Assembly: GCA_030835825.1 (NCBI GenBank)
Contig: JAURRA010000015.1
Location: 1-64,000, forward strand
DNA: 64,000 nt
Source: Flavobacteriaceae bacterium
GTDB lineage: Bacteria > Bacteroidota > Bacteroidia > Flavobacteriales > Flavobacteriaceae
Direction: 5' to 3'
A model generated the notes under the pieces. The model saw only the letters and a list, made by a program, of their open reading frames with translations, had not been told where the DNA came from and did no database searches. How positions within the stretch are numbered: the stretch's first letter is position 1; each line of letters opens with the position of its first letter. Made by a program: the position numbers and the translations under genes. Positions 1 to 64,000 of the stretch are shown here, piece after piece.

Positions 1-1704
1 ACTGATAGGATTCTCACCGCTATCGGCATTGGCTTGAGAGCTGAAGTACAGGACCTCAAAATCGGTAGCACTTTGAGAGCCCAAAACCTGTGATGTTACT
101 AGGGCGTCAAAATCGACATCAGATATTCCATCGTTATTGTCGTCGCATAGCTTTAAAGTACCTGGATCATTGGCTGTTGGACTTTCATAAATGGTAAGAT
201 CGGTAGTAGAAACTTGAGTTTCTGTTTCGGTGACAATGGTTACAGTTACGGTGTAATCTCCGGCTGATGCATAAGTGTTTGATGGATTTGTCAAATTTGA
301 GCTTTGTCCATCTCCAAAATCCCAATTAATACTTAAAATAGCTTCTGAAGTTGAAATCGAGAAATTGGTTGTTTGTCCCAAACAATCGTTATCGTATTGA
401 ATATTGGCTACAAGGAAGGATTGAATAAAAGGGGGCAGTCCTAAAGTAGCAAAAGTTCCACTAGCAAGCGGTTGTGCAAAGGGTTGATAATTAGCGTCAA
501 CACCCACAATATCTGGAGAAACAATGACATCCAATGCAGATGAATTAGAAGAGTTACAGATATATATTTTTCCGTCTGGACCAAGCTGCATCGCTCCAAT
601 AAATCCTGATCCGCTGTGGAGCACGGTTTCTGACAAACTGATATCTGGGGCATCGAGGTGATATTGTCTTACTGCATTTCCTCCAGAAACATAAGTGATT
701 TTAGAGTCTTGGGAAAAGGCAACCCCATAGAAGGATATACCGCTTATTAACTCAAGCGGATTACTCACAACGCCAGTACTGTTGTCAAAATCATAGAGCC
801 AAGCCGATCCAGAATTAAAATCGTACTCACCCTGCGTTAAACCATTTTGATTATGAGCCGCAACTAACTTGCTTCCATCTGGCGAGGATTTGAGATAACC
901 AATGGCATTACGTCTGTAGCCGTTTGTTGTAATGAGTGGTGTGGTAACAGACTCTACTGGCGTTGTATTTACCCCAGAAGCATCGACGCGAAAGGCATAA
1001 AAGGTGTCCATAAAATGGGTGATTAACCAGTAGGATTGACCGTCATCATGCTCCACAGCGGTAATCTTTTCACTGCACTTAAATTTTGGTTCTTCTGAGT
1101 CAGAAGTATCATAAGTAATCAGATGAACATTTTTTTCATTAACGTCAACATCGCCATTACCGCCATTTAAAGTAAGATCAATCAAAGAATAATTCAGTCC
1201 GTTGTTGTAGCCGTCATCGGCACCTGGAACTACAGATGTTGTCCCTTCGGAATAAAAATTGATCGGAGTTCCAGCGTTGTTAGAAGGTCCTTGATCGGGA
1301 TAGGCCCAGCCGTTGTTGTGATGAGGTTCATCAACTGTAAAAACGTAATACTGATTTAAATTACCTGGTCTTGGAACGATTAGTGCAGAGCTCGTGCTCG
1401 ATGGATCACCCAATAAGCCAGTGTCATTGTTGTAGTCTGCATTTGGCATGATCTGATGATTGGCATCCCAAACGTTTCGACCATCTGTGTAAAACAGTAA
1501 ATTGCCATTGACATCAGAAATAGATGAACATCCCTCGTTGGTGCTAATAGTGCTAGCTGCAGCTGCAGAGGCTGTAACCGTTCCCGTAAGATTGTCGAAA
1601 ACTAAACCAGCTCCATTACCGAAAAACCAGTGATTGGCTTCACCTTGGGCAAAAGCGCCCATAGCACCGCAAATTAATGTCAATAAAAGAACACTGTTTT
1701 TCAT
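1..1704 (-). CDS. Exported PKD-domain protein, probable T9SS cargo (3' end beyond window)
   Basis: Open from an ATG at 1704 to the window edge, 568 codons with no stop, so the C-terminus is missing. The N-terminus is a signal peptide (MKNSVLLLTLICGAMGAFAQ). The next ~400 residues look like the beta-propeller-type region found in flavobacterial 'type B sorting' proteins, with recurring phrases such as SISDVNGNLLFYTDG and LGPDGKIYICNSS. A PKD domain follows around residues 450-520 (NWDFGDGQ). In this family the lost C-terminus usually carries a T9SS sorting domain; that part cannot be seen here. It is predicted to be secreted or surface-bound. It lies 26 bp downstream of the ABC permease gene. 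Confidence 0.8.
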   Translation of the reverse strand, partial: MKNSVLLLTLICGAMGAFAQGEANHWFFGNGAGLVFDNLTGTVTASAAAASTISTNEGCSSISDVNGNLLFYTDGRNVWDANHQIMPNADYNNDTGLLGDPSSTSSALIVPRPGNLNQYYVFTVDEPHHNNGWAYPDQGPSNNAGTPINFYSEGTTSVVPGADDGYNNGLNYSLIDLTLNGGNGDVDVNEKNVHLITYDTSDSEEPKFKCSEKITAVEHDDGQSYWLITHFMDTFYAFRVDASGVNTTPVESVTTPLITTNGYRRNAIGYLKSSPDGSKLVAAHNQNGLTQGEYDFNSGSAWLYDFDNSTGVVSNPLELISGISFYGVAFSQDSKITYVSGGNAVRQYHLDAPDISLSETVLHSGSGFIGAMQLGPDGKIYICNSSNSSALDVIVSPDIVGVDANYQPFAQPLASGTFATLGLPPFIQSFLVANIQYDNDCLGQTTNFSISTSEAILSINWDFGDGQSSNLTNPSNTYASAGDYTVTVTIVTETETQVSTTDLTIYESPTANDPGTLKLCDDNNDGISDVDFDALVTSQVLGSQSATDFEVLYFSSQANADSGENPIS

Positions 1705-1730
1705 TTACCTCTATTCGAGTTGTAAATGTA

Positions 1731-2573
1731 CTATAAATCCCTTTTTTTTAGAAGAAAGTAGGATGAAAAGAGAAAAATACAAGTCCAAATAAGAACTGTG
1801 CCGATCTCAAGCGAATGGACACTGTAATCGTATGCTAAGTCAGTTTGATCTGGAAATTTGGAAATTAAAATACGCTGAAAAGGCTGATCAATGAGTTTAT
1901 ACATGGATTTTAACGGAAACATATCTTGAATAATCTCAGGTAAGCTACTGTCAGTATTGCGGAAGTTATATTTCATGATACCGTAAACTACCCATTCGCC
2001 AATAAATAGGACAAAAAGAAACCCCAAGGCAAAAGCAGAGCGTTTGAATAAAACACTAAAAAACAAACACAGACTAAAAAAACCGACCAATTTGATAAAA
2101 TAGGCCAATACAAATTCGGTGCCTTGAATGATGATACTCAACTCGTCATAGCTTGAATAGTACAATCCAATACCTAAGGACAAAACAAAAATTAAAATCG
2201 TTGATATCAAGGAAAAGAAAACTATGGTGTAAAACTTGGACCTGATAAACTGGTTTTTGCTTAGTCCGTCAATGAGATTTTGTTTTAAGGTACGGTTACT
2301 GTATTCATTGCCAATCATACTAACCACTACAATAGCGAAGAAAAATTTGAACTGAGCAGCAAAGAAAGTAGTAATATGCCAAATGATCGGAAAATTAAAA
2401 ACCCCTAATTCTCCCAGTTCTAGAGTAAACAGTCCAAAAAAATCTATTTTAAAAGAGGCAAGTAGTAAAACAAAAAAAGGAAGGACAAAGGATATAAAAA
2501 TCAGCACTTTACTGGCTCTATTTAGCCATAGCTTTTGCAATTCTAATTGGAGCAACATCAGTTCAGCCTTCAT
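1731..2573 (-). CDS. ABC-2 type transporter permease
   Basis: 280 residues with six hydrophobic segments at roughly 16-42, 64-86, 113-138, 152-175, 179-200 and 254-275, the layout of ABC-2 family permeases. The segment after helix 2 (IGNEYSNRTLKQNLIDGLSK) is the amphipathic stretch typical of this family. The ATG overlaps the stop of the upstream ATPase by 4 bp (ATGA), so the two are translationally coupled and form one exporter. The substrate cannot be told from sequence; relatives include bacteriocin or antibiotic immunity exporters and gliding-associated exporters. Confidence 0.85.
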   Translation of the reverse strand: MKAELMLLQLELQKLWLNRASKVLIFISFVLPFFVLLLASFKIDFFGLFTLELGELGVFNFPIIWHITTFFAAQFKFFFAIVVVSMIGNEYSNRTLKQNLIDGLSKNQFIRSKFYTIVFFSLISTILIFVLSLGIGLYYSSYDELSIIIQGTEFVLAYFIKLVGFFSLCLFFSVLFKRSAFALGFLFVLFIGEWVVYGIMKYNFRNTDSSLPEIIQDMFPLKSMYKLIDQPFQRILISKFPDQTDLAYDYSVHSLEIGTVLIWTCIFLFSSYFLLKKRDL

Positions 2574-3475
2574 GACGGTATGGTTTGATCTGTTAAAGAC
2601 AGAAATTGTTCTTCTAAACTCGCTTTGCGTTTCACCAAGTGATTTAGGATAATACCCTGTTCAAACAGCAATTTGTTTAAATCTATGGATTCCATGGGTT
2701 GAGTTAGAATGACTTTTATCCTTTCGCCATCCATAGAAATTGTTCCGAAATTAGGATTAGATTCTAAATACGCTTTCAATGCCTTTGTATTTTGAGTTTG
2801 TAATTCAAAAAATCCATAACTAGCAATCATCTCATCTACAGGGCCAGCGTATAACATTTTGCCTTTACTGAGGACAACAACGTGGGAACATACTTTTTCT
2901 ACTTCGTCAAGGAGATGTGAAGCGAGCAATATGGTTGTGCCACCTTTAGCTATAGTTTGAATAATTTGCCTGATCTGATGTATGCCTTGGGGGTCGAGCC
3001 CGTTGGTTGGCTCGTCGAGGATTAAAATTTCAGGATTATTGAGCAGGGCAGAGGCTATGGCTAGTCGTTGCTTCATGCCTAATGAAAATGTAGTGAATTT
3101 ACTATTTTTTCTCTCTTCAAGACCAACGATATGTAAAACTTCATCAATACGTTCGTAGGGCGCACCTTTGATTCTACAGACCAATTTCAGGTTGTCGGTG
3201 GCGGTCATGTAGGGATAAAAATTGGGGCGTTCGATGATAGCTCCAACCTTTTTTAAAGCTTCATGAGTGTTGAGAGACCCTTCAAACCAACTGAATGATC
3301 CAGAGGTGGGGTTCACCACATTGAGTGCCATTCCTAAGGTTGTTGATTTGCCACTGCCATTGGGTCCTAATATTCCGTAGACATGACCTTTTTCAATGTT
3401 AAACGAAATATTATTAACCGCTATTAAGTTACCAAATCGTTTGGTTAAATTTTGAATATTTAGGATTTTCGGCAT
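2570..3475 (-). CDS. ABC transporter ATP-binding protein
   Basis: About 301 residues from the ATG at 3475 (MPKILNIQNL). An in-frame start at 3523 exists but would add an unconserved tail. Walker A is GPNGSGKST, the signature is FSLGMKQR (with Leu-Gly-Met in place of SGGQ, as in many ABC-2 drug-resistance-type ATPases), Walker B is ILILDEP, and the switch region is ASHLLDEV. The C-terminal ~80 residues form the accessory domain of DrrA/CcmA-like ATPases. It drives the permease encoded directly downstream. Confidence 0.9.
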   Translation of the reverse strand: MPKILNIQNLTKRFGNLIAVNNISFNIEKGHVYGILGPNGSGKSTTLGMALNVVNPTSGSFSWFEGSLNTHEALKKVGAIIERPNFYPYMTATDNLKLVCRIKGAPYERIDEVLHIVGLEERKNSKFTTFSLGMKQRLAIASALLNNPEILILDEPTNGLDPQGIHQIRQIIQTIAKGGTTILLASHLLDEVEKVCSHVVVLSKGKMLYAGPVDEMIASYGFFELQTQNTKALKAYLESNPNFGTISMDGERIKVILTQPMESIDLNKLLFEQGIILNHLVKRKASLEEQFLSLTDQTIPS

Positions 3476-3513
3476 AGTTGTAAGACGTAAACGCTGGCGA
3501 TTTGTTACATGAG

Positions 3514-4044
3514 TTAATACCAATCACTTGAAGAGTCAAAATTATCGAGATCTTCTTGGTCATAGTCGTCTTCATCCATATCTCCATGAAATTCGCTTGA
3601 CCCCAATTCGTTTTCGGTATCAAATGCTTTCTCTGGGGCGGATTCAGGCATTTGACCGTGTGCAAAAAGTAGTTTTGGATAATCGGAACCTTCTACCTCT
3701 GGAACAATTTCGGCTAATTCCACAAAAAAGGTCCACATATTTAGAAAGTCGTAGATATATAGAAACTTATTTTGATCTTCGTTTGCTATCTCATGCAGCA
3801 GTGTAGTCTCCATTTTCATTGAAGAAGATTCGCCTTCTCCTAAATCAAATAATGATATTTCTTCTCCTTGCTCCCATAGATCATTACTGAAATAAAACGA
3901 GGCCATTTCATTGCCGTCAAAACCAAAGGCTTGAACTATGGCATTGTGAAAGTCCTCAAAAGTATCGGTCTTTTGAAGTTCGATATCCCTAAATATATCC
4001 GATTCACCGTGATGGTCTAAAATAATTCGAAATCTATAAATCAC
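3514..4044 (-). CDS. Plasmid pRiA4b ORF-3-like family protein
   Basis: 176 residues, resembling the pRiA4b ORF-3 family in residues 1-120: an N-terminal strand (IYRFRIIL) followed by the TFEDFHNAIVQAFGFD pattern and the hydrophobic/aromatic SFYFSNDLWEQG segment. The C-terminal 30 residues are very acidic and low complexity. The only sensible start is GTG at 4044, inside the end of the heme A synthase gene (11 bp overlap), so it is probably expressed by coupling. The family is widespread on plasmids and chromosomes and has no settled biochemical role. No transposase is nearby, so mobility is not indicated. Confidence 0.75.
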   Translation of the reverse strand: MIYRFRIILDHHGESDIFRDIELQKTDTFEDFHNAIVQAFGFDGNEMASFYFSNDLWEQGEEISLFDLGEGESSSMKMETTLLHEIANEDQNKFLYIYDFLNMWTFFVELAEIVPEVEGSDYPKLLFAHGQMPESAPEKAFDTENELGSSEFHGDMDEDDYDQEDLDNFDSSSDWY

Positions 4045-5062
4045 TTTGAGATTGTTTTTGGTAGGTTATCCAAAGATAGAATTGCAATCCGAATAAAATG
4101 GTGGCTATGACCAAATGAATGGGCTGCGTAGTAAAGGGGAAATCAAAGTAATACATTAAAATACCAGAAAACACTTCGACACCAATCATGACTAAAATCC
4201 ATAAAGTTAAAGTGTTATACGGTTGCACTGAGGTTCTATTTCGCCAGAATAGTGCAATATTGGAAAGTAGAACCAGTGCGGACATCGAACGGTGTATGTA
4301 AAAATTAATTGTCGGCGAAGACAACCATAGGGAAGGATCGTTTCCAAGACTTTTGACTTGAACATCGACATACTGTCTCACTTGGGTTCCAAGAACAATT
4401 TGAGCCAGAGTCAAGGCTAAAGCAAACCAAATTAAGTAGTGAAAATTTTGATCAGACTTAATAGCGATTTGTCTGTCTTTTGTACTTGAGATTTGATAGA
4501 TCAACATGGCTACAATTACCAGAGCCATCACCATATGAATGGTTATTTTATGGGGAGCTAAATTGGAGTCAACCACTGTTTTTCCCAACCATGCTTGAAA
4601 GAGAATCCCAACAAGTGTGAGAATGCCAATCACTGTATTCCATTTGTTTTTGTGCCAGAGCTTTATTGACAAAAAGGCAAGTAGTAAAATAGGCAGCCCA
4701 GAGAGTGCACCCAAAAGGCGATTAATATACTCTACCCAAGTATGGAAAGGGTTGTATGCAGCGTAATCGTGTGCAGTATATGGGCTCCAATATGCCATAT
4801 CTATTGAGCTCGTAGAGGTAAAATTTTGATTGGCAACCCACAGAGATTCATTTAAAATAATGATCTGACCCTCTGAGTAATGGTGATCGGATTTAAACTC
4901 CAAGGCACCAGACTCAGTTGGAGGAATATAATAACCAAAACATTTCGGCCAGTCAGGGCAACCCATACCAGATCCAGTCATCCGGACAACTGCCCCTGCC
5001 AGTATGACCAGATAGATCAATATCAAAGCTGTTTTGGCTGTTTTATGAAACAAATGAGTCAT
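4034..5062 (-). CDS. ctaA: Heme A synthase (COX15/CtaA family)
   Basis: 342 residues, polytopic with about eight membrane helices. The N-terminus has the family sequence VVRMTGSGMGCPDWPKCFG, and the first conserved histidines sit in the segment FHTWVEYINRLLGAL. Later helices carry H-containing segments (APHKITIHMVMAL, YIHRSMSALVLL, QPIHLVIATI), consistent with the four heme-binding/catalytic histidines. It oxidises heme O to heme A for aa3-type cytochrome oxidase in the inner membrane. It is one gene downstream of cca in a same-strand block; no other oxidase gene lies in the window. Confidence 0.93.
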   Translation of the reverse strand: MTHLFHKTAKTALILIYLVILAGAVVRMTGSGMGCPDWPKCFGYYIPPTESGALEFKSDHHYSEGQIIILNESLWVANQNFTSTSSIDMAYWSPYTAHDYAAYNPFHTWVEYINRLLGALSGLPILLLAFLSIKLWHKNKWNTVIGILTLVGILFQAWLGKTVVDSNLAPHKITIHMVMALVIVAMLIYQISSTKDRQIAIKSDQNFHYLIWFALALTLAQIVLGTQVRQYVDVQVKSLGNDPSLWLSSPTINFYIHRSMSALVLLSNIALFWRNRTSVQPYNTLTLWILVMIGVEVFSGILMYYFDFPFTTQPIHLVIATILFGLQFYLWITYQKQSQSDL

Positions 5063-5072
5063 TATTAGGTGG

Positions 5073-6497
5073 TTATTTAATAGTTGCTTTAAGGCCTAAC
5101 TCTTGCCCTATTTCTAACATCTTATCATAGGCAGCTTGATAATCGTTGGGTATTTCGCCTTCTAAAATAGCTTCTTTGATGCCTTCTTTAATTAAGCCTA
5201 TGGCTTTGGAAGGTCGGATGTCAAATGTTTGAATAATCAACTCTCCCGAAATAGGAGGTTGGAAGTTTCTGATATGGTCACGTTCTTCTACTTCAACAAT
5301 CTTCTGACGCACCATTTTAAAATTATCGTGGTAGCGTCGGAACCGTTTTTTGTTTTTGGTGGTGATATCAGCTTCACAGAGAATCATTAAGTCTTCAACA
5401 TAATCTCCAGCGTCAAAAACCAATCGTCTCACCGCAGAATCAGTAACTTCTTCTGAGGCTAAAGCGATAGGTCGAGAACTCATAAAGACCATTTTTTGAA
5501 CAAATTTCATTTTGTCATTCAATGGCATTTTAAGCCTTTTGAATAATTTGAAAACCATCTTAGAGCCTTCAAATTCGTGTCCGTGAAAAGTCCAACCTAC
5601 CCGGTCGTGGAATTTTTTCGTAGGCGCTTTGCCGATATCATGGAGCAATGCTGCCCACCTGAGCCACAGGTTGTCAGTATTTTTGCTGATATTGTCAACC
5701 ACTTCTAGGGTGTGATAAAAATTGTCTTTATGCTTTTGACCCTCAATTTCATCAATGCCTTTCAGGGCGGTCAACTCTGGCAGAATATATTCTAGCAAAC
5801 CAGTCTCTTCAAGAAGTAAAAATCCAACTGAAGGTTTTTCCGAGTCTAATATTTTGTTGATTTCGGTTACAATGCGCTCTTCAGAAATGATCTGAATTCT
5901 TTCGGCAAGTTGTGTGATAGCTTCCAACGAGCTTTTTTCAATTTCAAAATTCAGTTGAGCTGCGAATCGTATGGCACGCATCATTCTTAATGGATCGTCA
6001 TTGTAAGTAGTTTCTGGCTCCAAGGGCGTGCGAAGGACTCCTGACGCCAAATCTTTGAGACCCTCAAAAGGATCTACTAATTGACCAAAATGCTTTGAAC
6101 TTAAATCAAAAGCTATAGCATTGATGGTAAAATCTCTGCGATTCTGGTCGTCTTCGAGGCTGCCAGGAAGTACGCTTGGGTTTCGACTGTTTTCCGAGTA
6201 TGATTCAATTCTAGCTCCTACAAATTCAATATCCAAACCATCGAAATGAATCATTGCTGTGCCATAAGTTTTGAAATAAGATACTTTAGACTTTTCTGGA
6301 AGTGAGCTGGCTACGGCTTTTGCCAATGCAATGCCATCGCCCACAGCGACAATATCAATATCATTTTTTGGAGGTCGTCCCATGAGATGGTCTCTCACGA
6401 ATCCGCCTATTACGTAAACAGGAAAATCCAATAGCTCAGCGGCCTCCGAAATATATCGAAAGATTGAATGTTGTAATGCGGATTTGTAATTTGTCAT
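5073..6497 (-). CDS. cca: CCA-adding tRNA nucleotidyltransferase with HD domain
   Basis: 474 residues. The N-terminal nucleotidyltransferase domain has the class II motif GGFVRDHLMGRPPKNDIDIV (the DxD metal ligands), then RRDFTINAIA and the RRAIRFAAQL-like segment DDPLRMMRAIRFA. A C-terminal HD domain carries LLHDIGKAPT near residue 290. It adds or repairs the 3' CCA of tRNAs. Both tRNA genes in this window lack an encoded CCA, so the enzyme would be needed for their maturation. It lies 5 bp downstream of the tsaC-type gene. Confidence 0.95.
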   Translation of the reverse strand: MTNYKSALQHSIFRYISEAAELLDFPVYVIGGFVRDHLMGRPPKNDIDIVAVGDGIALAKAVASSLPEKSKVSYFKTYGTAMIHFDGLDIEFVGARIESYSENSRNPSVLPGSLEDDQNRRDFTINAIAFDLSSKHFGQLVDPFEGLKDLASGVLRTPLEPETTYNDDPLRMMRAIRFAAQLNFEIEKSSLEAITQLAERIQIISEERIVTEINKILDSEKPSVGFLLLEETGLLEYILPELTALKGIDEIEGQKHKDNFYHTLEVVDNISKNTDNLWLRWAALLHDIGKAPTKKFHDRVGWTFHGHEFEGSKMVFKLFKRLKMPLNDKMKFVQKMVFMSSRPIALASEEVTDSAVRRLVFDAGDYVEDLMILCEADITTKNKKRFRRYHDNFKMVRQKIVEVEERDHIRNFQPPISGELIIQTFDIRPSKAIGLIKEGIKEAILEGEIPNDYQAAYDKMLEIGQELGLKATIK

Positions 6498-6502
6498 GTA
6501 AA

Positions 6503-7063
6503 TTAGGCTCTTAAGACATGTATCTCGCCATCTCCAGATATTTTGATCACTTTGGAAGGCAGAGATTCTTTTGAATTGTCGGGCAAATTTACAACATAGT
6601 CTACGCCTGTTAAAATCTCTTTCTGTATTTCTTTAAAAGCTTTTGGTGATGGATTACCACTTATATTAGCTGAGGTAGAAACAATGGGGTGGTTTAGTTT
6701 TTTGATCAACTCGTGGCTGAAGCCATCTTTCACTAAACGAATTCCAACTGAACCGTCTTCTGCCAATAGATTGGAGGCCAGTCCAACAGGATTATCATAA
6801 ACTATAGTGGTTGGCCTCGAGGTCTGACCGATTATCTCAAGTGCCTTGACTGGCACTGCGTTAATATATCTTTTAAGCATGTCCAAATCGCTAATCAAAC
6901 AAATCATACTTTTAGATTCGATGCGTTTTTTTAGGGTATAAATACGGCTAACTGCCTCATTATTAGACACATCACAACCTATTCCCCATATTGTGTCAGT
7001 TGGATATAAAATGAGGCCCCCTTTCAAAATGACATCAGTACAGTGCTCTATTTCATTAGTCAT
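6503..7063 (-). CDS. L-threonylcarbamoyladenylate synthase (YrdC/Sua5 family)
   Basis: 186 residues, a single YrdC domain without the extra Sua5 C-terminal domain. Recognisable motifs are the N-terminal GGLILYPTDTIWGIGCD, then KKRIESKSMICLI, the ATP-site RPTTIVYDN region and the STSANISGNPSP motif. It makes threonylcarbamoyl-AMP from threonine, bicarbonate and ATP for the t6A37 modification of tRNA. The start overlaps the end of the upstream glycosyltransferase by 8 bp. The neighbours are tRNA-related (cca) on one side and envelope glycosyltransferases on the other. Confidence 0.92.
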   Translation of the reverse strand: MTNEIEHCTDVILKGGLILYPTDTIWGIGCDVSNNEAVSRIYTLKKRIESKSMICLISDLDMLKRYINAVPVKALEIIGQTSRPTTIVYDNPVGLASNLLAEDGSVGIRLVKDGFSHELIKKLNHPIVSTSANISGNPSPKAFKEIQKEILTGVDYVVNLPDNSKESLPSKVIKISGDGEIHVLRA

Positions 7064-8228
7064 GTAAGATTGTTTTGTAAAGTTTGATGCTATTTTGAAT
7101 CATTTGTTCAATTGAAAATTCAGCCTCAACCTTAAGGCGTGCTGCTTTTCCTATGTCTCTCAATAGTTCAGGCTTTGAGAAGAGTTCATTAATTATTTTC
7201 ACACAGTGTTCCTCACTGGTAAAAATATAACCATTTTCTTGATGATCAATCAATTCTTGAGCGACAGGAATATTTGGGATTACGGTAGTCTTTTCTAAAG
7301 ACATAGCCTCAACAATGGTATAGCCAAAAGTCTCACCACGAGAGGGTAGGATGACCACACCAGCTTGGGAAATAAGTGCAGGCAGATCGACCAGTGCTTG
7401 AGCGCCCAAGTAAGTGGTTTGCTTTAAAAGTGACGGTGATAAGTTTTGCTTAATTTCGTTTTCAAAATAAGCTCTGCCACGCCCTATGAGATGCAAGCTT
7501 GCATCAGGATGGGTTTGGTGGATCCTATTGACAATTCTGGTCAATTCTAATAATCCTTTGGATGCCGATAAAGTTCCGAAATAGAAAATTGATTTTGATA
7601 TGGGTTTGACCTCAATTTTGGGCTTAAAGAAAGACGTGTCTATGCCATTGTAGATCAACGCTGTAGCATTGATTTGGTACAACTCATTTAAGACAGACTT
7701 GGTGTACAAGGAGTTGGCAACAAGACTGTTACAATTTTCTAAAGCCATTTGCTCCATGTCAAAATATGATGGGTTTTGCTGATGATGCAATTTGTAATGC
7801 CAAAATTTGCGAGATCCATGAAATCTGAGAATCAGTGGTGCTGGTGAGGCATAAAATGCCGTGTATCCATCATAAGCAAAACTCTCCACAAGATCGATTC
7901 GATGTTTTTGCACGTATTGATTTAGGACTTTAGACCAATATTTTCTTTCAGCTATTAGAAATCGTTTTGTTGATTGGGACCGTCCTAAGCGATTGCCCAA
8001 TGATCGCATAAATTCTTTGAATGGAAACAATTTCGCGTAGGATTTAACAACTTTGAATGGAATCCCGTCACTAGTAAACGAAGTAGATTTTTTTGATATC
8101 AAAAGGACATGAACTTCAAGACCTTGTTGGGTCAATCCCTCGGCTAGGCGTTTATAAAATGTACCGAGGCCTCCAGTTGGCGGCAACTTTTTGTGAGCGT
8201 ATTCATTAGTAAAAAGTACTACCTTCAT
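7056..8228 (-). CDS. Glycosyltransferase family 4
   Basis: 390 residues, GT-B fold. The N-terminal domain has a glycine-rich acceptor loop (PPTGGLGTFYKRLAEGL), as in GT4 enzymes. The C-terminal domain carries the GT4 donor-site pattern IFYFGTLSASKGLLEL, HLIGRG, and a late EX7E-like region (SRGETFGYTIVEAMSL). It is a cytoplasmic, probably membrane-associated, retaining sugar transferase. The start overlaps the upstream GT4 gene by 4 bp. As the last of five consecutive glycosyltransferase-type genes, it probably helps build an LPS core or a surface glycan; the sugar is not predictable. Confidence 0.88.
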   Translation of the reverse strand: MKVVLFTNEYAHKKLPPTGGLGTFYKRLAEGLTQQGLEVHVLLISKKSTSFTSDGIPFKVVKSYAKLFPFKEFMRSLGNRLGRSQSTKRFLIAERKYWSKVLNQYVQKHRIDLVESFAYDGYTAFYASPAPLILRFHGSRKFWHYKLHHQQNPSYFDMEQMALENCNSLVANSLYTKSVLNELYQINATALIYNGIDTSFFKPKIEVKPISKSIFYFGTLSASKGLLELTRIVNRIHQTHPDASLHLIGRGRAYFENEIKQNLSPSLLKQTTYLGAQALVDLPALISQAGVVILPSRGETFGYTIVEAMSLEKTTVIPNIPVAQELIDHQENGYIFTSEEHCVKIINELFSKPELLRDIGKAARLKVEAEFSIEQMIQNSIKLYKTILHD

Positions 8229-9343
8229 GAATTATCAGATGATTTAGATACCTGATTCATAATATTGAAAAACTTATCTGAAATCACTTTTTTCGTAAAA
8301 TTTTCCATCAAATGGCGGTATCCATTTTTTGTTAATCGGTCTTGAAGACCAGAGTCATGCAATAAATTTAAAACCTTATCGGCAAAGTCAACAGGATTTC
8401 CTACTTCTGCCAATAAGCCAGTTTCTCCGTTAACAAGGACTTCGGGTATACCCCCAGCGTTAGCTGCTACTATGGGTATTCCAGCGGCATAACACTCCAA
8501 AAGCACACCCCCTGTGGGCTCGTTGTCTGAAGTAAACAAGAACAAATCGAACTCAATCAAAAGATCGGGAATATCTTTTCGAAAACCCGTGAAAATTATA
8601 TAATCACTCAGTCCTTTTTGCGCTACATAGGCTTTAATTTCAGGCATAAGTCGCCCTTCGCCAATCAATATATATCTCGCTTTCTTAAGGCCTCTATTGA
8701 TCAATTGCTCCACAGTATCAACCCATGTGTAATGATCTTTGAATGGTGAAAATGCGGCTATATTTCCAATAATTTGAAAACCTTCTTCAATGTTAAACTC
8801 GCTATGAAGCTTGCCATTTTTACTGGCATGTTCAAATTTTTTGTGATCAGAAACACTGCCGACTATGGTCATTCTTGTGGTGTCTTTGACGGCATAAGTT
8901 AAAACGTCCACTACGGCTTGTGATACACAAATAATTTTTTTTATTCCTGTATAATTGTATTTCCACTTGCGAAAAAAATTGGTATCAACGCGCTCAATTA
9001 AAGTCCTACACAAAACTAAAGTTGCTGGGAGGCCAAATAATAGGTGAGCTAAAACGGCTAGGGTATGCGCTTTGCTGTTGTGCAGTAAAACAACATCAAT
9101 CTGTTTTTCTTTTACCAGACGAACAAGCATTCGTGCTGTCTTGAAACTGTATTCCGACTGATAGTCGAAACCAATAACATTCATTTTTTCATCTAGGGCG
9201 CGGTCATATATGGGCGTATTGTTAGCACACAAAATGAATTGATCCTCAATTTGTGGGTTTTCGACATAGGCATCGTAGAGATAAAGAATTTTTTGCTCGT
9301 GCCCTCTCCAAACTCCAGAAGCGGTAAATTGTAATAACCTCAT
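8225..9343 (-). CDS. Glycosyltransferase family 4
   Basis: About 372 residues from the ATG at 9343 (MRLLQFTASGVWRGHEQK); the region upstream of it is not conserved-looking, and an in-frame start at 9409 is less likely. Features are the N-terminal strand plus the GVWRGHEQK acceptor loop, GNIAAFSPFKDH, YILIGEGRLMPEI and the EX7E region TSDNEPTGGVLLECYAAGIPIVA (shown here in part), all typical of GT4. The predicted role is addition of a sugar in envelope glycan synthesis. It is translationally coupled to the next GT4 gene, and 150 bp without a gene separates it from the upstream GT2 gene. Confidence 0.87.
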   Translation of the reverse strand: MRLLQFTASGVWRGHEQKILYLYDAYVENPQIEDQFILCANNTPIYDRALDEKMNVIGFDYQSEYSFKTARMLVRLVKEKQIDVVLLHNSKAHTLAVLAHLLFGLPATLVLCRTLIERVDTNFFRKWKYNYTGIKKIICVSQAVVDVLTYAVKDTTRMTIVGSVSDHKKFEHASKNGKLHSEFNIEEGFQIIGNIAAFSPFKDHYTWVDTVEQLINRGLKKARYILIGEGRLMPEIKAYVAQKGLSDYIIFTGFRKDIPDLLIEFDLFLFTSDNEPTGGVLLECYAAGIPIVAANAGGIPEVLVNGETGLLAEVGNPVDFADKVLNLLHDSGLQDRLTKNGYRHLMENFTKKVISDKFFNIMNQVSKSSDNS

Positions 9344-9494
9344 TTGAATCCCAATTGAGCTCGCAAAATAATCATTTGATTGGGAAGGAGAGGGCTCGAA
9401 GATTAACAATTAAACGAAAACAATCATGTTTAGTTGTTAATTATCCTTTTTAAGGACTCTTTTTAAAATCATAATTGGGTGAGAAAGCGGAAAG

Positions 9495-10235
9495 TCACTT
9501 CGAAGACATCAATTTTAAAAAGCTATATCTCTTATAAACTGCTTGACTGTGCAAACTGGCTAAAGTTAGTCCAGCCTTGCCATCCAATAGGCCCAGTCTG
9601 ATGATGTATTGGGTAAGAAATCTAAAGCTCGGTCTCAAGACGAAGTGATACCAATAGGCGCGCTTTCCTTTTGCAAAAAGCGCCTCAGCTTGCAACTGAC
9701 TGTATTGATCGAGTTTGGCCTTGTATCGCTCTAGATCATGAAATGATAAATGTTTGATGTGATTTTTCAGGCGACCAAAGTCACCCTTACCTTCAACTTC
9801 TTCGTGAACCAATTGGCCGTTATATCGACATTTAGATTTTCTGAATAACCGAACAGATTGGTCTGTTTGAAAACCACTAAATCGTATTTTTTGATTCAAA
9901 AAATAATAGTCCCTTCTAACGAAATAGCCAATTTTAGTATCTTTTGAGGAGACTAATTCTTGAATTTCTCTAATCAATTTACTATCGATTCGTTCATCTA
10001 AGTCAAAAAAAACGACCCAATCGTGTTGTGCTAAACTCAGGGCGTGATTGCGTTGATTGGAGAAATTGTCGAAGGGCCTTTCGACCACTTGAACTCCTAG
10101 TGATTTGGCTAATTCAGATGTACCATCTGTACTGCAGGAATCTACAATGATAATCTCATCGGCAAAAGACATTTGTTCCAAATAAACAGGAATGTTTTGA
10201 ACTTCGTTAAATGTGATGGCCAGTGCGCTAATCAT
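9495..10235 (-). CDS. Glycosyltransferase family 2 (WaaE/KdtX-like)
   Basis: 246 residues. GT-A fold: the N-terminal ITFNEVQNIPVYLEQM, the IIIVDSCSTDGT nucleotide-binding segment and a DxD-like FFDLDERID at about residues 77-85. The overall length and the C-terminal FSGFQTDQSVRLFRKSKCRYNG and LSFHDLERYKAK segments resemble the LPS-core beta-1,4-glucosyltransferase group (WaaE/KdtX). Its start overlaps the upstream CDP-glycerol-transferase-like gene by 8 bp. An LPS core role is likely but the donor and acceptor are not established. Confidence 0.85.
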   Translation of the reverse strand: MISALAITFNEVQNIPVYLEQMSFADEIIIVDSCSTDGTSELAKSLGVQVVERPFDNFSNQRNHALSLAQHDWVVFFDLDERIDSKLIREIQELVSSKDTKIGYFVRRDYYFLNQKIRFSGFQTDQSVRLFRKSKCRYNGQLVHEEVEGKGDFGRLKNHIKHLSFHDLERYKAKLDQYSQLQAEALFAKGKRAYWYHFVLRPSFRFLTQYIIRLGLLDGKAGLTLASLHSQAVYKRYSFLKLMSSK

Positions 10236-11349
10236 TAGGACGAATCGAGTTCTGAGGGTTAGAAATTTGATCTCTCGGAATGGTCAAAGCACGATTGTAA
10301 CTTTTAAATGTGAAGTAGTTCAGTTTTTTGCGCATCAGGTATTTTCTCCACAGATTTAAGGGCTTCGGTTGCATATAGGATTTGTCTTTGTGCAAGAAAT
10401 CAATACTTGCGTCAATGACCCGTTCACTCGATTTTCCGTCTGTATATGGATGTAGATTGGCCACAAAGTCTTGAATAAGAGCTTTTAAGTCATTTGAAAA
10501 GTCTAGGGCTTGGTCTATGCGTTGCTCTAATTCTGATGCTTGTTCGGCGTGACACAAATAGGGATGTTTTATGGTGTGTCGGAAGGTCACCACAGGTTTT
10601 ATTTGTAAAAGAAATTCTTGTATCGCAGAGGTGGTATCAGCCAGTAATATATCCGATTTTAAAAACAATGGCGCTAAGTCGGTGGTGTTGTAAAATTTAT
10701 AATGAGACCCATTGAGTGATTGCCACTTGGCTTTAATATCTTCGGGTACTTTTGGATGCAAGACCATTTTGAATTGATACTTACCTGTTTCGGACAATCT
10801 TTTAATTTCATTAAAAACATCCTCGTTATAGGCCAAGCTAAGTCTTTTGGTAAAGGTAGAGGCAATCAAAACAACTTTGGATGTTACTTCATCGCGCTTT
10901 TTGTGCAGAAAAAGAGGGTCGACCTTGCTCCAGCCTGTTTCTATAACTTCGAAATGACCTTTGCGTTGCGACAGCGCTTTAAAAGGACCTGTTGTATTTG
11001 GTCCTTGGGTACAATACAAATCGAAAAATCCTCTAACCCTAAAATGCGCTTCTGAATTGCCTTTTTCGGGTCTTTTATAGGTCAAAAATCCATGGAAAAT
11101 TTGAACCTTGAGTCCAGGCAGAAAATCGGGAACGTAATCAGTCGATACAAGAAGTATATGAGGATTGTAGCTCATCACCTCTTGAATTGAATTCAATACA
11201 TTGTCTTTGTCTTCTAAAATTTGTGCGCCATCCGGTTCATCCGAAAACCATTTTACTTGGTAGCCTCTGCTTAAAATTTCTTTCTCCAAAGGATTGCCAA
11301 TGGGTATGGAATAACTGTAGGATATGTAAAATAAAAACCTATAATTCAT
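10228..11349 (-). CDS. CDP-glycerol glycerophosphotransferase-like protein
   Basis: 373 residues. The C-terminal half (about 90-310) resembles the CDP-glycerol glycerophosphotransferase family: QIFHGFLTYKR, YCTQGPNT, ETGWSKVDPLF, KMVLHPKVP, SDILLADTTSAIQEFLL and PVVTFRH. In Gram-negative bacteria, members transfer polyol phosphates or sugars to surface glycans; they are not teichoic-acid enzymes there. The gene sits between a GT9 and a GT2 gene with overlaps of 4 and 8 bp, so it is part of the same envelope-glycan operon. The exact substrate is unknown. Confidence 0.75.
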   Translation of the reverse strand: MNYRFLFYISYSYSIPIGNPLEKEILSRGYQVKWFSDEPDGAQILEDKDNVLNSIQEVMSYNPHILLVSTDYVPDFLPGLKVQIFHGFLTYKRPEKGNSEAHFRVRGFFDLYCTQGPNTTGPFKALSQRKGHFEVIETGWSKVDPLFLHKKRDEVTSKVVLIASTFTKRLSLAYNEDVFNEIKRLSETGKYQFKMVLHPKVPEDIKAKWQSLNGSHYKFYNTTDLAPLFLKSDILLADTTSAIQEFLLQIKPVVTFRHTIKHPYLCHAEQASELEQRIDQALDFSNDLKALIQDFVANLHPYTDGKSSERVIDASIDFLHKDKSYMQPKPLNLWRKYLMRKKLNYFTFKSYNRALTIPRDQISNPQNSIRPND

Positions 11350-12398
11350 AACGCCAGACGTGATAAAAAGTTCGACAATTCATTGTTGAAAAGATAAGGT
11401 TTAAACAAATTATATTTTTCTTCGATATGACCTTGTTTTCTAATACGCTTTTGAGATATATAGTCATTAAGATGCACAGCAATATGTTTGTCTTTTTCAT
11501 TTTGACCATACCAATTCACCTTGTTCAAGTCAGGTGAAAATATGGTAAAACTGGGCACTCCAAGTGCTTTGGCAATGTTAATGGGCCCTCCGTCATTACC
11601 AATAACAGCGCTACAGCAATGACTAATACTGATGAGTTGTCGCAGTGATTTTCCGTACACTTTTTTGGCGATTAGCGCTTGGGTCCTCGGAGTGCATTGG
11701 TCGAACAGCTGCTCCATATCCGCTTTTTGGGAGGGCGCGTAATTCAATAACAGTTGATAGTTACCCATGCCAGCTACTGCTTCAATAACCTCAACCATAT
11801 AGGCCATAGGGTATGATTTTGAAGGTTTACTTCCGAAAATACAAATCATGAGTAGGGGACGATTAAAATCAATACCAGATAGGCTTAAATAGGCCTTTGT
11901 AGTATTTATTTCATCATCTGTCAAAAATATTTTTGGCAAGATATTTGGGTTGTAGTCTATGCCTAATAGACCTAAAATTTTCAATCTATTTTCTATCGCC
12001 AGACTTGACTGATACTCGGAATTCTTAAGTCTTTTGAACGTCTTAGAGTAAAATAATTGGGAGTACCATTTGCGATAAGCAATTGTATTTTTCGATTTGA
12101 CTAAAACAGACACCAATAGACTGTTGAGTTTTCCGTATACATCGATAACTGCATCGTAAGTATTTGCTCTTAAACTGATGATAAGTTTGACCAAGCCCAG
12201 AAATTCATTTGTTTTAGAATCTGGGTAAATAATAACCCGATCAAGCAAGGGGTGGTTTAGGACCGCAGCTCGCGCAGCATCGCAGATTAAATAATGGATT
12301 TTAGCATTTGGATATTTCTGCTTGATAAACTCGAAATAGATGGTTGAATAGATGACATCACCAATGAATTTATTTTGAATGATTAAAATTTTTTTCAT
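11346..12398 (-). CDS. Glycosyltransferase family 9 (heptosyltransferase-like)
   Basis: 350 residues. GT9 features: the N-terminal ILIIQNKFIGDVIYSTIY segment (normally 'IGDVVLTTP'), PNAKIHYLICDAA, the mid-protein ADP-sugar region (MICIFGSKPSKSYP), and the C-terminal VIGNDGGPINIAKALGVP motif, in which the usual 'NDTGPMH' reads NDGGPIN. It probably transfers heptose or a related sugar to lipid A-Kdo or another inner-core acceptor. It is the first of the five glycosyltransferase-type genes, 18 bp downstream of dapD. Confidence 0.85.
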   Translation of the reverse strand: MKKILIIQNKFIGDVIYSTIYFEFIKQKYPNAKIHYLICDAARAAVLNHPLLDRVIIYPDSKTNEFLGLVKLIISLRANTYDAVIDVYGKLNSLLVSVLVKSKNTIAYRKWYSQLFYSKTFKRLKNSEYQSSLAIENRLKILGLLGIDYNPNILPKIFLTDDEINTTKAYLSLSGIDFNRPLLMICIFGSKPSKSYPMAYMVEVIEAVAGMGNYQLLLNYAPSQKADMEQLFDQCTPRTQALIAKKVYGKSLRQLISISHCCSAVIGNDGGPINIAKALGVPSFTIFSPDLNKVNWYGQNEKDKHIAVHLNDYISQKRIRKQGHIEEKYNLFKPYLFNNELSNFLSRLAL

Positions 12399-12416
12399 TT
12401 GGCCTGTCTCATTTTT

Positions 12417-13241
12417 TTATACGGCCACATTAAAATCTCTAAGCGCTTGATTTAAAGAGGTTTTTGTGTCTGTACTTGCTTTTCTTTGACCTATTATGAA
12501 TGCACAAGGCACTTGGTAATCTCCTGCTGGAAAACTTTTAGTGTAAGAGCCAGGGATGACAACTGATCTTGCTGGAACAACACCTTTTAGAGTTACTGGA
12601 TCAGAACCTGAAACATCGATAATTTTTGTGGAGCCAGTTAACACAACATTGGCCCCTAAAACAGCTTCCCGCTCCACACGAACTCCTTCTACAATAATAC
12701 ACCGTGAGCCAATAAAAGCGTGATCTTCAACAATGACAGGAGCCGCTTGAAGAGGTTCTAGTACGCCTCCAATTCCTACACCTCCAGAAAGATGGACCCC
12801 TTTGCCAATTTGAGCACAGCTACCAACAGTAGCCCAGGTGTCAATCATCGTTCCTTCATCGACATAGGCGCCAATATTTACATAACTGGGCATCAGGATA
12901 GTATTATTGGCAATAAAGGCACCGTAACGGGCAACGGCATTGGGTACAACGCGAACACCTTTCTCAGCATAGTTGGTTTTTAAGGGTATTTTATCGTGAT
13001 ACTCGAAAGGACCAACTTCAATGGTTTTCATTTGACTCAAAGGAAAATACAAAACAACCGCTTTTTTTACCCATTCATTAACATGCCAGCCGTCTTCATG
13101 AGGTTGAGCGACTCTGAGAATACCATTGTCAAGATCTTTTATTACGGATTCAATGGCGTTCAATGTTTCTGGAAGAGACAGCATGGACCTGTCCTCCCAT
13201 GCCTTTTCAATAATACTTTTGGTTTGGTTGTCTATCATCAT
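12417..13241 (-). CDS. dapD: 2,3,4,5-tetrahydropyridine-2,6-dicarboxylate N-succinyltransferase
   Basis: 274 residues from the first of two adjacent ATGs (13241 and 13238), the usual DapD length; longer in-frame starts up to 13301 would add a non-homologous tail. A left-handed beta-helix of hexapeptide repeats covers about residues 100-220 (VRVVPNAVARYGAFIANNTI in part, DEGTMIDTWATVGSCAQIG in part, HLSGGVGIGGVLEP). It carries out the succinyl-CoA-dependent step of the succinylase branch to meso-diaminopimelate and lysine. It is divergent from ruvX, and a TATCTTTG box lies just upstream of the start. Confidence 0.95.
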   Translation of the reverse strand: MMIDNQTKSIIEKAWEDRSMLSLPETLNAIESVIKDLDNGILRVAQPHEDGWHVNEWVKKAVVLYFPLSQMKTIEVGPFEYHDKIPLKTNYAEKGVRVVPNAVARYGAFIANNTILMPSYVNIGAYVDEGTMIDTWATVGSCAQIGKGVHLSGGVGIGGVLEPLQAAPVIVEDHAFIGSRCIIVEGVRVEREAVLGANVVLTGSTKIIDVSGSDPVTLKGVVPARSVVIPGSYTKSFPAGDYQVPCAFIIGQRKASTDTKTSLNQALRDFNVAV

Positions 13242-13245
13242 GCAG

Positions 13246-13290
13246 CAAAGATAAAACATTCCTTTTGTACGGTTAAGTTTTTTAATTTTG
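13246..13290. promoter_or_regulatory. Divergent -7 boxes between dapD and ruvX
   Basis: Two matches to the Bacteroidota -7 consensus TAnnTTTG face away from each other: TATCTTTG on the minus strand (13246-13253, toward dapD) and TAATTTTG on the plus strand (13283-13290, toward ruvX). No clear TTG -33 element lies at the usual 19-21 bp from either. Both boxes are 4 bp from their start codons, so if they are used the transcripts would have almost no leader. Confidence 0.4.
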
Positions 13291-13294
13291 CCCA

Positions 13295-13708
13295 ATGCCA
13301 AGAATACTCGCCATAGATTATGGTCAAAAAAGATCGGGGATTGCTATTTCGGATCCACTCCGGATCATTGCTTCTGGATTGACTACAGTTGAAACACCAA
13401 AACTCATTTCTTTTTTGAGGGACTATTTTTCTCAAGAAGAGGTAAATTTGATCGTTGTGGGGTTACCAAAACGGATGAATAATACTGCTTCGGAAAGCGA
13501 GCCAGCTATTCTGAATTTTATAGAAGATTTGAAGCGCAGCTTTTCTGGACTCGAAATAGTCAGGTATGATGAAAGGTTTACATCAAAAATGGCAACCCAA
13601 GCTATGATTAGTGGCGGTATGAGAAAGTCAAAACGCAGAGAAAAAGGCATGATTGATAAAATCAGTGCTACCTTAATTCTTCAGGGTTTTATGGATTCTT
13701 TGAGATGA
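13295..13708 (+). CDS. ruvX: Putative pre-16S rRNA nuclease / Holliday junction resolvase-like (YqgF)
   Basis: 137 residues, the normal length of YqgF/RuvX. The RNase H-like fold is marked by the first acidic strand ILAIDYGQKRSGIAISDPL, the middle VVGLPKRMN, and YDERFTSKMA and KGMIDKISATLILQGF near the end, which hold the remaining catalytic acidic residues. In other bacteria it matures the 5' end of 16S rRNA. It is followed after 61 bp by def. Confidence 0.93.
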   Translation: MPRILAIDYGQKRSGIAISDPLRIIASGLTTVETPKLISFLRDYFSQEEVNLIVVGLPKRMNNTASESEPAILNFIEDLKRSFSGLEIVRYDERFTSKMATQAMISGGMRKSKRREKGMIDKISATLILQGFMDSLR

Positions 13709-13745
13709 GTCTCATCAATACTGACTTCCATTCGTTTAAGTGTTG

Positions 13746-13753
13746 TATTTTTG
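13746..13753 (+). promoter_or_regulatory. Putative -7 box for def
   Basis: TATTTTTG matches TAnnTTTG, 16 bp upstream of the def start in the ruvX-def gap. No TTG lies at 19-21 bp upstream, so only half of the promoter is recognisable. Confidence 0.35.
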
Positions 13754-13769
13754 TCTTTTTAAAATTATT

Positions 13770-14345
13770 ATGATTTATCCAATCGTTGCAATCGGTGATC
13801 CCGTTTTACGTAAAAAATGTCGAGCTATAGACGTCACTTATCCAAAATTAGAAGTGCTAATTCAAGATATGTTTGAAACCATGTACGCTGCGTCTGGTGT
13901 TGGTTTAGCAGCACCTCAAGTAGGTCTGGATATCAGGGTTTTTGTTGTCGATGCAGCGCCTTTTGCCGAAGATGAGGACTTGACGGACCATGAGCAACAG
14001 CTATTGTTCAATCTTAAAAAAGTTTTTATCAATGCCCAAGTAATTGATGAAAGTGGGGCCTTTTGGGATTTTAACGAAGGATGTTTGAGCATTCCAAACA
14101 TTCGAGAGGATGTATCCCGCCAAGATCGGGTAACTATCAAATATCAAGATATTAATTTTCAAGAACATATTGAAACATATGATGGCATAGCGGCTCGGGT
14201 CATTCAGCACGAATACGACCATATTGAGGGCGTATTGTTTACAGACAAATTATCTTCCCTGAAAAAACGACTGTTGAGAAAGCGCATCCAACTTATTACT
14301 TCGGGTAAGGTGAAGACAGATTATTTAATGCGTTTTCCGCAATAA
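13770..14345 (+). CDS. def: Peptide deformylase
   Basis: 191 residues from the ATG at 13770 (MIYPIVAIGDPVLRKK). All three deformylase motifs are present: GVGLAAPQVG (motif 1), EGCLSIPNIR (motif 2, metal-binding Cys) and QHEYDHIEGVLF (motif 3, HEXXH). It removes the formyl group from nascent proteins at the ribosome exit. The acidic insertion around residues 65-80 is common in Bacteroidota deformylases. An in-frame start at 13740 is unlikely because the -7 box lies between the two. Confidence 0.96.
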   Translation: MIYPIVAIGDPVLRKKCRAIDVTYPKLEVLIQDMFETMYAASGVGLAAPQVGLDIRVFVVDAAPFAEDEDLTDHEQQLLFNLKKVFINAQVIDESGAFWDFNEGCLSIPNIREDVSRQDRVTIKYQDINFQEHIETYDGIAARVIQHEYDHIEGVLFTDKLSSLKKRLLRKRIQLITSGKVKTDYLMRFPQ

Positions 14346-14355
14346 TTCTGGAAAT

Positions 14356-15747
14356 TTGTTAATAGCGTCACTACACAAATACACGAAGGAATTTCGTTAC
14401 AACTGGAAGTTGGCTAGTCCTTTGATCACAGGGATGCTTGGCCATACCTTAGTCAGTTTTGTCGATAATGTTATGGTGGGTCAAATGGGGACAGCTGAAT
14501 TGGCTGCTGTTTCTCTTGGAAATAGCTTTTTGTTCATTGCTATGTCTTTAGGTATTGGTTTTTCAACAGCCATTACACCCTTAGTGGCAGAATCGGATGC
14601 TGCTGGTTCTTTTGAAAAGGTACAATCTGCGTTAAAACACGGAGTCTTCTTGTGCACATTAATGAGTATCGGTTTGTTTGGTTTAATATTGTTAGGCAAA
14701 CCATTAATGTCTTTAATGAACCAGCCTACTGAGGTTGTTTCATTGGCTTTGCCCTATCTTGATCTGGTCGCCATTTCTTTAATACCCTTAATCATATTTC
14801 AAGCCTTCAAACAGTTAAGTGATGGTATGTCAAAAACTGTATTCCCAATGTATGCGACCATAATCGCAAACGTGGTCAATGTATTTCTCAATTATGTGCT
14901 GATTTTTGGCAAGTTTGGATTCCCTGAGTTGGGAATTGTAGGGGCAGCCTTGGGCACATTGATTTCACGTGCTGCCATGCTCGTTATTCTGATAGTTTTA
15001 CTTAAGAGAAATCAAAAAACAGCGCCTTTTCTTGAAGGTCTTAATTTCCGAAATCTCGAAAAGAGAATGTCCAGAAAATTAATAAATCTCGGCTTCCCGA
15101 GCGCGCTTCAAATGTTTTTCGAGGTCGCATTATTTACCGCAGCTATCTGGCTCAGTGGTGTTTTAGGTAAAAATGCACAAGCTGCTAATCAAATTGCGCT
15201 CAACTTGGCTTCTATGACCTTTATGTTCGCCATGGGGCTTGGGGTAACCGCAATGATTAGGGTTGGCAATCAAAAAGGACTTAGGAACTTTGCAGAACTC
15301 AGACGCGTGGCGCAGTCTATATTCTTTATGGGATTGCTTTTTGCAGTGGGCTTCGCTATTATTTTTATGCTCTTTAGATTCTCTTTGCCAAATTTATATG
15401 TTAATCTGAACGATTTGGCACAACTGGATGATACCAGGGAGGTGGTGTCATCAGCTGCCGCTCTCCTGCTGCTTGCCGCGATTTTTCAAATTTCGGACAG
15501 TATTCAAGTTATGGTTTTAGGTGCCCTCAGGGGTATGCAAGATGTCAAGATTCCGACGCTGATTACCTTTGTCTCCTATTGGGTTATAGGATTTCCTGTT
15601 TGTTTTTATTTGGGTCAACCAAATATGTTTGGAGGCGCAGGAATATGGACTGGACTTCTTGTAGGTTTGACAACTGCCTCAGTTTTGATGTATCTTCGTT
15701 TTCAATATTTGACTAAAAAATGGATTATAAATGAAAGAATTGATTAA
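14356..15747 (+). CDS. MATE family efflux transporter
   Basis: 463 residues, about 12 membrane helices in two repeated six-helix bundles. Characteristic MATE sequences include GHTLVSFVDNVMVGQMGTAELAAVSL (in part), GFSTAITPLVAE and the second-half equivalent NQIALNLASMTFMFAMGLG. The likely start is TTG at 14356, because the first ATG (14422) falls inside the first helix. It probably exports cationic drugs or metabolites by Na+ or H+ antiport; substrates are not predictable. It starts 10 bp after def. Confidence 0.9.
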   Translation: MLIASLHKYTKEFRYNWKLASPLITGMLGHTLVSFVDNVMVGQMGTAELAAVSLGNSFLFIAMSLGIGFSTAITPLVAESDAAGSFEKVQSALKHGVFLCTLMSIGLFGLILLGKPLMSLMNQPTEVVSLALPYLDLVAISLIPLIIFQAFKQLSDGMSKTVFPMYATIIANVVNVFLNYVLIFGKFGFPELGIVGAALGTLISRAAMLVILIVLLKRNQKTAPFLEGLNFRNLEKRMSRKLINLGFPSALQMFFEVALFTAAIWLSGVLGKNAQAANQIALNLASMTFMFAMGLGVTAMIRVGNQKGLRNFAELRRVAQSIFFMGLLFAVGFAIIFMLFRFSLPNLYVNLNDLAQLDDTREVVSSAAALLLLAAIFQISDSIQVMVLGALRGMQDVKIPTLITFVSYWVIGFPVCFYLGQPNMFGGAGIWTGLLVGLTTASVLMYLRFQYLTKKWIINERID

Positions 15748-15979
15748 TACAACTGAGTTGCCTCAGTTTTTACTTGGCGACAATACCGATTTTCCAGATG
15801 ATATTTTTATCATTCATACCCAATATCCCAGATTTGTCATCAATCTGAAGGACGACAGTGTGGAGTGGATGGAGGAATTCGAAACTTCAGAAAAGAACGA
15901 GTTAGAAGCTGCTACCCCAGACTTGATTCAAGCCGCATCAGATTTCTATGATCGTGAAATGAGCAGATACGACAATTAG
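15731..15979 (+). CDS. Small acidic conserved-looking protein, unknown function
   Basis: 82 residues, strongly acidic, soluble, no signal peptide or membrane segment. It overlaps the end of the MATE gene by 17 bp and ends 5 bp before the PAP2 phosphatase gene, so it is embedded in the operon. The pattern is a short strand (DDIFIIHTQYPRFVINL) followed by an acidic helix (EEFETSEKNELEAATPDLIQ). I recognise it as the kind of small protein seen next to PAP2 genes in flavobacteria but know no function. Confidence 0.7.
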   Translation: MKELINTTELPQFLLGDNTDFPDDIFIIHTQYPRFVINLKDDSVEWMEEFETSEKNELEAATPDLIQAASDFYDREMSRYDN

Positions 15980-15984
15980 TCATC

Positions 15985-16572
15985 ATGGATCAAATTATTG
16001 CATGGGACCGCGAAATATTTCTATTACTTAATCAGTTAGGTAATAGCAGTTGGGACGGCTTTTGGCTCACGGCCACCAATCGTTTGACTTTTGTCCCTAT
16101 GTATTTATTGCTCCTATTTTTGATGTATCGAAAGATGGGATGGCCAAGATTTTTAATGACCACCGCAACCATTGCCTTAATGATATTATTCACCGATCAA
16201 GTCACTAATATTTTCAAATATGGATTCGAACGATTGAGACCTTGTCGAGATCCCGAGTTGGTCCATATTATGCGAGTCGTGGCTGATAGATGCGGTCTGT
16301 ATGGTTTCTTTTCTGCTCATGCATCCAACTCTATGGCAACAGCTATTTTCCTAGGAATTACGCTGCGCGCCAATTACAAATGGCTTCCTAGCACCCTAAT
16401 TATTTGGAGCCTTATCGTTGCCTACTCACGAATCTACGTGGGTGTTCATTTTCCGCTTGACATTCTTTGCGGGCTATTGTTTGGTATGCTTTCTGGATGG
16501 ATATTCTATCAAATTAATAGCAGATTAAACCGCCGCTTCTTTAGTTATATTTTGGTCTCCGCAGAACAATAG
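15985..16572 (+). CDS. PAP2 family phosphatase
   Basis: 195 residues with about five membrane helices. The PAP2 catalytic triad motifs are present: KYGFERLRPCRDP (C1, KX6RP), FFSAHASNSMA (C2, SxH) and SRIYVGVHFPLDILCG (C3, RX5HX3D). It could act as an undecaprenyl-diphosphate or lipid-A 1-phosphatase, or on phosphatidic acid; the paralogue cannot be chosen from sequence alone. Its last 28 bp overlap the convergent metalloprotease gene. Confidence 0.92.
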   Translation: MDQIIAWDREIFLLLNQLGNSSWDGFWLTATNRLTFVPMYLLLLFLMYRKMGWPRFLMTTATIALMILFTDQVTNIFKYGFERLRPCRDPELVHIMRVVADRCGLYGFFSAHASNSMATAIFLGITLRANYKWLPSTLIIWSLIVAYSRIYVGVHFPLDILCGLLFGMLSGWIFYQINSRLNRRFFSYILVSAEQ

Positions 16573-18881
16573 GCATAATGAGCTCGTTGCTGATTGTTAC
16601 CGCTTTTGGCTCGTTTAGCGGACAATTTGTTGATGTCTTTACGAAGCGCTAGTGCCAATCCCTTAATTTCAGAATCCAAGTCTTTGTCTTTTATTAACGT
16701 ATTTAAATGGTCTGCGAAACTTTTTTGAAGACTGCGTCCGAAAACATCAGGACTGCCATTATTGATAAAAATATCCGTGTATAAAGTTCGCAGCAGTTCT
16801 TCTGGCGATAATCCACCACCGACTAAGGTATATTCAGCCGAGAGCATTCTATTCAACGTTGATGCAGATATAAGCCTTTTCAAAGCCGACGACTGAATAC
16901 CAGTAATGCGCTCCAAGTTGCCGCTGTTCTTTATATTGGAAATAATATCAGTATTCAACAGCCATTTGGGTGCTGTCCAAAGTTCACTGTTTAAAAATCG
17001 CAAAGCTCTTTGTTGCTCTTCGGCTGGAACGGCGGAATACGTATAGAGTCCTTTTTGATTCGTGTTGTGTAAAGTTTCGTTCACCCCACCCACAATGCTA
17101 TGAACGTGGTATACATATCTCGAATAAACGCCAACCATTTCATCATAAAGTTCGTTGAGGTCTTCATAATTATCTCCATCTTCCAAAACCCATTGTGCTA
17201 GGTTTTGAGCCACAATTCTCAAATTACTTAAACCATAAGAACTGGCTTGAACAGGATCATCTCCTATGTTTTCGGTCTGTGCATCCGGATCAACACCACG
17301 ACCTCCGTACATGTAAACGGGATCTGTGCTTCTTTCATCTACAAACAATCGGAGCAATTCTTTCTCTTGGGCGACGGTTTGATTGGGAAAATAGCGATAT
17401 CCGAATTCAATTGCATAGTCGTCGTAGGGTCCCAGTTGACGGACGAATCGGATGTTTTCATCACCGGGCTGTGCAACATAATTATATCGAGCATAGTCCA
17501 TAATGGTAGTGGCTATACCCATTTTTTGAGTAAAATCTCCTGACCGCAACGAGTCTACTGGATAGGCAGAGCTGGCTTTCATATTATGCGGCAAGCCCAG
17601 GGCATGCCCAATTTCATGCGAGATGACGCGTCGCATCATTTCTCCAATTTCCTCTTCTGGGGTGTTTAGTGATCTGGCTTTTGGATTGGCTGCGCCAGTT
17701 TCGAGGAGGTATCTATTGCGATATGATCTCAGGTGATTGTGATACCAAATAATGTCACTTTCAATAATCTCACCAGTTCTTGGGTCAGATACAGATGGTC
17801 CAACGGCGTTGCGGGTAGTTGATGCTACGTACCTTACAGTTGAAAAACGGGTGTCTTCTGGACTAAAGTACGGATCTTCCTCAGGAGTAGGAGCCACTTT
17901 TGCTTGGATGGCATTTTTAAATCCTGCTTTCTCAAAAGCTGTATTCCAATCTTCAATGCCTCGGATAAAGTATGGTCGCCATTTGATTGGTGTCGCTGGA
18001 TCCAGATAATAGACTATTGGCTTTTTCGGCTCAACCAATTCACCTCTCGCATAGGCGGCTTCATCGGTAGGCTCTAAACGCCACCGTCTAATCAATTCAA
18101 CTTCATCTGATTTTAATGCTTCAGAACTGTAATCGATTTGAGATATAGAGAACCAGCCAACACGATGATCTGCGTGGCGCAATTTCATTGGGGTTTCGGG
18201 AAGTAAAATGATAGAGTGATTAATTTGAAAAGTCAAACTGCCTGTAGTATTCCCCCTTGGCGCATTGGTTGCTGGAAAAGTCAAAGTGTGCATTATTTCA
18301 ATGTTTTCGGGAAAACTTCGTGCACTGTCGATTTGACTTCTATTTTTATCGCGTTTACCAATTTTATAATCGTCTTTTAATCGTTTTGGAATAATATTAA
18401 ATCCAGGAGAATCATCCATAAAATACTCCGTTACATCAACAAGAAATTGATCAGACTCACTATTTTTAATATCAAAAGAAGCTAAAATGGGACTAAAATT
18501 ATTTTCTTCTACACTTAACTTGATGGGGTCATTGTCGTCAGCAATATTAGAACAGGAAATTTGTTTTAAAATAATTTTGTTGCCATTCTTTGAAAAATGA
18601 ATGACGCTTTCAGCCGTTTTAGAACCGGCATTTGAGTATGCAGAATAATTAGCTGGAATTTGTGCAATTCGTGTAACCATTAATAAATCTCGATCTAGAA
18701 CCTCTTGACGAACAGTCATGAACAACTTGCCGTCCTCCGATAGATAGCTGTCCAAAACCCCTGAGGATAAATTTATGCCTTCAGTGAGTTCAGGGATACT
18801 GTCTTTGTCGTTTTGACTATGGCCAGTGCTCAAGGATAGGCCGATGAACAATAGGATGTGAATAGCGTTTCTAAAATGCAT
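16545..18881 (-). CDS. Exported zinc-dependent metalloprotease (DUF5117/DUF4953 type)
   Basis: 778 residues with a signal peptide (MHFRNAIHILLFIGLSLSTGHS). The zinc motif is HEIGHALGLPHN near residues 419-430, an extended metzincin-like HExxHxxGxxH. N-terminal region (about 30-330) matches the beta-rich DUF5117-like part, and the C-terminal DUF4953-like part includes IMDYARYNYVAQPGDE. Predicted periplasmic or outer-surface protease, with unknown substrate. The 3' end overlaps the PAP2 gene by 28 bp in convergent orientation. Confidence 0.88.
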   Translation of the reverse strand: MHFRNAIHILLFIGLSLSTGHSQNDKDSIPELTEGINLSSGVLDSYLSEDGKLFMTVRQEVLDRDLLMVTRIAQIPANYSAYSNAGSKTAESVIHFSKNGNKIILKQISCSNIADDNDPIKLSVEENNFSPILASFDIKNSESDQFLVDVTEYFMDDSPGFNIIPKRLKDDYKIGKRDKNRSQIDSARSFPENIEIMHTLTFPATNAPRGNTTGSLTFQINHSIILLPETPMKLRHADHRVGWFSISQIDYSSEALKSDEVELIRRWRLEPTDEAAYARGELVEPKKPIVYYLDPATPIKWRPYFIRGIEDWNTAFEKAGFKNAIQAKVAPTPEEDPYFSPEDTRFSTVRYVASTTRNAVGPSVSDPRTGEIIESDIIWYHNHLRSYRNRYLLETGAANPKARSLNTPEEEIGEMMRRVISHEIGHALGLPHNMKASSAYPVDSLRSGDFTQKMGIATTIMDYARYNYVAQPGDENIRFVRQLGPYDDYAIEFGYRYFPNQTVAQEKELLRLFVDERSTDPVYMYGGRGVDPDAQTENIGDDPVQASSYGLSNLRIVAQNLAQWVLEDGDNYEDLNELYDEMVGVYSRYVYHVHSIVGGVNETLHNTNQKGLYTYSAVPAEEQQRALRFLNSELWTAPKWLLNTDIISNIKNSGNLERITGIQSSALKRLISASTLNRMLSAEYTLVGGGLSPEELLRTLYTDIFINNGSPDVFGRSLQKSFADHLNTLIKDKDLDSEIKGLALALRKDINKLSAKRAKSGNNQQRAHYAYCSAETKI

Positions 18882-19011
18882 GTCTGTTATATTTTATCGG
18901 ATCAATATCGTGATTTTTTTTTGAACTTCCTCTTTTTAGCTTCTGATAGGCTCAAGGAGGACCTTGTCAATTATTTTTTTGGCTTCATATGTACTATTCG
19001 TCCCTAATGAT

Positions 19012-19019
19012 TAGCTTTG
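19012..19019 (+). promoter_or_regulatory. Putative -7 box for the epimerase gene
   Basis: TAGCTTTG matches TAnnTTTG 4 bp upstream of the ATG at 19024. The 142 bp gap between the divergent metalloprotease and epimerase genes holds nothing else I can recognise, and no TTG sits at the standard spacing. Confidence 0.35.
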
Positions 19020-19023
19020 TCTT

Positions 19024-19968
19024 ATGAAAATTCTGGTAACTGGAGCTGCAGGGTTTATTGGGTCGCATACGGCCGAGCGTTTAGCTAGAGAAGGCCATCA
19101 GGTTGTAGGCGTGGATAACTTCTCTGATTATTACAAGCCAGAATTGAAACACCAAAATGTCAGGGATTTATTGGCTCAGGAGGTACAGGTTATAAATATT
19201 GATCTCTGTGATGTTGTGGCAATGTCTCAATTGCCTAACGATTTTAACTACATCTTTCACTTTGCAGCCCAACCAGGCATAGCTCCCCATATTACTTTTG
19301 AGGATTACCTCAAGAACAATGTGACAGCGACAAAGACCATTTTAGATTTTGCTCAAACCTGTCGAGACCTAAATTTGTTTGTTAATATTGGCACCTCCTC
19401 GATCTATGGTCTAGAAGCTGTGAGCTCAGAAACTGCTGCTCCAAAACCTGCCTCCTTTTATGGGGTGACCAAATTAGCAGCAGAACAGTTGGCCCTACAG
19501 CTAACTCGTGAAAAGAAAATCAAGGTGTGTTCTTTGAGATTGTATTCTGTCATAGGTCCGCGCGAACGTCCCGAAAAATTATTCACCAAATTGATAGAAG
19601 CCGGTCTTAAGAATCAACCATTCCCGTTGTTCGAAGGAAGTCAAAATCATCTCAGAAGCTTCACTTATGTTGGCGATATAGTCGATGGTATAGTCAGTGT
19701 AATGGGTAAGGATGATGTGGTCGATGGAGAAGTGATTAATTTAGGTACTGAAAAAGAATATTCGACTCAACAGGGGATAGATGCGGTGGAAGAAATTTTA
19801 GGTCTAAACATCCAACTGGATATAAAATCGAAACGCAGAGGTGATCAAGACCGCACTCATGCCGTGATAGACAAGGCAAGACAGTTGTTGGATTACAATC
19901 CTCAGACTACACTGGTTGATGCTGTAAGATCACAAGTTGAATGGTTCAAGTCAACTATGATTCCTTGA
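19024..19968 (+). CDS. NAD-dependent epimerase/dehydratase (UDP-glucuronate 4-epimerase-like)
   Basis: 314 residues, extended short-chain dehydrogenase. The Rossmann motif is TGAAGFIGSHTAERL, the catalytic Ser/Tyr/Lys are in GTSSIYG and YGVTKLAAEQ, and the substrate-binding region is SLRLYSVIGPRERP. It resembles the UDP-sugar 4-epimerases, which act in the cytoplasm to supply nucleotide sugars for glycans. Its 3' end overlaps meaB by 14 bp in convergent orientation. The exact sugar is unassigned. Confidence 0.85.
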   Translation: MKILVTGAAGFIGSHTAERLAREGHQVVGVDNFSDYYKPELKHQNVRDLLAQEVQVINIDLCDVVAMSQLPNDFNYIFHFAAQPGIAPHITFEDYLKNNVTATKTILDFAQTCRDLNLFVNIGTSSIYGLEAVSSETAAPKPASFYGVTKLAAEQLALQLTREKKIKVCSLRLYSVIGPRERPEKLFTKLIEAGLKNQPFPLFEGSQNHLRSFTYVGDIVDGIVSVMGKDDVVDGEVINLGTEKEYSTQQGIDAVEEILGLNIQLDIKSKRRGDQDRTHAVIDKARQLLDYNPQTTLVDAVRSQVEWFKSTMIP

Positions 19969-20962
19969 GAAGTAGTGTAGCCGCTTCAAATGGGGTGATT
20001 TTGTTGTCGGCCATTGCCGTAACGAGTTCATTTAGTCTTTGGTCAACGCCCTCCTTATTAAAAAAGTCCTTCTTTAATCGATCTTCTATGGTTTGAAGGA
20101 GCCAATATTTATTCTGCTCTTCCCGATGTGTTTTCCAATAACCATTAATTTTTGTTTGCGACTCGAATGACGTCAAAGTGTGCCAAATATCTTCCATCCC
20201 ACGGTTTTCTATAGCACTGCAAAGTAATGTAGAAGCTGTCCAACCAGACTGCTTTTTGGGATAAAGGTGAAGTGCGTTGTCTAGGTCGGCTTTAACACGG
20301 TTGGCCTTGGCGATGTTGTCGCCATCTACCTTGTTGATAACAAGTAAATCGGCCATCTCAATAATACCTCTTTTTATACCTTGTAGTTGATCGCCAGCTC
20401 CAGTAATTTGGAGGAGTAAGAAAAAATCTACCATACTATGCACCACAGTTTCACTTTGGCCAACACCCACAGTTTCAATGAGGATAGTGTCAAATCCCGC
20501 CGCTTCGCATAAAATAATCGACTCTCGTGTTTTTCTTGCTACACCGCCCAAATTATCGCCTGAGGCAGAAGGTCGGATAAACACGTTTTGCTCCTTAACT
20601 AAGTTTTCCATTCGGGTTTTGTCGCCCAAAATACTTCCTTTACTGATACTGCTACTGGGGTCTATCGCGAGGACAGCTACTTTTTTCTTCATTTGAAGTA
20701 GTGTCTGACCAAAAGATTCAATGAATGTACTTTTTCCAACACCTGGCACTCCAGTAATGCCAATCCTAAAGGAAGGTACACCTTGCGGTAGGCAGTTGCG
20801 AATCAACTGTTGCGCCATAACTGTGTGTCCAGCATTTTGACTTTCTACTAAAGTAATACCGCGCCCCAAGGCTGCAATATCGCCTTTGAGGATGCCTTCG
20901 GTTATGCTAGCGACGTCGAAATGAGGTCGTGAGACAAGGTCGGATTTTTTTTGATAATACAT
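19955..20962 (-). CDS. meaB: Methylmalonyl-CoA mutase-associated GTPase MeaB
   Basis: 335 residues from the ATG at 20962 (an in-frame upstream start at 20989 lies inside secA). G-protein motifs: Walker A GVPGVGKST, DPSSSISKGSILGDKTRM (switch-type), ETVGVGQSE (G3) and VINKVDGD (G4, NKxD). MeaB protects and reloads the AdoCbl-dependent methylmalonyl-CoA mutase. The mutase subunits are not in the window. Five bp downstream of secA, so probably cotranscribed with it. Confidence 0.93.
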   Translation of the reverse strand: MYYQKKSDLVSRPHFDVASITEGILKGDIAALGRGITLVESQNAGHTVMAQQLIRNCLPQGVPSFRIGITGVPGVGKSTFIESFGQTLLQMKKKVAVLAIDPSSSISKGSILGDKTRMENLVKEQNVFIRPSASGDNLGGVARKTRESIILCEAAGFDTILIETVGVGQSETVVHSMVDFFLLLQITGAGDQLQGIKRGIIEMADLLVINKVDGDNIAKANRVKADLDNALHLYPKKQSGWTASTLLCSAIENRGMEDIWHTLTSFESQTKINGYWKTHREEQNKYWLLQTIEDRLKKDFFNKEGVDQRLNELVTAMADNKITPFEAATLLLKES

Positions 20963-20967
20963 GGCTG

Positions 20968-23900
20968 TTATTCGTCTACCAAAACCCACTCTCCAGTTGA
21001 AAGCAAGGGTTCAGCCTGCTTGAACTTTAAGGTTTTATTTTCACCGCGGATGACGTGTTTGATAACAACGCGTTCGTTGCGTCCGATTTTTGGTTGCTCA
21101 CGGACTATGGTTTCAACTGCGCGTTGAGACTGTGTGTTACCTGCTGTGCGATTTTGTGCCGAACGTTCATCCATGTTGGGAATTTCTTCTTTTTTGGTGT
21201 TGACTTGCTCGCGCTGTCTTGCCTGCGCTTCCTGTATGTTAGTGTTTCCCTCCTGAGGTATTTCTCCTTTAAATAAAAATGAAATAACCTCTTTATTAAC
21301 CTTTTCCAGCATTTCCTTGAAGAGTTCAAAAGACTCAAATTTGTATATCAATAAAGGATCCTTTTGTTCATGCACTGCCAATTGAACTGATTGCTTGAGT
21401 TCGTCCATTTTTCTCAAATGAGTCTTCCAAGCATCGTCAATAATGGCGAGTGATATATTCTTTTCAAAATCGGCAATCAATTGTTTTCCTTTGGTTTGAT
21501 GGGCCTTCTCCAGGTCGGTAACGACCTGAATTGATTTCAAGCCGTCAGAAAATGGCACGGCGATTCTTTTGAATTGTTGCCGTTGATTTTCGTAAACTTT
21601 TTTAATGACAGGGAAGGCCAATTCCGCGCTGCGAATCATTTTATCGGCATACTGCTCATATGCCGATTTATAGATTTTAGAAGTGATTTGCTGAACCGAA
21701 TATTTATCGAATTCTTCTTCGGTAATACTGGTAGGCATCATGAAATAACGCATCAATTCAAACTCGAAATTTTTATAATCGCTGGTATTTTTATTTACTT
21801 CTGCAATGACTTCACAGGTGTCGTATATCATGTTGGCAATATCGACTCTAAGTCTTTCGCCAAAAAGGGCATGATGGCGTCTTTTGTAAACCACTTCTCT
21901 TTGAGCATTCATCACGTCGTCGTATTCCAACAAGCGTTTTCTGATACCAAAGTTGTTTTCTTCAACCTTTTTTTGCGCCCGCTCAATAGATTTGGAAATC
22001 ATGGAGTGTTGAATTACTTCGCCTTCTTGGAGCCCCATACGATCCATCATTTTGGCGATGCGCTCGCTGCCAAAAAGTCTCATTAAATTATCCTCTAAAG
22101 ACACGTAAAACTGCGAGCTTCCGGGATCACCTTGTCTTCCCGATCGACCACGAAGCTGTCTGTCAACCCTTCTAGAATCATGACGTTCGGTGCCAATTAT
22201 TGCCAGTCCGCCTTTGGCTTTTACCTCTTCGGACAATTTGATGTCTGTACCACGTCCTGCCATGTTGGTTGCTATCGTTACTTGACCGGGCTTGCCAGCT
22301 TCAGCTACAATATCTGCCTCCTTTTTGTGAAGTTTTGCATTCAAGACATTATGAGGAATCTTTCTAATGTCTAACATTTTGCCCAGCAACTCAGAGATTT
22401 CAACTGAAGTCGTTCCAATCAGTACGGGGCGTCCAGCACGAGAAAGCGATGTGACTTCCTCAATGACGGCGTTATATTTTTCTCGCTTTGTTTTGTAAAC
22501 CAAGTCGTGATGATCCTTTCTTGCAATGGGCCGGTTTGTTGGTATTTCAACAACGTCTAATTTATAGATCTCCCAAAATTCACCTGCCTCCGTGACTGCC
22601 GTACCTGTCATACCCGACAGTTTGTTGTACATTCTAAAATAATTTTGCAGTGTTACGGTAGCAAAAGTTTGAGTTGCTGCTTCGATTTTAACGTTTTCTT
22701 TGGCTTCAATGGCTTGATGCAGACCATCGCTATAACGACGCCCGTCCATGATACGGCCAGTTTGCTCATCAACAATCATCACTTTATTGTCCATCACAAC
22801 ATACTGGATGTCTTTTTCAAATAAGGCGTAGGCTTTTAACAATTGGTTCAGGGTATGTATGCGTTCTGATTTTATCGAAAAATCTCTAAAAAGAGCATCT
22901 TTAAGGTTGGCTTTTTGCTCAGGACTTTCAGAAGATTGATCAATTTGGCCTAATTCAATACCCATTTCAGGCATGATGAAAAAGTTTGGGTCTTCTTTTC
23001 CAGACAGAAAATCTACACCTAAATCTGTTAGTTCTACTTGATTGGTTTTTTCATCAATCACATATAATAATTCGGCATCCACCTTGGGCATTTCCCTATT
23101 GTTATCCTGCATGTAAAAATTCTCAGTTTTTTGAAGTAGCTGACGCACACCTTCTTCACTCAAAAACTTAATAAGCGCTTTATTTTTTGGAATACCTCTA
23201 AATACTTGCAGAAGTTTGAAGCCACCTTCTTTACTGTCCCCATTGGAAATAAGTTTTTTAGCCTCGGCTAATACCGCTGTTAGTTTTTGTCTTTGCTCTT
23301 GAACAATATTGTGGACCTTTGGTTTTAACTCATTGAATTCATGTTGATCACCTTTTGGCACTGGTCCAGAGATAATTAATGGTGTTCGTGCATCATCCAC
23401 TAAAACAGAATCAACCTCATCAACGATGGCATAGTGATGTGGTCTTTGAACCAAATCTTCAGGAGCATGCGCCATATTGTCTCTCAGGTAGTCAAAGCCA
23501 AACTCGTTGTTTGTTCCATAAGTGATGTCTGCATTGTATGCGTCTCTTCTGGCTTGAGAATTTGGTTTGTGGTAATCAATACAATCCACACTCAAACCGT
23601 GGAATTCAAATAAGGGTGCCATCCAAGCGCTGTCTCGTTTGGCTAGATAATCGTTAACTGTGACTAAGTGTACCCCATTGCCAGCTAATGCGTTCAGATA
23701 AACTGGTAGCGTGGCTACTAAGGTTTTTCCTTCCCCAGTTTGCATTTCTGCGATTTTACCTTGATGCATAGCAATACCACCAATAAGTTGGACGTCGTAA
23801 TGCACCATGTCCCAAACAATAGGTTTACCGGCTGCATCCCATGAATTTTTCCATGTGGCAATATCTCCTTTTAGTTTGACGTAAGATTTTGTTCCAGACA

Positions 23901-24318
23901 AAATACAGTCATAAGCACTGGCAGAAACTGGGATTTCGGTATTATCGACAAAGCGTTGTGCCGTTTCTTTCATAACAGCATAGGCTTCTGGTAAAATCTC
24001 ATTCAGACAAACCTCAGAATCTTGGTATTGCGTTTCTTTTAGAAGATCAATTTTTTCGTAGAGCGATTCTCTTTCATCAATATCTTCTGTGGCGTCAATT
24101 TGATTTTTTAGCTCATCAATCTGGTCTTGGGATGTTTTTCTGGCCTCAGCAATGCGCTCTTTAAATTCTTGGGTTTTAGCTCTTAAATTATCATTAGACA
24201 AGGCCTTAATGTCTTCTTCTAAGGCTTTGATTTGTTCAACCATAGGTGATATAGACTTGACGTCTTGTTTCGACTTGTCGCCGACGAAAACTTTAAGTAT
24301 TGAATTCAATAAGCTCAT
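20968..24318 (-). CDS. secA: Preprotein translocase ATPase SecA
   Basis: 1116 residues. Walker A-type MQTGEGKTLVATLP, DEAD-type IVDEVDSVLVDDARTPLI, GMTGTAVTEAGEF, TNMAGRGTDIKLS, and the RGRSGRQGDPG motor motif. The protein is longer than the E. coli enzyme because of an insertion in the region of residues ~330-480, as usual in Bacteroidota. It ends in SLLSTGEW-type sequence and lacks the cysteine-rich zinc tail of many SecA proteins. It drives SecYEG-dependent export. Confidence 0.97.
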   Translation of the reverse strand: MSLLNSILKVFVGDKSKQDVKSISPMVEQIKALEEDIKALSNDNLRAKTQEFKERIAEARKTSQDQIDELKNQIDATEDIDERESLYEKIDLLKETQYQDSEVCLNEILPEAYAVMKETAQRFVDNTEIPVSASAYDCILSGTKSYVKLKGDIATWKNSWDAAGKPIVWDMVHYDVQLIGGIAMHQGKIAEMQTGEGKTLVATLPVYLNALAGNGVHLVTVNDYLAKRDSAWMAPLFEFHGLSVDCIDYHKPNSQARRDAYNADITYGTNNEFGFDYLRDNMAHAPEDLVQRPHHYAIVDEVDSVLVDDARTPLIISGPVPKGDQHEFNELKPKVHNIVQEQRQKLTAVLAEAKKLISNGDSKEGGFKLLQVFRGIPKNKALIKFLSEEGVRQLLQKTENFYMQDNNREMPKVDAELLYVIDEKTNQVELTDLGVDFLSGKEDPNFFIMPEMGIELGQIDQSSESPEQKANLKDALFRDFSIKSERIHTLNQLLKAYALFEKDIQYVVMDNKVMIVDEQTGRIMDGRRYSDGLHQAIEAKENVKIEAATQTFATVTLQNYFRMYNKLSGMTGTAVTEAGEFWEIYKLDVVEIPTNRPIARKDHHDLVYKTKREKYNAVIEEVTSLSRAGRPVLIGTTSVEISELLGKMLDIRKIPHNVLNAKLHKKEADIVAEAGKPGQVTIATNMAGRGTDIKLSEEVKAKGGLAIIGTERHDSRRVDRQLRGRSGRQGDPGSSQFYVSLEDNLMRLFGSERIAKMMDRMGLQEGEVIQHSMISKSIERAQKKVEENNFGIRKRLLEYDDVMNAQREVVYKRRHHALFGERLRVDIANMIYDTCEVIAEVNKNTSDYKNFEFELMRYFMMPTSITEEEFDKYSVQQITSKIYKSAYEQYADKMIRSAELAFPVIKKVYENQRQQFKRIAVPFSDGLKSIQVVTDLEKAHQTKGKQLIADFEKNISLAIIDDAWKTHLRKMDELKQSVQLAVHEQKDPLLIYKFESFELFKEMLEKVNKEVISFLFKGEIPQEGNTNIQEAQARQREQVNTKKEEIPNMDERSAQNRTAGNTQSQRAVETIVREQPKIGRNERVVIKHVIRGENKTLKFKQAEPLLSTGEWVLVDE

Positions 24319-24346
24319 GGCTACAGTATATGATTGGAATGCCTGT

Positions 24347-24354
24347 CAAAGATA
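24347..24354 (-). promoter_or_regulatory. Putative -7 box for secA
   Basis: On the minus strand this reads TATCTTTG, an exact TAnnTTTG match about 28 bp upstream of the secA ATG, leaving a short leader. The expected TTG -33 is not found at the usual distance; CTG is the nearest. It lies just beyond the DUF2795 terminator. Confidence 0.45.
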
Positions 24355-24393
24355 AGAATGTTTAAGTTTTTCAGGCTTTATTAAGGGATAAAA

Positions 24394-24415
24394 AAAAGTC
24401 TCCTAAGAGACTTTT
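24394..24415 (-). terminator. Rho-independent terminator after the DUF2795 gene
   Basis: Perfect 9 bp stem, AAAGTCTC/GAGACTTT plus one A-T pair, with a 4 nt CTAA loop. Read on the minus strand the hairpin is followed by a run of seven T, right after the stop of the DUF2795 gene at 24422. It separates that gene from the secA-meaB unit. Confidence 0.85.
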
Positions 24416-24421
24416 AATGAA

Positions 24422-24643
24422 TTAATACTCATCTTCATTCCAAAGATAGTCGTCTTCGCTAGGGTAATCCGGCCAAATTTCTTGAATGGTTTCGTAAATA
24501 TCTTCTTCGTCTTCAATAGACTGTAAATTTTCAACAACTTCAAGGGGGGCTCCAGTCCGAATGGAATAATCAATTAATTCATCTTTGGTTGCGGGCCAAG
24601 GCGCGTCGCTTAGATAAGAGGCCAATTCTAATGTCCAGTACAT
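24422..24643 (-). CDS. DUF2795 family protein
   Basis: 73 residues from the ATG at 24643 (MYWTLELASYL); an in-frame codon at 24667 is a less likely start. DUF2795-like: the pattern YLSDAPWPATKDELIDYSIR, an alpha-helical acidic fold, and GAPLEVVENLQSIEDEEDIY. Small, soluble, acidic, with a WPDYPSEDDY tail. Function is unknown. Monocistronic: a terminator follows, and a TATTTTTG box is at 24665-24672 on the minus strand. Confidence 0.8.
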   Translation of the reverse strand: MYWTLELASYLSDAPWPATKDELIDYSIRTGAPLEVVENLQSIEDEEDIYETIQEIWPDYPSEDDYLWNEDEY

Positions 24644-24853
24644 GATTGTAGTGTTTAGCATTTGCAAAAATAAATTTTAAAATGACATGAAAAAGCATTT
24701 TATGCAATTTTTAAGTACATATTTAAAATACTGTCAATCAGCGGTTTAATTAATATTTTACCGGTATATATTTCTACTTCAAACAATTCTAGCTTTAAAA
24801 TTAGTCTTATGTGCTTCAAGGTCTTTTGTGGTATCCCTCGAATACACAACTAT

Positions 24854-25408
24854 TTATTCAGGAATCCATTTGATCTCTTCGACCTCAAGTGTATGGTGCA
24901 ACAGTCGGGCTAGGGTAAAAAGATAATCTGATAAGCGATTGAGAAATTTAATGGCAATATGAGGGACTGGTTCCGTTTCACCCAAAGCCGATACCATTCT
25001 TTCTGCTCTTCTACAAACGGTTCTGGCTATGTGACACTGCGAAATGTTTGGGTGACCGCCTGGAAGGATAAAATGGGTCATTGGGTTTAGAGTTTCATTG
25101 CACAGATCAATACGAATTTCTAAGTCAGTGACGCTTTTTTCTTTCAAATAAGGTAAGTTCTTTTCAAATGCCTGATGTTCGTCCATTTCAGAGGCCAACA
25201 TGGAACCAAGCGTGAATAAATCGTTTTGAATGTGCAATAAGATTGGTGCTTCAATACTTTCGGAACACAAATTCAAAAGTAGCCCAATATGAGCGTTAAG
25301 TTCATCAAGTGTGCCATAGGCGTCAACTCTAAGGTGGTGTTTGGGTACGCGTTTACCACCGTAAAGTCCAGTCTCTCCTTTGTCACCGGTTTTAGTGTAA
25401 ATTTTCAT
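24854..25408 (-). CDS. Cob(I)yrinic acid a,c-diamide adenosyltransferase (PduO type)
   Basis: 184 residues. PduO-type signature: the N-terminal KIYTKTGDKGETGLYGGKRV (ATP-binding), DAYGTLDELNAHIGLL and the RTVCRRAERMV motif near residue 130. It transfers the adenosyl group from ATP to Co(I)-corrinoid, making adenosylcobalamin. This matches two other AdoCbl-linked genes in the window, meaB and the CarH-like regulator. The 210 bp gap toward the DUF2795 gene holds no recognised feature beyond AT-rich DNA. Confidence 0.92.
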   Translation of the reverse strand: MKIYTKTGDKGETGLYGGKRVPKHHLRVDAYGTLDELNAHIGLLLNLCSESIEAPILLHIQNDLFTLGSMLASEMDEHQAFEKNLPYLKEKSVTDLEIRIDLCNETLNPMTHFILPGGHPNISQCHIARTVCRRAERMVSALGETEPVPHIAIKFLNRLSDYLFTLARLLHHTLEVEEIKWIPE

Positions 25409-25453
25409 AGCGAAGGGTTTTTGATTATGGCAAGTTAAAAAATCAATTTGAGC

Positions 25454-25906
25454 TTAGAGCAAGCGGAGGCTGAAATGTTCTTCCACTTGATGTGAGCGCT
25501 TAAATAGTAGCCCAACACTAAAAAGATCTATGCTAACATTTAAGTGTAAATTTTGGCTTAAATGACGCCACATTTCTTCGTTTTTCTTATTGTGATGAGG
25601 CTTTGGAAACATAATTAAACTTCCATTTGGGCTGGTATCTACAAACGCAAAAATGGTCTCAATGTCTTCATCTCCTCTTGCAATTTTGAGTTCAATGGGC
25701 TGATCTAAGTCCGATACCTTATGGTGATGATAATCTTTTATTCTTTCTAATTGAGCCTTAGGCTCTAATTGTTTGAATCCATGGGGCTTTTCTAAACATT
25801 GCGTAATCAGTCCATAAACAAAGGGTGAATGGACACTGTACTTGGTTTTCGAGTTTAATAAAAACTTAAAATAGGCCCTCGCTTGAAAACAAATATGCTG
25901 AAACAT
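25454..25906 (-). pseudogene. Shortened SAM-methyltransferase-like gene lacking the SAM-binding core
   Basis: About 150 residues from the ATG at 25906. The first ~40 residues (SVHSPFVYGLITQCLEKP) and the last ~40 (NVSIDLFSVGLLFKRSHQVEEHFSLRLL, in part) match the two ends of a flavobacterial class I methyltransferase family whose members are usually about 240-260 residues. The glycine-rich SAM motif that should lie between is absent, and the spacing has shrunk by about 100 residues. It may be an internally deleted, non-catalytic relic or a reduced protein still in use; the frame is intact. The start overlaps the stop of the DUF4105 gene's end region by a few bases. Confidence 0.5.
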
Positions 25907-25911
25907 CGTGG

Positions 25912-27069
25912 CTATACTTTTCTGTTCATACGCAATAAATAGACATACCTGAACGCCAATGCGGTACAGAATGGCAGTAGAGCCCAAGTAAAAACTTGAA
26001 CCTGTGTTAAGGTATGAAGGCCCATGAGTGCCAACAGAAGTAACAAAAACTTTAGGTATCCTATTACTCCTGAAGTCAATTTGTTTTTTGAAATAGCTGC
26101 GACTAGAAACAAGTTAGGGGCAAATGCCCAAAGGAAATTATAATTGAAAGCTGTTGCCGAATGGTCTGTTGCGAACCATAGAAGTAAGACAATAACACCA
26201 ATAGATCCTGTAGTCAAGAAAAGGATGATATCTAGCCACTTGAAGCGATTTTGACGCCTCCAGTCGAATAGTGTCATTAAGACTAAAAGGAGACTAACAA
26301 ATGAAATGACTAGAAACGGGCTAAAAAAAGTAGTGCTTATTACTGAGGGCTTTGCCTCCAAGAGTGTTTCACTTTTTTTAACCAATATTCTACCACCATC
26401 GAGTTGCGCATTTTCAAAATAGTTATGGACATATTGAGGCAAAAACAATTGGTCTTCTAATGAGGTTGGTTTATCAATAACCGATCCAAGAGCTAAATCA
26501 ATTCCAAAACTTCCCCAGCTGTTTTTGTCTAAACACTCGTAAATCAGGTCTCTAAAAGTTTTGATTTGAAATTTCTCTGGCTCGAAATAAGTTATGGAAT
26601 CGCCCAAGGCATCTTCTAAAACGTAGGGCAATTTATTTGCACAATTGTCATAAAAGAAATCATACCTGTAGGAACGATTTTCTGGAAGATTATTTACAAG
26701 CAGATAGGTAAAAACGTGTTGCTTTTCTTCCTGTGTCAAATCTAATGTTTGACTGTCAATCGACCGGCCTTGTCTCAAGTAAATGTCGAAGAAATCGTCG
26801 AAGTACGATGCCCCTAACTGATAATCGAGTTGCCCTTTGGCGAATTTGAGGTAAAAGTTAGGAGTATTGAAATCGTACCTGCCATAATCGAAAACAATAT
26901 CATAATTCATGACATAATCTTTCACTCGAATTGCACTATGTCCGAATGCATCGTTGAGATTATCGCCAGGGCCAATTGTCAAAATACTGATATCGGAATA
27001 GTGCGACAAGGATTGAGATACATGTAATAAAGGTACACTTAGAAAAATAATAAGGACAAGTTTCCTCAT
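25912..27069 (-). CDS. DUF4105 (Lnb N-terminal-type) membrane protein
   Basis: 385 residues. Signal peptide or anchor at 1-20, then an extracytoplasmic domain of about 230 residues with the DUF4105 pattern: GPGDNLNDAFGHSAIRV, FDYGRYDFNTPNFYLKF, RSYRYDFFYDNCANKLP. Four to five C-terminal membrane helices follow (about 250-380). This architecture resembles Bacteroidales proteins described as lipoprotein N-acyltransferase Lnb; the conserved His and Cys (GHS and YDNC) fit a Cys-His catalytic site. Role in N-acylation of lipoproteins here is inference. It precedes the shortened methyltransferase gene. Confidence 0.75.
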   Translation of the reverse strand: MRKLVLIIFLSVPLLHVSQSLSHYSDISILTIGPGDNLNDAFGHSAIRVKDYVMNYDIVFDYGRYDFNTPNFYLKFAKGQLDYQLGASYFDDFFDIYLRQGRSIDSQTLDLTQEEKQHVFTYLLVNNLPENRSYRYDFFYDNCANKLPYVLEDALGDSITYFEPEKFQIKTFRDLIYECLDKNSWGSFGIDLALGSVIDKPTSLEDQLFLPQYVHNYFENAQLDGGRILVKKSETLLEAKPSVISTTFFSPFLVISFVSLLLVLMTLFDWRRQNRFKWLDIILFLTTGSIGVIVLLLWFATDHSATAFNYNFLWAFAPNLFLVAAISKNKLTSGVIGYLKFLLLLLALMGLHTLTQVQVFTWALLPFCTALAFRYVYLLRMNRKV

Positions 27070-27078
27070 GATGACAGA

Positions 27079-28176
27079 TTAATTAAAAGTTCCAAAATCA
27101 AGTTTGAGCGAAAATATATTTGAGTATAGAGCTATACTTTGGTCCCCAATATCGGTAAGAGCATAATCCACCTCAATGCCGCGATATTTAAAACCAAGTC
27201 CAATATTTGGTTGGAAGTTCAAAGATGTTGTTTGATCGAGGTCTTTGTCATATTGAAAGTTGCCAGCTCCAGCTCTTACAAAAACCAAATCCTGATAGCC
27301 CAATTGAAAACCGAAAGCAGGGGACATGCTTACTGACTTGGTGGCAATCAGGTCGTTATTTTGCTCAAAACGGATGATCATGTCCACTTCTGTTTGAAGT
27401 TCATAATTGTAACCGAACACGAAAGTTTTGGCTACACCGACTTGAAGTTTTGGAATTGTAATTTCTGTAGCTTCTGGAACGGATTGGTTTTGACCTTCAA
27501 TGGCATTTTGAATATCAGAAAGCTTGTTTTGATCGAAACTCCACATATTGACAGTTGTGGTTATGTCTCTTGCCATTAAACCGAATTGCCAACCACTATC
27601 GTTGGTCAGTCTGAGGCCAATATCAAATCCAAATCCCCAAGAGGACGCAAAATCACCGATGATACGTCTGATTATTTTGGCGTTTACGCCATAGTCAAAT
27701 CCTTTAAACAGTTGCTTTCTAGCGTAGGAAAAAATCAGGGCGTAATCGGCTGCTGAAAATAGTGAAATGCGGTTGTAATTTATTTGCCCTTGATCGTCAA
27801 TCAATTGGGTCGTATCGAGAATATCATCTACTCCAAAACGAATCAGGCTGGCCGCAATTACACTCCTGTCATCGATTCTCATGGCATACCCCAGATAGTT
27901 GTAATTAGCAATATTTGCAAAATAACTGGCATGCATCAGGGACAGCTCTCGATCAGTCACCTCTATTAAGCCGGCTGGATTCCAATAACCAGAATTGACG
28001 TCATTGGAACGGGCTACTATTGCATTTGAGCTACCTAGTGCTGCAGCATCTACTCCAATATTCAGAAACTCATTGGAATATTTAGGCGCATTTTGAGCCC
28101 AAATCGAAAGGCTCATGCCCAGTAACAATATGCACAGTATTTTGTTCAATGCCGATATTTTTACAAAGATGCACAT
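27079..28176 (-). CDS. PorV/PorQ-like outer-membrane beta-barrel protein
   Basis: 365 residues with a signal peptide at about 1-28. The mature N-terminus carries the family pattern FLNIGVDAAALGSSNAIVARSNDVNSGYWNPAGL (shortened: GVDAAALGSSNAI and YWNPAGL), followed by repeating amphipathic strands to a terminal aromatic FSLKLDFGTFN, as in FadL-like barrels. PorV and PorQ are part of the type IX secretion system; this is probably a paralogue rather than the core PorV. It lies 9 bp upstream of the DUF4105 gene and is cotranscribed. Confidence 0.8.
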   Translation of the reverse strand: MCIFVKISALNKILCILLLGMSLSIWAQNAPKYSNEFLNIGVDAAALGSSNAIVARSNDVNSGYWNPAGLIEVTDRELSLMHASYFANIANYNYLGYAMRIDDRSVIAASLIRFGVDDILDTTQLIDDQGQINYNRISLFSAADYALIFSYARKQLFKGFDYGVNAKIIRRIIGDFASSWGFGFDIGLRLTNDSGWQFGLMARDITTTVNMWSFDQNKLSDIQNAIEGQNQSVPEATEITIPKLQVGVAKTFVFGYNYELQTEVDMIIRFEQNNDLIATKSVSMSPAFGFQLGYQDLVFVRAGAGNFQYDKDLDQTTSLNFQPNIGLGFKYRGIEVDYALTDIGDQSIALYSNIFSLKLDFGTFN

Positions 28177-28297
28177 AATTTTGTCAAAATCATTTCATGA
28201 AGACTCTGTCAATCCTAACTCGAATTAGATGGCAATATTGTTTATAAAGAGCTGATTTACTTTTAAGTTTAGTATCTTTAAACACTAAAAATTTTCT

Positions 28298-29005
28298 ATG
28301 AAATCGGCTCTACCCAACCTGTTGACCCTATCTAATCTTCTAGCTGGATGCATGGCCATTGTGTTTGTTTTTGATGGACATTTAGAATGGGCATCCTTAG
28401 CTGTATTGTCGGGGATGGTATTTGACTTTTTTGACGGTTTAGTCGCAAGAGCTTTAAAAGTAGAAAGCGCAGTGGGAAAGGAATTGGATTCGCTTGCAGA
28501 TATGGTTACTTTCGGGGTAGTTCCTGGTTTGATTGTATACCGACTATTGAAGACGTCTTTAGAGTCACAGGAGATGAGCGACAATATGGAATTTATGCTC
28601 CCTTTTTCAGCCTTTTTGATTACCATTGGCGCAGGTTATAGGTTGGCCAAATTTAACGTCCTTCCATCTCAGGTTCATTTTATCGGTTTGCCAACCCCGG
28701 CCAATGCTTTGTTGATTGTGGCTTTACCTTTAATTTTAGCCTATCAAGGAAGTGACGCGATGAATACCATCATTTTAAATCATCAGGTTTTACTTTTTTT
28801 GGTTGTCCTTTCAACAACCTTAATGAATATGCCGATAAAAATGATGTCTTTAAAGCTGGATAGCTCCAATTGGAAGGACATGTTGCCACAAATTATTCTT
28901 GTCTGTATGTCAGTGGTGTTCATAATTACGCTGAAATTCGCATCATTACCGCTCATCATTTGTAGTCATATTTTAATTTCTATAATTAAATGGTATCCCC
29001 GATGA
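28298..29005 (+). CDS. pssA: CDP-diacylglycerol-serine O-phosphatidyltransferase
   Basis: 235 residues with about seven hydrophobic helices. The CDP-alcohol phosphotransferase motif is complete: DFFDGLVARALKVESAVGKE followed by LDSLAD, i.e. the pattern DG-x2-AR-x8-G-x3-D-x3-D. It makes phosphatidylserine from CDP-diacylglycerol, the precursor of phosphatidylethanolamine. Its TGA overlaps the likely ATG of terC (ATGA). Confidence 0.92.
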   Translation: MKSALPNLLTLSNLLAGCMAIVFVFDGHLEWASLAVLSGMVFDFFDGLVARALKVESAVGKELDSLADMVTFGVVPGLIVYRLLKTSLESQEMSDNMEFMLPFSAFLITIGAGYRLAKFNVLPSQVHFIGLPTPANALLIVALPLILAYQGSDAMNTIILNHQVLLFLVVLSTTLMNMPIKMMSLKLDSSNWKDMLPQIILVCMSVVFIITLKFASLPLIICSHILISIIKWYPR

Positions 29006-29778
29006 TTGAAAATATTTTCACGCTGTTAATGTTGATCATGCTTCAAGCCGTTTTAGGTTTTGATAATCTGCTGTATATCTCATTAGAGTCAAAGCGTGCA
29101 CCTAAAGAATACCAGAAAAAAGTACGGCGCAATGGCATTTTAATAGCTATTGTCTTAAGAGTTCTTCTGCTATTTGTCTTGATGAATTTGATTAAATTTT
29201 TTCAAGATCCCTTTTTACATCTGGACTATCCTGATACGATTGAAGCTACAGTTAATTTCCATAGCTTAATTGTTTTGGCTGGGGGTGTTTTTATCATTTA
29301 TACTGCCATGAAAGAAATATGGCATATGGTCAGCTTTAGATCGGCTCATCATGATATTGAAGGCAGTAAGCCAAGCAGCGTGTTTAAAGTGACCCTACTC
29401 ATTACTGTGATGAATGTTGTTTTTTCTTTTGATTCCATTTTGAGTGCAATGGCATTGACTAATGTTTTTTGGCTGATGGCAACCGCTATTATTACCGGTG
29501 GTTTATTGATGATTTGGTTATCGGATAGAGTGACAAATTTCCTCGAACGTAATAGGATGTATGAAGTTTTAGGTCTTTTTATCTTATTTATCGTTGGTGT
29601 AATGTTGGTCACAGAGGGAGGGCATTTGGCACACCTCAAACTGTTTGGTAACCCTATTGTGGCTATGAGTAAAACCACATTTTATTTCATTATTGGCATC
29701 TTGGTATTGACCGATATTGTCCAAGGAAAGTATCAGAAGAAGTTGATTAATGAGCAGGAAAAATCGGCCGGCGCTTAA
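29002..29778 (+). CDS. TerC family integral membrane protein
   Basis: 258 residues from the ATG that overlaps pssA's stop (an in-frame ATG at 28990 adds 4 residues). About seven membrane helices. The TerC motif region [14 protein letters not shown] and its repeat in [16 protein letters not shown] carry the paired Asp residues. TerC-type proteins are linked to metal ion (Mn2+) export or to tellurite resistance; the substrate here is unassigned. The 3' end overlaps lptB by 4 bp, convergently. Confidence 0.88.
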
Positions 29779-30515
29779 AAGTTGATCCGTTTTTTTCGGA
29801 GTTCAAAATTTTGACCCAAATATACGCGCCGAACAGTTTCATCGCTGGCCAATTCTTCGGGCTTTCCATATTTTAATATACTGCCCTCGAACATCAAATA
29901 AGTTCTATCTGTAATAGCCAGGGTTTCTTGCACATTATGATCCGTAATCAAGATGCCGATGTTTTTTTTGGTCAACTGAGCTACAATTCTTTGAATATCC
30001 TCAACGGCTACAGGATCAACTCCGGCAAAAGGTTCATCTAGAAGAATGAATTTTGGGTCAGTCGCCAGAGCTCTTGCAATTTCTGTACGTCGCCGTTCGC
30101 CCCCCGAAAGCAAATCTCCACGATTCTTTCTAATATGGGTTAATCCAAACTCCTCGAGTAGCATTTCAACTTTTTCTTGCTGTTCTTTTTTAGATAATGT
30201 AGTCAATTGCAATACACTCAGAATATTATCCTCAACACTTAATTTTCTAAAAACAGAGGCTTCTTGGGCTAAATAGCCAATACCAATCTGTGCCCTCTTA
30301 TACATAGGAAAAGAGGTGATGTTGGTATTGTCTATGAAAATTTGGCCACCGTTGGGACGAATAAGCCCTACGATCATATAGAAACTGGTGGTTTTACCGG
30401 CGCCATTGGGGCCAAGTAGGCCTACAATTTCTCCCTGATTCACTTCCAATGAAACGTCTTTGACCACTTTTCGGCCACTGTAGGATTTCATTAAATGTGT
30501 TGCGTGAAGCTTCAT
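29775..30515 (-). CDS. lptB: LPS export ABC transporter ATP-binding protein
   Basis: 246 residues. Walker [10 protein letters not shown], signature [16 protein letters not shown], Walker [15 protein letters not shown]-loop ITDHNV. The LptB-like 'DEPFAGVDP' and the stretch [18 protein letters not shown] are diagnostic. It powers LPS extraction with LptFG from the inner membrane. It is the last gene of a minus-strand operon: kdsD, tatC, AhpD-like, lptB. Confidence 0.95.
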
Positions 30516-30545
30516 GAGTCAGTATTGATTGGCAAAAATACGGAT

Positions 30546-30902
30546 TTATTTTTCAAGATCTTGAGCCTCCAAGGCATCCCAAAATTCATAAGCCTTGCGC
30601 AGATGAGGTATTACAATTGTTCCTCCTACGAGAGTGGCGATACCCAAGGCCTCGACGACTTCTTCTTTTGAAAGCCCCAAATTGTAAGCGGTCGATAGAT
30701 GATATTTAATACAATCATCACAACGCAGCACTGCTGAGGCCGTCAGCCCCAGAAGCTCTTTGGTCTTTACATCGAGGACGCCCTCAGTAAATGCGTTGGT
30801 ATCCAAATTAAAAATTCGCTTGATAATTTTATTGTTATCCGCCAGAATTTCGACGTTCATACGCTCGCGGTAAGCGTTAAATTCATTAACCAAATCACTC
30901 AT
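30546..30902 (-). CDS. Carboxymuconolactone decarboxylase family protein (AhpD-like)
   Basis: 118 residues, all-alpha. The redox-type motif CDDCIKYH (CxxC with the downstream His) is that of AhpD-like members, and the following GLSKEEVVEALGIATLVGG is typical. It may act as a small disulfide reductase or peroxidatic partner rather than a decarboxylase. It overlaps the end of tatC by 8 bp, an order common in flavobacteria. Confidence 0.88.
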   Translation of the reverse strand: MSDLVNEFNAYRERMNVEILADNNKIIKRIFNLDTNAFTEGVLDVKTKELLGLTASAVLRCDDCIKYHLSTAYNLGLSKEEVVEALGIATLVGGTIVIPHLRKAYEFWDALEAQDLEK

Positions 30903-31701
30903 TATTTTTGTTGTTTCGTTTGTATGTTATTCTCGATAAAAAAATACTGAACTGGTAAAGAATCATAACAGGAATAGTTACAATAATTTGACTCGTCACA
31001 TCTGGAGGAGTGATTATTGCTGCGATAATAAGAACGATAACCAGAGCATATTTACGATACTTTTTCAAAAAATCTGGGGTAACTAAACCAATCTTAGTTA
31101 AGAAATAAATCACAATTGGCAGCTCAAAAATAAAACCAGAAGCCAAGCATGACGACCTTACTAAGGCAATATAAGAACTCAGGTCAAATTCATTGAGCAC
31201 CTGTTCGGAAACCTGATAGGTGCCAAGGAAGTTAATGGACAAGGGGCAAATGACGTAATACCCAAAGAGAATGCCTAGAAAAAATAATAGGGTAGAGGCA
31301 AAAATAAACCCTCTTGCATGACGCCTTTCTTTTTTGTGCAAACCTGGACTCACAAAACGCCACACTTCATAAATAACATAAGGAAAGGCTAGAATAAAGC
31401 CGGCTGTAATGGAGGTCCAAAGATGTGCCGAAAATTGACCGGCCATCGTTCTACTCTGAATACTAAAAGGTAATTCATCACCACAAAATTGACTGTCAAT
31501 TCCAAAAAAAGTTGCCACCTTACATAGCACTCGGTATGTTGGAAAACTTATTTGCTTTGGTCCAAAAATGATTGTATCAAAAATAAATTCCTTAAACATA
31601 AATGCACCGAAGCCAGCAATTACAACAGCAAATATAATTCGTATTATATGCCAGCGTAACACCTCCAAATGATCTAAAAAAGACATATTTTGAACGGCCA
31701 T
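30895..31701 (-). CDS. tatC: Sec-independent protein translocase TatC
   Basis: 268 residues with six membrane helices. The N-terminal SFLDHLEVLRWHIIR (the 'HLxELR' signature) is conserved, as is the FVSPGLHKKERR segment, the family's cytoplasmic loop, and PDVTSQIIVTIPVMILYQ near the end. It binds twin-arginine signal peptides. No tatA/B is visible in the window. 13 bp downstream of kdsD. Confidence 0.96.
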   Translation of the reverse strand: MAVQNMSFLDHLEVLRWHIIRIIFAVVIAGFGAFMFKEFIFDTIIFGPKQISFPTYRVLCKVATFFGIDSQFCGDELPFSIQSRTMAGQFSAHLWTSITAGFILAFPYVIYEVWRFVSPGLHKKERRHARGFIFASTLLFFLGILFGYYVICPLSINFLGTYQVSEQVLNEFDLSSYIALVRSSCLASGFIFELPIVIYFLTKIGLVTPDFLKKYRKYALVIVLIIAAIITPPDVTSQIIVTIPVMILYQFSIFLSRITYKRNNKNNE

Positions 31702-31714
31702 AGTCGTATTTGCT

Positions 31715-32707
31715 TTAAATCAACCCTTCTCTAATGAGGTCATGCATGTGAATCACACCGCAATACTTATCGTTGTCATTCAATACCAGTAGTTGAGAGA
31801 TCTCGAACTGCTCCATGATATCTTTTGCAGCAAATGCCATTTCGGTTCCTTTAATCGTTTTAGGACTTTTGGACATGATATCCATGGCTTTAACTTGATT
31901 TAAATCGGGGTTGTTATGAAGCATTCTTCTTAAATCTCCATCGGTTATGAGACCGACAAGATTTGAGTCCTCTACAACTGCAGTTAGTCCAAGTCGTTTG
32001 TCAGTCATTTCAAGGATGATATCTTTTAGCTTTGTGTGTGGATTCACAGTTGGCACCTCATTTTGAGAAGATAAATCGTTAACTCTCAAATATAATTTTT
32101 TACCTAAAGCGCCTCCTGGGTGATATTTAGCAAAATCACTACTTGAAAAAGACCGTAATTGCAGCAGTGAAACAGCCACAGCATCACCCATGGCCAGTTG
32201 GGCGGTCGTGCTGGTTGTGGGGGCAAGGTCATTTGGACAAGCCTCTTTTTCAACGGAAGTCCGCAAAACAAAGTCACTTTGCATTCCTAAAAAAGACTTT
32301 GGATTTCCAGTCATTCCGATTAAATGGTTATCACTATTTTTAATAAATGGAATCAAAACTTTTATTTCGGGGGTGTCGCCACTTTTGGAAATGCAAAGGA
32401 CAATATCGTCCTTTTGAACCAGACCTAAATCACCATGTATCGCATCAGCCGCATGCATGAAAATAGCAGGAGTTCCTGTAGAGTTTAACGTAGCGACAAT
32501 TTTGTTGGCAATGATGGCACTTTTGCCTACCCCTGTAACAATTACCCGACCCTTTGAGTTGTATATTAGCTCAACAGCATCGGAGAAACTGCGGTCTAAA
32601 TAATTAATAAGTTGCAGAACTGACTGACCTTCAAGTTCTAATGTTTTTTTTGCAAATTCTAGAATACGTTGATTATTGTCCAACTTTTTTGTATTTTGAT
32701 GAATCAT
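31715..32707 (-). CDS. kdsD: Arabinose-5-phosphate isomerase (SIS + two CBS domains)
   Basis: 330 residues. A SIS domain at about 40-190 (RVIVTGVGKSAIIANKIVATLNSTGTP in part, HGDLGLVQKDDIVLCISKSGDTPE in part, the catalytic-type KYHPGGALGK), then two CBS domains (210-330) with TAVVEDSNLVGLITDGDLRR. It converts ribulose-5-phosphate to arabinose-5-phosphate for Kdo, the LPS inner-core sugar. It is divergent from recQ, and its operon ends in lptB, so two LPS steps share one transcription unit. Confidence 0.94.
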   Translation of the reverse strand: MIHQNTKKLDNNQRILEFAKKTLELEGQSVLQLINYLDRSFSDAVELIYNSKGRVIVTGVGKSAIIANKIVATLNSTGTPAIFMHAADAIHGDLGLVQKDDIVLCISKSGDTPEIKVLIPFIKNSDNHLIGMTGNPKSFLGMQSDFVLRTSVEKEACPNDLAPTTSTTAQLAMGDAVAVSLLQLRSFSSSDFAKYHPGGALGKKLYLRVNDLSSQNEVPTVNPHTKLKDIILEMTDKRLGLTAVVEDSNLVGLITDGDLRRMLHNNPDLNQVKAMDIMSKSPKTIKGTEMAFAAKDIMEQFEISQLLVLNDNDKYCGVIHMHDLIREGLI

Positions 32708-32842
32708 TTCTTTTCAAAAAGTAGTACTTTTAGAATAGTGATACAAAAGAACAAAAAAAATGCTTGCTTTCACCATTCCTTTCAGATCTGTTGGTGTGGT
32801 CTTTCACCTTTTTTTGTAGTTTACAACAAACAGAAGTTCTAA

Positions 32843-35026
32843 ATGACCGAGGAATTATTATTAAAAGAGCTCAAACGCTATTTTGGATTTGATGCCTTTA
32901 AAGGGCTGCAATTAGATGTCATTCAAAGTTTAATGGATCAAAAGGATGTCTTTGCCATTATGCCTACTGGAGGAGGTAAATCGTTATGTTATCAAATGCC
33001 AGCCTTAATTCAGGAAGGTACCGCCATTGTTGTCTCTCCATTGATTGCTTTGATGAAAAACCAGGTCGATGCATTGAGAGGCATTTCAAATGAGGAAGGG
33101 GTGGCACATGTCATCAACTCGTCTCTCAATAAGACGGAAATAAAAAGTGTCAAGGCCGATATTGTAAATGGGGTGACCAAATTACTCTATGTCGCTCCAG
33201 AATCCCTATCAAAAGAGGAGAACATAGAGTTTTTAAAAAGCGTAAAAATTTCATTTTTAGCCATTGACGAGGCGCATTGTATTAGTGAATGGGGTCACGA
33301 CTTCCGACCAGAATACAGAAATCTAAGACATATTATAGATCAGATTGCAGTCAATGTTCCTGTCATAGCAGTAACGGCTACCGCCACACCAAAGGTCCAG
33401 CAAGACATCATTAAGAATTTGAATATTTCCGGAGCGGCTGTTTTTAAAGACTCGTTCAATCGTCCGAATTTGTATTATGAGGTAAGGCCGAAGACCAAAA
33501 ACGTGGATGGCGATATCATTCGATTTGTGAAGCAAAATGAAGGTAAGTCTGGCATTATTTATTGCTTAAGCCGTAAACGTGTGGAAGAACTAGCGCAAGT
33601 TCTCCAAGTCAATGGAATTAAAGCAGTGCCCTACCATGCTGGATTGGACGGCAAAACTCGGGCCAGACATCAAGATATGTTTTTGATGGAAGATACCGAT
33701 GTAGTGGTGGCTACCATAGCTTTTGGAATGGGAATAGACAAGCCTGACGTGCGTTTTGTCATTCATAACGATATGCCCAAAAGCATTGAGAGTTACTATC
33801 AAGAAACGGGTCGGGCAGGGCGCGATGGAGGAGAAGGCCACTGCTTGTCGTTTTACAGTTATCAGGACATTGAAAAGCTAGAAAAATTCATGTCCGGCAA
33901 ACCTGTTTCTGAACAAGAAATCGGGATGGCTCTGCTCAATGAGGTGGTGGCCTACGCCGAGACTACCATTTCGAGGCGTAAGTTTATTCTCCATTATTTT
34001 GGTGAAGAATTCGATAATGAAACTGGTGCGGGAGGCGATATGGACGACAATATCCGATTTCCTAAAAAAATGCTTGAGGCTGGTAAAGAGGCCGAACTGG
34101 CTCTTGAGGTGGTCAATCAAACCAATGAAAAGTATAAATTAAAGGACTTAGTGAATGTTCTCATTGGAAAGGAAAACGCCCTAATTAAGTCGCACAGAAT
34201 TCATGAATCGCGCTATTTTGGTCATGGAAAGAATCATGCGGATTTTTATTGGACAGCTCTGATTAGACAGCTTTTAATTGAAGGTTATTTGCAAAAAGAC
34301 ATCGAAACTTATGGAGTAATTAAATTGACTGATAAGGGCCGTTCATTTATAAAAAGTCCAAAAGGCTTTACCATTAGTGAGCCTCAAGACTATGGAATAG
34401 GTCTTTATGATTCTGTCAGTAAGGTTAAATCTGGTGGGGACGAGGTACTCGTCAAAATGCTTAAGGATTTGCGCAAGAAAATGGCTAAAGCTAAAGAAAT
34501 CCCTCCTTATGTTATTTTTCAAGACCCTTCCTTGGAGGATATGTCTATTAAGTATCCCATTACCTTAGATGAGCTCACTCAAGTGCATGGTGTGGGGGAA
34601 GGAAAAGCTAAAAAATATGGTTCTGATTTTTTGCTCTTGATATCGCAATACGTTGAAGAAAACGAGATCGAAAGGGCCCAAGATATGATCGTAAAGTCCA
34701 CTGGCATCAATTCTGCACTCAAGTTGTATATTATTCAGAGTATTGACAGAAAGCTACCACTGGAAGATATTGCTAGTGCCAAAGGAATGAAGATGAATGA
34801 CTTCTTGAATGAATTGGAGTCGATTGTTAATTCGGGCACCAAACTCAACATTGACTACTGTATAGACGAGCTTTTTGATGAAGATCAGATTGAAGATTTA
34901 GAGGCCTATTTTATGGAATCCGAGTCTGAGCAGATAGATGATGCAGTGTCTGAATTTGATGGCGAGTATGATACCGAGGAGCTGCGCATTTTTAGATTGA
35001 AATTTATTAGTGAAATGGGCCACTAG
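32843..35026 (+). CDS. recQ: ATP-dependent DNA helicase RecQ (zinc cysteines absent)
   Basis: 727 residues. Helicase motifs: Walker A TGGGKSLCYQMPAL, DEAH in LAIDEAHCISEWGHDF, VTATATP, IGFGMGIDKP-type VVATIAFGMGIDKPDV, and the arginine-finger ETGRAGRDGG. The RecQ-C region follows, then a winged helix, then HRDC at about 535-605. In the zinc-binding segment (about 375-400: SRRKFILHYFGEEFDNETGAG in part) none of the four zinc Cys of E. coli RecQ is present. It unwinds forks and recombination intermediates. Unpaired with a promoter I can define. Confidence 0.93.
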   Translation: MTEELLLKELKRYFGFDAFKGLQLDVIQSLMDQKDVFAIMPTGGGKSLCYQMPALIQEGTAIVVSPLIALMKNQVDALRGISNEEGVAHVINSSLNKTEIKSVKADIVNGVTKLLYVAPESLSKEENIEFLKSVKISFLAIDEAHCISEWGHDFRPEYRNLRHIIDQIAVNVPVIAVTATATPKVQQDIIKNLNISGAAVFKDSFNRPNLYYEVRPKTKNVDGDIIRFVKQNEGKSGIIYCLSRKRVEELAQVLQVNGIKAVPYHAGLDGKTRARHQDMFLMEDTDVVVATIAFGMGIDKPDVRFVIHNDMPKSIESYYQETGRAGRDGGEGHCLSFYSYQDIEKLEKFMSGKPVSEQEIGMALLNEVVAYAETTISRRKFILHYFGEEFDNETGAGGDMDDNIRFPKKMLEAGKEAELALEVVNQTNEKYKLKDLVNVLIGKENALIKSHRIHESRYFGHGKNHADFYWTALIRQLLIEGYLQKDIETYGVIKLTDKGRSFIKSPKGFTISEPQDYGIGLYDSVSKVKSGGDEVLVKMLKDLRKKMAKAKEIPPYVIFQDPSLEDMSIKYPITLDELTQVHGVGEGKAKKYGSDFLLLISQYVEENEIERAQDMIVKSTGINSALKLYIIQSIDRKLPLEDIASAKGMKMNDFLNELESIVNSGTKLNIDYCIDELFDEDQIEDLEAYFMESESEQIDDAVSEFDGEYDTEELRIFRLKFISEMGH

Positions 35027-35065
35027 GCCATTTCGTTTTTTTTATCTTCGCGCAAAACTTTTTAT

Positions 35066-35998
35066 ATGTCTGAGCTATTAGCACATTTCGATACCTCAAA
35101 AGGTAAAATCACCGTCGCTTTAGAATTCGATAGAACTCCAGGAACAGTTGGTAACTTTGTGGCCCTCGCCGAGGGACAATTGGAGAATTCTGCCAAACAA
35201 CAAGGTATTCCTTATTATAATGGTCTGAAGTTCCATCGCGTCATTCCAGATTTTATGATTCAAGGGGGATGTCCAATGGGTACCGGCACTGGTAACCCAG
35301 GCTATCAATTTGACGATGAATTCCATCCTGCTTTGAAGCACGATGGCCCCGGTGTTTTGTCCATGGCCAATGCGGGTCCAGGAACTAACGGGAGTCAGTT
35401 TTTCATCACTCATATAGAAACACCATGGCTCGATGGCAAACACACGGTATTTGGAAAGGTTGTTGAAGGTATTGATGTGGTCAATGCCATTGCTCAAAAC
35501 GATCAAATTGAAAATATCACTATCGAGCGAAAAGGTGCTGCTGCCGAAGCTTTCAACGCCATTGAGGCGTTTAGAAATTTTGAAGGGTCAAGGGCGAAAA
35601 GATTAGAAGCTGAGAATCAAGCGCGACGCGAAGAAATGGACCAATTAGCACAAGGGTTCGACGAAACAGCTTCAGGTTTGCGCTTTCAAATCATTCAGCA
35701 TGGCAGTGGGCAGCAAGCCAAGGCTGGAGATACAGTGTCGGTTCATTATAAAGGGCAATTGGCTGATGGGACCGTTTTCGACTCATCTTATAAGCGCAAC
35801 GAACCCATTGAATTTTTGCTGGGACAAGGTCAAGTCATTAGAGGTTGGGACGAAGGAGTTGCTATATTGAAGGTCGGAGATAAGGCCAGATTTGTTATAC
35901 CAAGTGAGTTGGGTTATGGCTCGAGAGGTGCTGGCGGTGTAATTCCACCCGATGCTATTTTAGTGTTTGATGTTGAATTAATGGGTGTCAAGTCTTAA
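35066..35998 (+). CDS. Cyclophilin-FKBP fusion peptidyl-prolyl isomerase
   Basis: 310 residues: a cyclophilin domain at about 1-155 and an FKBP domain at about 200-310, joined by a charged helical linker ([13 protein letters not shown] region). The cyclophilin keeps the catalytic [13 protein letters not shown] and the active-site Trp in TPWLDGKHT. The FKBP keeps [29 protein letters not shown] and [15 protein letters not shown]. No signal peptide, so cytoplasmic. Such dual-family immunophilins ('CFBP') occur in flavobacteria. The last 4 bp overlap the convergent thioredoxin-like gene. Confidence 0.93.
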
Positions 35999-36552
35999 GA
36001 CTTCCATTTGATATTGCATCCAATACTGGGTTTTTGATTTTCCATTGGATCTTCGCTAGCAAGTAAACGATCGATAGCTTGGCTTAAATCCGACCCATCT
36101 GAGATTATTCCATTGCCAGGTCGAGAGCTATCGAGTTGTCCCCGATAAACAAGTTTATTATCGTGGTCAAATAGATAAATGTCAGGTGTACAAGCAGCAT
36201 CATAGGCTTTCGCTATTTCTTGACTTTCATCATAGAGATACGGAAATGCATAGCCCGCTTGTGCGGCATGACGCTTCATTTCTTGAGGGCCATCTTGAGG
36301 ATAGTGAACAGCATCATTGCTCGAGATGCCAACAAACCCGATACCTTCGTTAATATACCTTTCTGTTACGGCTACTAAAATAGGATTGACATGAACTACA
36401 AAAGGGCAGTGGTTACATATAAAAAAGAGGGCAGTTCCTCGGCTGCCTCTAACATCTTTTAGAGACAAAATTTGACCACTTATAGTATCAGGAAGACTGA
36501 AATTGGGTGCCTCGGTACCTAGGGGCAGCATGTTGGATGGTGTTCTTGCCAT
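35995..36552 (-). CDS. Thioredoxin-like redoxin family protein
   Basis: 185 residues from the ATG at 36552 ([12 protein letters not shown]); the open frame upstream overlaps csaA and is not conserved-looking. Thioredoxin/AhpC-TSA fold: [17 protein letters not shown], the redox motif FICNHCPFV (CxxC), the GFVGISSND strand, and [20 protein letters not shown] (in part), the cis-Pro region. Probably a cytoplasmic disulfide reductase or peroxiredoxin-like protein of unknown partner. Divergent from csaA. Confidence 0.87.
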
Positions 36553-36603
36553 GAATTTATTTTGTCGATGATCAAATATCGCAATAAATCGTAACTTTCC
36601 CAC

Positions 36604-36939
36604 ATGAAAGATAGTATTTCCTTTGATGAATTTCAATCCCTCGATATCCGAATAGGCACCATCACAGCAGTTGATGATTTTGCGCATGCACGCAAACCTG
36701 CCTATCAACTGACTATTGATTTTGGTGATTTGGGAATAAAACATTCTTCGGCCCAAATAACCGATTTGTACCAAAAAACAGATTTAATCAACAGACAAAT
36801 CGTGGCTTTAGTTAATATACCACCAAGGCAAATCGCTGGCTTTCAAAGTCAGTGTTTGGTGATTGGTGTTTTAGACAATCAGGGAGTCATTCTCCTAGCT
36901 GCTGAAAACCTTGTGCCTAACGGAAGTCAGGTATCCTAA
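36604..36939 (+). CDS. csaA: tRNA-binding domain protein CsaA
   Basis: 111 residues, the full length of CsaA. OB-fold: FQSLDIRIGTITAVDDFAHARK in part, the FGDLGIKHSSAQITDLY strand-helix, VNIPPRQIAGFQSQCLVIG and AAENLVPNGSQVS. In other bacteria it binds tRNA and is a chaperone-like protein. It is monocistronic between divergent and convergent neighbours. Confidence 0.92.
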   Translation: MKDSISFDEFQSLDIRIGTITAVDDFAHARKPAYQLTIDFGDLGIKHSSAQITDLYQKTDLINRQIVALVNIPPRQIAGFQSQCLVIGVLDNQGVILLAAENLVPNGSQVS

Positions 36940-36940
36940 T

Positions 36941-39457
36941 TTAGAATTCCTCTCTAAAAAAAATGGCGTTGAGCAGAAGTTTGTTGGTTCCAAACCAAAA
37001 AGCACGAAAAGTAGTGTTGTTAACAATACCAACAATTCGCCCTCGACCCATTCTTTGAATTTTGACTGCTGAAGTGCCTTTTAGACTGTCCAAGTTTGTA
37101 GGGGAAATGTAGCCACTCAACAGAGGATTATCGGTATATTGAACGGGATTGTTATAACTGTTTTTATCTGCTTCTAAGAACATAGTACTGTTTCTAAACA
37201 CGGGCAATTCGTCGCCTAAGGTCCCAAAATTGATAGGGTGGGAGCGGTCAATATTTGTGTTAAAAATGGCTCCACCAATCACTTGCGCCCCTTGAAAATT
37301 AGAGCGTTGATCAAAACTCACATCATTCGCAATTTGCTCACTTGATTTGAACTTAGCGTTTATCCATTCTTTTCTTGATAACCATCTCAAAACCGAACCA
37401 TAAGCTACCAGTGTACCGCCATTTTCTACCCAAGATTTGAGGTTTTTTTCTGCTCCGTCAGACAATGAGCCTCTCATGTTAGCAGCGACGAGTACATTAT
37501 ATCTACTCAGATCCATTCTAGACAAATTATTAATATCAAGTTTGCTTATAGGAATATCAAATCGTTGGTCTAACATATGCCACATTTCACCAGCATCGTA
37601 GGGACTTACGCCTTCTCCTACAAATAGTCCAATTTTTGGCATTTTCAAGGTTCTAAATTCTCCACTACCAAGATCAATACCTTGAGTTAGTCCAGAACTT
37701 ACTCCATTAACTTCAATTGGAATATCTGTTAAGGCCTTTTTGACAATGTCATACAACACATCCGATGACATGCTCTGATTTTGTGCGGGGACTAATATGG
37801 TGCCATAGTCATAGCCTTTACCATTTTGACTGAATGGTGCCATCCCCACTTTTAATCGGACGCCATCTTTTAAAAGTCGATAAGCTAATTTTGGGGCATA
37901 ATAATCATGCCATTCAAACAAATAGGCATAATTACTTTTCGAACTGATCATGCCGTCCGACAGGGTAGCATGTGCTATTTCTGCACCCCCCATTTTTGTA
38001 TTGGCGTTCTCGGCAAAATCAAGATTGAAAGCCAACGGAAAACTCCAAGCAGATATGTCATAAAACAGACTGTCCTTAAATGTGGTTCGTCTCTCAAACA
38101 TGGCATTCAAAAGCGCCTCATTTTTTTGATCTTTAGGAATGATGAAGCTTTTCCCAGATTTGAATGTTTGGCCATTGAGGGTGACGTCAGCATCCAATTG
38201 ATGAACCTTGATTTTATGGCGCTTTAAAACGTCTAATAAATGATACATTTTAGAGGTGTCTTTTTGATCACCAACGATAAATGCGTTTGTTTTGGGATTG
38301 TGAATTTGATCTCTACGGGTTTTGAAAAAGTCGTATTGATATTTTAACATATCCTGTCTCATAGCTGATGCAGCCTCAAGAGTCGACAAGGCAGCTGTGA
38401 ATTGATTGCGTATGGTAAAGGGAAATGTCAGTAGGCCATTATCACTTTCTTGTATATGTCCTCTTGAGCTGGCTTGCTCAAACAAAATACCTACACTACC
38501 ATTAATATCGGGAAAAGTAGATCCTTTGCCGTAATAAAAATCATCATAATCCTCTTCGGAATAATACAGAGAGCCAATTTGGTCTAAGGCAGCAGCATGA
38601 TAGGTTCCAATTCTTTGGGTAAGTTCCTGGTTCATCGATGGTGTCAACGGATGGGTACGCTCAGGAATTCCAGGTTGAAAAAAGAAACTTGAGTTTGTGC
38701 CCATTTCATGGTGATCTGTCAGAATATTTGGCATCCATTCGTGAAAAGTTACCAGTCTGGCTCTTGATTCTGGCAATTGCACGGGAAGCCAGTCGCGATT
38801 CATGTCGAACCAATAGTGATTGGTTCTGCCCCCAGGCCATACTTCACTGTACTCGCGATCATTACCATCTGCTGTAAGATTTTTGTTTTTATTGGTGTTA
38901 GCCCAATAGGCAAATCTTTGAAGTCCATCTGGATTGAATGAGGGATCAAACAAAATGATTGTTTGGTTGAGTAAATCTTCAATTTCAGGTCCTTGAGCTG
39001 CTGCAAGATAGTAAGCCACCATAAGCGCAGCATTAGAACCACTAGGTTCATTACCATGTATCGAAAAGCCTTGATATACAACCACTGGGGCTGTATCCAA
39101 GTCCGTCATATCGATATCTTGGGTTGTTTTTTTAAGGTGATTGGTTTGGATACTACCAATTTGAGTGTGATTTTGAGACGATGTAATGGTCAAGAGCAAT
39201 AGGGGACGACCTTCAAAAGTAGTTCCCCGACTGCTCATGGTGATACGATCGGATGCATCGGCAACGGCATGCATGTATTGCACCAGTTTGTCATGGGTTA
39301 CGTGCCATTCTCCAACCTCGTGGCCAATGACCTCCGCTGGTTTGGGGATCTTAGAGTCATAGGACACATTTTGCGGAAGGTAGTAATCCGCAGATAAGTT
39401 AGATTGTCCAAAAGTTTGCCCTGACAGCATTAATAATCCAATGACAAATATTCTCAT
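36941..39457 (-). CDS. Secreted M14-family zinc carboxypeptidase
   Basis: About 838 residues from the ATG at 39457, where a signal peptide starts (MRIFVIGLLMLSGQTFGQ). A carboxypeptidase domain at about 45-330 carries the HGNEPSG zinc motif (HxxE) near residue 135 and a more distal His/Glu set (NILTDHHEMGTN, FEQASSRGH). The C-terminal half (about 400-838) includes a gatase-like segment (VLVAANMRGSLSDGAEKNLKSW in part). Exported to the periplasm or surface; substrate unknown. One bp after csaA's stop, convergently. Confidence 0.87.
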   Translation of the reverse strand: MRIFVIGLLMLSGQTFGQSNLSADYYLPQNVSYDSKIPKPAEVIGHEVGEWHVTHDKLVQYMHAVADASDRITMSSRGTTFEGRPLLLLTITSSQNHTQIGSIQTNHLKKTTQDIDMTDLDTAPVVVYQGFSIHGNEPSGSNAALMVAYYLAAAQGPEIEDLLNQTIILFDPSFNPDGLQRFAYWANTNKNKNLTADGNDREYSEVWPGGRTNHYWFDMNRDWLPVQLPESRARLVTFHEWMPNILTDHHEMGTNSSFFFQPGIPERTHPLTPSMNQELTQRIGTYHAAALDQIGSLYYSEEDYDDFYYGKGSTFPDINGSVGILFEQASSRGHIQESDNGLLTFPFTIRNQFTAALSTLEAASAMRQDMLKYQYDFFKTRRDQIHNPKTNAFIVGDQKDTSKMYHLLDVLKRHKIKVHQLDADVTLNGQTFKSGKSFIIPKDQKNEALLNAMFERRTTFKDSLFYDISAWSFPLAFNLDFAENANTKMGGAEIAHATLSDGMISSKSNYAYLFEWHDYYAPKLAYRLLKDGVRLKVGMAPFSQNGKGYDYGTILVPAQNQSMSSDVLYDIVKKALTDIPIEVNGVSSGLTQGIDLGSGEFRTLKMPKIGLFVGEGVSPYDAGEMWHMLDQRFDIPISKLDINNLSRMDLSRYNVLVAANMRGSLSDGAEKNLKSWVENGGTLVAYGSVLRWLSRKEWINAKFKSSEQIANDVSFDQRSNFQGAQVIGGAIFNTNIDRSHPINFGTLGDELPVFRNSTMFLEADKNSYNNPVQYTDNPLLSGYISPTNLDSLKGTSAVKIQRMGRGRIVGIVNNTTFRAFWFGTNKLLLNAIFFREEF

Positions 39458-39488
39458 TTGGTTTGTTTTAAGAGTGTTAATAAGCATT

Positions 39489-39818
39489 CTAAATATCATC
39501 AAAATTCACATCGGTGAATGGACTGGTAGAGTCTTGATTTGATGACTGATTTTCAGAAGATGCTGCAGTTCTAGATTTGTTTCCCGAGGATTGTATAAAG
39601 CCTAGGGTGTCGCCAAGTAATTCCTGAAATTCAGCCATATCTTCCTGGTAAAGATAAATCTTATGTTTTTTAAATTGAAAACTACCGTCCTCGTTGGTGA
39701 ACTTCTTGCTTTCGGTAATGGTTAGATAATGATCACCTGCCTTGGTTTCTCTAACATCAAAAAAATAGGTGCGACGACCTGCTCGAAGAACTTTTGAATA
39801 TACGGCTTCATTATCCAT
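39489..39818 (-). CDS. DUF3276 / PUR-family DNA/RNA-binding protein
   Basis: 109 residues. The PUR-type nucleic-acid-binding fold seems complete at about 1-75: KVLRAGRRTYFFDVRETKAG, YLTITESKK, KHKIYLYQEDMAEFQELL. The C-terminal 35 residues are Ser/Asn-rich and disordered, ending in SPFTDVNFDDI. Purine-rich ssDNA/RNA binding is inferred from family membership. It lies 85 bp from the ABC exporter and 32 bp upstream of the M14 gene. Confidence 0.88.
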   Translation of the reverse strand: MDNEAVYSKVLRAGRRTYFFDVRETKAGDHYLTITESKKFTNEDGSFQFKKHKIYLYQEDMAEFQELLGDTLGFIQSSGNKSRTAASSENQSSNQDSTSPFTDVNFDDI

Positions 39819-39902
39819 AAGAATTGCGTGTTTGGTATGTGTCTCAAATTTATAAAAAAAATAATCTCAACCTAGCTTTTGTGAGGTTTTTCCCAAATGG
39901 AG

Positions 39903-41648
39903 CTATGAATACTGTTCATTGTATATGAGCTGATAATATCCAGGACTATGCACCAAGTCCTTGTGCCGGCCACTTTGAACAACACTGCCGTTTTCTATGA
40001 CTAAAATGTGATCGGCGTTTTTTATTGAAGATATTCTGTGAGATACGATAATGGTCGTGCGTTTCGCTATGATGGGTTTTAAACTTTTCAATATGCTTTC
40101 TTCTGTTTTTGTGTCTACGGCAGACAAGCAATCATCAAGTAAAAAAATAGTCGGGTTTTTCACAACTGATCTCGCTATGGACATGCGTTGCTTTTGTCCT
40201 CCAGACAGGGTTACGCCGCGCTCGCCAAGTAAGGTGTCATACCCCTTGTTGAAAGATGAGATGTTATTGTGAAGATCAGCGGTTTTTGCGGCTTCAATAA
40301 TTTCATCCTCACTGGCTTCTAGACGGCCGAATCGTATGTTGTTTTTAATAGTATCTGAAAATAAAAAAGCTTCCTGAGTCACATAACCAATTTGTTGTCT
40401 CAAATCATTTAAATTGACTTTTGAAATATCTTGATCGTCTATGTAAATGGTGCCAGAGTCAGGGTCATATAATCTGGCAATGAGATCTAAAATTGACGAT
40501 TTACCCGATCCAGTTTTTCCGATAATGGCCAAGGTTTTTCCCTCTTCTAAGGAGAAACTTAAATTATGAATGGCTTGAATATTAGTGTCAGGATAGGTGA
40601 AGTTTACCTTGTCAAATCGAATAGCCCCTTTTATCGTAAAAGGTGTGTTAGTAGGATTGTTAATTTCGGGTTTAACCAACAAAAAATCATTGATTCTTTT
40701 TTGAGAAGCTTCTGCTTGCTGGATGATGGACGTTACCCAACCTAATGTTGCCACGGGCCAGGTTAGCATATTGACATAAATAAGAAATTCAACAATGGTT
40801 CCAAAGTTTTGAATTGTTCCATCCATATATTGCTGACCTCCGATATATAGCACCAAGATGTTGCTAAAACCAATGAGCAGTAGCATTAAAGGAAAAAAGA
40901 GTGCTTGAACCTTGGTCAAGTCCAATTGCTTGTCACGCTGCGTATTTGCTAGCGTTTGAAACTCTTTATTAGACCAAGGCTCAATGGCGAAAGACTTTAA
41001 GATAGCAATCCCGCTGAATGCCTCTTGCGTGAATGCTGAAAGAGTAGATAGATATTGTTGTACTTCAGTGCTGCGGAGGTGTATCAATCGACTTAGATAA
41101 TAGATACTTAGGGATAATAGGGGTAGAGGGATGATGATATACATCGTTAACGATGGCGCTTCATTGTACATGTTGATAAAGGCAACAATAAACAAGGTCA
41201 CCATATTCATGGTGTACATGATGGCTGGCCCCACATACATACGGACCTTGCTGACATCCTCACTGATGCGACTCATTAAATCTCCGGTACGATTGGCTTT
41301 GTAAAAGCTCAAAGACAACTTTTGGTATTGCTCGTAGATTTCGTTTTTCAAATCATATTCAATGTATCGCGATACATTGATAATGGTTTGTCTCATGAAA
41401 AACGTAAAGAGCCCAGCGAGCAGAGTTGCAGCGACTAAGAGTGAAATATTAAATAAAAGATCGGCTTTGAATTGGTCCAAATTGGAACGATCACTCAAGA
41501 GGTATTTTGAAATCACATCGACCAAATTGCCGATTAATTTAGGTGTAAATAGAGAGAAAACCTTTGCTGCAATAGTTATTAAAATACCAAATAGCATGGA
41601 CCATTTGTATTTTAAGAAATAGGAGTTCAAATAAAGTAGCGCCTTCAT
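39903..41648 (-). CDS. ABC half-exporter with degenerate catalytic site (MdlA-like)
   Basis: 581 residues: a six-helix membrane domain (about 15-300) and an NBD. Walker A is GKTGSGKSS, signature LSGGQKQRMSIARSV and Walker B TIFLLDDCLSAVDT near residue 510, where the usual catalytic Glu is Asp. This is the pattern of the degenerate subunit of heterodimeric exporters (MdlA, TM287-type). A partner gene is not in the window. Probably exports lipids or drugs; otherwise a homodimer with slow ATPase activity. Divergent from the leucine dehydrogenase gene. Confidence 0.9.
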   Translation of the reverse strand: MKALLYLNSYFLKYKWSMLFGILITIAAKVFSLFTPKLIGNLVDVISKYLLSDRSNLDQFKADLLFNISLLVAATLLAGLFTFFMRQTIINVSRYIEYDLKNEIYEQYQKLSLSFYKANRTGDLMSRISEDVSKVRMYVGPAIMYTMNMVTLFIVAFINMYNEAPSLTMYIIIPLPLLSLSIYYLSRLIHLRSTEVQQYLSTLSAFTQEAFSGIAILKSFAIEPWSNKEFQTLANTQRDKQLDLTKVQALFFPLMLLLIGFSNILVLYIGGQQYMDGTIQNFGTIVEFLIYVNMLTWPVATLGWVTSIIQQAEASQKRINDFLLVKPEINNPTNTPFTIKGAIRFDKVNFTYPDTNIQAIHNLSFSLEEGKTLAIIGKTGSGKSSILDLIARLYDPDSGTIYIDDQDISKVNLNDLRQQIGYVTQEAFLFSDTIKNNIRFGRLEASEDEIIEAAKTADLHNNISSFNKGYDTLLGERGVTLSGGQKQRMSIARSVVKNPTIFLLDDCLSAVDTKTEESILKSLKPIIAKRTTIIVSHRISSIKNADHILVIENGSVVQSGRHKDLVHSPGYYQLIYNEQYS

Positions 41649-41694
41649 GAAATTTTTACAAAATTAGGATCTTCAAGGAGGTAAAAATAAACCT

Positions 41695-41725
41695 TTGTGG
41701 AACCGTTAATAAAGTTTTACTTTTG
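41695..41725 (+). promoter_or_regulatory. Bacteroidota-type promoter of the leucine dehydrogenase operon
   Basis: TTG at 41695-41697, a 20 bp spacer and TACTTTTG at 41718-41725, matching the consensus TTG-N19-21-TAnnTTTG. The predicted transcript starts about 41732, and the proposed coding start is 41768. Confidence 0.65.
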
Positions 41726-41767
41726 CGGTGGAAAAACGCAATGATGTTTTCCCAAAAATTTTTTGAC

Positions 41768-42877
41768 ATGATGATTTCAAAAATTGAATCCCAATTCCAA
41801 ACTGAGGCACCTATCTTTGGTCACAACTCATTTGATAATCACGAACAAATTGTTTTTTGCAACGACAAAGATACTGGATTGAAGGCAATAATTGGCATTC
41901 ACAGTACCATCCTTGGCCCTGCTTTGGGTGGAACCAGAATGCGTCGCTACAAGAACGAACAAGAGGCTATTAACGATGTCCTCCGATTGTCTCGCGGCAT
42001 GACCTATAAATCGGCCATTACTGGTTTGAATCTTGGAGGCGGAAAGGCCGTGATAATCGGAGATCCAAAAACCGAAAAGACTCCTGAATTGATGAAGCGA
42101 TTTGGAGAATTTGTTCACGGACTCAGTGGCGCTTACATCACTGCTGAAGATATGGGCATGGAGACAGAAGACATGGACACCATTAGAGATGTAACGCCCT
42201 ATGTTACCGGAATCTCTGAATCGAGAGGTGGTGCCGGCAATCCTTCGCCAGTTACAGCCTATGGCGTTTATATGGGTATGAAGGCAGCCGCAGCTTTTAA
42301 ACACGGGACAGACATTTTGGAAGATAAAGTGATTTTGGTTGAAGGCGTTGGGCATGTTGGCGAAGCTTTGGTGGAACATTTGTCCAATGAGGGTGCCAAA
42401 GTGATGATTACTGACATAGATCAAGATCGGTTGAAATTTGTTAGTGAGCGTTATGGGGCAACCATTTTTTCAGGATCAGACATTTGTTCTCTGAAAATGG
42501 ATATCTATGCACCTTGTGCCCTTGGCGCCTCCATAAATGATTATTCTGCTCAAAACCTACAGGCCGATATCATTGCCGGAGCTGCCAATAATCAATTGGC
42601 TCACGCGGTCAAGCACGGTGAAATTCTTAAATCAAGAGGAATTGTGTACGCCCCCGACTTTTTGATTAATGCCGGAGGAATTATCAATGTATTTGCCGAA
42701 TTGGAAGGTTATGGTCGTCAGGAAATTATGAGCAAAACGAAAAACATTTACCAAATGACTACAAAAATTTTGGAGCGTTCGAGAGATGAAAATATTACTA
42801 CTAATGACGCTGCAATGAGAATGGCTAAAGAAAGAATTGCTCAAGCCAAACAACCCAAATTTCACACCGAAGTTTAA
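41768..42877 (+). CDS. Leucine/phenylalanine/valine-type amino-acid dehydrogenase
   Basis: 369 residues from the ATG at 41768. Family motifs: GTRMRRYKNEQEAINDVLRL (in part), the catalytic LGGGKAVIIGDP Lys, GAYITAEDMGM, and the NAD-binding VEGVGHVGEALVEHL. It catalyses reversible NAD-dependent deamination of branched-chain or aromatic amino acids to 2-oxoacids. Starts further upstream (41723 TTG, 41741 ATG) would be inside or beside the promoter. Directly followed by nusB with a 1 bp overlap. Confidence 0.9.
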   Translation: MMISKIESQFQTEAPIFGHNSFDNHEQIVFCNDKDTGLKAIIGIHSTILGPALGGTRMRRYKNEQEAINDVLRLSRGMTYKSAITGLNLGGGKAVIIGDPKTEKTPELMKRFGEFVHGLSGAYITAEDMGMETEDMDTIRDVTPYVTGISESRGGAGNPSPVTAYGVYMGMKAAAAFKHGTDILEDKVILVEGVGHVGEALVEHLSNEGAKVMITDIDQDRLKFVSERYGATIFSGSDICSLKMDIYAPCALGASINDYSAQNLQADIIAGAANNQLAHAVKHGEILKSRGIVYAPDFLINAGGIINVFAELEGYGRQEIMSKTKNIYQMTTKILERSRDENITTNDAAMRMAKERIAQAKQPKFHTEV

Positions 42878-43842
42878 TGGCAACAAATCAGCAAAGTTTG
42901 CTCACACGCAGACACATTCGCACTAAGGTGATGCAGTTGTTGTTTGCAAATAGCGAAGGAGAACAGGCCAATTTGATTACTGTCAAGTCTTTCCTCAAGG
43001 AGAGTATGTTGGGAGTTTACGACTTTTACCTACTACAATTGGCCCTTTTTATTGGAATTCATAAAAAAGCTAGTCGTCAACTTCAGTTTTACGAGCAGAA
43101 ACACATAGCTCAGGATCAAGAGCGACAAATTTGTGAAAACTTGGTCAAGAACCGTGTTTTAAATCATATTGTCTCAAATGAGTTCATAGCGGCTGAAATT
43201 GAAAGACGTCATATCGATTTATGGAAAAACCATCCAGAATATATAGATTTGGCATTTAAAGCCATTTGGGTCGATGAAAAATTTAGTTCTAAGGCAGTAT
43301 CACCTGCGCCCGATTTTGAAACCGATCGCCTTCAAATGACTGCCTTATTTAAGGAGGTTATTGCACCAAATGAAAAATTACATGACTTTTTAACTGATCA
43401 TCGCTTAACCTGGGATGTCGATTTACCTGTTGTCAATAGTTTACTCCTCAAAAGATTGGCCAAAATTAAGGAGCCAATTGCACCAAATTATTTTATGGTA
43501 GATGTCTTTAATGACCCTGAAGACGAACAATACGCTATTGACTTGTTGACCAAGACCATTTTAAATGCCAATGCCTATCAAGATGAAATTGGTCAAAAAA
43601 CTGAAAACTGGGATCAGGAACGCATCGCTCGTCTGGATATGATCCTACTGCAAATGGCCGTTTGTGAATTTAAGGAGTTTCCTCAACTTCCTGTTCTAGT
43701 GACAATTGACGAATATATAGAATTAGCTAAAGAATTCTCTACACCCAAGAGTAGCGTCTTTATAAATGGGATTTTAGATAAGATTATTAAAGAATACATG
43801 GCCTCCAATACCTTGAATAAGATTGGTCGCGGATTGCTTTAA
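42877..43842 (+). CDS. nusB: Transcription antitermination protein NusB, long form
   Basis: 321 residues, about twice the E. coli length; a long N-terminal part is usual in Bacteroidota. The N-terminal LLTRRHIRTKVMQLLFANS and the C-terminal NusB domain (about 215-305: NWDQERIARLDMILLQMAVCEF in part, LPVLVTIDEYIELAKEFSTP in part, FINGILDKI) show the RNA-binding antitermination fold. It helps rRNA transcription with NusE. Its ATG overlaps the previous stop (TAATG). Confidence 0.93.
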   Translation: MATNQQSLLTRRHIRTKVMQLLFANSEGEQANLITVKSFLKESMLGVYDFYLLQLALFIGIHKKASRQLQFYEQKHIAQDQERQICENLVKNRVLNHIVSNEFIAAEIERRHIDLWKNHPEYIDLAFKAIWVDEKFSSKAVSPAPDFETDRLQMTALFKEVIAPNEKLHDFLTDHRLTWDVDLPVVNSLLLKRLAKIKEPIAPNYFMVDVFNDPEDEQYAIDLLTKTILNANAYQDEIGQKTENWDQERIARLDMILLQMAVCEFKEFPQLPVLVTIDEYIELAKEFSTPKSSVFINGILDKIIKEYMASNTLNKIGRGLL

Positions 43843-43888
43843 AAAAATCACTAAATTTACGCTCGTTAAACCTGAAAATAAAATTATA

Positions 43889-44380
43889 ATGAAAAGAGTA
43901 TTTCTTCTTTCTGCTCTGGGTTTGTTTGTGTTTGCAAGCTCATGTAAAGATAATGCCACATCAAAAGTTAATCCTAACAATGTTGTTCAGGCAGCTGCGC
44001 GTGACTCTCAAGAGATTGTTTATCCTGTAGTAGAGTTTGACAAAGTAGAGCACGACTTTGGTCAAATAACCAATGGAACACCTGTAGAAACAACCTTCAC
44101 CTACACTAATGTTGGTCGCTCACCACTTGTTGTAACTGATATCAAAAGTACTTGCGGATGTACTGTGCCTCAAGATTGGAGCAAAGAACCTTTAGCTCCG
44201 GGGGCTTCAGCACAATTCACCGTTAAGTTTAACGGTAAGGGTGCTAATAAAGTAACCAAGTCCATTACCCTTACAACTAACACAGAGAAAGGTCGTGAAA
44301 TGGTCAAGATTACTGCCTTTATTAAACCGGATGGAACTACTCCAGCGACGCCTCAAATAAGTCCAGCCGTTATTAAATAA
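43889..44380 (+). CDS. DUF1573 lipoprotein
   Basis: 163 residues from the ATG at 43889; upstream in-frame codons lie in the nusB end. Type II signal peptide with a lipobox (ASSC, Cys at about 18). The DUF1573 domain follows: VEFDKVEHDFGQITNGTPVE in part, TNVGRSPLVVTDIKSTCGCT and PGASAQFTVKFNGKG, an Ig-like fold. An envelope lipoprotein of unknown role. The order nusB-DUF1573-yajC is conserved in flavobacteria. Confidence 0.9.
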   Translation: MKRVFLLSALGLFVFASSCKDNATSKVNPNNVVQAAARDSQEIVYPVVEFDKVEHDFGQITNGTPVETTFTYTNVGRSPLVVTDIKSTCGCTVPQDWSKEPLAPGASAQFTVKFNGKGANKVTKSITLTTNTEKGREMVKITAFIKPDGTTPATPQISPAVIK

Positions 44381-44383
44381 ACT

Positions 44384-44668
44384 ATGGAAGGATTAAGTCA
44401 ATTTGCGCCGTTTATCTTGATGTTTGCGGTCTTGTATTTCTTTATGATTGCTCCTCAGATGAAAAGAGCTAAGAAAGAGCGACAGTTTGCGGCAGATATC
44501 AAAAAGGGTGATAAAGTAGTGACAAAAAGCGGCATGCATGGAAAAGTCGCAGAATTGAGTAAAAACGGCACGTGTGTTTTGGACACTATGGCTGGAAAAA
44601 TTCGATTTGAGCTATCAGCTATTTCGATGGAGATGAGTCAAAAAGCCAATAAGCCAGCTGTTGAATAA
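44384..44668 (+). CDS. yajC: Preprotein translocase subunit YajC
   Basis: 94 residues, a single N-terminal membrane helix (residues 8-25, LMFAVLYFFMIAPQMKR) and a KKGDKVVTKSGMHGKV domain, both typical. YajC associates with SecDF. It starts 3 bp after the DUF1573 stop and ends 10 bp before convergent pepT. Confidence 0.95.
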   Translation: MEGLSQFAPFILMFAVLYFFMIAPQMKRAKKERQFAADIKKGDKVVTKSGMHGKVAELSKNGTCVLDTMAGKIRFELSAISMEMSQKANKPAVE

Positions 44669-44678
44669 ACCAGATAAC

Positions 44679-45920
44679 TTATTTTAAATACTTCATGGCG
44701 GTTAATTCTGTAATTCTACAGATGACCGCCATTGCTTTTTGCATGCTTTGGACAGGAACATATTCAAATGGTCCATGGAAATTGTGCCCGCCTGCAAAAA
44801 TATTGGGACAAGGTAGTCCCATATAACTGAGCTGAGAACCATCGGTTCCGCCGCGTATCGGTTTAATCAATGGTTTAATGCCCAGCTGTTTCATAGCTTC
44901 TTCGGCAATGTCTACGATAAACATGACTGGCTCTACCTTTGATTTCATGTTGAAATATTGGTCGTTGAGGTCAAGTTCAACAATGGTTTTGCCGTATTTT
45001 TTGTTGATGTTATCAGCAACTTCTTTGAAGAAGTTTTTTCGCGCTTGAAATTTATCAAAATTATGATCTCGAATGATGTATTCTAAAACTGTTTGATCTA
45101 CGTTGCCGATGCACCGCGACAAATGATAAAATCCTTCGTAGCCCTCTGTCTGCTCTGGGGTTTCGGCTCTTGGAAGGGCATTGATAAATTCTGTGGCGTA
45201 ATACATGGCATTCTCCATCTTGCCTTTAGCGTAGCCAGGATGTACAATTTTACCTTTAATAAAAACCTTGCAGTCTGCAGCATTAAAATTTTCATATTCC
45301 AACTCTCCGATTTGACTGCCGTCAACTGTATAAGCCCATTGAGCTCCAAATTTTTGTACATTAAATTGATACGCCCCTCTGCCTATTTCTTCATCAGGGG
45401 TGAAGCAAATTCTAATTTTACCATGCTTTATCTGCGGGTTATTGATAAGATACTCCATAGCGCAGATGATTTCTGTGACTCCTGCCTTGTCGTCGGCTCC
45501 TAACAGGGTCGTTCCATCGGTAGTAACAATTGTCTGGCCGGTGTAAAGCAACAGGTCTTCGAAATCAGCAGGAGATAAAAACATATTCGGAACGCCTTTT
45601 AAGGGAATAGGCATGCCGTCATAATTCTCAATGATTTGCGGCTTAACATCGGCGCCTGTAAAATCAGGGGTAGTGTCAAAATGGGAAACAAAACCTATGG
45701 TAGGAACCTCATGGTCAACATTTGAAGGTAAAGTAGCCATGACATAGGAATTTTCGTCTATGTCGACCTCAGTCATTCCTATTTGCTTGAGTTCTTCACA
45801 CAACAAATGTGCCAAGTCCCATTGCTTGGTACTGCTCGGTGTGCTGCTGGATTCTGGATCAGACTCAGTGTCGATCTGGACATACCTTAAAAATCTGTTG
45901 AGAAGTTTTTGTTCAGTCAT
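44679..45920 (-). CDS. pepT: Peptidase T (tripeptide aminopeptidase)
   Basis: 413 residues. M20B features: the first zinc ligand in [12 protein letters not shown] (HxD), [10 protein letters not shown], the catalytic-Glu segment [26 protein letters not shown] and the terminal metal ligand in [13 protein letters not shown] dinuclear-zinc exopeptidase that cleaves N-terminal residues from tripeptides in the cytoplasm. The N-terminus overlaps the region of the divergent pyrD frame, but the pyrD start is inside 46038. Confidence 0.95.
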
Positions 45921-46011
45921 GCTTCTGTAATTGTTGATATCATGTCAAAAATACTTTATAAGATTCAACTTGCCATAAGTATAACGGCTTTTTTAATTTG
46001 GCCGTTTAAAG

Positions 46012-46019
46012 TACCTTTG
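46012..46019 (+). promoter_or_regulatory. Putative -7 box for pyrD
   Basis: TACCTTTG matches TAnnTTTG, 18 bp upstream of the chosen pyrD ATG (46038). It lies within a longer open frame that reaches back to 45909, which supports the later start. TTG at the usual distance is missing. Confidence 0.45.
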
Positions 46020-46037
46020 TCGGACTTACACCGGCGT

Positions 46038-47069
46038 ATGTATAAAAAACTAATTAGCCCAATTTTATTTTGTTTTGACCCAGAATCTGTGCATCATTTT
46101 TCATTTAAAATGATTAAAGCGATGCATCGGATACCAGGTGTGAAGTGGTTTTTAAAGAAATGGTTTGTAAGTAACGACTCATCCTTAGAACGTGAAGTTT
46201 TTGGACTGAAGTTTCCTAATCCAGTGGGTCTGGCTGCAGGCTTCGATAAAGATGCTAAATTGTACACTGAATTGTCGAGCTTTGGTTTTGGGTTCATAGA
46301 AATTGGAACTCTGACACCTAAGGCGCAAGACGGGAACCCCAAAAAAAGATTGTTCCGGTTGAAAGCCGATCAGGCTGTTATAAATAGAATGGGTTTCAAC
46401 AACTGTGGCGTCGATGACGCGGTGAAGCGATTAAAGAAAAATAAAGGGGTGTTGATTGGTGGGAATATCGGTAAAAACAAAAGTACTCCAAATCAAAACG
46501 CCCTTGAGGATTATCGCATTTGCTTCGAGACACTTTATCCCTATGTAGATTATTTTGTGGTGAATGTAAGTTCTCCAAATACACCAAACCTAAGAGCATT
46601 GCAAGACAAGGCTCCTTTGACTGCCCTGTTGACAGCTCTCAGGGCCGACAATGCTTTGAAGCCAAAGTCAAAGCCCATATTACTCAAAATAGCTCCTGAT
46701 TTAACGAACGATCAATTAAATGATATCGTAGAGATTGTTATCCAGACGGGTATAGATGGTGTTATTGCCACTAACACAACGATTGCAAGGGATGGACTCG
46801 AGTCTGCAAGCCAATCTGAGACAGGTGGTCTTAGCGGTAAACCACTATCTAAAAGGTCAACAGAGGTCATAAGATATTTATCTGATAGAAGTAATCACAG
46901 CTTTCCCATTATTGGTGTTGGTGGAATTCATAGCGCACAGGATGCTCTCGATAAATTAGACGCAGGCGCCGCCCTATTGCAGCTTTATACTGGATTTATT
47001 TACGAGGGTCCAGGGCTGATAAAAGCTATCAATAAAGCTATTTTATCACGAACTATCAAACAGAATTGA
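46038..47069 (+). CDS. pyrD: Dihydroorotate dehydrogenase (quinone), class 2
   Basis: 343 residues from the ATG at 46038 ([20 protein letters not shown]), the usual class 2 length; longer in-frame starts at 45909 or 45942 are unlikely. Class 2 motifs: N-terminal membrane-associating helices, [19 protein letters not shown] (in part), [24 protein letters not shown] (in part), [11 protein letters not shown] and [19 protein letters not shown] (in part). It oxidises dihydroorotate to orotate with quinone. Overlaps the next gene by 1 bp. Confidence 0.94.
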
Positions 47070-47932
47070 TGGATCATGTGAAAATAATTGAGTGTCCTAG
47101 GGATGCGATGCAAGGTATTCGTAGCTTTATTCCAACTAAAGATAAGCTAACCTATATCAAATCACTTTTGCCAGTAGGTTTTCACACCATTGATATTGGT
47201 AGCTTCGTTTCGGCCAAATCCATACCTCAATTAGCTGATACGAGAGAAGTGTTAAGGACTATTGAACCCTTAAAAACAGATAGTAAATTTTTAGTTATTG
47301 TGGCCAACGTCAGGGGTGCTGTAGAAGCTGTAGAGATAAAAAAAATTGATTATTTAGGCTTTCCATTTTCAATTTCTGAAAATTTTCAGATGAGAAATAC
47401 CCATAAATCAATTCATGAGTCTGTTGAAGTATTGTCAAAAGTTTTGGAATTGGCTGATCTGAACAATAAGGAAGTAGTAGTTTATTTATCTATGGGATTT
47501 GGTAACCCATACGGTGATTTTTGGAGTGTTGAGGTAGTGGCATATTGGGTAGAAAAATTGAGCGCTATGGGTGTCAATATTATTTCTTTAAGCGATACTA
47601 TTGGAGTAGCGTCACCAGAAAATATCACCCATTTGTTTGAGCGATTGATTCCCTTGTATCCGCATATCGAGTTTGGAGCTCATTTTCATACCCGCCCTGA
47701 GGAGTGGTATGAGAAAGTTTTAGCAGCATTCCAAGCTGGATGCCGCCGATTCGATGGTGCTATGCAAGGAGTTGGAGGATGTCCAATGGCTCTGGATGAA
47801 CTGACTGGAAATATGCCTACTGAAAGATTGCTCTCATTTTTCAGTTCTCAAAATGTCCATTCGAATTTGGATGTGTACTATTTCGAAAGAGCTTATAATG
47901 CTGCCCTAGAGTTGTTTAAAACTTGTCGATAA
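47069..47932 (+). CDS. Hydroxymethylglutaryl-CoA lyase-like protein
   Basis: 287 residues. TIM-barrel of the DRE-TIM family. N-terminal IIECPRDAMQGIRSFIPTKDK (in part), with the substrate-binding Arg at 11 or so (CPRDAMQG), DIGSFVSAKSIPQLADT, GAHFHTRPEEWYEK and GAMQGVGGCPMALDELTGNMPTE (in part) for the catalytic Cys and metal ligands. It should cleave HMG-CoA to acetoacetate and acetyl-CoA in leucine breakdown; this fits the leucine dehydrogenase gene 5 kb away. Confidence 0.87.
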   Translation: MDHVKIIECPRDAMQGIRSFIPTKDKLTYIKSLLPVGFHTIDIGSFVSAKSIPQLADTREVLRTIEPLKTDSKFLVIVANVRGAVEAVEIKKIDYLGFPFSISENFQMRNTHKSIHESVEVLSKVLELADLNNKEVVVYLSMGFGNPYGDFWSVEVVAYWVEKLSAMGVNIISLSDTIGVASPENITHLFERLIPLYPHIEFGAHFHTRPEEWYEKVLAAFQAGCRRFDGAMQGVGGCPMALDELTGNMPTERLLSFFSSQNVHSNLDVYYFERAYNAALELFKTCR

Positions 47933-47955
47933 TTCATCTTATTTTTATTTAAATT

Positions 47956-48032
47956 AAATCTAAATAACTTGGTAATCTGAGATAAGCACGCTAATTTCGT
48001 GACTCATTAAAATCTAAATTTTTCAAGTTATT
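47956..48032 (+). promoter_or_regulatory. Promoter and repeat-rich control region of the porin cassette
   Basis: Contains a good promoter match, TTG (47969-47971), 20 bp, TAATTTCG (47992-47999; one base off TAnnTTTG). A 10 bp direct repeat AAATCTAAAT lies at 47956-47965 and 48010-48019. A 9 bp inverted repeat AATAACTTG (47963-47971) / CAAGTTATT (48024-48032) has one arm covering the -33 TTG and the other just before the porin ATG. An operator or leader structure is a plausible reading. Confidence 0.55.
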
Positions 48033-48035
48033 CAT

Positions 48036-49196
48036 ATGATTTCAAAGTTAAGATTGGTTACCTACCTGATGTTGTTTTGGTCTGCTACTGTCATGACTCA
48101 GGTGCCAGTAATGGTCGGTGATTCTCTGCCGTACGTCCAAAGGAATTCTGCACAGACCTTAATGGCAAGAACTGCTCAAAACCCCTTAACTCTTGGAATG
48201 TATGGAGAAGTAGAGTACTTAAAGCCTCAGGATCAAAACGGCATATTGGATGTGCACCGTATGGTTCTCTTATTGGGCTATCGATTTGACGAAAGAGTTC
48301 AATTTATTACAGAAATTGAGATGGAGCATACCACAGAGTTGTATGTCGAACAGGCTTTTGTCAACTACAATATTTCATCGGCCATAAACCTCCGGGCAGG
48401 GTTGATGCTTATTCCAATGGGTATCATAAATGAATACCACGAACCAACCACATTCAACGGGGTTAGTCGTCCCGCTCTAGACACTTATTTGGTCCCGACT
48501 ACTTGGCGTGAAATAGGTGCTGGATTGGCTGGTAGATTTGATAATTTGAGTTTGAGGTACCAGCTCTACGTCGTCAACGGATTTGCCTCAGTGAACAATG
48601 GGAAGACATTGAATGGAGAAAATGGACTTCGCAACGGTAGGCAAAAAGGTGGAAAGTCGATTATTAATAGTCCGAACTTTTCTGCTAAGGTAGATTATTA
48701 CGGATTGAGTAATTTGAGATTAGGACTGTCCTATTATATGGGTGAAACACAATCAGACATTGATCTTATGTCAGCTGAAGGGTCTTCCGTCGGTTTGAAT
48801 ATGATTGGATTCGACGCCAGATACTCACGAGGCCCATTTGCTGCTAGAGGACAGTATATTTTTGCGTCCATATCAAACTCTTCCAGTTATAACGATATAT
48901 ACGATAGTGACTTGGCCTCTGAAATGTTTGGCTGGTATCTCGAGGGCAGTTACAGAATAGCAGATTTCGGAAATAATCGAAGTTTGACAATGTTTACGCG
49001 CTATGAAAACTTCGACACCCACGCATCGGTAGTCAATCAAATAAAAAATGGTGCTTATAACCGAAAAGTAGTGACAACAGGATTCGGATTGGCATTGTCT
49101 CAAGGGGTAGTTTTTAAAACCGATTATCAATGGAATTGGAACGCTGTCAACGACAAGTATGGTCAGTTTAATATGGGGGTCGGATTTTGGTATTAA
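48036..49196 (+). CDS. Outer-membrane porin-like beta-barrel protein
   Basis: 386 residues with a signal peptide (about 1-21). The mature protein is built of alternating amphipathic strands (for example MVLLLGYRFDERVQFITEIEM in part, RAGLMLIPMGIIN, YRLAD-type turns) and ends in an aromatic residue (GVGFWY), as in OprP/OprO-like porins. I recognise the phosphate-selective-porin-like fold but not the substrate. First gene of a three-gene cassette with an FMN-binding protein and a membrane protein. Confidence 0.82.
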   Translation: MISKLRLVTYLMLFWSATVMTQVPVMVGDSLPYVQRNSAQTLMARTAQNPLTLGMYGEVEYLKPQDQNGILDVHRMVLLLGYRFDERVQFITEIEMEHTTELYVEQAFVNYNISSAINLRAGLMLIPMGIINEYHEPTTFNGVSRPALDTYLVPTTWREIGAGLAGRFDNLSLRYQLYVVNGFASVNNGKTLNGENGLRNGRQKGGKSIINSPNFSAKVDYYGLSNLRLGLSYYMGETQSDIDLMSAEGSSVGLNMIGFDARYSRGPFAARGQYIFASISNSSSYNDIYDSDLASEMFGWYLEGSYRIADFGNNRSLTMFTRYENFDTHASVVNQIKNGAYNRKVVTTGFGLALSQGVVFKTDYQWNWNAVNDKYGQFNMGVGFWY

Positions 49197-49204
49197 TTGT
49201 TTTT

Positions 49205-49735
49205 ATGAAGAAAATATTTTTTTTAACTGTTTTATCTGCCCTATTTTTGGAGAGTTCGGTGGCACCTCCTGATAGGTTGGAAAAGAAGCTGAATCAATTG
49301 ATATCAAGTGATTTTTCTGTTACTTCTTTCGAGCTTCATGAAATTGGCTACCCCGAGCATATTAAGGCAAGTTTGCCCAACGCTTTTCTCCTAGCCGATT
49401 TTTTTAGAGTAGAGTCATCATCAGAAACCATTGGATTCGCCTATCTTGGCCAAGGTCCTAGCAAAACAGATGTGTATGATTTTGCCGTTATTTTTGATGC
49501 GAACCTCTTAGTTAGGTCCGTTAAAATCCTTCAATATCGCGAAGATTATGGCGGAGAAATTGCCAGTAAACGCTGGTTGAGACAGTTTTTGGGTAAGTCA
49601 ACAGAATCAGAATTTATTGTTGGTGAAAATATTGCAGCTATTTCGGGGGCTACCATTTCTGTGCGGTCAATGACTGCAATGATTAATCAAGTTTTCGACG
49701 CTGTGGAAGTTCTTAAAACGGGCAACATATTATGA
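49205..49735 (+). CDS. Exported FMN-binding domain protein
   Basis: 176 residues from the ATG at 49205, signal peptide at 1-20 (MKKIFFLTVLSALFLESSVA). FMN-binding domain at about 70-165: GFAYLGQGPSKTDVYDFAVI, KILQYREDYGGEIASKRW and the flavinylation region ENIAAISGATISVRSMT. The SGAT core fits covalent FMN attachment by ApbE, but the consensus Asp three residues before it is Ala. Predicted periplasmic electron carrier. The ATG of the next gene overlaps its stop by 4 bp. Confidence 0.85.
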   Translation: MKKIFFLTVLSALFLESSVAPPDRLEKKLNQLISSDFSVTSFELHEIGYPEHIKASLPNAFLLADFFRVESSSETIGFAYLGQGPSKTDVYDFAVIFDANLLVRSVKILQYREDYGGEIASKRWLRQFLGKSTESEFIVGENIAAISGATISVRSMTAMINQVFDAVEVLKTGNIL

Positions 49736-50220
49736 AGTCAGCTTACCATTTGAGATCCTTGCCATTGGCTCAGAAAGCGCTAATTATTTCCTTTCTGATT
49801 ATCCTTAGTATCGGATTCTTCACAGGTTTGGGCTTTGTTTCAAATACTACAAACGCTAATCCAAAAGGCATTGAGTCTCAGTATTTGGGCAATGAGTCAG
49901 ACGATGGTGCAGTTATGGAAATGAAATTTAAAAAAAGTAAGCGTGAAATGCTTACCATTATTCACACGCACACGCTTTCTCTGGCCTTGGTTTTTGGAAT
50001 AGTTGGTTTCCTAATAAGTTTGACTACTTTGCCTAAAAGGGTGAAGCTGTTTCTAATCATCGAGCCTTTTGTTTCAGTTTTTATGACTTTTGGCGGACTG
50101 TTTGTCCTCTGGCTAGGCATAAGTTGGTTTAGTTATATTGTGGCTTTTTCTGGGTTTTTGATGACCATAACCTACCTATTGTTGGTATTTCTAATTTTTT
50201 TCGAGCTACTCCGCAAATAA
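49732..50220 (+). CDS. Four-helix membrane protein of unknown function
   Basis: 162 residues with predicted helices at about 16-36, 79-100, 104-129 and 132-160. The loop between helices 1 and 2 (37-72) ends in a Lys-rich stretch and leads into H78-T-H80 at the start of helix 2. Paired histidines beside a membrane helix could ligate heme, which would suit electron delivery to the FMN protein, but only this hint supports it. Translationally coupled (ATGA) to the FMN-binding gene. I do not recognise the family. Confidence 0.75.
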   Translation: MKSAYHLRSLPLAQKALIISFLIILSIGFFTGLGFVSNTTNANPKGIESQYLGNESDDGAVMEMKFKKSKREMLTIIHTHTLSLALVFGIVGFLISLTTLPKRVKLFLIIEPFVSVFMTFGGLFVLWLGISWFSYIVAFSGFLMTITYLLLVFLIFFELLRK

Positions 50221-50274
50221 AAGAAGTAGTTGATTGTTTACAAGAATAGCTGTCAAACCGATGAAATGTTGTAA

Positions 50275-51777
<1,503 letters not shown>

Positions 51778-51851
51778 TCCGAAATATGCTTTTCAATACT
51801 CGTCCTATTTTGGGCTATTTTTGTTATTTTTAACCCAAAGTATTATTTGAC

Positions 51852-53450
51852 ATGAAAAAATATTGTCCCATTATTTTATTGTTTCTGAACCTGCTTTCTC
51901 TCTCGTTTTTATCTGCTCAAAATTTTTCTAAAAATGACATTTTAAGTATTGATAACCAGATAATTAACACCGATGAGTTCTTGTGGATGTTTAATAAAAA
52001 TTCTAGCCTTAACAAAACTGACTCTGAAGCTGACTTAGATCAGTATTTGGATCTTTTTATTTCCTTCAAACTCAAAGTTAAAGAGGCTTTAGATCAAGGT
52101 TTGGATGGCGATGCCATTATCAAGAGGGAATTAAGAGGGTATAAATCTCAACTCGAACGCAACTATTTGTCTGATCAAACGGTATCTGCTGCTATGCTGG
52201 AAGAGGCTTATCAACGGTTGCAATACGACATCAGAGCGAGTCATGTTTTAGTGCGTTTGGAAGACAGTCTTCTCGCCAAAGAGCAAGCGCTCCGTGTTGG
52301 ACAATTACTTATTGATTTACCTTTAGAAACTGTAAAGGAACGCCATCATAATGGTAAGACAATTTTTGTAGAAAATTTGGGTTATTTCACAGCTTTTAAC
52401 ATGGATTATGATTTTGAAACTGTAGCTTATAATACGCCGGTAGGTTCTATTTCAAAACCATTTAAAACAAAATATGGATATCACGTGCTCAAAGTTCACG
52501 ACCGATTGGAAAGCGATGGAGAGGTTCAGGTAGCGCACATTCTACTGGCAGACCAGCCTAAAGACAGTATCCCATCTGAGCAAGAAATACACATGCTGTA
52601 TCAAAAATTGCACGAAGGACAGGATTTTTCGGAATTGGCGAAGCGTTATTCCGATGACCCGCAGTCTGCAGGAAAAGGTGGGCGTTTGAAGTATTTCCGC
52701 AGAGGCCAATTAGCCTCTGAAGTTTTTGAGTCGGAGAGTCTGAAGTTGGATACTATCGGAGAAATTACCTCACCTTTTGAAACTCAATTTGGTTGGCATA
52801 TTGTAAAACTCTTAGACCGTAAGAAGTTCGAATCATTTGATATGGCGCGAGCAGACCTTGAAAATCGCATCCAACGCGATGGACGCGCACGAAAAATTAA
52901 CGAAGCCTTTTTTAACAAGCTCGCGAGGTTGTATGAAATCGATTATGTCAATCCTAAAAAAAATTATTTGTTGCGAATTTTAGACACCTCATATTTTGAA
53001 CAGCAATGGAGCCCACCTGTTGATATGCCGCAGGATGCCGTGCTATTTGTTCTTAACGGTCAAAAAGTTTTTTTAACCAATTTTGTCAATTACCTCAGCG
53101 ACGGCAAAAAAAGGTACGACGCTTCCTGGTCCATTAATGCGGTTTTGGACGATGCGTTTAACAATTTTGTGAATAGTAAAATGTATAATAAGTACCAATC
53201 GGAATTACCAGAACGATTTCCTGAGTTTAGACTTTTATTAAATGAATATAGTGATGGTTTACTTTTGTTTGAGGTGATGCAGCAAAATGTTTGGAGTAAA
53301 TATCCTGATAGTGATATGGATGTAATCGTTTTTCAGGAGGGACTTGAACAAAATTGGGTCAAGTCGTTAAAAGAAAAACATAATGTTCAAATCAACACCG
53401 CTGGATGGGCTGCCTTAAAAAAAGAAATTTTAAATTCTGAGGACAAATGA
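51852..53450 (+). CDS. SurA-like peptidyl-prolyl isomerase with two parvulin domains
   Basis: 532 residues with a signal peptide (about 1-21). Two parvulin (rotamase) domains: residues ~118-215 (ASHVLVRLEDSLL, FKTKYGYHVLKV) and ~222-320 (VAHILLADQPKD, YSDDPQSAGKGGRLKYF, FETQFGWHIVKLLD). It is predicted to be a periplasmic chaperone for outer-membrane proteins. First of three such genes, with a 4 bp overlap into the second. Confidence 0.9.
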   Translation: MKKYCPIILLFLNLLSLSFLSAQNFSKNDILSIDNQIINTDEFLWMFNKNSSLNKTDSEADLDQYLDLFISFKLKVKEALDQGLDGDAIIKRELRGYKSQLERNYLSDQTVSAAMLEEAYQRLQYDIRASHVLVRLEDSLLAKEQALRVGQLLIDLPLETVKERHHNGKTIFVENLGYFTAFNMDYDFETVAYNTPVGSISKPFKTKYGYHVLKVHDRLESDGEVQVAHILLADQPKDSIPSEQEIHMLYQKLHEGQDFSELAKRYSDDPQSAGKGGRLKYFRRGQLASEVFESESLKLDTIGEITSPFETQFGWHIVKLLDRKKFESFDMARADLENRIQRDGRARKINEAFFNKLARLYEIDYVNPKKNYLLRILDTSYFEQQWSPPVDMPQDAVLFVLNGQKVFLTNFVNYLSDGKKRYDASWSINAVLDDAFNNFVNSKMYNKYQSELPERFPEFRLLLNEYSDGLLLFEVMQQNVWSKYPDSDMDVIVFQEGLEQNWVKSLKEKHNVQINTAGWAALKKEILNSEDK

Positions 53451-54316
53451 AGCTAATTAAGTTATTTGGACTATTGTCAATATGGGTGTTTGTTTCATTT
53501 TCTTTTAACTCCTGCAGAGAGGCAACAGACAAGGGCCAAGGCGATACGCTAGCCAGAGTTAAAAGCGATGAGCTCTTAAAAGCGGATGCTGAGGCGGTAT
53601 ATCCGGGAAGATTATCACCTGAAGATAGTGTGCAATGGTACTCAACATATATTACCAATTGGGCTACAGACAGATTACTTTTTGATTTTTCTAAATTCAA
53701 TTTAGATGAACAGAAACAGCAAAATCTTGAATTATTAGTTGGCCAATATCGAAGAGATCTATATCTAAATGCCTACATAGAGGCCTTAGTAGCTCGTGAA
53801 ATGGACACTGTCGTTTCGAAAGAAGAGGCTTTAGCGGTTTATGAAGCAAATAAATCGAGTTTTATTCTTAACGAGGCCTTGATCAAATTGCGCTACATTA
53901 AATTAGAAACGGACTATCAAGACTTGCGAGACATTAAAAAGCGATTTTTAGATTTTAATGTCGAGGATCGCGCCTATTTAGATTCAATTTCAATTCAATT
54001 CAAATCTTTTTTTCTCAATGACTCGGTATGGGTTAGAAATGAAGAGGTTGTTCAAAGTATTTCGATTCTGCGTAATCCTGATCAGTTGAATGTGTTAAAA
54101 AAACCTAATTTTGTGCAACTTGAAGATTCAATCGACCTATATTTGATCCAAGTTAATGAAGTTCTAGATCGTAATGAAATAGCACCTTTGTCTTATGTGA
54201 TGCCAACAATTCGACAGATTGTTCTCAATCAAAGGAAGTTAAATATTGTTTCTGATCTTAAAAAGGACGTTATCAAAGATGCACTCAACAACAGAACATT
54301 TGAAATTTATGACTAA
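53447..54316 (+). CDS. SurA-like lipoprotein without a parvulin domain
   Basis: 289 residues. Type II signal peptide with lipobox FNSC (Cys at about 23). N-terminal and C-terminal helices resemble SurA chaperone parts (AYIEALVAREMDTVVSKEEA, PTIRQIVLNQRKLNIV), but the parvulin catalytic pattern is absent. It is a chaperone-only paralogue in appearance. It sits between two rotamase-containing genes and overlaps each by 4 and 8 bp. Confidence 0.8.
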   Translation: MKLIKLFGLLSIWVFVSFSFNSCREATDKGQGDTLARVKSDELLKADAEAVYPGRLSPEDSVQWYSTYITNWATDRLLFDFSKFNLDEQKQQNLELLVGQYRRDLYLNAYIEALVAREMDTVVSKEEALAVYEANKSSFILNEALIKLRYIKLETDYQDLRDIKKRFLDFNVEDRAYLDSISIQFKSFFLNDSVWVRNEEVVQSISILRNPDQLNVLKKPNFVQLEDSIDLYLIQVNEVLDRNEIAPLSYVMPTIRQIVLNQRKLNIVSDLKKDVIKDALNNRTFEIYD

Positions 54317-55691
54317 ATCAATAATTCTCACACCAATAGTATTTTGTTTCATTCAATTGATGTTTGGACAAACGCCACCAATGGTCAATGACCAGCGACA
54401 AAAAATAGACGGTGTTGCTGCTGTGATTGGCGACTTTGTAGTTTTAGATTCAGACATTGACCGCCAGTTTTTAATGCTTCAGGCAGGCGGAGTTGACACT
54501 AAGGGCATCGCGCGTTGCGAAATGTTCGGAAAATTGTTAGAAGACAAACTTTACATACACCATGCGATTCAAGATAGTTTAGAAATTAGCACGGCTGATA
54601 TTCGAGATCAAGTGGATATGCAAATCAATGCCTATGCAGAGCAAATTGGTTCAATGGACAAGCTCGTTGAATTTTATAAAAAAGACAATGAGCAAGAGCT
54701 GAGAACAGAGATGTATGAGTTGAACAAAAATAACACCATGTCTCTTAAAATGAGAGAGTCAATCACCGATGTTATAGAAATTACTCCTGATGAGGTTAGT
54801 ACCTATTTCAAAACAGTTCTTCAAAATGATTTACCGCTATTTGGTACGGAGTTAGGTGTAGCCCAAATTGTTGTAATCCCAGAGGTTGCTCAAGAGGGAA
54901 AACAAAAAGTTATTGATAGATTATACGAATTTAAGGCAGATGTCATTGAGAATGGCGCGAGTTTCCGCACTAAAGCAGTTTTGTATTCGGAGGATATCCC
55001 GTCGCGTAGAAATGGGGGTAAATACACACTCAATAAAACCAGACCTCAAATGGTCAAAGAGTTTAGAGAGGTTGCTTTTTCCTTGCAAGAAGGTGAAATA
55101 TCGGACCCTTTTGAAACAGATTTTGGCTACCATATTGTTTACCTCGAAAAAGTCAGAGGCCAGGAGTATGATATCAGACACATACTGCTGCGGCCTGAGG
55201 TCACTCAAGAGGCCATTAATGCAGCAAAAACAAAAATTGAAAGAGTTAGAGAACGCCTGATTAATGGAGAACTCACTTTTGAAGAAGCTGCTCTTGAAGT
55301 TAGTGATGAAAAGGAAACCAAGTATGAAGGAGGTAGATTGAGAAATCCTCTAGACCGGAGTTACTCTTTTGAATTGGCAAAGATGGAGCCCGAACTGTAT
55401 GCCCAAATCCAAAACTTGGCCGAGGGTGAAATTAGTCCAGTATTGAGGGATCAGGATAGAGTTAACGCAGTGAAATTTAAAATTGTAACCGTTACTCAAA
55501 GAATGGATGAGCACGAAGCCGATTTCAATAGAGATTATCTAAAAATCAAAAATCTCGCCCTTCAGGATAAGCAGATTAGAGCTATTGATAAATGGCAGAA
55601 AGAAAAAATTAGAGAAACCTACATCAAGATCAATGGCGATTTGAGAGACTGTGACTTCAATAGTGACTGGCTTCAAAATGGAAAGAACTAA
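54309..55691 (+). CDS. surA: SurA-type periplasmic chaperone/isomerase
   Basis: 460 residues from the ATG at 54309 (signal peptide MTKSIILTPIVFCFIQLMFG); an in-frame start at 54246 is within the previous gene. SurA N-domain at about 25-170 (VAAVIGDFVVLDSDIDRQ) and two parvulin domains: about 175-290 (AQIVVIPEVAQ, GGKYTLNKTRPQMVKEFREVA in part, FETDFGYHIVYLE) and 295-395 (IRHILLRPEVTQ). Folds outer-membrane proteins. Third of the cluster, 4 bp before MoxR. Confidence 0.9.
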   Translation: MTKSIILTPIVFCFIQLMFGQTPPMVNDQRQKIDGVAAVIGDFVVLDSDIDRQFLMLQAGGVDTKGIARCEMFGKLLEDKLYIHHAIQDSLEISTADIRDQVDMQINAYAEQIGSMDKLVEFYKKDNEQELRTEMYELNKNNTMSLKMRESITDVIEITPDEVSTYFKTVLQNDLPLFGTELGVAQIVVIPEVAQEGKQKVIDRLYEFKADVIENGASFRTKAVLYSEDIPSRRNGGKYTLNKTRPQMVKEFREVAFSLQEGEISDPFETDFGYHIVYLEKVRGQEYDIRHILLRPEVTQEAINAAKTKIERVRERLINGELTFEEAALEVSDEKETKYEGGRLRNPLDRSYSFELAKMEPELYAQIQNLAEGEISPVLRDQDRVNAVKFKIVTVTQRMDEHEADFNRDYLKIKNLALQDKQIRAIDKWQKEKIRETYIKINGDLRDCDFNSDWLQNGKN

Positions 55692-55695
55692 ACTT

Positions 55696-56649
55696 ATGTC
55701 TGACACAGCCAAACTCAACCACTTTGTTGAAAATTACGCTCATCTGAAAAATGAAATCGGTAAGGTAATTGTGGGCCAAGACGAGGTTCTGAATCAAATT
55801 TTAATCACGGTATTTGCGGGTGGTCATGCCTTACTGATCGGTGTCCCGGGTTTAGCTAAAACCCTCATGGTTCAGACTGTAGCCTCAGCTTTAGGTTTAA
55901 ATTTTAATAGGATTCAATTTACGCCCGATTTGATGCCGAGTGATATTTTAGGTAGTGAAATCCTAGACGAATCACGTCATTTTAAGTTTGTAAAAGGCCC
56001 TGTTTTTTCAAACATCGTTTTGGCCGATGAAATTAATCGAACACCACCCAAAACTCAAGCTGCTTTGCTCGAGGCCATGCAAGAACGCAAAGTTACAGTA
56101 GCTGGTCACACCTACGATTTACCAAGTCCATATTTCGTTTTAGCAACGCAAAATCCGATTGAACAAGAAGGCACTTACCCTTTGCCCGAGGCCCAATTAG
56201 ACCGGTTCATGTCGGCCATTTATTTGGATTACCCCAGTTTTTTAAATGAAATTGATATCGTCAAACTCACGACTTCAGATCTGCATCCTGAAGTTAAACC
56301 AATATTCAAAGCGGACGAAGTGTCCGAAATTCAACATTTATTAAGGCGAATTCCGGTGGCCGATAACGTGGTGGAGTATGCAGTTCAATTGACAACCAAC
56401 TCCAGACCAGGATCAAATAACACCAATGCGTTGATCAATGAATATGTGGATTGGGGCGCAGGACCCCGCGCCTCTCAAAATCTCATTTTAGCAGCTAAAA
56501 CCCATGCGGCTATAAATGGAAAATTTTCACCAGATATAGAAAACGTTAAAACAGTGGCGCTTCCAATTTTACGTCATCGTTTGATACGAAATTATAAATC
56601 TGAAGCCGAGGGAATTACAGAAAATGTAATTATTGAATCTATTCTTTAA
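55696..56649 (+). CDS. MoxR-family AAA ATPase
   Basis: 317 residues from the ATG at 55696 (4 bp after the surA stop). AAA motifs: VGQDEVLNQIL, Walker A GVPGLAKTLMV, Walker B VLADEINRTPPKTQ, sensor 1 LATQNPIEQEGTYPLPEAQLD (in part). MoxR proteins act as chaperones for metalloproteins or complexes. The DUF58/VWA partners often found with MoxR are absent; the next gene is aconitase. Confidence 0.93.
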   Translation: MSDTAKLNHFVENYAHLKNEIGKVIVGQDEVLNQILITVFAGGHALLIGVPGLAKTLMVQTVASALGLNFNRIQFTPDLMPSDILGSEILDESRHFKFVKGPVFSNIVLADEINRTPPKTQAALLEAMQERKVTVAGHTYDLPSPYFVLATQNPIEQEGTYPLPEAQLDRFMSAIYLDYPSFLNEIDIVKLTTSDLHPEVKPIFKADEVSEIQHLLRRIPVADNVVEYAVQLTTNSRPGSNNTNALINEYVDWGAGPRASQNLILAAKTHAAINGKFSPDIENVKTVALPILRHRLIRNYKSEAEGITENVIIESIL

Positions 56650-56684
56650 GAATTTATTATCTATATTTTAGTTTTGGTAATAAA

Positions 56685-56715
56685 TTGTATTTACCGTTCC
56701 CTTTTTGTATTTTTG
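56685..56715 (+). promoter_or_regulatory. Bacteroidota-type promoter of aconitase
   Basis: TTG at 56685-56687, a 20 bp spacer and TATTTTTG at 56708-56715, matching TTG-N19-21-TAnnTTTG. Start of transcription about 56722 gives a leader of roughly 20 nt before the ATG at 56741. It implies that aconitase is not just read through from MoxR. Confidence 0.65.
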
Positions 56716-56740
56716 CGTTCCAAAATTTAAACACTTCCTT

Positions 56741-59002
56741 ATGGCATTTGATATCGATATGATTCAAGAGGTTTACAATAATATGGTCGAAAGAGTCGAC
56801 CATGCAAAAAACCTTACAGGAAGACCCTTGACACTTACTGAAAAAATATTATTCAGTCACCTGTGGGATGGGAAAGCCCAAGCTGATTTTAAGCGGGGGG
56901 CCGATTATGTCGATTTTGCACCAGACCGAATCGCTTGCCAAGACGCAACGGCACAAATGGCGTTGCTGCAATTCATGCAGGCTGGAAAACAAAAAGTCGC
57001 TGTCCCAACAACAGTGCACTGTGATCATTTAATTCAGGCTAAAATAGGTGCAGATGCAGATTTGCAACAGGCTCTCAACAATTCTAATGAAGTCTTTAAC
57101 TTCCTCGAGTCTGTCTCGAATAAGTATGGGATTGGTTTTTGGAAACCCGGCGCTGGTATTATCCATCAAGTGGTTATAGAAAATTACGCATTTCCAGGCG
57201 GTATGATGATCGGAACAGATTCTCATACGGTAAACGCTGGGGGTCTTGGAATGGCAGCTATTGGTGTTGGAGGTGCTGATGCTGTCGATGTTATGGCTGG
57301 AATGGCTTGGGAGTTGAAATTCCCGAAATTAATTGGAGTGAAATTAACTGGAAAATTATCCGGTTGGACTGCACCAAAAGATGTCATCCTCAAAGTAGCT
57401 GGAATCCTTACGGTAAAAGGTGGAACAGGCTGCATTGTGGAGTACTTTGGCCCAGGAGCAGAGTCCATGTCCTGTACAGGAAAAGGGACCATATGTAATA
57501 TGGGAGCAGAAATCGGCGCAACAACCTCAACCTTTGGCTATGACGACTCTATGGAGCGTTATTTGCGAGCTACTGATCGCTCGGATGTCGCAGATGCTGC
57601 TAATGAAATTAGACCATATCTGACTGCCGATCCAGAAGTTTATGCCAATCCAGACCATTACTTTGATCAAGTCATAGAAATCGATTTATCAACCCTAGAG
57701 CCTCATGTTAATGGACCCTTCACTCCAGATTTAGCCACGCCTATCAGTGCAATGAAGTCAGCAGCTATGAACAACGATTGGCCTGTGGATGTCGAGTGGG
57801 GCCTCATTGGGTCGTGTACGAATTCTTCTTATGAAGATTTATCACGAGCTGCTTCGATAGCGCAACAGGCACTTGATAAAAAACTTAAAACCAAAGCCGA
57901 ATTTGGTATAAATCCAGGATCCGAACAAGTCAGATTTACAGCTGATCGCGATGGTATCTTAAACGTATTTGAGCAACTGGATGCTAAAATATTTACCAAT
58001 GCTTGTGGGCCTTGTATTGGTCAGTGGGCAAGGGCAGGAGCTGAGCAATCACCAAGGAATACAATTGTTCATTCTTTCAACAGAAATTTTGCTAAACGCG
58101 CCGATGGTAATCCAAACACACATGCTTTCGTAGCATCACCCGAAATGGTTGCCGCGATAGCCATCTCTGGCCGCTTGGATTTCAACCCTCTTACTGACAC
58201 ATTAGTTAATACAGAGGGGCAAGAGGTGATGTTAGACGAGCCGACAGGCTATGAATTACCACTTCGTGGTTTTGCAGTTGAAGATGCAGGGTTTATAGCG
58301 CCAGATGACAATAGTGATGGGGTAGAGGTCAAAGTAGACCCCGAATCTAATAGACTCCAATTGCTAGAGCCATTTTCGCCTATAGGAACGGACATTAAAG
58401 GGGCTAGATTGTTGATTAAAGCCTTTGGAAAGTGCACAACCGATCATATCTCTATGGCTGGTCCTTGGTTGAGATATCGCGGTCATTTGGATAATATATC
58501 GGACAACTGCCTTATAGGTGCCGTTAATGCATTTAACCAGCAGACGAATTTTGTTAAAAATCAACTTACGGGAGAGTATGACGCTGTCCCAAAGGTGCAA
58601 AGGCAATACAAGGCTAAAGGGATTCCGTCAATTGTAGTTGGCGACCACAATTATGGAGAGGGATCTTCGAGGGAACATGCTGCAATGGAGCCCCGTCATT
58701 TGGGGGTAGTTGCTGTTTTAGTAAAATCTTTTGCACGTATCCACGAAACCAATCTCAAAAAGCAGGGAATGTTGGGATTGACTTTTGACAACGAATTGGA
58801 TTATGATAAAATCAAAGAGGATGACACTTTCGATTTTGTTGACTTAGCATCCTTTCAGTCTGGTGTACCATTAAAAATAAAAGTCAATCATTCCGATGGC
58901 ACCACTGATATCATTGTGGCCAACCATACATACAACGCCAGTCAGATTGATTGGTTTATGGCTGGTTCGGCACTCAATTTGATCCGGTTACAAAATCAAT
59001 AA
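56741..59002 (+). CDS. acn: Aconitate hydratase
   Basis: 753 residues from the ATG at 56741 (a longer frame from 56705 includes the promoter). Mitochondrial-type aconitase: N-terminal [29 protein letters not shown], the iron-sulfur Cys residues in [11 protein letters not shown] and [10 protein letters not shown], and the C-terminal swivel domain with [22 protein letters not shown] (in part). Interconverts citrate and isocitrate in the TCA cycle. Its stop directly abuts the crtY stop. Confidence 0.96.
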
Positions 59003-59698
59003 CTACCTCTTGTTGACTAGTTTTTGATGAAAGAAATCGGTCATCGCTAAGTTGCCTAATATCAGTGTGAAGGCATAGACGGTATCTTCCACAGGAATGG
59101 TTCCAAGTCGAAGTCCGATGTTTTCGAAATTATTATACCACACCACAGGATCTTCAATGCCCGACCCAGTTAGGATGCCATTAATAATAAAAAAGGGTAT
59201 CAGCATAAATATAAAGGTCAGATAATAGTGTCGGAGAAGGTCATTTCTTTTCCAAACAATTAAGCTCAGCAGAGTAATGCCATAGACAAAGTTGATTACT
59301 GTATACCATCGATCGCGATATATTATACTAGAAATTAACAAAACGATAAGAATAATTCCGCTGAGAACATTGGTGAATTTAACGGGTAGCCTTTTGCTTC
59401 TGTGGAAGTATAAAATGGCGTGATGCATGAAAACACAAGCGTAAGGTATACAGATAAAGAACATCCATTCCTCAAGAGGAAGTTCGAGAAAGCTGTAGCC
59501 GCTTAAATAGTTGCTATCAAAACCCCAAAACCCACTAACAGTAAATATGTGGTCCCAAGGGATAAAAATCAACATATTGACCAATAGGCTCAGACCTAAT
59601 GCTGGCCACATCTTATAGAATTTAAGTTTGGGGTGAAAGCTAAAGATTAGTGGAACTGATATTGCTCCTAAATTGAGCAGTAGGTATAAATACTGCAT
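59003..59698 (-). CDS. crtY: Lycopene cyclase (fused CrtYc-CrtYd type)
   Basis: 231 residues with about seven membrane helices in two similar halves. Typical family pieces are FWGFDSNYLSGYSFLELPLEEWMFF (in part), with the PLEEWMFF signature, and PVEDTVYAF in the second half. It cyclises lycopene to beta-carotene. Last gene of the carotenoid operon; 4 bp after crtZ. Confidence 0.92.
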   Translation of the reverse strand: MQYLYLLLNLGAISVPLIFSFHPKLKFYKMWPALGLSLLVNMLIFIPWDHIFTVSGFWGFDSNYLSGYSFLELPLEEWMFFICIPYACVFMHHAILYFHRSKRLPVKFTNVLSGIILIVLLISSIIYRDRWYTVINFVYGITLLSLIVWKRNDLLRHYYLTFIFMLIPFFIINGILTGSGIEDPVVWYNNFENIGLRLGTIPVEDTVYAFTLILGNLAMTDFFHQKLVNKR

Positions 59699-59702
59699 CT
59701 AT

Positions 59703-60152
59703 TTATTTTTTAAAATATTTGAATGGCACGATCAGCATGCCAAAGTTTTCGCCCTGATTTTTACCAATGTGTTTGTGATGAATTTTATGGGCTCTTCTTA
59801 TGCCTTTTGCGTAAATGTTATTGGCCTTTTTAAAAATCTTGAATCGCTGGTGGATGAAAACATCATGCACCATGAAATAGGCTAAACCGTAACAGAAGAT
59901 ACCTACTCCAATCGGCAGAGCAAACCAAATATTATATTCGCTCCACAACACAATACATCCCATACTTACTACTGCGTAAAAAATAAAAAACAAGTCGTTT
60001 CGTTCAAACCAACTATCATGGTCTTTTTTATGGTGATCGGCATGAATATGCCATAAAAAACCGTGCATGACATATTTATGGGTAAACCAGGCCATAAATT
60101 CCATCGTAAAAAATGTAGCTAAGAATATGCCGATCCAAAAGACTGCTTGCAT
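59703..60152 (-). CDS. crtZ: Beta-carotene hydroxylase
   Basis: 149 residues, membrane di-iron hydroxylase. The histidine clusters are HKYVMHG, HADHHKKDHD, HDVFIHQRF and HKIHHKH. It adds 3-hydroxyls to the beta rings, giving zeaxanthin. 13 bp after crtB. No ketolase (crtW) gene is present, so astaxanthin-type ketocarotenoids are not expected from this operon. Confidence 0.95.
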   Translation of the reverse strand: MQAVFWIGIFLATFFTMEFMAWFTHKYVMHGFLWHIHADHHKKDHDSWFERNDLFFIFYAVVSMGCIVLWSEYNIWFALPIGVGIFCYGLAYFMVHDVFIHQRFKIFKKANNIYAKGIRRAHKIHHKHIGKNQGENFGMLIVPFKYFKK

Positions 60153-60165
60153 AGGGGGTGTAGGT

Positions 60166-61005
60166 TTAAATAAGATTCAGTTGATACTTGACATAGCTCC
60201 TTGTCAGGAGTATTATTTTTTTGTGATTAGACACTCTGATACGGGCATTTTTAATCTCCATAGCAGGGGTTTTTTTGAGCTTTTGCAGTAATTTGGAATA
60301 ATAACGATAGGCCATAAACACTCCAAATCGAGCTTCCATAGGGAGCTGCCGTATGCCCGACAGGCCTATAGCGAAATCACTTTCAATATCCTTGATAATA
60401 GCTGCTTTCGACTCTTCATCCAAACGATTTAAGTCGGTTCCAGGAAAATATGTTCTGTTCAACCCTTCAAAATCAGCTTTTAAGTCTCTTAAAAAATTGA
60501 CTTTTTGAAAGGCAGATCCCAATGACATAGCAGAATCCTTAAGTGCATCAAATTGAGCTTGATCACCACTGACAAAAACCTTTAAGCACATCAATCCTAC
60601 AACGTCGGCCGATCCGTAAATATAATTTTGATATTCTTCTACAGTGAGATATTTTGACTTGGTTAAATCAAGTCGCATACTGTGCATGAAGGCTTCGACA
60701 AATTTCCTGTCAATTTTACACTTATGGTAGGTGTGTTGAAATGCGTTCAAAATAGGATTGACACTGATGCCTTCGTCCAGAGCTTCGTACAGGCTAATTT
60801 CGAATCGATTGAGCAAGGAAACTTTATCAAAATCGTGAAATGAATCTACTATTTCGTCGGCTAAACGCACAAAGCCGTAAATATTATATATATCCTGCCT
60901 TATTGAATTGGCTAACATTTTTGTTGCCATTCCAAAGGAGGTGCTGTAAGTGGTGGTTACCATTTGATTACAGCGGTATGATACGTCGTCAAATACTTGT
61001 TTCAT
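60166..61005 (-). CDS. crtB: Phytoene synthase
   Basis: 279 residues from the ATG at 61005 (a TTG two codons upstream is less likely). The two Asp-rich motifs of the squalene/phytoene synthase family are present: VRLADEIVDSFHDF and FLRDLKADFEGLNRTYFP. It condenses two geranylgeranyl diphosphates to phytoene. Between crtI and crtZ, the standard flavobacterial order. Confidence 0.95.
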   Translation of the reverse strand: MKQVFDDVSYRCNQMVTTTYSTSFGMATKMLANSIRQDIYNIYGFVRLADEIVDSFHDFDKVSLLNRFEISLYEALDEGISVNPILNAFQHTYHKCKIDRKFVEAFMHSMRLDLTKSKYLTVEEYQNYIYGSADVVGLMCLKVFVSGDQAQFDALKDSAMSLGSAFQKVNFLRDLKADFEGLNRTYFPGTDLNRLDEESKAAIIKDIESDFAIGLSGIRQLPMEARFGVFMAYRYYSKLLQKLKKTPAMEIKNARIRVSNHKKIILLTRSYVKYQLNLI

Positions 61006-61052
61006 AGTCAAAACGAGTAAGTATTTTCAAGGTAGGTGGGGTCTACGATCGT

Positions 61053-62513
61053 TTAGGATTTATTGATTAGGTCTGCCACTAACTTCCCAGAAATTAAGGA
61101 GGGAGGTACGCCAGGGCCCGGAACACTGAGTTGACCTGTAAAAAATAAACTTTTCACTTTCTTACTTTGCAGCTTTGGTCTCAAAAAAGCGGTTTGAAGC
61201 AAAGTATTGGCCATACCGTAGGCGTTTCCTTTGTAGGAGTTGTAATCTTTGACAAAATCATTAACACAGAACGATTCTGTAAATATAATGCTATTTTTCA
61301 CATTCTGTTGTGTGAGCATCTCAAATCGGGTAAGGATTTTGTCTAAAAATTTGTCCCGAATGGCTTGTGTGTCTTCTATACCAGGGGCTATAGGAATCAA
61401 AAATATGCCGGCCTCTTTTCCTTTAGGCGCTGCATTGTCATCTGTTATGCTTGGAAAACTGGCATAGAACAAAGGATCCTCTGGCCATTTGGCATCATCG
61501 TAGATAGCTTCGGCATGCTTTTCAAAATCCACATCAAAAAATAGGGTATGATGATCAACATTATTTAACTTCTTATCAAAGCCAACATAAAATAGAAGTG
61601 ACGATGGAGCAAATGTCTTTCTCTCCCAATAGGCTTCGGAATATTGGCGAAATGATTCTGGCAAAAGGGTTTCGCTGTGGTGATAATCTGCGCCACTTAA
61701 AACAACTTCAGCTTCAAGCCTTTGACCATTGGCAACTACGCCTGCGGCTTTGCCCTGCTCAACAATGATTTGCTCGACGTTCATAGATGTTTGGATGTGC
61801 ACCCCTAGTTCCTTTGCTAACGAGGCCATGCCCTTAACAACTTCATACATACCTTTTTTCGGATGAAAAGTCCCAATACCAAAATCTGCATAGTTCATAA
61901 AAGAATAGAAACCTGGTGTCTTAGAGGCTTTTGCTCCCAAAAAAAGAACCGGAAATTCTAAAATCAATGCTAGTCTTTCATTGTTAAAGGCCTTGCGAAC
62001 ATCTCTTTGAATGGTACTGAAAAATTGACCCACTCTTACGGCTGTTTTTGGCGTAACTAATTCAAGCGGAGAAAGCCCTGGGCGATAGACCAAATCTTTG
62101 ATGGCGATATCATAATTCTTCCGCGCCTTGTCGATAAATTTTATCAAAGTTTTGGAGCTTCCTGGTTCTTCAGCTTCAAAAGCATCACAAATTTTATCCA
62201 AAGTATCGCCAATAGTAATTCTGTCAGCCTCTCCAAAATATACACTGTAGGCGGGACTCAGTTTTTCTAGGCTGTAATAGTCGTCAGGTAATTTGCCAAA
62301 GTCAGCAAAAAATCGTTCAAAAACATCTGGCATCCAATACCAAGTCGGGCCTATGTCAAAAGTAAAGCCGTCCTTTTTAAGTTGTCTTGCACGGCCTCCA
62401 ATTTGATCGTTTTTTTCTAAAATTGTTACTTGATGTCCGGACTTAGCGAGGTATGATGCCGCCGCCAGAGCCGAAAATCCTGAACCGATAATAATGATTT
62501 GTTTTTGTGACAT
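61053..62513 (-). CDS. crtI: Phytoene desaturase (lycopene-forming)
   Basis: 486 residues. FAD-binding N-terminus GSGFSALAAASYLAKSGHQV (in part), then KNDQIGGRARQLKKDGFTFDIGPTWYWMPD (in part), and the C-terminal GQLSVPGPGVPPSLISGKLVA (in part), all as in CrtI. It makes the four desaturations of phytoene to lycopene. It is 5 bp after the regulator gene, so it is cotranscribed with it. Confidence 0.95.
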   Translation of the reverse strand: MSQKQIIIIGSGFSALAAASYLAKSGHQVTILEKNDQIGGRARQLKKDGFTFDIGPTWYWMPDVFERFFADFGKLPDDYYSLEKLSPAYSVYFGEADRITIGDTLDKICDAFEAEEPGSSKTLIKFIDKARKNYDIAIKDLVYRPGLSPLELVTPKTAVRVGQFFSTIQRDVRKAFNNERLALILEFPVLFLGAKASKTPGFYSFMNYADFGIGTFHPKKGMYEVVKGMASLAKELGVHIQTSMNVEQIIVEQGKAAGVVANGQRLEAEVVLSGADYHHSETLLPESFRQYSEAYWERKTFAPSSLLFYVGFDKKLNNVDHHTLFFDVDFEKHAEAIYDDAKWPEDPLFYASFPSITDDNAAPKGKEAGIFLIPIAPGIEDTQAIRDKFLDKILTRFEMLTQQNVKNSIIFTESFCVNDFVKDYNSYKGNAYGMANTLLQTAFLRPKLQSKKVKSLFFTGQLSVPGPGVPPSLISGKLVADLINKS

Positions 62514-62518
62514 AGATA

Positions 62519-63415
62519 TTAAATGATTTGAACTACCTGCTTTAAACTGTTAAATATTTTGATTTTATGGTGCAAATTATAGTCCCTCATCAATTGGGTT
62601 CGTGACCCACAGGCCCACCATTCAGAGTAATTGTCGTTTAGCAATAGATCCTCTACTTCCTCGATATAATTTTTCATTTCTCCAGAATGTGGTCGCACTG
62701 TCATAGATGAAATGAAAACCAAATCCTTATGAACGGCTTTTAAATGCACCAAGCTTGATAATGGCATATTTTCTCCTAAATAAATACAATGACAGCCTTT
62801 AAGCTTTAATTCATAATATAGGTAGGAAAGTCCAATATCGTGAATTTCTCCTATAGGAAGAAAAAGTACATAGGTTCTTTTTGATGATGCCTGAACAGTT
62901 GATGCCTGTTCGATATGATAAAAAATCTTACGTTTGATAAACGCAGAAACAAAATGCTCGTGTGCCGGAGATATACTTTTTGTGAGCCACAGTTGACCTA
63001 CCTCAGCCAGAAAAGGGGCATAGACTTCAAGAAAAATCGATTTGAAGTCCTTGGTCTCCGAAAGCAGAATGAAGCACTCCTCTAACAAGGCTTCATCAAA
63101 ATTTAACATCGCTACCTTCAATCTGTAGCGCGCACTTGTGTTTGTGTCTTCATAATGTTTAAGCGTAAGAACGGCATGAGCCATTTCGGCATCTTTCATT
63201 GAGGCAATTTTAGAAATTTTTGCGCCGCGGTTATAGAGTGAAGTAATGCTTAATAACTTTTGCAGATTGGACAAACTATAAGATCTAATATTAGTGTCAC
63301 TGCGGTCGGGATGAAGTAAATTATACCTACTTTCCCATGCTCTTATGGTATGCGCTTTAATGCCGCTAATGTTTTCCAGATCTTTAATGCTAAAATGCAT
63401 TTTAACATTGTCCAT
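62519..63415 (-). CDS. MerR-family, B12-binding regulator (CarH-like)
   Basis: 298 residues from the ATG at 63415 (upstream in-frame TTG at 63439 is less likely). MerR DNA-binding domain at 1-75 (FSIKDLENISGIKAHTIRAW in part), then a four-helix B12-cap domain with the Wx9EH motif (W143, E153, H154) and a Rossmann B12-binding domain with ExHxxG (E190, H192, G195), whose His is the lower ligand. This matches CarH, which represses carotenoid genes in the dark with AdoCbl. Residue 144 is Leu where T. thermophilus CarH has the light-state His. First gene of the crt operon. Confidence 0.9.
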   Translation of the reverse strand: MDNVKMHFSIKDLENISGIKAHTIRAWESRYNLLHPDRSDTNIRSYSLSNLQKLLSITSLYNRGAKISKIASMKDAEMAHAVLTLKHYEDTNTSARYRLKVAMLNFDEALLEECFILLSETKDFKSIFLEVYAPFLAEVGQLWLTKSISPAHEHFVSAFIKRKIFYHIEQASTVQASSKRTYVLFLPIGEIHDIGLSYLYYELKLKGCHCIYLGENMPLSSLVHLKAVHKDLVFISSMTVRPHSGEMKNYIEEVEDLLLNDNYSEWWACGSRTQLMRDYNLHHKIKIFNSLKQVVQII

Positions 63416-63436
63416 CGTTTGGGCATTTTTGTTAAA

Positions 63437-63444
63437 CAAAAGTA
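63437..63444 (-). promoter_or_regulatory. Putative -7 box of the carotenoid operon
   Basis: Reads TACTTTTG on the minus strand, matching TAnnTTTG, 21 bp upstream of the regulator ATG. No clear TTG lies at -33. If the regulator binds its own operon, its operator should overlap this box; I could not identify an obvious repeat. Confidence 0.4.
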
Positions 63445-63480
63445 ATTAAAAACATTGGGGGATAAAAATGAAACTAAATG

Positions 63481-63565
63481 TGCGCACGAGAAGACTCGAA
63501 CTTCCACGACCTAAGCGGTCATTAGGCCCTCAACCTAACGCGTCTACCAATTCCGCCACGTGCGC
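63481..63565 (-). tRNA. tRNA-Leu (anticodon GAG)
   Basis: 85 nt, class II tRNA with a long variable arm. The acceptor stem GCGCACG pairs with CGTGCGC, discriminator A at 63481. The anticodon loop TTGAGGG between TTAGG and CCTAA gives GAG, reading CUC/CUU. The CCA end is not encoded. Confidence 0.93.
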
Positions 63566-63608
63566 TTTAAGGGGGTGTGAATGATTTGGAAAAATCAAAT
63601 TAAAAAAG

Positions 63609-63681
63609 TGACCTGGCTGGGGCTCGAACCCAGGACCCATACATTAAAAGTGTATTGCTCTACCAGCTGAGCTACCAGGTC
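63609..63681 (-). tRNA. tRNA-Lys (anticodon TTT)
   Basis: 73 nt. Acceptor GACCTGG pairs with CCAGGTC; the anticodon stem ATACA/TGTAT holds loop CTTTTAA, anticodon TTT. D-arm GCTC...GAGC and T-loop GGTTCGAGCCC are normal. CCA is not encoded. 43 bp upstream of tRNA-Leu on the same strand, probably one transcript. Confidence 0.95.
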
Positions 63682-63775
63682 TTTTTTTAATGAGGTGGCA
63701 AAGATAAGAGGTTTCAAACATTAAGCAACCGTTTTGATATTTTTTTGTTCTTTTACTGAACTAAATTTTTTTGTT

Positions 63776-64000
63776 ATGAAAATTATCCTTTGCGGTTATA
63801 TGGGTTCAGGTAAGTCGAGTATTGGATTACGCCTTGCAGAATCGGCACATTTTAACTTTCAGGATCTGGATAATTTTATTTCCAAACTTGATTCTCGAAG
63901 TATTAGGGATATTTTTTCGGAATCTGGTGAAGTTTATTTCAGAAAATTAGAGCGACAGGCCTTAGAGCAGTTACTCTTATTAGAGGAAGATACTGTTATT
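63776..64000 (+). CDS. aroK: Shikimate kinase (5' part)
   Basis: 75 codons to the window edge, ATG at 63776. The P-loop is GYMGSGKSSIGLRLA and the substrate-binding region starts FQDLDNFISK, both as in shikimate kinases; the SIRDIFSESGEVYFRKLE stretch fits the family. It phosphorylates shikimate in aromatic amino-acid synthesis. The remainder is outside the window. Confidence 0.88.
   Translation, partial: MKIILCGYMGSGKSSIGLRLAESAHFNFQDLDNFISKLDSRSIRDIFSESGEVYFRKLERQALEQLLLLEEDTVI

Follow-up and report, generated by a model that had tools for sequence, protein, structure and literature searches.

The need for bis-His ligation of the cobalt in CarH switching is disputed. For CarH of Thermus thermophilus (TtCarH), Poddar et al. 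reported that the H132A variant stayed largely tetrameric in light, its photoproduct being hydroxylated Co(III), and cited an earlier report of disassembly of this variant, contrary to their own result (excerpted text of PMC10442372). Arg, Gln and Tyr occupied the place of His132 in CtMerR, SasPcob and AbDPcob, respectively; all three proteins were reported to bind AdoCbl and to respond to green light, and CtMerR passed from a tetramer to a monomer in light, with hydroxocobalamin (PMC11796333). CtMerR as described there shows that a relative lacking the histidine can be a light switch. By analogy with TtCarH H132A, a residue unable to ligate cobalt may weaken the switch (PMC10442372). Variation at the His132 place is thus already in print. 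The upper-ligand histidine after the tryptophan was described for TtCarH and for "many" myxobacterial CarH proteins (PMC9304148), but does not serve to define CarH in the literature consulted; Wx9EH is the capping motif given in PMC8156234 and PMC9304148. A Chryseobacterium with light-induced carotenoids was reported to lack car and lit genes (excerpted text of PMC7064467), so light control in Bacteroidota need not mean CarH. Our literature search found neither binding, light or expression data on Bacteroidota CarH nor a description of a near-total absence of the histidine in these proteins.

The window analyzed here was a stretch of 64,000 nucleotides from a Flavobacteriaceae genome of 1.62 Mb that was 95% complete and held a single carH copy. 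The plus strand of positions 62519-63415 was full of stops, and an intact carH frame was found on the minus strand, encoding a CarH-like regulator of 298 aa with a MerR domain (residues ~8-75) and a cobalamin-binding domain (CBD, residues ~90-298) composed of a four-helix bundle and a Rossmann part. The longest mechanical reading frame, 62519-63439, began with a TTG that fell within a -7 promoter box, TACTTTTG (63437..63444, minus strand), of the TAnnTTTG type, which we take to be the Bacteroidota consensus for this element. Among 62 family promoters picked for containing TAnnTTTG, the distance of the box from a common coding anchor was 53 nt in 55, the window included. Because the TTG was located inside the box at this conserved spacing, ATG 63415 was the better start; an earlier note on this DNA had used the same start, and its residue numbering holds.

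Pfam matches to MerR_1 (PF13411, E 5e-13), PF00376 and B12-binding_2 were obtained, the MerR-type winged helix being at the N-terminus, and the best solved relative was TtCarH (phmmer against PDB chains, E 4e-14). The AF2 model had a mean pLDDT of 67.7 and was poor beyond residue 238. Its CBD matched that of TtCarH with a Z of 17.7 (181 residues, 2.5 A) and that of CtMerR with a Z of 15.8 (194 residues, 3.1 A), further corrinoid domains being matched at Z 11-13; the input alignment was shallow and consisted of the window protein and four Thermus rows, which may have steered the fold.

The earlier note had reported Leu144 at the position of the TtCarH histidine, together with W143, E153, H154 and H192 as retained cobalamin motifs. 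By phmmer and MAFFT alignment, W143, L144, E153, H154 and H192 corresponded to W131, H132, E141, H142 and H177 of TtCarH, which bore out both observations; the flanking motif was conserved, and the column of Leu144 itself varied. The Ado-stacking Trp and the adjacent Leu were encoded at 62984..62989, E153-H154 at 62954..62959 (completing W143-x9-E153-H154) and the ExHxxG motif, E190-G195, with the lower-axial-ligand candidate H192 at 62831..62848, all on the minus strand. Of the classic B12 motif, the ExHx2G-x41-SxV/T segment was present as E190-x-H192-x2-G195, exactly 41 residues and S237-M-T239. In place of the GG pair expected 22-27 residues further, G270-S271 was found 30 residues after T239, as counted by eye, and the protein was therefore filed as CarH-like and not as a strict CarH member; within the family set, 95% conservation was found for the first Gly, G270. 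The retained W143 set the protein apart from CarA, a B12-independent paralogue in which the Trp of Wx9EH is lost, and its end at residue 298 with the CBD set it apart from photocobilins, which carry a C-terminal bilin-binding domain. All four elements of the signature that Yu et al. defined for light-responsive CBDs (GxxW, EH, GxxH, GxxxP; PMC11796333) were present, as GQLW, EH, GEIH and GENMP, the last one at 62762..62776 (minus strand). Leu144 cannot give bis-His ligation. It is no argument against light sensing, since CtMerR, with Arg at this place, was reported to switch in light.

The residue at the His132 column was then compared among relatives. In a first alignment of 124 order-level rows (window included, truncated copies left out, one locus present twice as L051/L134, the partial L062 included) the column held Gln in 89 rows, Leu in 20, Gly in 8, Arg and Ile in 2 each, Ser, Thr and Met in 1 each and His in none. 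In 184 distinct rows, which joined order-level with class, phylum and reference rows and were drawn from part of the search matches, the counts were Gln 106, Leu 28, Gly 9, Arg 7, Ile 6, Met 6, Lys 4, His 3 and others 15. This set included ~350-aa CBD proteins that matched over the B12 part alone (L194, L195, L197, L198) and excluded 14 truncated paralogues (L120-L133), the relics L075/L185, the partials L062/L196, the poorly aligned L183/L193, the window duplicate L201, the repeated loci L073/L134 and identical sequences. The three His rows were two Thermus proteins and L182, so that the histidine was absent from 177 of 178 distinct Bacteroidota rows, Gln being the commonest residue. The earlier note had implied that the missing histidine was an oddity of this protein; for the most part it proved to be a property shared across the clade, and the note's interpretation is supported in part. 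In the 162 rows that retained every one of G, W, E, H, the lower His and GxxxP, Gln was found in 99, Leu in 23 and His in 3. The complete light signature occurred in 45 of the 184 rows, among them the window, and the other 139 mostly missed the Gly of GxxH; the strict signature is therefore not general in the CarH-like group. Seven further Thermus loci outside the 184 were all of the Trp-His type. Outside Bacteroidota the scan of genome contigs yielded Thermus alone, and beyond these two the column was represented by four plasmid records with Arg, Glu, Glu and Gln. The window protein belongs to a CarH-like group that is widespread in Bacteroidota and almost always lacks the bis-His ligand.

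On a single quick tree (LG+G4, SH-aLRT) built without the His132 column, with 63 of 181 inner branches open and long branches flagged, the Leu label required 8 changes. A 20-row clade with a support of 100 had Leu in 17, Ile in 2 and Met in 1; it kept E141, H142 and H177 in 20/20 rows and the Trp in 17, with Phe or Tyr in the other 3. Leu at this column is therefore a stable state in some lineages. The smallest well-supported set holding the window comprised 79 rows, in which the window was the sole Leu against 78 Gln. The idea that Leu144 makes the window protein unique was rejected, Leu being present in 28 of the 184 rows.

The suggestion of the earlier note that another residue might serve as ligand found no counterpart in the alignment of Bacteroidota CarH-like proteins: the conserved histidine elsewhere, which would have told against its interpretation, was not found, and no CBD column held a conserved replacement. 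Among the 17 Leu rows of the 20-row clade, no column other than H142 and H177 reached 30% His. His-rich CBD columns common to the window were H154 and H192, plus H152, mainly in the family. We regard it as highly improbable that H152 or H154 becomes the upper ligand in light. The H152 column, adjoining E153, holds His in 55 of the 60 Gln-type family rows; across the 178 Bacteroidota rows, however, His stands there in 99, and in the Leu clade, where it is not conserved, in less than 30%. H154, which caps the cofactor as the His of Wx9EH, is also present in TtCarH, and that protein uses His132 instead.

Several other variants were recorded among the relatives. The lower-ligand His was replaced by Asn or Ser in L095, L098 and L152, with the Trp and EH kept, and L095 and L098 adjoined crtI and crtB. 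In L046 and L137, which ranked 5 and 2 of 72 by carH/crtI distance ratio, Wx9EH was changed to Wx9ER; they are perhaps B12-independent forms. The 14 loci L120-L133, all of family code f11, encoded CarH paralogues of ~220-257 aa with a MerR domain and a four-helix bundle; a full Rossmann B12 domain was lacking, as judged by length, and the EH of Wx9EH was found in 0/14. One of them, L133, had 198 aa and ran into a contig end. The genomes G180, G234 and G243 carried both a truncated paralogue and a full-length carH. Two carH-like genes, one adjoining crt genes and one not, were present in G057 (C150, C220), which is listed as 8% contaminated, and in G245 (C3, C4).

The window carH was the first gene of a minus-strand cluster in the order carH, crtI, crtB, crtZ-like and crtY-type cyclase. 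The putative phytoene desaturase gene crtI (61053..62513) began 5 bp after carH and was named from an amine-oxidase family match; the phytoene synthase gene crtB (60166..61011) matched SQS_PSY and the lycopene cyclase gene (59003..59698) matched Lycopene_cyc. Upstream of the carH promoter, tRNA-Leu (gag; 63480..63565) followed directly and then tRNA-Lys (ttt; 63608..63681), both on the minus strand, and beyond them a divergent gene that we take to be shikimate-kinase-like (aroK). The carotene hydroxylase gene (59703..60152) had no Pfam match and was assigned tentatively from its position and the flavobacterial cluster described in the excerpted text of PMC11855829. Other arrangements were observed in G004 (L231), where two tRNA-like sequences as in the window were followed directly by crtI, and in G059 (L234, a single contig), where an aroK-like gene was followed by crtIBZY; carH was missing in both.

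The gene crtI was found in the carH locus in 59/59 of L001-L059, and crtI or crtB lay within the fetched stretch in 16/20 of L060-L079, 28/40 of L080-L119, 18/36 of L146-L181, 3/19 of L182-L200 and 1/14 of the truncated paralogues. In 120 family genomes, searched at E 1e-10 for carH and E 1e-100 for crtI, carH was detected in 96 (one of them, G092, a relic), all 96 with crtI; 8 genomes had crtI without carH and 16 had neither.

A PduO-type cob(I)alamin adenosyltransferase was encoded in the window at 24854..25408 on the minus strand (PF01923 match at 24902-25402, E 8.5e-59), and methylmalonyl-CoA-mutase-type matches were found in the genome; the organism therefore presumably makes AdoCbl. A second mutase-subunit match (G000:C24:14863-15813) contained one internal TGA, indicating a frame break or an assembly error. 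The earlier note had considered AdoCbl binding likely, and with the contact motifs kept, the adenosyltransferase in the window and the mutase matches in the genome, binding by the window protein still appears likely. In the family sample, PF01923 was present in 92/96 carH genomes and 17/24 others (Fisher p 0.001, kinship ignored). The four carH genomes without it (G008, G048, G062, G064) count against a link with AdoCbl; G008 and G064 were near-complete.

It could also be supposed, as the earlier note did among its alternatives, that the protein is a B12-status regulator, which represses when AdoCbl is plentiful and for which light is of minor importance, as the photoproduct state would be unlocked. 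The absence of the upper His fits this proposal, as does TtCarH H132A, mostly tetrameric in light (PMC10442372). We consider it improbable in view of the presence of crtI in 96/96 carH genomes of the family sample, of the response of the His-less CtMerR to light (PMC11796333) and of the lack of any cobalamin riboswitch in the window at Rfam gathering scores.

With moderate confidence, slightly on the positive side, we propose that the window protein is a photorepressor of the CarH type which depends on AdoCbl, controls its own carotenoid operon and does so with no bis-His lock. In the dark, AdoCbl would be held by H192 from below and by W143, E153 and H154 from above, giving an oligomer, which on the operator-like site TTTGTTTAAC over the -7 box would block transcription of carH-crtIBZY. 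Light would cleave the Co-C bond, the adenosyl group would be lost and aquo- or hydroxocobalamin would stay on H192. The loss of the adenosyl group would break the oligomer and derepress the operon, with Leu144 standing where the family usually has Gln. The four signature elements, the CtMerR precedent, the co-occurrence of carH with crtI and with the adenosyltransferase, and the operator-like site speak for this proposal. Against it stand the mostly tetrameric state of TtCarH H132A in light, the half-kept GG, changes in the recognition helix (I26A, K29S), the lack of a second site at crtI and the four genomes without PF01923.

The site TTTGTTTAAC was conserved in the carH promoter and was also present at crtI in 40/75 family loci. 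In the window it was represented by a near-palindrome, TTTGTTTAACAAA (63428..63440, minus strand), which overlapped the -7 box and is a putative operator. Within the 62 family promoters, TAnnTTTG was followed by TTTAA with 82-97% conservation per base, and part of the conservation of the operator-like site is that of the promoter itself. The pattern TAnnTTTGTTTA was located upstream of carH in 56/67 family loci and upstream of crtI in 0/9 carH-less loci; it occurred in 1/99 loci of five other groups, among them a set of 9 copies from this family that are of the Gly type. The carH-crtI junction held a second promoter, TTTTTGTTTAA...TATATTTGTTAAACAA, in 40/75 family loci (for example, L010 at ~2412-2480). 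Two TTTGTTWAAC-type sites overlapped both boxes of this second crt promoter, with a distance of 21 bp between them in 34 of the 35 cases where it could be measured. The pattern by which rows were picked fixed the -7 half of the consensus, but neither its upstream half nor the spacing. These paired sites are a probable CarH operator; two DNA turns between sites over both promoter boxes would fit a CarH-like repressor.

The window itself had one such site, that at 63428-63440, and none at crtI, and with one mismatch allowed operator-like sites were no commoner in the window than in shuffles. As a regulon mark in the window genome, TAnnTTTGTTTAAY was rejected, with 3 matches against 7 for the reversed pattern; the two matches outside the carH-crt locus fell near genes that we take to be of transsulfuration type and of amidase and MCE types. 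A plain 11-bp direct-repeat arrangement upstream of carH was rejected as well, the mean best match being 11.9 at lag 11 and 12.1 at lag 10.

The genus comparison covered four genomes, the window's included. In G092, only an N-terminal carH fragment without a B12 domain remained between the same tRNA-Leu and crtI, and its recognition helix was changed from RAWESRY to RICEKRH. In G709, a 5' remnant of only ~16 codons of carH-like DNA was recognized, which escaped a search at the protein level. Alignment scores to the window carH, promoter region included, were 103.5 and 36.5, respectively, and 0/500 mononucleotide shuffles reached either. TTTGTTTAA was kept in G092; G709 kept TACTTTTG and had lost the remainder of the site. 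The crt genes were intact in both, with crtI proteins 90% (G092) and 88% (G709) identical to that of the window. The fourth genome, G708 (55% complete), gave no carH match and a distant crtI-like match. From these loci it is concluded that the genus is losing carH, and that this decay, not the missing His, is the lineage-specific oddity. Loss of carH as a consequence of AdoCbl loss was rejected for the genus, mutase matches being present in 4/4 genomes and the adenosyltransferase in G092.

The window carH was also divergent. Its carH/crtI distance ratio of 2.70 ranked first of 72 loci (median 1.69), its end-branch ratio of 4.05 ranked second of 72 (top 4.09), and its end branch on the tree was 0.99 against a median of 0.34. 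The protein was changed at 7/60 columns conserved at 95%, Q144L included, and its recognition helix departed from the family consensus at the two positions already named. Leu144 may thus be a sign of relaxed constraint, although the gene itself is intact. Window carH is perhaps under relaxed selection and may already be non-functional; the decay in congeners, the distance ratios and the conserved-site changes also speak for the photorepressor proposal in this form.

The same observations bear on a decaying regulator, in which the window carH would be on its way to loss as in its congeners, Leu144 would be one neutral change, and the crt operon would be constitutive or becoming so. This would suit a rhodopsin-bearing cell that always needs beta-carotene, and a rhodopsin gene was found in 4/4 genus genomes. 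carH was missing or decayed in 6/12 crtI genomes below 2 Mb, G004 among them, against 3/92 larger ones (p 4e-5, G092 counted as decayed), and in 5/24 rhodopsin-bearing against 4/80 other crtI genomes (p 0.03); both tests ignore kinship and incomplete assemblies, and small genomes here are often incomplete. Within larger genomes alone, no rhodopsin effect on carH loss was found. The relic and the remnant beside closely similar crtI genes and the highest distance ratio of 72 agree with decay. However, the reading frame is open from end to end, the gene retains W, EH, H192, GxxxP, the spacing to SxT and the operator-like site, a fast branch may also reflect changed function, 19/24 rhodopsin-bearing crtI genomes keep carH, and conserved-site changes were as many in L078 (7) and more in L061 (12) and the partial L062 (31). 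We hold decay to be a rather unlikely account.

A broader generalization, on which we are evenly divided, is that the Bacteroidota CarH switch is almost never bis-His, that adenosyl loss alone is the general mechanism, that the upper His is a trait of Thermus-like and some myxobacterial proteins, and that Gln/Leu-type pockets and, in the window's family, TTTGTTWAAC operators are used instead. Bacteroidota CarH-like proteins, with Gln, Leu, Gly, Ile, Arg or Lys at the His132 place, are natural tests of the disputed need for bis-His ligation, and the clade-wide absence of the histidine is itself worth testing, the predicted operator being a ready reporter. The loss of carH with crt genes kept may show when light control of carotenoids stops paying.

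Compared with known systems, the window protein resembles T. thermophilus CarH (LitR; PDB 5C8D, 5C8F, 8C31-8C76) in its MerR domain and CBD, in the W, EH and lower His, in adjoining crt genes and in the modelled CBD fold (Z 17). It differs by Leu for His132, so that a bis-His light state through that residue is not available, by an identity of 23-25% and by the GG motif, of which just half is kept; the window carH heads the crt operon, whereas that of T. thermophilus is divergent to crtB. CtMerR, from Chloracidobacterium thermophilum (PDB 8JBS, 8JBT), likewise has no His and a full light signature, matches the modelled CBD (Z 15.8) and offers in its behavior the best precedent (PMC11796333), although the identity is 16% over the aligned CBD and Arg stands where the window has Leu. 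CarH and CarA of Myxococcales are repressors of carotenoid genes, as the window protein is predicted to be, but CarA is without the Trp of Wx9EH, which the window protein keeps (excerpted text of PMC9304148). The photocobilins SasPcob and AbDPcob (PDB 8J2W-8J2Y) share the CBD signature, and the Gln of SasPcob at the His132 place is the usual residue of the window's family; they lack a MerR domain and carry a bilin domain behind the CBD, whereas the window protein begins with a MerR domain and ends with the CBD.
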